From IMG/VR virus record IMGVR_UViG_3300030101_002525, positions 1-27,263 of that record: a stretch of 27,263 nt of DNA; one strand, given 5' to 3'. A program made the position numbers and the translations under genes. Positions 1 to 27,263 of this stretch are shown in pieces. The stretch is from a virus. The stretch's first letter is position 1; each line of letters starts with the position of its first letter. The notes under the pieces are model-generated. The model was not told the DNA's origin. It was given only the letters and a program-made list of their open reading frames with translations, and searched no databases.

Positions 1-100
1 ATCAGTTTTAATGTCATACGTTTCATGCACATCAGGCAACCTGTCTTCAATACCAACCCAGTTTCTATCAATATGCTCTTTGTGCTTTTTATACTTTCGG
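1..100. repeat. Terminal repeat copy 1 (circular overlap)
   Basis: Bases 1-100 match 27164-27263 at 99 of 100 positions; the single mismatch is base 99 (G) against 27262 (T). An open reading frame runs uninterrupted across the join. This is what a circular or circularly permuted genome gives after assembly, and it implies a unit length of about 27,163 bp. A genuine short direct terminal repeat cannot be excluded from sequence alone, but the cut lies inside a coding frame, which favours an assembly overlap. Confidence 0.93.
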
Positions 101-327
101 TAAAATGGTGTTGTCTTGCTAAAAGCAGCAATCTTAATTGTGCGCACTAAATAATACCACAATTCACCACGCTCACATATTGCATCAAATTTGTCAGGCT
201 TATCCCCTAAAACCATAATGCACAAATCTTGCATTAAGTCGTCGCCTAAGTCCGTGCCAACGTACATGCGACAAATGTCCTGTAGTCTGTCGTATTCCTT
301 TTGAAAAAAACGTTGAGTGCAAGTCAC
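1..327 (-). CDS. ECF-like RNA polymerase sigma factor, N-terminal part (continues at 27163 on the circle)
   Basis: Reading down from a GTG at 327..325 the frame stays open to base 1 and continues in frame at 27163 if the ends are joined, giving a 192-aa protein. The GTG overlaps the TGA of the upstream NinG gene (GTGA), typical of translational coupling; no ATG lies between the preceding in-frame stop and this GTG, and the first internal ATG would remove part of the N-terminal domain. The N-terminal half looks like sigma-70 region 2: an acidic helix with GTDLGDDLMQDLC followed by an aromatic/basic segment (ELWYYLVRTIKIAAFSKT, FYRKYKK). The matching half near the other end looks like region 4. 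I infer a phage sigma factor that could redirect host polymerase to late genes, for which no host-type promoter is evident. It could instead be a sigma-like DNA-binding protein without polymerase function. Confidence 0.72.
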   Translation of the reverse strand, partial: MTCTQRFFQKEYDRLQDICRMYVGTDLGDDLMQDLCIMVLGDKPDKFDAICERGELWYYLVRTIKIAAFSKTTPFYRKYKKHKEHIDRNWVGIEDRLPDVHETYDIKTD

Positions 328-722
328 AACTGAGACAAGAGTTTTTCGTAATTCTTTCTCATAGCTACAATGTCTACTATGCTGTACTTGCTGGCCTGCT
401 TACTTAAGTTGTAAATTTTTTTTGCAGTCCCTTTGCCGTATTTGACATCTAAAGCTAATCCGTATTTGTAGTTCTGATTGCTATCGTACAAATTACATCG
501 CGGACATTGCGGCAAAACATTTACCATGCCGTTTTGTGGTTCGTGCAACCATCTTGTACTGTAACATCCTCTGCTCATAAAATGCCCTGCGTGCATAGAC
601 TTGCTCGGTTTTTTTACGCCACACGTAATGCAAGTGCATAGGCCGTGTTTGTCCTCATGAAATTTTCGGACGTACTGACTAAACACTTTGTCTAGTTTTT
701 TTATCTCCTTTGACCTGCTCAC
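324..722 (-). CDS. ninG: NinG-like recombination protein
   Basis: 132 aa. The middle carries a zinc/HNH-like arrangement: CTCITCG near residue 29, then MHAGHFMSRG, an aromatic/Arg segment, NVLPQCPRCN, and YKYGLALDVKYG. This order (Cys pair, GHF, QCxxCN, Tyr/Gly) is that of the lambda NinG/Rap family, whose members act in recombination on branched DNA. It lies at the end of the replication block, after the initiator and helical replication protein, matching the position of nin-region genes in lambdoid phages. Its TGA overlaps the GTG of the sigma-like gene. The length is shorter than lambda NinG; the N-terminal helix (SKEIKKLDKVFSQYVRKF) is present, so the family core looks intact. Confidence 0.82.
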   Translation of the reverse strand: MSRSKEIKKLDKVFSQYVRKFHEDKHGLCTCITCGVKKPSKSMHAGHFMSRGCYSTRWLHEPQNGMVNVLPQCPRCNLYDSNQNYKYGLALDVKYGKGTAKKIYNLSKQASKYSIVDIVAMRKNYEKLLSQL

Positions 723-736
723 ACTTTACAATATAC

Positions 737-1336
737 CTAATCAGTGCCAAGTGTTTTTTTTAACCTACTACCCAAACCCTTGTCTGATTTATTCTGTATT
801 GTTTTTATGTCTAGGCTGTCCACAATTTTTTTAAAGGTTTTTTCGTGTTGCTGTGACCATTCCAATTCTTTATGTTTTTGATTGTGCATGTGCCTTTCCA
901 AAATTGGTGCGCGTACTTCGCCTTCGTACTGTCTTAGGCACTCTAAAATTTCGGCAGTTTTTAAGCGTTCGTACAACTTGCCAAATTTGCCTTGAATAAT
1001 CATGTCGAAACATGTGCGCACCTCTTCAATTTTTAAGGCTGGGAAATCATTAATTATTGCACGACAACACATCTGCAACTCTTCGTCTGTAGACAAGGTT
1101 TTATTTGCGTCTATCATTTTACACAAGCGGCCTACTTCTGTTAACAGCCAAAGTCTTATGCCGCGTTCGTGAACTGGATTTATTTTCATAGCAGCCCGAA
1201 TGTTTGTGCCTAAGACCCAAGCATTTGTTGGTGTTACGCTTTTTATTTCACCCGTTATTAACGAAGTCGATTGCTCCGTTATGAGAGAAGTTGCTTGTGT
1301 TAAAGCCTCGATTTGTTGTGTTCCATTTGTCTGCAT
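737..1336 (-). CDS. Replication-associated helical protein (possible helicase loader)
   Basis: About 199 aa if started at the ATG at 1336; the frame is open further to an ATG at 1423, but that part reads over the conserved tail of the initiator gene. The core is all-alpha: RLWLLTEVGRLCKMIDANKT, then a segment with FPALKIEEVRTCFDMIIQGKFGKLYERL and a Tyr/charged C-terminus. The pattern 'F..L..EEv...f...i.GkfGklYerl...eil..l..Y' is common in Bacteroidota phage and mobile-element replication loci directly after the initiator. By position it may be the helicase-loader counterpart of lambda P, but I see no Walker motifs, so the role is inferred from context only. The 89-base overlap with the initiator gene is notable; a later start would avoid it. 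Confidence 0.6.
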   Translation of the reverse strand: MQTNGTQQIEALTQATSLITEQSTSLITGEIKSVTPTNAWVLGTNIRAAMKINPVHERGIRLWLLTEVGRLCKMIDANKTLSTDEELQMCCRAIINDFPALKIEEVRTCFDMIIQGKFGKLYERLKTAEILECLRQYEGEVRAPILERHMHNQKHKELEWSQQHEKTFKKIVDSLDIKTIQNKSDKGLGSRLKKTLGTD

Positions 1337-1883
1337 TGCGTTGCCAGTTACGCGCGGCTGCTTTCCAATCTTTAATTGCTTTGCCGCGTCCTTGTTTCCA
1401 TCCATTAGTTTCGTAATAATCAAAAAATTTTTCGCCGTCTTGCGGTGACATGCCTAGTTCCACAAAATACACAGCAACTAATTCTAGTGTTGGCCTTGCC
1501 TTACTAAGTTGTTTACTATGTTGTTTACTCTCTTGTTTACTATGTAGACAATTTGGCAACTCTGCCTTGTCAACATGTCCAGTCTGCATAGACAAGTTGT
1601 CCACTCTGCTTCGACACCATCTTTTTCTGCCGTCTGTCTTTGTACTTATTAGGCTTGCACTCTCTAATTCTTTTATTGCTCTGCTAGCCGTTCGCTGACT
1701 AATGTTATAGTCTTCGCTAATTTTCTGATTGCTTTTAAAAAATGAAGCATTGCGACCTGTAAAACTGTGTATGTCTGCCCACAACAATTTAGCTGTTGGC
1801 GACAGTCTCATTTGTAAAATTTCTACAGGCAACCACAACCCTTGAAATTGTCTTACCTCGGTATGTACTTCGTTGTGTTGCAT
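1248..1883 (-). CDS. Lambda O-type replication initiator (winged helix)
   Basis: 211 aa. Residues ~13-100 form a winged-helix initiator domain: FQGLWLPVEILQMRLSPTAK, LLWADIHSFTG, FKSNQKISEDYNISQRTASR, AIKELESASLISTKT. This 'GLWLP.EI....L...aK.L...I' opening is characteristic of phage and plasmid initiators in Bacteroidota. A charged linker (ESKQHSKQLSK) follows, then a C-terminal module with FFDYYETNGWKQGRGKAIKD and WKAAARNWQRNADKW, a DnaD-like tail motif. The linker is encoded by tandem 12-bp repeats (1497-1544), the arrangement seen in lambda where ori lies in the O gene. No polymerase or helicase is encoded, so this protein presumably recruits the host replisome. The 3' end overlaps the next gene by 89 bases. 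Confidence 0.82.
   Translation of the reverse strand: MQHNEVHTEVRQFQGLWLPVEILQMRLSPTAKLLWADIHSFTGRNASFFKSNQKISEDYNISQRTASRAIKELESASLISTKTDGRKRWCRSRVDNLSMQTGHVDKAELPNCLHSKQESKQHSKQLSKARPTLELVAVYFVELGMSPQDGEKFFDYYETNGWKQGRGKAIKDWKAAARNWQRNADKWNTTNRGFNTSNFSHNGAIDFVNNG
1497..1544 (-). repeat. Tandem 12-bp iteron-like repeats, candidate replication origin
   Basis: On the plus strand the 12-mers are TTGTTTACTATG (1509-1520), TTGTTTACTCTC (1521-1532) and TTGTTTACTATG (1533-1544), preceded by a degenerate TGCCTTACTAAG (1497-1508). They are in phase with the helical repeat scale (12 bp) and encode the SKQ repeats of the initiator linker. Iterons inside the linker of the initiator gene are the known layout of lambda-type origins; that these serve as ori here is inference. 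The alternative is simple codon-repeat expansion in a disordered linker. Confidence 0.55.
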
Positions 1884-2041
1884 CTATAATTCAATTCGTG
1901 ACCACATTTTTCTATCCAACGTCCATACCTGTTTTTTAAAATGTCATCGCCGCATTCCGAATAATAGTGATAACGGCGCAAGAATTGTTTGCGCACTTCA
2001 ATAATTTCATTTGTGTCCATGTCTAACAGACTGAATGTCAT
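1853..2041 (-). CDS. Small hypothetical protein
   Basis: 62 aa from the ATG at 2041, or 55 aa from the ATG at 2020 (MDTNEI), which would reduce the overlap with the upstream HTH gene. Basic C-terminal half with a Tyr/Arg-rich helix (RKQFLRRYHYYSECGDDILK) and three Cys (SECGD, EKCGH, YRCN). I do not recognise the family. It sits tightly between the HTH protein and the initiator and overlaps the initiator start by about 31 bases, so it is likely translated as part of the replication operon. Confidence 0.5.
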   Translation of the reverse strand: MTFSLLDMDTNEIIEVRKQFLRRYHYYSECGDDILKNRYGRWIEKCGHELNYRCNTTKYIPR

Positions 2042-2243
2042 GTTCTCTTTGTTTTATCATTTCCATTACTACGTCTGCACTTGTTTTTGTGTACTCAGTT
2101 ATTTCAGGCAAATGATACAAGAATTTTTTTGGGTCATGATTAAACCAGCGATTAACTGTTTTGCTGCCTAACCCTAATTTTAAATCCATTGTGTCTTGTG
2201 TGCCGTAATGCACTTTAATAAATGCGTCAAACGTCATATTCAT
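2007..2243 (-). CDS. Cro/C1-like HTH DNA-binding protein
   Basis: 78 aa. An N-terminal helical segment reads TFDAFIKVHYGTQDTMDLKL followed by LGSKTVNRWFNHDPKKFLYH, which fits a short helix-turn-helix ('..d.a..Lg.s..tv.rWf...p..f....l..i') of the Cro/C1 superfamily, then a C-terminal helix rich in Met/Lys. Located directly upstream of the initiator gene, it may regulate replication genes or assist origin recognition. No partner divergent repressor gene exists (all genes are on one strand), so there is no sign of a lysogeny switch. The HTH call is from pattern only. Confidence 0.5.
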   Translation of the reverse strand: MNMTFDAFIKVHYGTQDTMDLKLGLGSKTVNRWFNHDPKKFLYHLPEITEYTKTSADVVMEMIKQREHDIQSVRHGHK

Positions 2244-2454
2244 TTTCTATCATTTTTTTTGTGCCTAACAAATACATAGCACCCTCCGCAACTTTGTTGC
2301 AATACGCATCCCAATTTTCGACATTCATTGCACTGCCTTGTAAGGCTTGCACCGCTAATGCCATAGCCCATTTAATATCTGCATTGCTTATGTCGTCATC
2401 TAATTTTTGTTGCAAGTCTATGCTGTCGCCTGTTGTAGAGGTAGAATATGTCAT
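2227..2454 (-). CDS. Small hypothetical protein
   Basis: 75 aa, acidic, mostly helical: ISNADIKWAMALAVQALQGS and NWDAYCNKVAEGAMYLLGTK. No family recognised. The preceding gene (SSB-like) ends at 2457, two bases before this ATG, and its own end overlaps the HTH gene start by 17 bases, so it is embedded in the replication operon. Confidence 0.5.
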   Translation of the reverse strand: MTYSTSTTGDSIDLQQKLDDDISNADIKWAMALAVQALQGSAMNVENWDAYCNKVAEGAMYLLGTKKMIENEYDV

Positions 2455-2456
2455 TG

Positions 2457-2957
2457 TTAGAATGGTAAATCGTCGCTAGTCATTTCAGGCTGTTGCTTGC
2501 TTTCGTCATAATAGCTTTGCAAATCTTTTGCCATCTGCTTAAACTGTAATGCTGTGCCTGCAATCATTCTTAAACTTACTTTGCTCGGGTCGCTAGCTGT
2601 GTTTGCAAAAAAGGTTTGTGCTTCTCTTACAGCCCATTGCGTAATTATTGCGTCTTGTCTATTATCCATGTTTCTAGCATTTTCGCTGTTATTGTCTGAT
2701 GGCATCGGCCTGTGCAAATTGTCGTTTGTACCGTATTCGCTACGCGGTCTGTCTAATTTTAATTTCGGCCCGTACTTTCCCGAAGTGTGTTCTAAAACAA
2801 CGACTTTATCGCCTACTCCCCATTTGCCTTCACTTTTTGTATTGACCTGACCAACCATGTCATTTTCAAGTATTACATCAAACTTGAAATAATTTTCTCC
2901 TTTAAACTCAAATGTGCCTTGAGGCACAATGCTAGTGATTGTTGTTTCGTTTCTCAT
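2457..2957 (-). CDS. Single-stranded DNA-binding-like protein with DDLPF tip
   Basis: 166 aa. The N-terminal ~75 residues look like a compact OB fold: TTITSIVPQGTFEFKGENYF, VILENDMVGQVNTKSEG, WGVGDKVVVLEH, YGPKLKLDR. A disordered Asn/Asp/Arg linker and a helical segment follow, and the protein ends EMTSDDLPF. An acidic DD(I/L)PF tip is the hallmark of bacterial SSB, where it docks replication and repair partners. I infer a phage SSB-type protein that binds ssDNA and recruits host factors. The OB part is diverged from canonical SSB, so the fold is inferred; the tip is seen directly. Its ATG overlaps the stop of the 50-aa gene (ATGA). Confidence 0.68.
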   Translation of the reverse strand: MRNETTITSIVPQGTFEFKGENYFKFDVILENDMVGQVNTKSEGKWGVGDKVVVLEHTSGKYGPKLKLDRPRSEYGTNDNLHRPMPSDNNSENARNMDNRQDAIITQWAVREAQTFFANTASDPSKVSLRMIAGTALQFKQMAKDLQSYYDESKQQPEMTSDDLPF

Positions 2958-3106
2958 TTTGTTTGTGATTTTGTGTTGTGAGCAGAGTTTATTGTCATCT
3001 TTTGCGTAAAATCTTTGAGTGCTTGATACGCTGCCTCGGCTCTTTCAATTTGCACAATAGCCATAACTTCTGCGTGCGTGTAAAGTATATCGTCTGTCGT
3101 ATTCAT
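2954..3106 (-). CDS. 50-aa hypothetical protein
   Basis: A complete ORF, ATG at 3106 to TGA at 2954, that fills the gap between the DUF3846 gene and the SSB-like gene. It begins MNTTDDILYTHAEVMAIVQI and has a helical centre (ERAEAAYQALKDFTQKM). The stop overlaps the SSB-like start as ATGA and the start lies 8 bases after the previous gene, so spacing strongly supports it as a real gene. Family unknown. Confidence 0.6.
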   Translation of the reverse strand: MNTTDDILYTHAEVMAIVQIERAEAAYQALKDFTQKMTINSAHNTKSQTK

Positions 3107-3114
3107 GTGTAGTC

Positions 3115-3411
3115 TTAGTTCCACTTGTAATTATTGTCTTCGGTAAAATTTGTTGTGCTTTGCAACACTACATCGCCAACTACGACAGTACCTGCTAAAT
3201 ATGAGGCTAACGGGTTGCGAGGCAGGCGCATTAATAAACCCTCTTCATTTACAATTAACCTGCTAATGTTTGCGTCTATCGACGGCATATATGCAATGTA
3301 ACCGCCCACTGCTTTTTGCAATGTTTCGAGGCGACTGTCAGGCAATTCTGTTATGCGCCCATTGACAGTAGCTAAATAATAATAGATTGGTTTTGTGTTG
3401 TGATTGTCCAT
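3115..3411 (-). CDS. DUF3846-like protein
   Basis: 98 aa, the first gene of the early block. The pattern LETLQKAVGGYIAYMPSI, LIVNEEGLLMRLPRNPLASY, GTVVVGDVVL is that of DUF3846, a small family widespread in phages and mobile elements ('..vGG.iE.v.........vNEEG.l..Lp.N..A......ivGdvvl'). Its function is unknown in the family. It lies about 22 nt downstream of the predicted start of transcription from the promoter at 3440-3470. Confidence 0.75.
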   Translation of the reverse strand: MDNHNTKPIYYYLATVNGRITELPDSRLETLQKAVGGYIAYMPSIDANISRLIVNEEGLLMRLPRNPLASYLAGTVVVGDVVLQSTTNFTEDNNYKWN

Positions 3412-3439
3412 GTGTATTGAGTTTGTGTTTTACTTGTGC

Positions 3440-3470
3440 GCAAGTTAGAACAAAGTAATAAATAAACAAA
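3440..3470 (-). promoter_or_regulatory. Bacteroidota-type promoter for the early/replication block
   Basis: On the minus strand TTTG (3470-3467) is followed after 19 bases by TAACTTGC (3447-3440). The Bacteroidota vegetative consensus is TTTG, 19-21 bp, TAnnTTTG; the -33 box and spacing are exact, the -7 box keeps TA and TT but not the last two bases. It lies between the late terminator (3506-3533) and the first early gene (start 3411), where a promoter is needed. Moderate match, good position. Confidence 0.5.
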
Positions 3471-3501
3471 CGAATGTTATTAACATCATACTGTTGAACA
3501 C

Positions 3502-3533
3502 AAAAAAGGGCCAGCCTCGTTAGGCCAGCCCTT
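3502..3533 (-). terminator. Intrinsic terminator at the end of the late block
   Basis: Minus-strand reading: AAGGGC, TG, GCCT, loop AACG, AGGC, TG, GCCCTT, followed by a T run (A6 on plus, 3502-3507). The 6-bp outer and 4-bp inner stems are perfect with a 2x2 internal loop. It follows the holin candidate gene (stop 3612) and precedes the early promoter, so it separates late from early transcription. Confidence 0.8.
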
Positions 3534-3611
3534 GTAAGCGGTTAAAACTTAGAACAAAGTGCGCAAGCAACTTTGTCTGCAAACTACATTATTTTAAGTC
3601 ACAAACAAAAT

Positions 3612-3788
3612 TTACTTTTTTCTACGACCTAAGCCTCGAGATTTTCCAAATACAATTGCTTGTACAATACGAGTCAAAACGTTTACTACTGTGTCGTCTT
3701 TTTCTGTTTCAGTCAAAGCAGTAATTGTTCCTAAAGCAGACAATATGGCTAGAGCAATTGCTGACCAGTTTTCAAATAAAAATTCCAT
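3612..3788 (-). CDS. Single-TM holin-like membrane protein
   Basis: 58 aa; ATG at 3788, TAA at 3612. The N-terminus carries one hydrophobic helix (ENWSAIALAILSALGTITAL, residues 6-25), then an acidic loop TETEKDD, an amphipathic segment VVNVLTRIVQAIVFG and a very basic tail KSRGLGRRKK. A short protein with one N-terminal TM and a basic C-terminus, 3 bases after a peptidoglycan amidase gene, fits a class III-like holin. It is last in the late block. Holin function is inferred from topology and neighbour; families of such small proteins are too diverse for a name. Confidence 0.65.
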   Translation of the reverse strand: MEFLFENWSAIALAILSALGTITALTETEKDDTVVNVLTRIVQAIVFGKSRGLGRRKK

Positions 3789-3791
3789 GTG

Positions 3792-4214
3792 TTAAGGTTT
3801 AAGTAAAAATTCATATTTCTCTCTGACATCAAAACACGGACACGCTTTGTTTTTTGTGTATTGATTGTGTCCGCTTATTGTTAGGTTGCCAAAGACCATG
3901 CGCAATGCGCGTACTAATCTAATAAAAGCAATGTCTTGTGCAGGTGTCATTGTGTCTTTTGCTTTACGCGACACGTCGTCTATACCTCCTATGTAACACA
4001 CGCCTACACTGTCTTTATTGTGGCCTCTTGTGTGCGCACCTTGTTCTTCTATAGGTCTACCCTTATGCACTGTGCCATCTAGATAAATAACATAGTGATA
4101 GCCTATATCCTTAAAGTTTCTTGCTTTGTGCCATTGTCGCAAAGTTTCGACATCATAATGCGCCCCTCTAACTGTTGCACTGCAATGCAGAATAATGCGG
4201 TTGAGGTCGCGCAT
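3792..4214 (-). CDS. T7 lysozyme-type N-acetylmuramoyl-L-alanine amidase (endolysin)
   Basis: 140 aa, a full amidase_2/PGRP domain. It shows RIILHCSAT (Zn ligand His10), DIGYHYVIYLDGTVHKGRP (Tyr39), GAHTRGHNKDSVGVCYIGGI and SGHNQYTKNKACPCFDV (His116, Lys123, Cys125). These match the Zn ligands and catalytic Tyr/Lys of T7 lysozyme (His17, Tyr46, His122, Lys128, Cys130), and the GVCxxGGIDD segment is strikingly T7-like. It cleaves the MurNAc-L-Ala amide bond in the cell wall for host lysis. No signal peptide is visible, so release through the adjacent holin candidate is expected. Length is that of T7-type enzymes. Confidence 0.93.
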   Translation of the reverse strand: MRDLNRIILHCSATVRGAHYDVETLRQWHKARNFKDIGYHYVIYLDGTVHKGRPIEEQGAHTRGHNKDSVGVCYIGGIDDVSRKAKDTMTPAQDIAFIRLVRALRMVFGNLTISGHNQYTKNKACPCFDVREKYEFLLKP

Positions 4215-4215
4215 G

Positions 4216-4467
4216 TTAAACCCTTTTGCTTAATTGATTAAGTTCCCAAGCGTAATCTTTACTACGCCAGTTTAAAGGGTCTATGCGATGTTCTCTTTGT
4301 CGATTGCCATAACTAATGCGCGGCAGTTGTGTAAATCGCCCGCCGTAAGTTTTTACATGTAACACAGCGTCAATACCGCTGCTGCCTGCCTCTAAGAATT
4401 GTTTGTAATCCTTAAAGTCAAACTCATAAACTCTGTTGTTAACGACTACGTAATACCTGTCATTCAT
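4216..4467 (-). CDS. Hypothetical protein in the lysis cluster
   Basis: 83 aa, basic, with a beta-like N-terminus (NDRYYVVVNNRVYEFDF) and a Trp/Arg C-terminal half (INWRSKDYAW-like segment DPLNWRSKDYAWELNQLSKR). Not recognised. It lies 1 base before the amidase gene and 12 bases after the 70-aa gene, so it belongs to the lysis/late operon. No membrane segment or signal peptide. Confidence 0.6.
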   Translation of the reverse strand: MNDRYYVVVNNRVYEFDFKDYKQFLEAGSSGIDAVLHVKTYGGRFTQLPRISYGNRQREHRIDPLNWRSKDYAWELNQLSKRV

Positions 4468-4478
4468 GCTGCTACACT

Positions 4479-4691
4479 TTACAAAGTGTAATCGTCTGCG
4501 TTGTCAATCCACCATTCTGTACAACGCTGCATTGCTTCGTATTTATCACAATACAATGTGTCCCAATCTAAAGAAAAATCGTCAAGTATTTCTACGTCGT
4601 CACAATCTACAACCCACTTGCATTGACCTTCTACCTCACGTCCTCCATACCACAAAAAAAACGGCGTGCCTTTAACCTCGTGTATTTTCAT
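4479..4691 (-). CDS. Small acidic hypothetical protein
   Basis: 70 aa, acidic and rich in Trp and Cys: FFLWYGGREVEGQCKWVVDC, a DDVEILDDFSLDWDTLYCDK stretch and a C-terminal CTEWWIDNADDYTL. Unknown family. Its ATG overlaps the end of the TM/coiled-coil gene (ATGA type). Cys residues occur outside obvious metal-binding spacing. Confidence 0.58.
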   Translation of the reverse strand: MKIHEVKGTPFFLWYGGREVEGQCKWVVDCDDVEILDDFSLDWDTLYCDKYEAMQRCTEWWIDNADDYTL

Positions 4692-4894
4692 TCTAAACGG
4701 TTTTTAGCCAGCAATAACTTAATTTCATTTACGCCTTCCATTAACTCTCGCAAGGCTTTGCTTACTTTGTTTTCGTTTTTTTCTAGTTGTTCTAAACGCG
4801 CCTTCATGCGCGTAATGTCTGTATTTAATTTGACCCACGTAGCTATAATGCCAGCAAAAGCAGATACCGCTACACTCATTATTTCACTTGTCAT
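4688..4894 (-). CDS. Membrane-anchored coiled-coil protein (XhlA-like)
   Basis: 68 aa. An N-terminal hydrophobic helix (residues 5-22, IMSVAVSAFAGIIATWV) is followed by a heptad-like coiled coil (DITRMKARLEQLEKNENKVS to NEIKLLLAKNR). This small TM-plus-coil layout resembles XhlA/hemolysin-type or spanin-like accessory lysis proteins, though those often have the TM at the other end. It sits among lysis genes. Lysis role is inference; it could also be a second holin. Confidence 0.55.
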   Translation of the reverse strand: MTSEIMSVAVSAFAGIIATWVKLNTDITRMKARLEQLEKNENKVSKALRELMEGVNEIKLLLAKNRLE

Positions 4895-4895
4895 T

Positions 4896-5021
4896 CTAGC
4901 TATGCAATTGTTGTTCTAACTCTTGTATGCGCAACAGCAACTTGTCAATAAGGTCAAACAATTGTTCTCGGTCATATTTTTCCTTGTCTTGTATGCAGTA
5001 TGTTTTTTGGGCATCAATCAT
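4896..5021 (-). CDS. 41-aa coiled-coil peptide
   Basis: ATG at 5021, TAG at 4896. Begins MIDAQKTYCIQDKEKYDREQ and ends with a leucine-zipper-like segment LFDLIDKLLLRIQELEQQLH. Its start overlaps the stop of the 46-aa gene (ATGA), and its stop lies just before the next gene. Tight packing in the operon supports it as real. No family recognised. Confidence 0.55.
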   Translation of the reverse strand: MIDAQKTYCIQDKEKYDREQLFDLIDKLLLRIQELEQQLHS

Positions 5022-5158
5022 TTGTCTTCTAATGCGTCCAATCTATTTGACAAGGTTTGTAATTGATTGCTTATTTCATCTAATACTGTTAACAAAACTG
5101 TAGCGTCAACAATGTCGTTTGCTGCGTCTTCTGTTAACGTCGTTAACTCGCGCTTCAT
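5018..5158 (-). CDS. 46-aa coiled-coil peptide
   Basis: ATG at 5158, TGA at 5018. Acidic N-terminus (MKRELTTLTEDAANDIVDA) followed by a heptad-like helix (TVLLTVLDEISNQLQTL, SNRLDALEDK). The start overlaps the stop of the fibre-like gene (ATGA) and its stop overlaps the 41-aa gene. It may form a coil with its neighbours or with the fibre; function unknown. Confidence 0.55.
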   Translation of the reverse strand: MKRELTTLTEDAANDIVDATVLLTVLDEISNQLQTLSNRLDALEDK

Positions 5159-5712
5159 AATTCTATTTGTATTGTAAATGAGACATTACCAAGAGCAACA
5201 CCGAGGCCGTTTGTTACAAAAAAGGCGTACGTTGTGTCTGCCGCTAAAACAGCAGCACTTGTAAAATCAAAGGCAGTAATCATGCGTGACGCATACGACG
5301 GCGTTACTGTTATTGCTTCAATGTTTGTGATTGTGTTTGACATGCTTACCTCTCTAAGCGTAACAGTTAAATTCCCGCTGCTTGGTGTGCTGCCTTCATG
5401 ACGCATAACGACTTTAATTACTTTGCCAGCAGCAGGCGCAACAAACTTATTGCTGCGTTGCAACGATGTAAATTCTGTTTCGGTGTTGCCGACAGGCAAA
5501 TACACACTGCGTACAAGATTGTCAAAAAACGAACCATTAATTAAACAATGGTTACTGCCACCAGCCGCGCCAGCAAGTAGGTGTTGCACTTGTATTTTTT
5601 TACTTGTGCCTGCCGCGCTGCCTGTAGTGTCGCTGACATCTACAATGTGCAACAAGTCGTCGTCGCTAGTTGAAGTCAGCGCAGTTTTGTCGGTTAATTT
5701 TTGGAATCCCAT
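5155..5712 (-). CDS. Fibre/receptor-binding-like virion protein
   Basis: 185 aa. The N-terminus has a phage fibre-type opening (GFQKLTDKTALTSTSDDDLLHIVDVSDT, a 'lt..ta....dDll.ivdvsdt' pattern used by many tail fibre and appendage proteins to begin shaft segments), then a Gly/Ala/Ser region and a C-terminal beta-rich domain (FVAPAAGKVIKVVMRHEG, LTVTLREVSM, ADTTYAFFVTNGLGVALGNV, SFTIQIEL) suggestive of a jelly-roll head. Located between the head-tail connector and the lysis genes. Attachment role is inferred from these features. Confidence 0.62.
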   Translation of the reverse strand: MGFQKLTDKTALTSTSDDDLLHIVDVSDTTGSAAGTSKKIQVQHLLAGAAGGSNHCLINGSFFDNLVRSVYLPVGNTETEFTSLQRSNKFVAPAAGKVIKVVMRHEGSTPSSGNLTVTLREVSMSNTITNIEAITVTPSYASRMITAFDFTSAAVLAADTTYAFFVTNGLGVALGNVSFTIQIEL

Positions 5713-5766
5713 TTGCGTAGATATTGTGACAACCTATTGTAATTGCGTTCAATTTGCTGTTGTCTT

Positions 5767-6336
5767 TTACCCTTTGTAATTGATGGCTTCGAGGAATGCG
5801 ATTTGTTGGTTGTTTGGCACTTTGCGCTCATAAACATTCATGTTTTGGAAATAGTTTCTAGTTGTCGGGTCAAGGTCGCTGCCTGTGTTTGTTTTGTACT
5901 CAGGGTAATCTTCCACATTGTCACACAAAAAATCAATTAATCGCTGCCTGTAAAACATGGCAATGTCTTGCGCACGCTCTAAGACTAATTTTAAATCTGC
6001 TATTGACGCGCTTGCGCCCTGTTCGCTGTCAGGCACAGTTATGCTGTTATTGCTAAAACGCAAACGCAGCACATAGCAAACTTCTACGAAGGCAAATTGA
6101 GTTAAGGCAGGGCAGATAAAATCGTCTAATAACGTTTTGTATTTAGCATTGCCCGCATCACTAATGCCGCTAACAATTAATTCCTTTAACTTTTTGTCAA
6201 GTTGTGTGCCAAGTGCAGGCAAAATGTGTCTGTCTTGCGCGATTGTAATTTGAGGATGCAATATGTTTTCGTCTACAGATGAGCCTAAAGGCGTGTCTCT
6301 TTTCAGTCTGTCTGCACTTATATATAAAGTTGCCAT
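5767..6336 (-). CDS. Head-tail connector-like protein (DUF6712-type)
   Basis: 189 aa. It follows the portal gene by 2 bases and begins with LYISADRLKRDTPLGSSVDE, then ILHPQITIAQDRHILPALGT, a helical core (DFICPALTQFAFVEVCYVLR) and a C-terminal helical segment AMFYRQRLIDFLCDNVEDYP. The pattern 'i...i..Aqd.hI.paLGt.l...l' is that of the small helical connector/adaptor proteins found next to portal and capsid genes in Bacteroidota phages. It probably forms the ring joining portal to tail. Called from pattern and position. Confidence 0.65.
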   Translation of the reverse strand: MATLYISADRLKRDTPLGSSVDENILHPQITIAQDRHILPALGTQLDKKLKELIVSGISDAGNAKYKTLLDDFICPALTQFAFVEVCYVLRLRFSNNSITVPDSEQGASASIADLKLVLERAQDIAMFYRQRLIDFLCDNVEDYPEYKTNTGSDLDPTTRNYFQNMNVYERKVPNNQQIAFLEAINYKG

Positions 6337-6338
6337 AG

Positions 6339-8345
6339 TTATTGTTTATCAATCATTGCTACTGACTCATCTCCTTTTTGCACAACATACGGGTTGTTAC
6401 CTACTCTATTCATTGTCGCGTCCCAATCCTCATACAATTCAGGCAAGCGGTCTACAACTGCTGGCTCGCCTTCAGGAGCAAAAATGTAAATATTTCTTTG
6501 CCAGCCGTGGTAACAATTCTTGCCTCCTGCAAATTCAAAAATGTCATATCTGCTAGAGCCGCTTTCTGCAAACTGACCGTTTTCGCCCGCTTCGCTCATG
6601 CTGCCATTTTCACCAATAGCTATGTCTTCATAGCGATATTGAACTCCGCTGTCAGACAATTCCATCATTTCTACGCAAAAGTCTCTGCTCTGACCAACAG
6701 GCGTTTTGTTGCTTGCTTTGTAATAACTGTAGCGCACAGCAAACAGATTACCTGAAGGGCTTATTACATCGCCCCAATCGCTACGCTCGTCAATGTTACT
6801 GTAGTCTTCCAAATTAAAATTGTATTTGTGCAGATGCAGTTGTCTGTCTTCTGTAATATCGTCTACTACTTCAGTTTTTAGCAAAACAAATTCCTTGCTT
6901 ACAGGCGCATGTTTGTGCGCTAAATGCTTTAACCACTTTTGACTGTCGTCTAAACTAATTCTAGACACACTTAACTGTTGTTCAGCAACGGCAGCATCTT
7001 GCAATTCATCTTGGCTGTCCTCCTCTACAACTTTTTGTATTGCGCTAATGCCTTCTGTAAACAAAGCGTCGGCAACATCAGGCGCAAATTGTAACATCTG
7101 TACAAGGAATACTTTGGCTTGCTCTTCTGTCAGTATGCCCTCTTGCACTTTGACTATTACCTCTACCGCGCTTTGTATTTGTGCGCCGTTGTAAGAAGCA
7201 TCTTTAGTAGCTATATCCTCACTCATCGTCATCTCTTCGACAAACAAGAATGATGCTGGTTGTAATTTTTTAAAGTACAACGGCAGTGTAATGTTCATTG
7301 CACTAAGCATAGGTTGAATACCACGCAACAATACCTCTTGCATTGGTCTCACAACAGTATTATGAAACAACTCGTACGACTCTTTCATTTCGTCGGCATT
7401 GCTGCCGAAGCCGCCGCCTTCTGTGCGCAATCCAAACAACAAAGGGCTAGTTACTCTATGTGACGTAAGCACCCTAGTAGTTATTTCACTGCTCATAAAA
7501 GCGTAAGTTTTCTGCGGGTCAGTAGGCGACAAACTTTCAAACGTTGGTGCGTTTTCGGCACTGTCATTAAACGTCATTAAGAATTTGCCAGCATTTGTAC
7601 TGCCTCCAAATTTGTCATATATGAGTTGTTCCATGCGCCTGCGCTCCTCATCTGTCGGCACACCGTTGTTGAAGGAAATAAGCATTGACGGAAACAAGCC
7701 TGACTGCAAATTAGCTGCGTGAAATTCTGCTATTCTTTTATCACATTCTACCCAACTTACGCCGCCTATGTAATCAGGCAAGCCGTAAAAAAAAGATGTT
7801 GGATTGTACAGTTTAATTTGCACTAATTGACTTGCTGCTGTTCTGTCTTGTGTGCTAAATGCAGGTATAGCTTGTGGGATGTACTTGTTCGTTTGTGACC
7901 AATCTGCACTGTGATAAAATACTTTTACCTCGTCGTCATCATTTGCCTTACCTGCTCGTATGCTAGCTGCGGGCATGTGATGTATCTCAGCAATACTTGT
8001 TCTGTCTTGACTCCAAATAGGATTTAGATAACACTGTCCGTATAGTTTTAAATCCAGCGCGGCACGTTTTAGACATGAGCCGTCGCCAAACATTTGTTGC
8101 AGTCTAAGCCATTGGTCGATGTGTGCGTCTTTTGTGCTGCTGTCTAGACCATGCCCGTATATCATGTCGCTCACACCTTTTACAATAGCGTTGTGCATGC
8201 CGCTGCCTAGCATTAAACTTTCTAGGTAAAACGGGTACATGTTGTCTTCGCCCATCGTTACCCAATCATTTACTGTGTCCTCCTTGAATACAGGAATGTT
8301 TGACGACGAATAGTCAAACATGTTAAAATTAAATTTTTTACTCAT
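6339..8345 (-). CDS. Portal protein with extra C-terminal domain
   Basis: 668 aa, long for a portal. Residues ~1-430 carry portal features: VNDWVTMGEDNMYPFYLESL, GSGMHNAIVKGVSDMIYG, ALDLKLYGQCYLNPIW, IAEIHHMPAASIR, FYGLPDYIGGVSWVE, TSHRVTSPLLFGLR, GGGFGSNADEMKESYELFHN. Residues ~470-668 add a separate module with SRDFCVEMMEL, RYEDIAIGENGS, YDIFEFAGGKNCYHGWQRNI. A similar Cys/'GGxxCxHxWxR' module occurs in capsid-locus proteins of Bacteroidota phages. The portal dodecamer is the DNA entry gate; the role of the C-terminal module is unknown. Unusually, this gene follows the capsid and tail-tube genes. Confidence 0.85.
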   Translation of the reverse strand: MSKKFNFNMFDYSSSNIPVFKEDTVNDWVTMGEDNMYPFYLESLMLGSGMHNAIVKGVSDMIYGHGLDSSTKDAHIDQWLRLQQMFGDGSCLKRAALDLKLYGQCYLNPIWSQDRTSIAEIHHMPAASIRAGKANDDDEVKVFYHSADWSQTNKYIPQAIPAFSTQDRTAASQLVQIKLYNPTSFFYGLPDYIGGVSWVECDKRIAEFHAANLQSGLFPSMLISFNNGVPTDEERRRMEQLIYDKFGGSTNAGKFLMTFNDSAENAPTFESLSPTDPQKTYAFMSSEITTRVLTSHRVTSPLLFGLRTEGGGFGSNADEMKESYELFHNTVVRPMQEVLLRGIQPMLSAMNITLPLYFKKLQPASFLFVEEMTMSEDIATKDASYNGAQIQSAVEVIVKVQEGILTEEQAKVFLVQMLQFAPDVADALFTEGISAIQKVVEEDSQDELQDAAVAEQQLSVSRISLDDSQKWLKHLAHKHAPVSKEFVLLKTEVVDDITEDRQLHLHKYNFNLEDYSNIDERSDWGDVISPSGNLFAVRYSYYKASNKTPVGQSRDFCVEMMELSDSGVQYRYEDIAIGENGSMSEAGENGQFAESGSSRYDIFEFAGGKNCYHGWQRNIYIFAPEGEPAVVDRLPELYEDWDATMNRVGNNPYVVQKGDESVAMIDKQ

Positions 8346-8692
8346 CCCTTATATACCGTGTCTGTGTCGTTAGTAAGATGCTCATTGTATTGCTGATTGA
8401 CAGGAGCATTCGTAGTAGGACTAATGTAACATAGTTGTGTAGTGCGCAAGACATCGTTGACAGTAATTTGTAACACATACATTCCAATAGCAAGATTTGT
8501 ACAATCAAGGCCAAAGGATTTTACTGCTCTCCCGTTATTGTCGTTTCCAACATGTACAGTACCTGTAAATCTAGTGCTTACATCAGTCATTTGGTTAACA
8601 AATGTGTATTGCAAAACGTCGCTTGCAGTAACACCGTTTTCTCCTAAATGAGCAAACACACGTTGGTTGGTTGTCTGCTGTAGTTGTACCAT
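8342..8692 (-). CDS. Small beta-rich virion-associated protein
   Basis: 116 aa, with alternating beta-like segments (VLQYTFVNQMTDVSTRFTGT, KSFGLDCTNLAIGMYVLQIT, VNDVLRTTQLCYIS) that suggest an Ig-like or BppU-like N-terminal fibre fold ('l..G.y.l.itvn...r..q.cYi'). It lies between a terminator (8718-8740) and the portal, whose ATG overlaps its stop. A head decoration or connector is possible; no firm family. Confidence 0.5.
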   Translation of the reverse strand: MVQLQQTTNQRVFAHLGENGVTASDVLQYTFVNQMTDVSTRFTGTVHVGNDNNGRAVKSFGLDCTNLAIGMYVLQITVNDVLRTTQLCYISPTTNAPVNQQYNEHLTNDTDTVYKG

Positions 8693-8710
8693 GTATTATT
8701 CAATATAAAA

Positions 8711-8740
8711 AAATAAAAAAGGGGACGTTTTGTCCCCTTT
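8711..8740 (-). terminator. Intrinsic terminator after the tail tube-like genes
   Basis: On the minus strand AAAGGGGAC, loop AAAAC, GTCCCCTTT and then TTTATTTTTTT. A perfect 9-bp stem with a long T-rich tail. It lies 30-odd bases after the second tail tube-like gene and 20 bases before the ATG of the next gene. No promoter fits in that space, so portal and lysis genes are probably expressed by read-through, which would make capsid and tube transcripts more abundant than portal transcripts. Confidence 0.85.
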
Positions 8741-8772
8741 CTCTTGTCACTCTAAAACCAATCTCAATACCC

Positions 8773-9339
8773 TTACGAAGATACAGTAATGTTTGCAAAG
8801 TTTTCAAAAGGCGCAGTGTTGCTGCCGCCTGACGAAGACGATACCATTGTAAAAAATGGAACAGTCTCTTTGCCAACAAAATCTACTGTAAATCCATTAG
8901 CGTCACCAAAATTTTGTCCAGTAGTCATTTGACCAACTGTTACGTCCATCCCATTTGTTGCGCCTAACAAAATCAATTGTCCTTGATTGTCTTCAACAAT
9001 AATGTTAGGGCTGCCGTATGCTAGCATTTTGACTTGATTAGCTTGGTCTTGCGTCAACTTGTTAAAGGTTAACGACAACGTTTGCTCAAAAAATCTAGTG
9101 CCAGTGGCAGGGGCAGCGTTTACACTAATACTCAGGCCAGCCGCTTCTCTACGTGTTTCAAAATGAAAAACAGTTAAAGCACCTGTAGCAGTAATAACAT
9201 TTTCACTTGCACCAGTTCCAACAACTGTCCCAGTAGCAGAGATAATGTCACTGTAATTAGCAATGTAAACACCTTTGATACCGCCTACTGCATCTTTGCA
9301 ATTGTCGCTCGCGCGACCTTCATTAATTAAACAACTCAT
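8773..9339 (-). CDS. Tail tube-like protein, paralogue 2
   Basis: 188 aa, clearly related to the preceding gene: both share a start of the form 'MxC.I..GR...CKDA.GGIKGVYI.NYSD', a FxxRREAxx(L/S) strand, GTxFFEQ, a KLTQ.(D/A)AN helix, IIVEDNQGxLILLG.TNGMDVT and a final FxG.E..PFFT(M/L)V with SSGG. The IIVEDNQG/GMDVTxG segment and beta-rich nature fit a major tail tube/tail structural fold common in Bacteroidota phages. Its ATG overlaps the stop of paralogue 1. Whether both polymerise in the tube, or one is a minor or terminal component, cannot be told from sequence. Confidence 0.7.
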   Translation of the reverse strand: MSCLINEGRASDNCKDAVGGIKGVYIANYSDIISATGTVVGTGASENVITATGALTVFHFETRREAAGLSISVNAAPATGTRFFEQTLSLTFNKLTQDQANQVKMLAYGSPNIIVEDNQGQLILLGATNGMDVTVGQMTTGQNFGDANGFTVDFVGKETVPFFTMVSSSSGGSNTAPFENFANITVSS

Positions 9340-9905
9340 GATGGGTCAATATCAATATGTGGAAACGCAGTAAAAGGAACAGTGCCACCCGACGATGTGC
9401 CAACTAAAGTAAAGAAAGGCTCAATCTCACGACCAGTGAAGGTCAAAGACATGCCATTCAAATCACTAAAGGCTTTGCCTGTCTCGAACGTGCCGCCAGT
9501 AACATCCATACCGTTAGTGTGACCTAACAAGATAAGGTTGCCTTGATTGTCTTCCACAATAATTTGTGGACGACCAGCCGCTAGCTTAGACAAATTGTTG
9601 GCATCACTTTGCGTTAGCTTAGTGAATGTACAAGTAAACACCTGCTCAAAAAAAGTAGTGCCTGTTGTCACATCAGACTGCGTGTCTACAGTAAGGCTAG
9701 CCATTTCACGACGAATAGCAAACTTAAATACGTCGTATTCTTCGCCTCCACCTGAGCCGCCAAGCGTTTGTATAACGTTAGCAGCCGTCGCTCCATAGCC
9801 TGTAAAATTAGCCGTGTCCGAATAATTGTGAATGTAAACTCCCTTAATGCCGCCTGTAGCGTCCTTACAACTGACGCTTCTGCCGCTTGAAATAGTACAA
9901 GGCAT
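9336..9905 (-). CDS. Tail tube-like protein, paralogue 1
   Basis: 189 aa, directly after the major capsid gene. It carries SCKDATGGIKGVYIHNYSD, FKFAIRREMASLTVD, TTFFEQVFTCTFTKLTQSDA, PQIIVEDNQGNLILLGHTNG, MDVTGGTFETGKAFSDLNGM and FTGREIEPFFTLVGTSSGG. High similarity to the following gene over the whole length shows tandem duplication. No other tail tube candidate is present, yet a tape measure, tail terminator-like protein and chaperone exist, so one or both copies likely form the tail tube. Confidence 0.72.
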   Translation of the reverse strand: MPCTISSGRSVSCKDATGGIKGVYIHNYSDTANFTGYGATAANVIQTLGGSGGGEEYDVFKFAIRREMASLTVDTQSDVTTGTTFFEQVFTCTFTKLTQSDANNLSKLAAGRPQIIVEDNQGNLILLGHTNGMDVTGGTFETGKAFSDLNGMSLTFTGREIEPFFTLVGTSSGGTVPFTAFPHIDIDPS

Positions 9906-9926
9906 GTGTTCAGTTTTTTAAGTTAA

Positions 9927-10997
9927 TTACGCTGGCAAAATAGTGCCAAGAGTGCCTACAATAACGTCTTGTGCTACGCCAACTTGCATGCCAAGTCCAA
10001 AACGCATTGTCACACCGACGTTATCTGAGCCGTCATATTGGTAAAACGGAATGTATTGTGCAACAGTGTAATCTGTATTAAGGTTAGACCCAACAACAAG
10101 ATTTTCTGTTTGTGCTGCAATCACGCAATCCGCAGGCATTCCAGGGCAAGTCAAAACAGGCACGCCCAAATAATTCAAGTTGTCAATGGCTTGATTTGTA
10201 GCCTGACCGTTAATGCCTTGACCATTGGAACGTACTGTTGTTGCACCGTCATGAGACACCGCACCGCCAGCACCAGCCAGTGCCTGACGATACAAAGCGG
10301 CAGTCTTAGGATTAACGTAAAGCGAAAAATCAGGCTTTGACAACAAAGCACTGCGGTCTGTTGCCGCCTTGTCATAGACTTTGCCCATCTCTGCAATAAC
10401 ATTCTCAGCAGTAATTGTAGAAATAGTTGCTCCTAATGTGCCTGATGCGCCGACAGCTAATGCACCAGCAGCCAAACCATTGCGGTCAAAGGTTCCGTCA
10501 TTAGACAGAAAACCAGCGCCACCAACAGCACCGCCTCGCCAAATTAGATTTTCTACACCCTCTGCTACCTTACCAGCAACAGTAGCAATAACAAAATTGC
10601 GGAACTCAGGAGCAGCCCAATCTGTAGCATTACGCGCTCCTACCTGCCCCATCCATGTAGGCAAAATTTCAGCACGACAAAGTTTTTCGTTAACCTTCAA
10701 ATCGCTAAGAGTCAACACGCTTTCTGTCAATGCTACACTATCCTCATCATTGAAACCACATGCGCCTGCGCCACCGTCTTGAATAACGTCGTCAGCAATA
10801 GTTGTAATAGACAAGACTGCTTTGCTGCGAATCCCATCAATTTGACGCACATAGTTTTTAGCTAGTGTATCTGCCGCTTTTACAGCAGGGGTCAAATAAG
10901 GTGTAGCTAGTTCACCTGCATACGTGTTGTCGGTGACTGTTGGGTTAGTGAACGCACGACGTTTTGCCCTGCTATTCATCATATCATATTTACTCAT
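9927..10997 (-). CDS. Major capsid protein (HK97-fold)
   Basis: 356 aa. It has the arrangement of Bacteroidota phage capsid proteins without a long N-terminal delta domain: a basic start (SRAKRRAFTNPT), KAADTLAKNYVRQIDGIRSK, a surface loop with Gly/Ala/Asp, LTLSDLKVNEKLCRAEILPT, a helix ATDWAAPEFRNFVIATVAGK, many Gly/Ala segments, FSLYVNPKTAALYRQALAGA, LGVPVLTCPGMPADCVIAAQ and a C-terminal beta end (FGLGMQVGVAQDVIVGTLGT). Gly/Ala-rich composition, size and location next to tail tube and scaffold-like genes support the call. Start overlaps the upstream stop (ATGA). Confidence 0.85.
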   Translation of the reverse strand: MSKYDMMNSRAKRRAFTNPTVTDNTYAGELATPYLTPAVKAADTLAKNYVRQIDGIRSKAVLSITTIADDVIQDGGAGACGFNDEDSVALTESVLTLSDLKVNEKLCRAEILPTWMGQVGARNATDWAAPEFRNFVIATVAGKVAEGVENLIWRGGAVGGAGFLSNDGTFDRNGLAAGALAVGASGTLGATISTITAENVIAEMGKVYDKAATDRSALLSKPDFSLYVNPKTAALYRQALAGAGGAVSHDGATTVRSNGQGINGQATNQAIDNLNYLGVPVLTCPGMPADCVIAAQTENLVVGSNLNTDYTVAQYIPFYQYDGSDNVGVTMRFGLGMQVGVAQDVIVGTLGTILPA

Positions 10998-11575
10998 TTT
11001 GTAAACATATTTTTCATCATTTCAAATGCACGCTGTTTTGGCGACCCGTGGAAAGGTGCGCTAGGCATAGCGTTTTGTGCCTCATTTTGCAGCGGGTTGT
11101 TAGACAACTTGCTAGCTGCTGGCGCATTATTCAATGCTGCCAACTCTTTACGCATTGCTGCAATTTCTTTGCGCTGACGTGCAATAATGCTTCGCTCAGT
11201 AGACAATTTTGTTCGGCCTTGCACTTGAGTTCTGCGACGATTGCGACGCGCTTCCATTGCGCTCATTCGCGAACGGCGACGACGGCGCATTTTCATTTTG
11301 TCATCGTCATCGTGCATGCGCGAACGACGGCGACCACGCATTTTCTTTTTGCGACCATAACCCATGTTACGGCGTTGACGTCTTGCCTCGACAGCTACAG
11401 GCTCTTCTGCCTCTGCTGTAGCGGGATTAGCTTTAATTAAATCCATCGCCATTGTGTGTACGGCTTCTGCCTGTTCAGCACTTAGGCCCATAGCCGTTAG
11501 TGCCTCGACCAACGCGGTGTGCTGGTCGGTTGCTGCTTCGTTGTCAGCCTCTTCAAATTTTTGTTTTTTCAACAT
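10994..11575 (-). CDS. Arg-rich capsid-associated protein (possible scaffold or internal head protein)
   Basis: 193 aa just upstream of the capsid gene. Three parts: residues ~1-62 acidic and helical (EADNEAATDQHTALVEALTA, GLSAEQAEAVHTMAMDLIKA); residues ~63-120 extremely Arg/Lys/Met-rich (GRKKKMRGRRRSR, MKMRRRRRSRM, EARRNRRRTQ); residues ~120-155 a charged helix (STERSIIARQRKEIAAMRKE) like a coiled coil. The C-terminus is Asn/Pro-rich and ends KQRAFEMMKNMFTK. Helical content and position fit a scaffolding protein; the basic tract resembles nucleic-acid condensing proteins and is unusual for a scaffold. Both roles are inference. Confidence 0.6.
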   Translation of the reverse strand: MLKKQKFEEADNEAATDQHTALVEALTAMGLSAEQAEAVHTMAMDLIKANPATAEAEEPVAVEARRQRRNMGYGRKKKMRGRRRSRMHDDDDKMKMRRRRRSRMSAMEARRNRRRTQVQGRTKLSTERSIIARQRKEIAAMRKELAALNNAPAASKLSNNPLQNEAQNAMPSAPFHGSPKQRAFEMMKNMFTK

Positions 11576-11627
11576 TAGAATAATTATTTAAGAACAATAA
11601 AAGTTTTTGTGTCGCTTGTATTACTGT

Positions 11628-12353
11628 TTAATGTGACCACCAAATACAGCCATGAATTTCTGTGTATTCATACTCTAAGTCACGCGCGAATTTTTTGTAA
11701 TCAAAGTAAAGAGACATGTTGTCACCAACTGCTTCTCGCAAATCGCCTACGACATCGTAAATAAACCACTCTGCAACGTCCTCATCTCGTTCGTCGTACT
11801 TGTCCTCGTAAGCCTGCATAGCCTCCTCTTCGCTGTCAAATCGGTCTTCCCAATCGTCTAGGTAATAGCTGTACAAAAAATCAACTTTTAACTCATTACC
11901 AAAACTGATAAAATTAAAATAGTTTTCTGCTTGCTCATTTGTAGGGCCACCTTGGTCATCAATAATACTATAGGCATAGTCTAACATGTTGTCGTATTTG
12001 CCCATAAAAGCCTCCTCTAAATAATCTGCACCTGTAGCGGAACCAAAGTGTTCTGACACATCAATAATTTCGCTGCTGTCCAAACCAATTTCGTCTGCAA
12101 ATTCAAACAACTCTTTGAGCAATTCCCAATTATCTTTATTAATGCCAACGGCATCAGTACAGTAACTGTTTATGCCGTCGCTGTCAGCAAACTCCCACTC
12201 CTCGACACCTTGTTCTAACGCTGGTTCAAGATGGTCTTCTTGCAATACATCTAGGTAATCACTATACGTTCTATAAGCAAACGGATAAATGTAAAATCCT
12301 AGATTGTCGTAATTGCGGTCATACGGCGTTAGGTATATGTAAATGCTTTCCAT
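11628..12353 (-). CDS. ArdA-like antirestriction (DNA-mimic) protein
   Basis: 241 aa with about 60 Asp/Glu against about 13 Lys/Arg. ArdA features in order: an N-terminal beta start (ESIYIYLTPYDRNYDNLGFY), a middle with VEEWEFADSDG, LLKELFEFADEIGLDSSEII, EAFMGKYDNMLDYAYSIIDD and a C-terminal domain ending LYFDYKKFARDLEYEYTEIH followed by GCIWWSH. The 'yFDY..fArdLe.ey..i.g.iw' ending and 'F.GkYdn..dyA' motif are characteristic of ArdA. ArdA dimers mimic bent B-DNA and block type I restriction enzymes. It is the last gene of a run of small acidic proteins inside the late operon. Slightly longer than the usual ~165-190 aa. Confidence 0.82.
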   Translation of the reverse strand: MESIYIYLTPYDRNYDNLGFYIYPFAYRTYSDYLDVLQEDHLEPALEQGVEEWEFADSDGINSYCTDAVGINKDNWELLKELFEFADEIGLDSSEIIDVSEHFGSATGADYLEEAFMGKYDNMLDYAYSIIDDQGGPTNEQAENYFNFISFGNELKVDFLYSYYLDDWEDRFDSEEEAMQAYEDKYDERDEDVAEWFIYDVVGDLREAVGDNMSLYFDYKKFARDLEYEYTEIHGCIWWSH

Positions 12354-12354
12354 G

Positions 12355-12573
12355 TTAAATATCAGTGTATTTAAAATCGTAATTTGCTTCTGACAGCAAA
12401 GACGCTATTTCGTTTAATTCTGTTTCCATAAAACCAAAAGTGTAATACACATCAATAACTACATCATTTCCTGATTGCCACACCTCCAAATCAAGAGATG
12501 TGACGTTATCTATCATTTCAAAAATGCGTTGTGCCTGTGCTGTCTCTACGACTATTTGTGCTTCTAGTCTCAT
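12355..12573 (-). CDS. Small acidic hypothetical protein of the ArdA island (a)
   Basis: 72 aa; about 14 acidic against 3 basic residues. Alternating beta/helix (RLEAQIVVETAQAQRIFEMI, DNVTSLDLEVWQSGNDVVID, VYYTFGFMETELNEIASLLS) gives a ferredoxin-like beta-alpha-beta impression. Ends one base before the ArdA start. Upstream the 30-base gap holds a degenerate version of the island leader (AAACAACAACAATTCG, 12590-12605) displaced from the ATG by about 18 bases. Function unknown. Confidence 0.6.
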   Translation of the reverse strand: MRLEAQIVVETAQAQRIFEMIDNVTSLDLEVWQSGNDVVIDVYYTFGFMETELNEIASLLSEANYDFKYTDI

Positions 12574-12602
12574 GTGATGTTTGTAACTCGAATTGTTGTT
12601 GT

Positions 12603-12842
12603 TTAGATAGGGTACATATCTGCAAGCGTCAAACCATAATAGTTCACAACCTCGCGCACTTCATCTTTGAGTTCATTTTCATTCATTCCCCTTACAGCAA
12701 TCAATTCAAACGTATAGCCGTGTGTCCCCATTGTTGAGTCAATATATCCGAGTTCAATCATGTCTTCAATCAAATCCATGTACTCGCTTTCGTTGGTTGG
12801 CTGTCTGCGAGGGGTTGTAATAATGCATTCGTAGGCGTACAT
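12603..12842 (-). CDS. Small acidic hypothetical protein of the ArdA island (b)
   Basis: 79 aa, about 15 acidic against 5 basic. Starts MYAYECIITTPRRQPTNESE, then a helix YMDLIEDMIELGYIDSTMG, a beta turn HGYTFELIAVRGM and a C-terminal helix ENELKDEVREVVNYYGLTLA. Not recognised. The start codon is embedded in the island leader (TAAACCACAACAATATG), which also holds the stop codon of the upstream gene. Confidence 0.62.
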   Translation of the reverse strand: MYAYECIITTPRRQPTNESEYMDLIEDMIELGYIDSTMGTHGYTFELIAVRGMNENELKDEVREVVNYYGLTLADMYPI

Positions 12843-12853
12843 ATTGTTGTGGT

Positions 12854-13111
12854 TTAGCCAAATGACACTACGTCAAGCAACTCGTAAAGCATATTGTCCA
12901 GCAATGACTTTGCCTCGCCTCTCGCGTTTCCAAAAATGTCAATGCGAATTATGCGCAACAGTTCTAAAAAATCTTGTTCTCCGTATTTGTCGTCAATAGC
13001 CTCAATAACCATGTCAACGGCTTCATCAAATGCTCCGCTTGTGTTTATGCCCATGCTGTAAGCGTCGGCCATGTAGTCTGTAACTACGTCTTCCAGTTTA
13101 TTGTAATTCAT
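12854..13111 (-). CDS. Small acidic hypothetical protein of the ArdA island (c)
   Basis: 85 aa from the ATG at 13111 (MNYNKLEDVVTDYM). The frame is open to an ATG at 13156, but the internal ATG is preceded by the island leader TAACCACAACGATATG, as in its neighbours, and the longer form would overlap the preceding gene, so I choose 13111. Helical and acidic: SGAFDEAVDMVIEAIDDKYG, EQDFLELLRIIRIDIFGN, LLDNMLYELLDVVSFG; about 18 acidic against 6 basic residues. No family recognised. Confidence 0.62.
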   Translation of the reverse strand: MNYNKLEDVVTDYMADAYSMGINTSGAFDEAVDMVIEAIDDKYGEQDFLELLRIIRIDIFGNARGEAKSLLDNMLYELLDVVSFG

Positions 13112-13121
13112 ATCGTTGTGG

Positions 13122-13349
13122 TTAGTATGGAAGCACAATGAAAGCAATGCCCGCATTTTCCCACTCTAAATAGGCATCATAATCGTCCATCACGTCTTGC
13201 AGGTCGCGCGAAACATAGGGGTCGTCTTGGAAAGGAGGGTAGTATTCAAGATTGTCGCTTGACTCTGCGCTAACCATGACCTCATCACTACCTGCGTCAA
13301 GGACTTCAACACCAATTCTTTCAAGGTCTCTAATAAGTTTATCAATCAT
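13122..13349 (-). CDS. Small acidic hypothetical protein of the ArdA island (d)
   Basis: 75 aa with 19 Asp/Glu and 4 Lys/Arg. Opens MIDKLIRDLERIGVEVLDAG, then SDEVMVSAESSDNLEYY, FQDDPYVSRDLQDVMDDYDA and a C-terminus YLEWENAGIAFIVLPY. The repeated Asp and amphipathic helices resemble DNA-mimic proteins in composition. Start codon embedded in the leader variant TAAACCACAACGACATG. Function unknown. Confidence 0.62.
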   Translation of the reverse strand: MIDKLIRDLERIGVEVLDAGSDEVMVSAESSDNLEYYPPFQDDPYVSRDLQDVMDDYDAYLEWENAGIAFIVLPY

Positions 13350-13360
13350 GTCGTTGTGGT

Positions 13361-13588
13361 TTACTCTCCGTAATAGTGAATTACAACATCGTTATAATCG
13401 CTTACTTCTAAGAAAATGTCATACTCGTATTCAATATCCTCCATCGCGTCGTAAGCGTTAGCAACCTGACCGCCCATAACCTCAATAAAGTTTACCCACG
13501 TATCAATAATAAGAGTCTCCCCTTTGTCGTAGGCTTTTTGAATTTGTCGGACATCGTAGTAGTCCTCAAATGTTTGTATATAATTCAT
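13361..13588 (-). CDS. Small acidic hypothetical protein of the ArdA island (e)
   Basis: 75 aa, about 17 acidic against 3 basic, with many Tyr. Segments: MNYIQTFEDYYDVRQIQKAY, GETLIIDTWVNFIEVMGGQV, ANAYDAMEDIEYEYDIFLEV, SDYNDVVIHYYGE. The start lies in the exact island leader TAAACCACAACGATATG. Not recognised; composition resembles a DNA mimic, which is inference only. Confidence 0.62.
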   Translation of the reverse strand: MNYIQTFEDYYDVRQIQKAYDKGETLIIDTWVNFIEVMGGQVANAYDAMEDIEYEYDIFLEVSDYNDVVIHYYGE

Positions 13589-13599
13589 ATCGTTGTGGT

Positions 13600-13833
13600 T
13601 TAGTAGGTGTAAGGATTGATTTTATCAATGGCCTCAATAAATTCGCAGTCGTCCATAATGTCTACAAGGTCGTCGCGCAATAGGTCTTCAGACTCAGCCC
13701 ACACAACGCCTAGCATTCTCTTGCCTGTGCAGTCGTCCATAATCATCACCTCGTATGCGTTTTCGTTACCAAACGGGTCGTCCTGTTCGCTAATGTCATA
13801 CTCAGTCAGAAAGTCGTAAGTGGTGTATGCCAT
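13600..13833 (-). CDS. Small acidic hypothetical protein of the ArdA island (f)
   Basis: 77 aa from the ATG at 13833. A longer frame reaches an ATG at 13872, but the internal ATG follows the island leader (TAACTACAACGATATG), and the longer form would overlap the 57-aa gene, so 13833 is chosen. About 21 acidic against 4 basic residues: DFLTEYDISEQDDPFGNENA, YEVMIMDDCTGKRMLGVVWA, ESEDLLRDDLVDIMDDCEFI. Function unknown. Confidence 0.62.
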   Translation of the reverse strand: MAYTTYDFLTEYDISEQDDPFGNENAYEVMIMDDCTGKRMLGVVWAESEDLLRDDLVDIMDDCEFIEAIDKINPYTY

Positions 13834-13843
13834 ATCGTTGTAG

Positions 13844-14017
13844 TTAAATGAATGCGTCTTTATACATTTCATCTTGCGCTTGCTCCAAAAGGCTATATGC
13901 CTTATTAAGCAACTGCACTACGTCGCCTCGTCCTGCGCGGGTTAGTCCGCGCTCGTGGTCATCAATAAATATCAATAGAACGTCGATAACCTCGTTGTAT
14001 TGTTGTGTTGCATCCAT
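13844..14017 (-). CDS. Small helical protein of the ArdA island (g)
   Basis: 57 aa; ATG at 14017 in the exact leader TAAACCACAACGATATG, TAA at 13844, which forms the start of the next leader. Begins MDATQQYNEVIDVLLIFIDD; then HERGLTRAGRGDVVQLLNKA and YSLLEQAQDEMYKDAFI, two helices. Less acidic than its neighbours (11 acidic, 5 basic). Its leader and spacing are what mark it as a gene. Confidence 0.6.
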   Translation of the reverse strand: MDATQQYNEVIDVLLIFIDDHERGLTRAGRGDVVQLLNKAYSLLEQAQDEMYKDAFI

Positions 14018-14028
14018 ATCGTTGTGGT

Positions 14029-14259
14029 TTAGTTTCTTGAAATTTCAATGCGTACACCGCCTTTGTAATCGTAGGCCATATCTACTACATAGCCGATGCG
14101 GTTCAACACAAAGTCAAGGTCATCAATGGCCCTTTGATAATCACGGCCTCCGTGTACTTCAATAAAATGTTGGTTGGCTGTGTCCTCGTCGTCGTGTCCC
14201 CACAAAAGGTCTAACCCAAAGTCATCTGCCCAAATCTCAATTATTTCTACTACATCCAT
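14029..14259 (-). CDS. Small acidic hypothetical protein of the ArdA island (h)
   Basis: 76 aa, first member of the island, directly after the protease gene. About 18 acidic against 6 basic: MDVVEIIEIWADDFGLDLLW, GHDDEDTANQHFIEVHGGRD, YQRAIDDLDFVLNRIGYVVD, AYDYKGGVRIEISRN. A beta-alpha layout is likely. The leader is TAACACAACGATATG, one base shorter in the A/C run than the others. No family recognised. Confidence 0.62.
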   Translation of the reverse strand: MDVVEIIEIWADDFGLDLLWGHDDEDTANQHFIEVHGGRDYQRAIDDLDFVLNRIGYVVDMAYDYKGGVRIEISRN

Positions 14260-14268
14260 ATCGTTGTG

Positions 14269-15465
14269 TTATAGTGTGTTTACTTTAAAACCTGCGTCAA
14301 GCAACACATCTAATACTTCGTCTGCTTCACGACTAGTTGTAGTGTCCTTCATGTGCAGAACTGTAGACGGTGACAAAATGCCGCCTTTGCTTTCTATGCG
14401 ACCTACTAAATAGTCCAAATCTGCATCTATCAAAACGTCTTGCACGTCTCCATGATAGGCCGAAACAAAATAACTAATGTCAGCGTAGAAACGGTGTGCT
14501 TGCATATCAGACAATGTAGTGTTTTTCTTACTTTTTCCAAACTTTTTTGCATAGCGGTTTTTCAACAAGGCTTTGTAAAAATGTACTTGCATAGTGTCTA
14601 GCTGCACTTCTAAAGCAACATCTTGCGCATCAGCCTTGTCTTCAATTGCCTTTGTTTGACCATCGTATTCCAGCAGCACATTGTCGTACACTTCTAATTC
14701 TACGCCTGCTTCTGTTGTGTATTTACCGTTGCTTATGTTTGCAGGTTCGCCCGATTCATTTAGCGTATATACCTCTGTCCCTGCGCTAAACTCCTCTGCT
14801 TCAGTCACAAGCATGTTCCCTGTTGTCAACATCGCCTCTGCGTAAAAATCTTTTTTTCTTACTACAGCGTCATATATGCTTTGCAACATGCTCTTTTTTT
14901 TTGGTTGTTTTGCAACCTGCATTTGCTCTATCCTGTCTAAGAAATAACCTTCAATGCTTAGACCTCTCGCCTCACCTGCCTTTATTTTATCCCATATTTC
15001 AGGGTTGTCCACCTTAGCACGCACCATCCAAGTTCCCTTAGGCAGGTCAGTAAAGCCGTACAATCTTGCCTTATCTACAGCGGGGTCTTGAATAATCCAT
15101 GACTCCACAACGCTTACACCCTCAACGGGTTCTGCATGTTCAAATGTGTGTGCGTTGGCTCTGTTGTTTTTTAAGAACAACTCGCTTGCCAACTTAACTG
15201 TGTCTTGAGAAAAATACACATCGTACTCCTCGTCAGCGGCTTCGTCGTACCTAACGATTTTTAGGTCAGGTATAAGGGCAGGCGCAATCAGTGTGCGCTG
15301 TTCTTCATCCATCTGAGCGAGATGAATCATTTTATTTTGATTGCCCTGCTTGTTGAAGGCTACCCAATTAACTTGAATAGCAGGCTCACGCACTAACGAA
15401 ATAGCTTCTACACCAAAAGCGTGTTTGTCTTCGTCAATCAACAACTCAATAAGTTTGCGACCCAT
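14269..15465 (-). CDS. XkdF-like prohead protease
   Basis: 398 aa. Residues ~1-180 match the phage protease family: IELLIDEDKHAFGVEAISLV, REPAIQVNWVAFNK, MDEEQRTLIAPALIPDLKIV, YDVYFSQDTVKLASELFLKN, ANAHTFEH (candidate catalytic His106 or His110), VSVVESWIIQDP, PKGTWMVRAKVDNPEIWDKI, EARGLSIEGYF (candidate nucleophile Ser170). The enzyme matures the capsid by clipping scaffold and capsid proteins. The C-terminal ~200 residues (acidic stretch, then LKNRYAKKFGKSKKNTTLSD to the end) are less conserved and could act as built-in scaffold. Placed unusually, between tape measure and the acidic island rather than next to the portal. Confidence 0.82.
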   Translation of the reverse strand: MGRKLIELLIDEDKHAFGVEAISLVREPAIQVNWVAFNKQGNQNKMIHLAQMDEEQRTLIAPALIPDLKIVRYDEAADEEYDVYFSQDTVKLASELFLKNNRANAHTFEHAEPVEGVSVVESWIIQDPAVDKARLYGFTDLPKGTWMVRAKVDNPEIWDKIKAGEARGLSIEGYFLDRIEQMQVAKQPKKKSMLQSIYDAVVRKKDFYAEAMLTTGNMLVTEAEEFSAGTEVYTLNESGEPANISNGKYTTEAGVELEVYDNVLLEYDGQTKAIEDKADAQDVALEVQLDTMQVHFYKALLKNRYAKKFGKSKKNTTLSDMQAHRFYADISYFVSAYHGDVQDVLIDADLDYLVGRIESKGGILSPSTVLHMKDTTTSREADEVLDVLLDAGFKVNTL

Positions 15466-15484
15466 ATTCTACAATATAAGGTGT

Positions 15485-17554
15485 TTACAACGATGCCCTT
15501 TGTTCAATGCGTCCTAGCTGCTCAGACTGACCTTGCAAGTCTGATTGAACAACAAACGCTTTAAAATTACGCTCTAAATTTTCGCTGGTAAACTCATTTT
15601 GAGTTTGTTGCGGTATTAGCGGTGTTACTTGTGCGGCAGTGCTAGCAACTTGCTGTGACCCTCTCGCTTGTGCTTGATTCATCAAACCCTTGACTTGCGC
15701 GAACGCGGCAATAATACTGCCTACAATACCTGCTATGTAACCAGCAATTACAAACGGCGCGGCTGGCCCTGTGTCTTTACCTGCCTTAACTGCTGCTGCA
15801 ATACCGTCTGCAATCGCCGTGGCTTGTGAAATTAAAACTTGTGTGATAGCCAAACGCTTTGCGCGTTCTGCACCTTGTTTTTCTATTCTTTCTATTTCTG
15901 CATCTGTCGCACCTCGCACCTTTGCTGCGTCAACTTCTGCCTGTGTTGTCTCTGACACTAAATCAGCATACTGACCTATGACAGAATTTAGATTGTCTGC
16001 TAGATTAATTTTGCTCTGCAATACTGCCTCATCTTGTTTAGCTTGCTCGTCAGCACCTTGTTTGGCTATATCTGCTTTTTCTGCTTCAAACGCTCGTAAC
16101 GCTAGTAATTCAAGTTCTTGATTGCCTGCTGCCTGTAGCATCCTTGCGTCAAATTCTTGTTGCGCTTCTAACAACTGCCTGTCTGCGTCAGACAAAAACA
16201 TTTTATTTAATTCGTCGAACAAGCGTTTTTGAGCATCTAATTCCTTGTTAGGCAAATCTGCTAAAGCCTTACGTCTAGCCTCTTCTATCTCGACAGTATC
16301 AATGCCGTATTGCTTTGCCAATTTAATTAGGTCGTCATATTGGTCATTGACTTGTTTGCGCTGTCGCTCGTCTTGCGTTAGCGTTGCCATCTCAATACGT
16401 TCTAAAGCATCTTTCTCCTCATCTTGCCTCTCTTTATTGTATTCATTTTGCAGTGCTATCAGTTGTTCGTTGTGCTGTTTGCGTAACCGCAAAATATCTT
16501 CATTGCTAAGATTTGCTGCTTCTGCCCTTGCTAATTCTGCCTTTTGTTGTCTCTTTAATCTTAGTGTTGCCAACTCTTCACCTTCTTTACCTAACTCCTC
16601 CTCAAACACGGCTATTTGTTCCAAAAATTGTAGGCGTTGTGCTTCACGTTTTTGCGCTTCACTTTGTGCTTTCTTTGCCGCCAGTTCAGCGGCTCTTTCA
16701 TTTTCTAGCCTTTCTTTTGTTCGTTCTGCGCTTTCACCAACTAATTTGTTGTACGCGGCTTGTGCTGCTGTTAGTTCTGCAACAGCCTCTTGATTAGCCT
16801 CTTCTGCCTCTTCTAACTCCTTATTTAGACGTATCTGCGCACGAAATTTGTTTTCCATAAACTTCGATTGTTCGCGTGCGTTTTTCAAAGTTCCGTCGCC
16901 CCTAGCTAGCGCAGCGTCATCTAAATCTGCCAACGTTTGTCGTTGCTTGACTGTTGCACGTTCTAAATCTTCTTTTGCTTTTAGGGCAGCATTAGCTTGT
17001 TCTATTTGTGTTGCTGCGTCTGCTTCTGTGTCAATGATATTATTAAACTCTTTGTTTAACTGAGCCAACGCCTCTGCTCGTTGCGCGTCAGTTGCTGCTT
17101 GGTCTTTGAGAATATCAATGTAACTACTTGTGCTATTAGTCAGTTTTTGTACCGCTGCATTTTGCTCTGCTGTTTGTTTGGCATTTTTTTCAGCAGCGGC
17201 ATCCACGAAACCTAAAGCCTCAGCTACAGCGTCCCAATTTTCTATTAACGCTTCTAACGCAATAATAATAAGGCCAATGCCAATGCTTGCCCACGCCGCT
17301 TTTAGAGCCTTAAAACTTCGAGACACACGCTTTACCCCACGCTCTGTAGATTTAAAAGACCGCAGCAAGCCTTGTATGTTTCTCGGCAGCAAGCCTGAAA
17401 ACAAATCGGCTACACCGCCCCAATCTTTTGACGCAGATTTAGCACCCTTGCCAGCCGTTTCGCTTACTTCATTTAACTCTGCTGCAAAATCTTCAAGTTC
17501 ACGCGCTGCTTTTTCTGTCTTAACAGTAAGGTTTACTACAATTTCACTTGCCAT
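15485..17554 (-). CDS. Tail tape measure protein
   Basis: 689 aa. Begins ASEIVVNLTVKTEKAARELE, has a hydrophobic helix at ~87-107 (AAWASIGIGLIIIALEALIE), then some 450 residues of coiled coil rich in Ala, Glu, Lys and Gln (EEANQEAVAELTAAQAAYNK, AAELAAKKAQSEAQKREAQR), and a second hydrophobic stretch (APFVIAGYIAGIVGSIIAAF). This is the tape measure pattern. By the usual ~0.15 nm per residue the tail would be near 100 nm. It follows the chaperone, as usual, but with baseplate genes between, which is unusual. Confidence 0.9.
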   Translation of the reverse strand: MASEIVVNLTVKTEKAARELEDFAAELNEVSETAGKGAKSASKDWGGVADLFSGLLPRNIQGLLRSFKSTERGVKRVSRSFKALKAAWASIGIGLIIIALEALIENWDAVAEALGFVDAAAEKNAKQTAEQNAAVQKLTNSTSSYIDILKDQAATDAQRAEALAQLNKEFNNIIDTEADAATQIEQANAALKAKEDLERATVKQRQTLADLDDAALARGDGTLKNAREQSKFMENKFRAQIRLNKELEEAEEANQEAVAELTAAQAAYNKLVGESAERTKERLENERAAELAAKKAQSEAQKREAQRLQFLEQIAVFEEELGKEGEELATLRLKRQQKAELARAEAANLSNEDILRLRKQHNEQLIALQNEYNKERQDEEKDALERIEMATLTQDERQRKQVNDQYDDLIKLAKQYGIDTVEIEEARRKALADLPNKELDAQKRLFDELNKMFLSDADRQLLEAQQEFDARMLQAAGNQELELLALRAFEAEKADIAKQGADEQAKQDEAVLQSKINLADNLNSVIGQYADLVSETTQAEVDAAKVRGATDAEIERIEKQGAERAKRLAITQVLISQATAIADGIAAAVKAGKDTGPAAPFVIAGYIAGIVGSIIAAFAQVKGLMNQAQARGSQQVASTAAQVTPLIPQQTQNEFTSENLERNFKAFVVQSDLQGQSEQLGRIEQRASL

Positions 17555-17711
17555 TGCTTAATAACATTTTTGCCTTGTTCCATAACGAAGTGTGCATATC
17601 ATAATAGCCGTACCATCTATTGTATAAAGGGTCGCCCGTATGCCTGTAGTGCTTGCTAATTTCAATCATTGCAGGCAAGCCTCGGCCTACATCATTCATG
17701 TATTCCCTCAT
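17544..17711 (-). CDS. 55-aa hypothetical protein between tail genes
   Basis: ATG at 17711 to TGA at 17544. Its start overlaps the stop of the large tail protein (ATGA) and its end overlaps the tape measure start by 11 bases. Begins MREYMNDVGRGLPAMIEISK, followed by HYRHTGDPLYNRWYGYYDMH, Tyr/Trp/Arg-rich. Conserved spacing argues it is translated. It could be a small tail assembly factor; unknown. Confidence 0.6.
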   Translation of the reverse strand: MREYMNDVGRGLPAMIEISKHYRHTGDPLYNRWYGYYDMHTSLWNKAKMLLSNGK

Positions 17712-20700
17712 GCGATTACATTATTAAATTGTACTATGTCGTCATTCATAAACGCTTGCGCTTTGCCATTTTGAAAAGACATTACAGGCGCGGTTACGCT
17801 AGTGCGCTCCAAATTGTCTTCAGGCATAGCAACAACATTTATCGTAAACTCTAAATCTATTCCTGTTGTGCCTGCACACGAAAAACTAAGTGTTGGCTTG
17901 TTATTTGATAGAAGAGCAAATACCGTGACTGATGCCGTTGGAATGTCGCCATTGTCAAAAATGATTTGGTCTGTGTCAGGTTTTGCTGGCACATTGTCCT
18001 TTACACGAACTGTTGCAGACGATTTGCCATACAGCATTTTACCGTAATCTGAGCCAGTCGTCAACACCTTAGCTACAAACTCTACAGTCATAGGCAATAT
18101 CATATCAGACAACAATGTTAGCCTCTTTGCTCCTGTGTTTGCTTCTGCAATGACAGGCAATGTGCCGCTAGTTGTTGCCTGCAATTCAAAATGCACCTCT
18201 GCCTTGCGTTTGTTTTGTTTGTTATACAAAGTTTTTATTGCGTCAGGGTTAAAGTCAGGCAAAAACAATTGTTTAGGAAAATCGTTTGCCACTCCGTGTG
18301 AACCGCCACCGCCGCTACCGCTGCCGCTGTCATCACTTCCGCCTGACTCGTCTACGCCGCCTTCGTCATCGCCATTGTCTGTAACAACTTGTGTGTAGCA
18401 TGTTTTATCTGTCTCGTCCCATATCCACTGGCCTCCACCTTGTTCCTGACAACAAAGTGCGCTGCCGTCGACACTTGCGCCTGTTGCGTCTTGCCACAAT
18501 ACAACACCCGCATTATTTACGCCTGACACGGTTAATAAACAACCGTCAACAGCCGTTTGGTCTATTAACTCAGCACCTCCCAAATATCTGCGTAAGGTCA
18601 AAGTACACAACTTGTCAACTCCTACAGCGTAATTGTCTATAGACACTAATTGGTAATGACTGCCAGCAATAAAAATGATTTCGTTAAATCTTAAATACGC
18701 AACGTCCTCAGGCTGCAACAGTGCTTGACATGTTACAATACGAGCATCCGCGCTGTGTCTTTCATTGTATTGCACACGGTGAAAACGAGCAAACAAGCCG
18801 TCTTGTGTATTGCTTGTATAAGCGTCAGCTATCGAACTGCTCTTGAAATTTAACGTGTAATTTTGCGGCGTAGTGCTAACTGCTTTTGCAATAGGGTATA
18901 GGCTCGCAACGCTGTCTTCTTCTACATTAGTTGTCCACAAACGCAAATTGCTTTGCTGGTGTGTGGCATTAAACCCGCCGTGAAAAAATAGCATAGGGCC
19001 GTTGTCAACGTCACTTAAATTGCCGTCCATTGCGTTGTCAGCCCACATGCGCATGTGTGTAGCTGTAGCAGTTTCGCTGTCCCCGTAAACAGGCACTAAA
19101 TTGACGTATTCTTGTGGTATTCGTTTTGCACGAAACGGCACAAAATAATTACCAATGACGCGCTCACCTGCGGCTAAATCTACATTTGTGCTGCGTTTAT
19201 ATGTGCCGTAAACTTGGTTCTCTTGTCGCTGGTTGTACAAATTTAAACTGTCGTTGCCCTCTGCATTTGTATAAATAGAAGTGCGAGACAAAACGTCTGT
19301 ATATGGCTGCACAACAAACGGGCTAGCAGTGTCAATTTTTTTCGTCCAATCAACAGTTTCAATGTTGTCATTGTAGAACTGGTCGCGCCCCCAAAAAGTA
19401 ATTTCTTTGTTTATTTCGTTTACTTCTACAATAAGGTTGAATTGTGTACAAATAGCCTTTAGCCATTTATCCACCGTGTCCTTACCTAAACTAGCAATGA
19501 CATCTACAGGCCTGTTAACAGCAACAACATTAATCAACTCTATTGTACTGCCCTGCAAAACACTAAATTCCCCAGCACCTGAAATTAATGGCTCAAAGGC
19601 TGGGGCAAAATAATCGCCTTCTAACAAGTCTACAGACATTTCCAAGCTAACGGTAATTGGGTAGTCATCAAACGTGGTATCGTTGTTCAGGAAAAACCAA
19701 TCGCCTATTGTGCCATTGACCATAGGCGATATAGCAAAAACTGGTATTCCGCCGCCAGTTCCTGTACTGTTCACATTGACAGATAAGCGAAAAGTAAATG
19801 TGCCTGTATATGGAGCAAAAAACAATCCTATCGGTTGACCGTAATAATCCTGCGGGTCATAGAACGGGTCGCTTGAATCGTTAAATGGAATTGCTTGTGA
19901 TGTTCCATATCCTAATTCTGTGTCTAATTGCAATTTCATAGGCGCAACAGGCAACAGGCTAAAATCTTTACCTGCAACAAGCATGTACATTTTGTTAATG
20001 CCATAAGCCCCTGTTGCTGACGCATCTAAAAAACCCTCGCTAGAAGGGCTGTAATTGAGATAGTCCACAATTTGCTCTAACAAATACCCTACCTTAATTG
20101 CTGGCAATTGTGATGTTGCTAACAAACGTTGAGCGTTAACGTCATCACCTGTAAAGGATTGCTGATTGCTAATTGTATAAGGGTACACTGTGTCTTGCGC
20201 AATTGAATAAACTCCTTTGTCAATTAAAGGATATGTAATTGTGCCTGCCCCTACAGAGCCGTTTGTAATGTCATTAAGCGTGTTGTAGCTGTCAACTACG
20301 GTTTGCGCTGACTGCGTGTGATTTAGTCCAGTAAAAACCGTTCCGTCAGCCTGCGTAAAAATGTCTGTCCAAGTTTTGCTTTTCAGTTTTTGGAAAACGT
20401 TTGCTTCATTGCCATACACTACACAACTGTATGTTCTGCTTTGCAGGTCAACGCTATCCAAATTCAAAGTGCCTTGCAATACAGGTATGCTTTTGTCCCT
20501 AACAATGCAATCTGTATTGTTCAACCAATTAAAATCGTTGGTTGCGCTTGTGTCTAAAACATTGCTGCCCTGAAAAAATTTGTCATTTATAGGGCTAAAA
20601 GGCAAAGTAAAACTTAGGCTATGCTTACCGACTTGCGCTGTAATGTCATCTAATAACTCGCGACTAAACGACATTTCTAATTGCACGTCAGTTACATCTA

Positions 20701-20764
20701 GAGCTATCCAAGACGTGGCAATGTCATCTGTGTCACTTTGCTTTTTTACTGTAATTTCTAGCAT
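17708..20764 (-). CDS. Large tail-tip/baseplate hub-like protein
   Basis: 1018 aa, the largest gene. N-terminal ~200 residues are beta-rich (LDVTDVQLEMSFSRELLDDI, GKHSLSFTLPFSPINDKFF) as in Dit/Tal-type proteins. Residues ~450-700 carry a hub-like region (DKWLKAICTQFNLIVEVNEI, VDWTKKIDTASPFVVQPYTD). Near 18420-18500 is a Cys module (SALCCQEQGGGQWIWDETDK, TCYTQ), then an Asp/Gly/Ser linker (18296-18382) and a C-terminal beta domain (~190 residues) likely exposed. It precedes the tape measure and follows a second tail-tip protein. Tal/hub role is inferred from size, place and these motifs; it may carry host contact at its C-terminus. Confidence 0.68.
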   Translation of the reverse strand: MLEITVKKQSDTDDIATSWIALDVTDVQLEMSFSRELLDDITAQVGKHSLSFTLPFSPINDKFFQGSNVLDTSATNDFNWLNNTDCIVRDKSIPVLQGTLNLDSVDLQSRTYSCVVYGNEANVFQKLKSKTWTDIFTQADGTVFTGLNHTQSAQTVVDSYNTLNDITNGSVGAGTITYPLIDKGVYSIAQDTVYPYTISNQQSFTGDDVNAQRLLATSQLPAIKVGYLLEQIVDYLNYSPSSEGFLDASATGAYGINKMYMLVAGKDFSLLPVAPMKLQLDTELGYGTSQAIPFNDSSDPFYDPQDYYGQPIGLFFAPYTGTFTFRLSVNVNSTGTGGGIPVFAISPMVNGTIGDWFFLNNDTTFDDYPITVSLEMSVDLLEGDYFAPAFEPLISGAGEFSVLQGSTIELINVVAVNRPVDVIASLGKDTVDKWLKAICTQFNLIVEVNEINKEITFWGRDQFYNDNIETVDWTKKIDTASPFVVQPYTDVLSRTSIYTNAEGNDSLNLYNQRQENQVYGTYKRSTNVDLAAGERVIGNYFVPFRAKRIPQEYVNLVPVYGDSETATATHMRMWADNAMDGNLSDVDNGPMLFFHGGFNATHQQSNLRLWTTNVEEDSVASLYPIAKAVSTTPQNYTLNFKSSSIADAYTSNTQDGLFARFHRVQYNERHSADARIVTCQALLQPEDVAYLRFNEIIFIAGSHYQLVSIDNYAVGVDKLCTLTLRRYLGGAELIDQTAVDGCLLTVSGVNNAGVVLWQDATGASVDGSALCCQEQGGGQWIWDETDKTCYTQVVTDNGDDEGGVDESGGSDDSGSGSGGGGSHGVANDFPKQLFLPDFNPDAIKTLYNKQNKRKAEVHFELQATTSGTLPVIAEANTGAKRLTLLSDMILPMTVEFVAKVLTTGSDYGKMLYGKSSATVRVKDNVPAKPDTDQIIFDNGDIPTASVTVFALLSNNKPTLSFSCAGTTGIDLEFTINVVAMPEDNLERTSVTAPVMSFQNGKAQAFMNDDIVQFNNVIA

Positions 20765-22101
20765 CAGTATGTCGGTGTCACAGAATTAGCATACTCAAAT
20801 TCAATAGCATATTGCACGATTTTGTCTTGACTTTGATATACCATGCTTGCACGACTGTTAGTAATGTTAATTGGGTAATACGTGCTGTCGCTTGACATGC
20901 CGTCAATGGCAAAACGCAAAGCATACGCTTGTGGACTGCGTAACAACTCTTGGACTAACTCGCCTTCTGCGTCGCTAATTGCGCCTGTGTTGGCTACGTA
21001 TTGCTCCGCTATATCTGTCACAGGCATTTTCTTACCGTGCGTATCAGGCGATGCTGTCAATTCTAATGCGCCCGACGCTGTAAAATAGTTTTCCCTAACG
21101 CTATTTACCACGTCTCTTGTGTAGGTTTTAGATTGTCTTGTATAGCCTGTTGTGGTCAATATGTTCCAGCCGCCAAAACGATTCATAAACATAAACCGTA
21201 TGCCTTTAGTCGCGCATTGTCGTTTGTTGTAAATACGCAATGTTTCCGACAACCTAAGCGATGGTGTGCCTAGCGAAATGTCATAGAATTGGTAATCAGT
21301 AGCAACTGTTGGTTTGTTTACATCAGAAACGAAAGACCAACCGACAATGTCTTGGGGGTAGCAATACAAATTTATTACACCAGCAAGACTGCCAAGATTA
21401 GTTGGCGCACTAGGTGGTGCGTCTAAAAAGTTAGTTAATAGACTACCCTGAGTGCCATTTGCATAGGTAATGCGGTAACGCACATGCGTATATTGGTTCG
21501 TGGTTGGTGCAGTTCCACTCATGCCGTTAAAGGACACTACGCCGCTTTCATCTAAACCTGCTGAAAATTCTAATCTGTTTGCAACGCGCAACCCTGCACT
21601 TAAGAATTTGCCGTCCTGCGTGCCGTCAGAGTTGTATCTAAAATCTTGAACGCCATTACGAGAAGTCGTTGTGAACCTGTCGCTGAATGCGCCGCGTATA
21701 GCATAGAACTTACTGCTTTCTGCTGGTAACAGTGATTGCGTTACAGGGCCGCCAGCAGTTGTTGTGTACTCTATTCCATATTGCAATTCAAACCTAACCG
21801 CGCTGCTTGCCGCTGCGCTTGTAATTAAAGTTTGACTACTGTTAGCAACTGGTTTTGGCACATCAAAATACGGCTGCAACAAAGTGCTAATATCAATCGC
21901 GCCGCAACCCGCGCTGTTTGGCAATTTGCGAACAAGAGGTCCGATAGTTTCTACGCCAGTTTTGCTAAAGGCTTTGACTCTAAAAAGGTATCGAAACTCT
22001 ACTGCGTCGTTATACAACGCACCTGTTTGTTGTACTAGCGCATACACAGGATTAAATGCGCCTATTACGTCGTCAGGTTCTTGGTGTTTTGTAAAACTCA
22101 T
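20764..22101 (-). CDS. Tail tip/distal tail-like structural protein
   Basis: 445 aa. Starts SFTKHQEPDDVIGAFNPVYA and continues with LVQQTGALYNDAVEFRYLFR, VKAFSKTGVETIGPLVRKLP, GCGAIDISTLLQPYFDVP: the 'p.d..ga.NP..y.l.........f.y.f.v' opening used by Bacteroidota phage tail proteins. Later FMNRFGGWNILTTTGYTRQS and a beta-rich C-terminus. Overlaps the hub gene by one base (TGATG) and the gp10-like gene by four. Likely a distal tail/baseplate component; the exact role is inferred. Confidence 0.6.
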   Translation of the reverse strand: MSFTKHQEPDDVIGAFNPVYALVQQTGALYNDAVEFRYLFRVKAFSKTGVETIGPLVRKLPNSAGCGAIDISTLLQPYFDVPKPVANSSQTLITSAAASSAVRFELQYGIEYTTTAGGPVTQSLLPAESSKFYAIRGAFSDRFTTTSRNGVQDFRYNSDGTQDGKFLSAGLRVANRLEFSAGLDESGVVSFNGMSGTAPTTNQYTHVRYRITYANGTQGSLLTNFLDAPPSAPTNLGSLAGVINLYCYPQDIVGWSFVSDVNKPTVATDYQFYDISLGTPSLRLSETLRIYNKRQCATKGIRFMFMNRFGGWNILTTTGYTRQSKTYTRDVVNSVRENYFTASGALELTASPDTHGKKMPVTDIAEQYVANTGAISDAEGELVQELLRSPQAYALRFAIDGMSSDSTYYPINITNSRASMVYQSQDKIVQYAIEFEYANSVTPTY

Positions 22102-22724
22102 CCTGCCAAATTAAAGGTGACATCAAAATTTATTTCATCACTGTCAACATACGTTTGCACATAGTCGTCAATGTCAATGCTGAATGCTTTTTCTATTTGT
22201 TTTTTGTAACGCTTGAATAACAACTCAATTGACGGTGCAAGAAAATTTGCAGGCTCTAAACCATGCAAAAACACGTTGCGACTAATTAAAGTTGCCATGC
22301 TGTCGTAACTCATAAAACGACCTGTTTTTAAGTCTCGCCACTGACTTACAGGTTTATCTAATATCCATTGTCTAATGCTAGGCCTAAGCGTGCCTTTTGG
22401 CCCAGTTCCTGAACCAAATTTGAATGGGCTATTTGGGGCTTTGTAATTGCTAATTGCACCTTGAACTCCCTTTTCTACAAACATGGCATACGGCGCACTG
22501 CGAAAAGGGTAGTCTAAAACAACGTTGCCATCCGCATCAATTAAAACTTCATGCCGTATGTCTGCGCTTAGATTGCCTGTTGCATTCCTGCCTGCCTGCT
22601 CAAGTATTGCCTTGGCCTTATTGTTAACGGCTTTGCCGTATGTGTCAAACACTTTCTCCACTGTCGGCAATGGCACATTTTGTTTAGTGCCATTTTTTAG
22701 TTTTAGTGTCAGTGCTATAGGCAT
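22098..22724 (-). CDS. HK97 gp10-like head-tail/tail completion protein
   Basis: 208 aa. The pattern NKAKAILEQAGRNATGNLSA, DIRHEVLIDADGNVVLDYPF, SAPYAMFVEKGVQGAISNYK, SPFKFGSG, LRPSIRQWILDKPVS, LISRNVFLHGLEPANFLAPS is that of the HK97 gp10/neck family ('a...tG.L..sI......y..fvekGv.G......p......i..Wi......a..i...i...Gi....f....'). Such proteins join the tail to the head connector. It overlaps the neighbouring genes by one to four bases. Confidence 0.8.
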   Translation of the reverse strand: MPIALTLKLKNGTKQNVPLPTVEKVFDTYGKAVNNKAKAILEQAGRNATGNLSADIRHEVLIDADGNVVLDYPFRSAPYAMFVEKGVQGAISNYKAPNSPFKFGSGTGPKGTLRPSIRQWILDKPVSQWRDLKTGRFMSYDSMATLISRNVFLHGLEPANFLAPSIELLFKRYKKQIEKAFSIDIDDYVQTYVDSDEINFDVTFNLAG

Positions 22725-23191
22725 TACTTGTACAGAGCGTCACACAGGTTAACAGCATTAGGGACACGCAGCACAAACTGACACGACCAACCTGTTAGCA
22801 AATTGTCAAACCTGCTGCTATACGGTTGCGCTGTTACAGGCAATTCAAAATTCCAACGGTCATCTGTGACATTGTTGTTTGAATCGCTTATAGCTAACTC
22901 AAACATTGCAATAACGTCAGACAAAATGAGCATAGCCTCTGCGTACACATCAGTTAGTGTATCTGTCTGCTCTTCTATAACCAAATCACCTACAATAATG
23001 TCATAGGTAAATTCTGTAACGCCTGCTTCAATCGTAGCCTGCGTACACTCTGCGTACAAAAAAGGGTATTTGTCAACCGTCAGTTTGTCGATGTCAATTT
23101 GTTTGACGTTGTGCGTGTAAAACGTTTGCAACGTTTCATGCTCATCTACGATGTTTCTAAAGGCTGTGTCAATGTCTTTAAGTGTTTGCAT
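22724..23191 (-). CDS. Tail terminator/completion-like protein
   Basis: 155 aa. Features: FYTHNVKQIDIDKLTVDKYP, FLYAECTQATIEAGVTEFTY, DIIVGDLVIEEQTDTLTDVY, EAMLILSDVIAMFELAI, and a C-terminus PVTAQPYSSRFDNLLTGWSC followed by QFVLRVPNAVNLC. The pattern 'yPf.ya.........g...y.f.i.v.D.v.e....t.vy.eam.il.D......' plus 'GW..qf.l..p...n.C' matches the tail terminator-like proteins of Bacteroidota phages beside gp10-like genes. Its start overlaps the gpT extension end (23178-23191). Confidence 0.66.
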   Translation of the reverse strand: MQTLKDIDTAFRNIVDEHETLQTFYTHNVKQIDIDKLTVDKYPFLYAECTQATIEAGVTEFTYDIIVGDLVIEEQTDTLTDVYAEAMLILSDVIAMFELAISDSNNNVTDDRWNFELPVTAQPYSSRFDNLLTGWSCQFVLRVPNAVNLCDALYK

Positions 23192-23926
23192 TTATGTTTA
23201 TCTGCTCAGTAAGTGATACGTCTAACTCGTACGCTAAAAATGTTAAGGCTTCACTTATCAATATACGAGTTACAGATTCTATGCGCGTAACGTCGCCTTG
23301 TGCCAAATTGTAGATTACTTCATACCAGCCCCATTTGCTTGATATAATGGAAGGTTGACTGTCGCCGCCGCTTGTAAAGACTGCTGCGTATCTCTCGCTA
23401 ATATCAGACCGATATTGTAAAAAAAAACCATTGCACCTACCGCTACATCCATGCGGCAGTTTAGCATTATTTTATCTTGACCAGCCTTTGCTTCATACGG
23501 CTCTATGTCATACAAATGTTTGCTGCTAGCAATTACAGGTCTGTACAATATTGCAAGCATTTTTTCCAAATTGTCAAACACACCTTCTGTTGTCCAGTGT
23601 TCTAGGTCTACAAATTCGCCGACGGTCAATTTTGTGAAATTGGGAATAAAACCGTACTCCACGCCGTCCAATGTAAATCTGTCAATTAGTGCATGTTCAT
23701 TTTTGTCAGGGGTCTCCATTACCCACGCAAGGCATTTCATGACTTTATCGTAACTGCTTTTTTCCATTACCCCTACTTGCTCTCTTGTTAACCCTGCTAG
23801 CACAAAGAGAACAGCATACATTTTTTCTGTTTCGTTTTTTGCTGCGTCCATGCCAGCCTGTAGTCTTTTAAACTGCTGCACTGTTATGTCTGCATAGCTA
23901 TCAGGTATTGTTATTTTGACATTCAT
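23178..23926 (-). CDS. Tail assembly chaperone gpGT-like product via -1 frameshift
   Basis: If ribosomes slip -1 on the nine-T run (23427-23419), the gpG-like protein continues for 80 codons after residue 169 in the -1 frame: FLQYRSDISERYAAVFTSGG and then SKWGWYEVIYNLAQGDVTRI, ESVTRILISEALTFLAYELD, SLTEQINI, stop at 23178. Total about 249 aa. The 'kWGWye.iy.la.gdvt.i..vt....~eal.fLaye.D' extension resembles known downstream halves of tail chaperones. The -1 frame is open from the slip site to the stop with no start codon of its own needed. Size and order before the tape measure fit gpG/gpGT, in which the longer form is made at low level. Confidence 0.78.
23315..23926 (-). CDS. Tail assembly chaperone gpG-like protein
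   Basis: 203 aa without frameshifting. N-terminus VKITIPDSYADITVQQFKRL, then QAGMDAAKNETEKMYAVLFV, LAGLTREQVGVM, FTLDGVEYGFIPNFTKLTVG, EFVDLEHWTTEGVFDNLEKM, LAILYRPVI, YDIEPYEAK and a hydrophobic block VGAMVFFYNIGLILARD. This 'iP..y.ditv.qf..l' opening with 'GfiPn...lt.gEf.DLe' and 'LYRPv' is a Bacteroidota phage family found between terminase and tail genes. Together with the -1 extension it is best read as gpG; it would hold the tape measure during tail assembly. After the slip site the 0 frame ends at 23315 with a poorly structured tail. Confidence 0.75.
   Translation of the reverse strand: MNVKITIPDSYADITVQQFKRLQAGMDAAKNETEKMYAVLFVLAGLTREQVGVMEKSSYDKVMKCLAWVMETPDKNEHALIDRFTLDGVEYGFIPNFTKLTVGEFVDLEHWTTEGVFDNLEKMLAILYRPVIASSKHLYDIEPYEAKAGQDKIMLNCRMDVAVGAMVFFYNIGLILARDTQQSLQAAATVNLPLYQANGAGMK
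23419..23427 (-). other. Predicted -1 ribosomal frameshift site (T run)
   Basis: On the minus strand ATG GTT TTT TTT TAC: nine consecutive T, giving T TTT TTT in the zero frame, an X XXY YYZ-type slippery heptamer in which both tRNAs re-pair after a -1 slip. Downstream the -1 frame is open for 80 codons. No clear stimulatory pseudoknot was assessed. A sequencing miscount in the homopolymer is an alternative that would make one long gene. Confidence 0.72.
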
Positions 23927-25083
23927 GCTATGTAATAGTTGCCTTGTTTTTTACTCAATTTGTTCAAACAAACATAGCGCACAGCGTCTATTGCGTGGTC
24001 AAACATTGCTTGCGGCTGACCAAGCATTCTGCCGTCCTTATCTGTTTTCCATTTGTAATTGCGGAACTCCTTATGTGCATTTACGCTATTGGCATGCACG
24101 AACAATTTACGCCTACGCATTAAGTCAATTCCTTGCCTTATGCTGTCTGGCCCTTTACGTGCAGGCTTTACATTGAAGCCTTCTCTACGCAACTCTTCTA
24201 TGCTTTTAGGCTCTGCTGAGTCAGCTATAATTTCCATGTGCCTTGGAATATCTAGTTGACGCATGTATTCTGCTATGTCTTGATTGGTTAGGCCTGTTTC
24301 GTACAACTGCTCTTCAATGTAAATATCGCCTGCATTGTCGCCTAAAAGATATACCGCTATAAGCGTCGTAGGGTCTGTAGCATAACCCCAATCTAGACCG
24401 TAGGCTAACAATTTTGCTTGCTCAGGTCTCTCTTTGTAATTGTGCGTTACAAAGATTGTTTCTCTGCTGATGCCCTTTAGCCCTAAACCAAATACGCGCC
24501 AGTAATTTTCGTCTGTGTCTTTAAGCCTTTCAATTTCGGCTATTGTCTCAGCATTTAAATAAGGGTTGTCTTTGTAGGTCGTGCGAAAGAAACTGGCATC
24601 GCTGCGTGGTATCAATTCGTCGTAGATGAAACTGTACTCCATAGACGGGTTAAAGTCGCACACAAATTTGTGGGTTGTACGCATAAGCAACTGGTAAACT
24701 TCATCACGGGTCAATTCATTGATTTCGTTTACGTAGCACAAATTCCTTTTACGGCCTCTAATCCTGTCAGGGCTGTCTACAGAGATAAACTCAATCATGT
24801 TGCCGAACAGGTTGTAAGTCTGCTCCGTTTTGTTGTGGTGCTTCTCTGTGTACCAGCCTTGCGTCGTCAGTATGTGTATAAAGTCACGAAGGACTGAGCC
24901 ACGAAGTGACGGAAACGTTTTGCGCACAATGCTAATAACCCAATTGCTATTAGGATTGCTTGCACACCACTCTGCAATGACTTGTAAGCAACTATAGGTT
25001 TTGCCTGACCTGCTGCCGCCTTGATGAATAGATAGTCGATTCTTGCACCCTTTAAGGTCGTAATATGTTTTCGGCTGCGACAA
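23923..25083 (-). CDS. terL: Large terminase subunit
   Basis: 386 aa. ATPase: Walker A GGSRSGKT (residues 22-29), Walker B-like LCYVNE (115-120, Asn in place of the usual Asp before the catalytic Glu120), and CDFNPS (coupling motif). Nuclease (RNase H-like) acids: LAYGLDWGYATDP (Asp231), EIIADSAEPKSIEEL (Asp288), FDHAIDAVRY (Asp362/Asp366). It cuts and pumps DNA into the prohead at the portal. The start is a TTG at 25083: the frame has a stop upstream with no ATG or GTG between, and the next Met lies beyond Walker A. Directly upstream is the 408-bp non-coding locus with a plus-strand promoter. Confidence 0.94.
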   Translation of the reverse strand: MSQPKTYYDLKGCKNRLSIHQGGSRSGKTYSCLQVIAEWCASNPNSNWVISIVRKTFPSLRGSVLRDFIHILTTQGWYTEKHHNKTEQTYNLFGNMIEFISVDSPDRIRGRKRNLCYVNEINELTRDEVYQLLMRTTHKFVCDFNPSMEYSFIYDELIPRSDASFFRTTYKDNPYLNAETIAEIERLKDTDENYWRVFGLGLKGISRETIFVTHNYKERPEQAKLLAYGLDWGYATDPTTLIAVYLLGDNAGDIYIEEQLYETGLTNQDIAEYMRQLDIPRHMEIIADSAEPKSIEELRREGFNVKPARKGPDSIRQGIDLMRRRKLFVHANSVNAHKEFRNYKWKTDKDGRMLGQPQAMFDHAIDAVRYVCLNKLSKKQGNYYIA

Positions 25084-25109
25084 CGCTGTATAAATTATTT
25101 AGGAATTTG

Positions 25110-25140
25110 TTTGGAATTGTCGATACTTCGTTTATCTTTG
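25110..25140 (+). promoter_or_regulatory. Perfect Bacteroidota promoter on the plus strand
   Basis: TTTG at 25110-25113, 19 bases, TATCTTTG at 25133-25140: an exact match to TTTG N19 TAnnTTTG. Transcription is expected to begin about seven bases later (near 25147). It fires away from the large terminase gene and opposite to every coding gene in the window. Confidence 0.8.
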
Positions 25141-25146
25141 CATTAA

Positions 25147-25373
25147 AGGCAAGCAATTATAGCTGGCTATCTATAGTAAAGTTGCGGTGAAAGTCGTAAT
25201 AGATACCTAAGATTGGAATGTGTGTAGGAACAACCACAACCACCCCTAGTACGGGTGTGTCAGTACCAACGCGATAGAAAAGCGGTTGTAGTTGTGTCGG
25301 ATAGGAGGCACGACTATTATGCCACAAGTCCTCCTGACGCATTAAAAAGTCACCAATTTCGGTGGCTTTTTTT
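25147..25373 (+). ncRNA. Predicted plus-strand small RNA (about 230 nt)
   Basis: Defined by the promoter at 25110-25140 and the terminator at 25347-25373, with no credible ORF between. Visible pairing: CAACCACAACC (25231-25241) with GGTTGTAGTTG (25284-25294), one mismatch; a nested hairpin CACCC (25241-25245) with GGGTG (25253-25257); AGGAGG (25303-25308) with CCTCCT (25330-25335), enclosing GGCA/TGCC (25307-25310, 25320-25323); and ATAGC-type short stem near 25159. A tiny ORF (ATG 25319, eight codons) follows TAGGAGG at SD-like spacing but may be incidental. It is not a tRNA or tmRNA that I recognise. By place it could act in packaging (like phi29 pRNA), contain or overlap cos, or regulate; see the leader match. 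Confidence 0.65.
25347..25373. terminator. Intrinsic terminator, likely bidirectional
   Basis: Plus strand AAGTCACC, loop AATTTC, GGTGGCTT, then seven T. The 8-bp stem has one G-U pair. Read on the minus strand it is AAGCCACC/GGTGACTT followed by T5, so it may also stop transcripts coming from the small terminase gene. It closes the plus-strand RNA. Confidence 0.82.
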
Positions 25374-25491
25374 ATGCTTGTATTTTACGCATTGCTTATG
25401 CGCCAAGTAAAACGTTAAGCATAATGCAGTCATGTTTATAGCGTTAGGATGCCAATGCTCCCCGCATAGCCCTAGAGCGTGGTAAACAACT
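25374..25491. other. Non-coding stretch between terminator and small terminase gene
   Basis: No ORF, promoter match or strong hairpin seen. A loose inverted pair GCTTATGC (25390s) and GTTAAGCATAATGC (25414-25427 region) is present. Because packaging sites commonly lie near the small terminase gene, cos or pac could sit here or in the RNA locus; nothing in the sequence proves it. Confidence 0.3.
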
Positions 25492-25812
25492 TCATTCATC
25501 TTCACCTAAATTACTTTCTTTTTGGTCTGTTCGTTCCAACACTTCATCAAACCATGTTGGCTCTGTTGGTTGTATGTCCATGCTTACTGCCAACTCTTGT
25601 TGCTTAGGCATAAAGTAGGGAAACAGTGCAGACAAAGCCTTTAGGTATTTGTCCGCGCTTTCTTCCCGCAAGCCATCTAGAGAATCTTGTATGTGGCTTA
25701 CTTCTCCCTCCATAATTTTTATAAACAGTGCGCGTGCCTCAGCAGTTACCTTGTCACCTGCTCCCTTTGGTCTACCATTTGGGTTGCCGCTTTGTCCTTT
25801 TTTAAATGGCAT
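25492..25812 (-). CDS. Putative small terminase subunit (DUF5681-like start)
   Basis: 106 aa. Starts PFKKGQSGNPNGRPKGAGDK, the 'fkkGqSGNPnGRPkG' motif of DUF5681-type proteins, then a helical part VTAEARALFIKIMEGEVSHI, QDSLDGLREESADKYLKALS and FPYFMPKQQEL, and an acidic tail. This small helical protein before the large terminase is a common arrangement in Bacteroidota phages and is taken as TerS, which recognises the phage DNA to start packaging. Here the two are split by the plus-strand RNA locus. Function is by position and motif. Confidence 0.62.
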   Translation of the reverse strand: MPFKKGQSGNPNGRPKGAGDKVTAEARALFIKIMEGEVSHIQDSLDGLREESADKYLKALSALFPYFMPKQQELAVSMDIQPTEPTWFDEVLERTDQKESNLGEDE

Positions 25813-25848
25813 TACACATAGTTTAAAGTCATTGTTTTTTATTGTTGT

Positions 25849-26241
25849 TTACAATACGTCCAAAATACTCATTTGCTGACTAAGCACTACCTTTTTTGGC
25901 TTTGGGTGATTAGCGTGTCCGTCGCCCCTAATCCATTTGTTGTCTCTGCCGACTTTTAACCAACGCAGATAACGCTGCTGTTCTCTTTGCATTCGTAGAA
26001 AACTGCGTTCTTTTGGTTCTGCATGCGCAAAGCAACCTAGGTCATTTTGTTTTACAAGGCCCATGTCCATTAATCTAGACAACGCACTGGTTAATGTTTG
26101 ATGTGCTATGCCTGTAAGCCGTCGTAAGTCTTGCAGATTTATTGCTTTACCACTCAATGCGACATACACTTTTTGCGTTTTGTTTTTTAGTTCGCCAGTG
26201 CGCACCTGTTCAAGAAATGTGTCTACGCTATGCTTACTCAT
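25849..26241 (-). CDS. Winged-helix transcription regulator-like protein
   Basis: 130 aa. Residues ~20-75 form a MarR-like winged helix: NKTQKVYVALSGKAINLQDL, RRLTGIAHQTLTSALSRLMD, MGLVKQNDLGCFAHAE ('l..lTgi...tl..aL.rL...Glv.q...'). The basic C-terminal part (EQQRYLRWLKVGRDNKWIRG, HPKPKKVV) is unrecognised. It lies two genes before the small terminase; possible regulator of late genes or of the RNA locus. Confidence 0.6.
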   Translation of the reverse strand: MSKHSVDTFLEQVRTGELKNKTQKVYVALSGKAINLQDLRRLTGIAHQTLTSALSRLMDMGLVKQNDLGCFAHAEPKERSFLRMQREQQRYLRWLKVGRDNKWIRGDGHANHPKPKKVVLSQQMSILDVL

Positions 26242-26593
26242 TTGGCAGTTTGTTTTTGTAATGGTTAATAATTTTCTCTGTCTCTACTTTGTAAAAGTCC
26301 TTAAACTCTCCGTCGCTGTGTGTCTCCCAAACTTTGTACAAAACATTCCGCAATCTTTGACTTTGTGTCTTTCTGTCGTCATATAGGTCTAACTCGATAT
26401 TGTCTAACTCCGCTATCTCAGACTTATTCATAGTTTCTTCACCACGGAAATACATCACGCCAAACCTATCTAGCTGACTGTCTATTTGTGCAACTTCATT
26501 TGTTGTCAATTCTTGCGTTACAAATCGTAAGCCAACAGTTTTGTCTTTGCGCCTTGCGTAACCGTCGAGTTGCGCGGCAAACATTAATCGCAT
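26234..26593 (-). CDS. Conserved Bacteroidota phage protein of unknown function
   Basis: 119 aa. N-terminal AAQLDGYARRKDKTVGLRFV, then TQELTTNEVAQIDSQLDRFG, VMYFRGEETMNKSEIAELDN, DRKTQSQRLRNVLYKVWETH, FKDFYKVETEKIINHYKNKL. The pattern '(l)dgy..rkDkt..l.f.TqELt..e...i......g...f........' with 'SQRLR.VLy..We' and 'y....ekiI.hyK.klp' is one I recall from many Bacteroidota phages near terminase genes; no function is known to me. Starts overlapping the Cys-motif gene. Confidence 0.6.
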   Translation of the reverse strand: MRLMFAAQLDGYARRKDKTVGLRFVTQELTTNEVAQIDSQLDRFGVMYFRGEETMNKSEIAELDNIELDLYDDRKTQSQRLRNVLYKVWETHSDGEFKDFYKVETEKIINHYKNKLPNE

Positions 26594-27048
26594 ATTGCTC
26601 TGTATGCTTTTTCTAATTTGTCAATCTTTTTATTTAAGCAGCCTCCACAAGATGTAAATTTTAGTTGTGTTTGAAACACCTGCTTATACACTTGGATAAA
26701 CGCATGCTGCTCAGGAGCCGTCATGCGCCCTCTTTCATGTGCTGGCTTTACTAGGTCTTCATACAACTTTTTACTTTCTGCATTCATAGTTTGTACATAC
26801 GGAAAGGCTCTGTTTAAAGCCTCTTGTCTTTCCTTACAACCGCAATCGTCGCCAGCTATAGCTTTAACTACTTTGTCTACACCTGTTGCCTTTGTTACTT
26901 GAGCAACTGTGTCACCCAAACCACGCGCTTTTAACTTGCTTTTTTTGCGCGTACTCTTGGCTTTTGTCTTTAAGCGTTTTTCTGATTTTACGCTTTGCTC
27001 TGCTGATTCCTTTGTTGATTGTGTTTTTGTTGATTCCTGTTGCATCAC
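26584..27048 (-). CDS. Lys-rich, Cys-motif protein conserved in Bacteroidota phages
   Basis: 154 aa from the ATG at 27048. Residues 1-45 are a Lys/Ser/Thr-rich tail (RLKTKAKSTRKKSKLKAR) overlapping the sigma-like gene in another frame by 137 bases. The conserved part starts at GLGDTVAQVTKATGVDKVVK, then IAGDDCGCKERQEALNRAFP, and ends KFTSCGGCLNKKIDKLEKAY. Two Cys pairs (CGC and CGGC) suggest metal binding or disulphides. A TTG start near 26918, giving only the conserved part, is possible. Family unnamed to me; likely DNA- or RNA-associated given the basic tail. Confidence 0.6.
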   Translation of the reverse strand: MMQQESTKTQSTKESAEQSVKSEKRLKTKAKSTRKKSKLKARGLGDTVAQVTKATGVDKVVKAIAGDDCGCKERQEALNRAFPYVQTMNAESKKLYEDLVKPAHERGRMTAPEQHAFIQVYKQVFQTQLKFTSCGGCLNKKIDKLEKAYRAICD

Positions 27049-27263
27049 TTAGAGTTTGTAGTGTGTGTTCGTGTAAATAATAAATTTTAAAAAGTTCTGC
27101 CTCAAACCAAGGTATGTCTTTTAACACCTCCTGTATTGTGCCTAGTTTTTGCTGAGTCCACTCATCAGTTTTAATGTCATACGTTTCATGCACATCAGGC
27201 AACCTGTCTTCAATACCAACCCAGTTTCTATCAATATGCTCTTTGTGCTTTTTATACTTTCTG
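26912..27263 (-). CDS. ECF-like RNA polymerase sigma factor, C-terminal part (begins at 327 on the circle)
   Basis: This is the 3' part of the gene whose start is at 327; bases 27164-27263 duplicate bases 1-100, so the true unique part runs 27163 down to the TGA at 26912. Read alone it would appear as a 96-aa ORF starting at 27202, which is an artefact of where the circle was cut. The residues resemble sigma-70 region 4: IPWFEAELFKIYYLHEHTLQ, then a helix-turn-helix with TLSDATGINKNTINKGISRAKRKIRKTL. The last ~45 codons overlap, in another frame, the start of the next gene (26584-27048). The only difference between the two copies of the end sequence (99 G versus 27262 T) changes an Arg codon CGA to AGA, so it is silent. 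Confidence 0.72.
   Translation of the reverse strand, partial: RKYKKHKEHIDRNWVGIEDRLPDVHETYDIKTDEWTQQKLGTIQEVLKDIPWFEAELFKIYYLHEHTLQTLSDATGINKNTINKGISRAKRKIRKTLKDKSQEYAQKKQVKSAWFG
27164..27263. repeat. Terminal repeat copy 2 (circular overlap)
   Basis: Second copy of the 100-base end repeat described at 1-100. The mismatch is at the second-last base and is synonymous (Arg) in the sigma-like frame, consistent with a real population variant at which the assembler stopped extending, though a read error is equally simple. Confidence 0.93.

Follow-up and report, generated by a model that had tools for sequence, protein, structure and literature searches.

Mobile regulatory cassettes of T4-type phages were reportedly described by Arbiol et al. 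2010 (Genome Biol Evol 2:140), a study cited in PMC4177764. They are said to carry an element made of an early promoter and a stem-loop. Like those cassettes, the locus analysed here combines small accessory phage genes, shuffled as modules, with a short constant noncoding element; in this case, however, the element lies inside a structural operon as an 11-nt translational joint between stop and start, and it has no promoter, hairpin or dyad. Archaeal viruses carry unrelated small anti-defence genes, in 116 families, behind a virus-specific conserved upstream sequence; this sequence is a strong early promoter, each copy serving a single gene, and two of the genes were tested for activity (PMC11065993). 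The likeness lies in the many unrelated small genes behind one constant sequence (about 109 families here), whereas our joint lies within one operon, its edges are exchange boundaries and the function of the genes is a predicted one.

Integrons likewise line up cassettes that mostly hold one ORF each, join them by constant elements, draw on a large shared pool and reorder them. Here, by contrast, no integrase was recognised among the 30 proteins scanned with Pfam or PHROGs from the window (the whole stretch of DNA that was analysed, 27,263 nt of the IMG/VR virus record IMGVR_UViG_3300030101_002525), there is no foldable attC-like site and a translational linker of 14 nt forms the joint. T4 (Ip1–3) and P1 (DarA and Hdf) are known for variable sets of unrelated anti-restriction proteins whose genes stand beside head-assembly genes (PMC12373910, PMC12810830), an arrangement seen here with a predicted counter-defence role; the T4 internal proteins, however, have a packaging leader in common at their N termini, whereas the cassettes described here share a noncoding linker and no peptide. 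The T4-type cassettes and the archaeal-virus genes are the nearest kinds; from them the locus differs in the type of its element, its place in a structural operon and the coincidence of the element with exchange boundaries, and no description of this array was found in the open-access papers searched.

Gene content of the island

The island occupies positions 11628–14259 on the minus strand, as do all features given below, and contains eight small acidic ORFs and one ArdA-family gene, all of them listed in a preliminary description of this DNA. One flank is an XkdF-like prohead protease (14269–15465; Pfam Peptidase_S78_2, E = 2e-16), which forms the array border in this virus and is embedded in the array in relatives; the other is a scaffold-like gene with a very basic middle (10994–11575), followed by a putative major capsid gene (9927–10997). 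A putative tape-measure gene (15485–17554) is the outer border of the interval. The earlier placement between protease and scaffold stands for the protease by profile and, for the scaffold, as a positional assignment: the labels scaffold, capsid and tape measure are putative and follow from position and length, with no profile naming them, and neither the scaffold-like nor the capsid candidate had a naming match in Pfam, PHROG or PDB sequences.

From the protease side, the small genes are a1 (14029–14259; 76 aa, 18 Asp/Glu against 6 Lys/Arg), a2 (13844–14017; 57 aa, 11/5, the least acidic), a3 (13600–13833; 77 aa, 21/4), a4 (13361–13588; 75 aa, 17/3), a5 (13122–13349; 75 aa, 19/4), a6 (12854–13111; 85 aa, 18/6), a7 (12603–12842; 79 aa, 15/5) and a8 (12355–12573; 72 aa, 14/3), and the ArdA-family gene (11628–12353; 241 aa, 61/13) follows. 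The longest ORF of a3 opens upstream at 13872, and we set its start at 13833 because the linker described below and the homologues of a3 place it there; the true start of a6 likewise lies within its longest ORF, immediately 3′ of a linker. With these starts the size range of 57–85 aa given in the preliminary description is recovered, as is its statement that seven of the eight are strongly acidic; in these seven, Asp/Glu exceeds Lys/Arg 3- to 5.7-fold. Net charge per residue of a1–a8 runs from −0.105 to −0.221, and the island lies below the 36 other window genes tested (Mann–Whitney P = 6e-6).

None of the eight small proteins has a significant Pfam or PHROG match, in agreement with the earlier impression that they belong to no recognised family, and no recognised relatives were found outside these arrays. 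For a3, a6 and the ArdA protein, 50,697 phage records held no relatives, and pattern-based IMG/VR scans for a3 and a6 returned matches from this phage group only. The sole array match in bacterial genomes was a 5-kb contig in a Pseudomonadales metagenome-assembled genome, probably a misbinned phage. UniProt entry A0A516MKP2 is identical to one cassette protein, and a record of this virus or of a twin has therefore been deposited. Among the related arrays, a1 has weak homologues in two (L103 and L016), none was found for a2, and a6 occurs in at least four others, each time elsewhere in the array.

The likeness to DNA-mimic proteins that had been suggested is upheld for charge and, on the models of two of the eight proteins, not supported beyond it: the one confident model, that of a8, has a predicted ferredoxin-like fold (pLDDT 89) with generic structural matches, the AlphaFold2 model of a3 (pLDDT 83) gives weak matches, none of them significant, and the idea that the small proteins are ArdA fragments was dropped, as profile comparison gives no detectable relation. 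By profile, the 241-aa protein is a member of the ArdA family, as first proposed (PF07275, 45.7 bits against a cut-off of 27, E = 1.4e-11; PHROG 2059 ‘anti-restriction’, E = 6e-17); its match to ArdA in the PDB is marginal (E = 0.013), and tblastn of phage and plasmid records gave none. It is extremely acidic like the known ArdA (structure 2w82), but long and divergent. ArdA is the sole recognisable array member, and its gene is present in most relatives with complete arrays.

The linker and the exchange of cassettes

A repeated stop-to-start element, TAA-ACCACAACGAT-ATG, precedes nearly every small gene and consists of the stop of the preceding gene, 11 nt and the start of the next gene; it had escaped notice in the preliminary description. 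A scan of the window for TAAACCACAACRAY, tolerating up to two mismatches, gave eight matches, all of them in the island, against 1.4 expected. The copy before a2 (14018–14031) is an exact TAAACCACAACGAT and that before a4 (13589–13602) is also exact, whereas two mismatches occur before a1 (14260–14273; TATAACACAACGAT, with the TAA stop of the protease 9 nt before the ATG), before a3 (13834–13847; TTAACTACAACGAT) and before a6 (13112–13125; CTAACCACAACGAT, with a 10-nt spacer). The copies before a5 (13350–13363) and a7 (12843–12856) read TAAACCACAACGAC and TAAACCACAACAAT, and a decayed copy after a7 (12592–12605; TAAACAACAACAAT) is followed by TCG in place of ATG. The ArdA gene of this virus has no linker, but an 89% identical gene in a relative (L002) has an exact one. 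A promoter-like motif before the protease, CCTTATATTG, was not above chance in the window.

Two kinds of IMG/VR scan, one with the exact linker and one with TAAACAACAGAGATATG, the variant of relatives with an approximately 50% identical protease, returned more arrays. The loci together hold 249 distinct contexts of linker-led ORFs, with a median protein length of 79 aa and a median net charge per residue of −0.14. Where an upstream ORF could be identified, TAA stands exactly 11 nt before ATG in 193 of 218 cases; there is hardly any variation at linker positions −14 to −1, and past −16 the sequence is close to random. The 20 contigs with both borders hold 128 linkers in the interval from tape measure to capsid and 0 elsewhere, which rules out a phage-wide translation signal. 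An attC-like site is ruled out as well, 14 nt being too short and free of any dyad. Single linker copies in five unrelated contigs (L071, L072, L078, L080 and L085) were counted as chance. In the comparison of the relatives’ neighbourhoods, the A/B linker labels were unreliable owing to a loose threshold, and linker presence alone was used.

A sister clade has its own linker, ACAACAGAGAT. The two clade linkers are uniform within each clade and differ at three fixed positions between clades; no arrays mixing them were found, and in the 12 families common to both clades each copy stands behind the linker of its own clade. Non-consensus linker variants are uncoupled from the cassettes, being identical in 1 of 36 informative pairs. 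The variants do not travel with the cassette, and the linker is therefore part of the junction and not of the cassette, as would be expected if crossovers fall inside the linker.

Gene content was compared in related phages, as had been suggested at the outset: the array always occupies the same interval, and its content is almost wholly different. The linker-led ORFs cluster into about 109 families at the BLAST level (a few merge under profile comparison), 57 of which were seen once. Among 39 non-redundant arrays, obtained by collapsing those with at least 60% shared proteins, 48 families recur, and 0 of 168 ordered neighbour pairs do so. The same family never occurs twice in one array, against 5.8 expected cases (P = 0.0005). 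Same-family pairs with more than 70% DNA identity number 99, and in 92 of them the neighbours are unrelated on both sides; because this cross-check used a loose threshold, the position-by-position identity profile is the better evidence. In that profile, 68 pairs above 80% DNA identity average about 0.93 within cassette and linkers and about 0.28 just outside. The drop coincides with the linker edges, falling at −15 in the 5′ direction and at +14 in the 3′ direction.

Phages with core proteins only about 50% identical have cassette proteins in common at more than 80% identity (median 93%); conversely, three phages with 97–99.5% identical proteases (L003, L005 and L007) share no more than single cassettes, at different places. 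More distant relatives (protease 45%) lack the array. The median dN/dS is 0.17 over 91 pairs from 33 families, indicating purifying selection, and on this ground we regard the cassette genes as real. Comparison of the arrays thus identifies the island, which belongs to a group of uncultured phages, as an array of one-gene cassettes that is hypervariable in content and delimited by linkers, and shows that these cassettes move one by one between related phages. The term cassette array, already used in the preliminary description, gains strong support from the linker, the shuffling, the sharp boundaries and the purifying selection.

The nearest cultured relatives of the virus are phages of Flavobacteriia (the capsid candidate is 22% identical to that of Nonlabens phage P12024, and the terminase 37% to those of Flavobacterium phages), and a Shine–Dalgarno-like motif was found at 0 of 28 non-island gene starts tested, an absence that is usual in Bacteroidota (PMC6847099). 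On these two grounds we infer a Bacteroidota host, and the group is probably one of uncultured phages of marine Bacteroidota.

Proposed function of cassettes and linker

We consider it reasonably likely, although well short of established, that the locus is a hypervariable array of linker-joined accessory cassettes that are swapped within their linkers and mostly encode inhibitors of host defence. Each cassette is a single ORF, usually for an acidic protein of 60–100 aa, and the linker supplies the stop of the previous gene, the next start and, in this reading, the ribosome entry region; any ORF between two linkers would be translated without signals of its own. Co-infecting phages would exchange cassettes by recombination within these linkers of 14–17 nt, and the phage’s own NinG/Rap-type recombination endonuclease (324–722) is a candidate helper in this. 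Each phage would hold a small, non-redundant set from a large shared pool, most of whose members may encode defence inhibitors, with ArdA the recognisable one. Counter-defence is the likeliest function of the small proteins, which are candidate inhibitors; we prefer it because of the presence of ArdA, the acidity, the dispensable and fast-changing content, the non-redundancy and the purifying selection. Profile and sequence searches related no known inhibitor to any of the small proteins.

Small acidic phage proteins often act in host takeover, and the cassettes could encode proteins that inhibit host enzymes such as RNA polymerase, a reading that we regard as quite improbable. The second half of the a3 model superposes on T7 Gp2 (Z 5.0, rmsd 2.2, 50 residues) and on RNA polymerase epsilon/YkzG (Z 5.1), but both matches are tied with ribosomal proteins and not above background; they were set aside as below the informative level of the tool. 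The near-complete turnover of array content despite almost identical proteases also fits diverse defences better than conserved host targets. It is unlikely, in our judgement, that the proteins instead travel inside the head, leave it together with the DNA and disarm restriction at entry in the manner of T4 Ip1–3 and P1 DarA/Hdf, even though packaging would explain why the array constantly adjoins the prohead protease and the scaffold-like gene. The protease is itself linker-led inside the array in relatives, T4 Ip1–3 are unrelated injected restriction inhibitors from a variable hotspot (PMC12373910), and DarA and Hdf line the P1 capsid (PMC12810830). Unlike the T4 internal proteins, however, 102 family representatives yielded no common N-terminal leader or processing motif, the sole constant element is noncoding, and strong acidity would be of no obvious help in packing beside DNA. 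Despite the T4/P1-like location, the lack of a shared leader leads us to keep packaging as a rival and not to prefer it. The place of the array in the structural operon speaks against our preferred reading, since proteins made late would hardly help against defences acting at entry if they were not packaged.

As to the linker, a bolder reading, which we hold to be less likely than not, is that it is a dedicated exchange module in which a crossover site, a stop, a ribosome entry region and a start are combined, making captured ORFs swappable anti-defence genes; this would be an integrase-free viral counterpart of the integron, in which a clade-specific factor would hold the linkers uniform. A rather doubtful alternative is that the linker is kept only as a translation or RNA-processing signal for a clade-specific factor, with exchange occurring otherwise and the boundaries being simply gene ends. 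The fixed-length spacer between stop and start would suit such a signal, and one linker per clade without mixing suggests a trans-acting reader. Initiation in Flavobacterium favours A at −3, −6, −12 and −13 (PMC6847099), and the linker has the favoured A at −6, −12 and −13; at −3, however, it has G, so that translation alone does not explain its invariance. Nor do the phage’s other genes use the linker, and the uncoupling of its variants from the cassettes is what crossovers inside the linker would produce.

The locus offers a case from nature in which single-gene exchange at 14–17 nt of shared sequence can be put to the test, with a bearing on how phage mosaicism arises. The repeated stop-to-start linker is a simple sequence key for harvesting candidate counter-defence genes, and the families harvested from this one phage group are mostly without a known relative. 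Should the location next to the protease and the scaffold-like gene reflect packaging, injected anti-defence proteins would extend to small phages, probably of marine Bacteroidota.

It counts against our reading that some cassettes have no linker: a few junctions lack one, and the L008/L012 clade has less regular, A-rich joints. About 30% of families end in a TAC codon, which extends the joint to TAC-TAA-N11-ATG; because the frequent C-terminal tyrosine is encoded by TAC in 29 of 30 cases, we read it as an extension of the linker.

Joints around ArdA and in a third clade

A decayed form of the linker, the short repeated joint that runs from the TAA of one cassette gene to the ATG of the next, lies within 12573–12605 (TAAACAACAACAAT) and is followed by TCG where ATG would be expected; the small cassette gene a8 starts 19 nt beyond it. 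ArdA (11628–12353, minus strand), the next gene after a8, is without a linker in the window, and its 89% identical relative in the related phage L002 is preceded by an exact linker.

We found an acidic array of the same kind in a third clade of related phages (L008, L009, L012, L020 and L069), which has some cassette families in common with the window. The joints of this clade are A-rich and less regular (AAAACAACTTAAAG and TAATAAAAAGAAT), and overlapping starts are numerous in its arrays.

Cassette gene a3 (13600–13833) is 100% identical to A0A516MKP2 from a viral structure library, and therefore a deposited record of the virus of the window, or of a near twin, exists.

A motif upstream of the protease

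Immediately upstream of the XkdF-like protease gene is CCTTATATTG (15472–15481), which in relatives also precedes the gene that directly follows the tape-measure gene and is found ahead of 8342-like genes. This motif is possibly a phage promoter; its frequency in the window alone is not above chance.

In the related contig L103, protease and an ArdA-like part are apparently fused in a single 544-amino-acid open reading frame (16–1650, minus strand).

Neighbouring genes

The scaffold-like protein (10994–11575) has a middle region very rich in Arg and Lys (pI about 11); such basicity beside an array whose proteins are very acidic is unusual. After the capsid candidate, two paralogous genes of PHROG 19091 stand in tandem (8773–9905), whereas several relatives apparently have a single copy.
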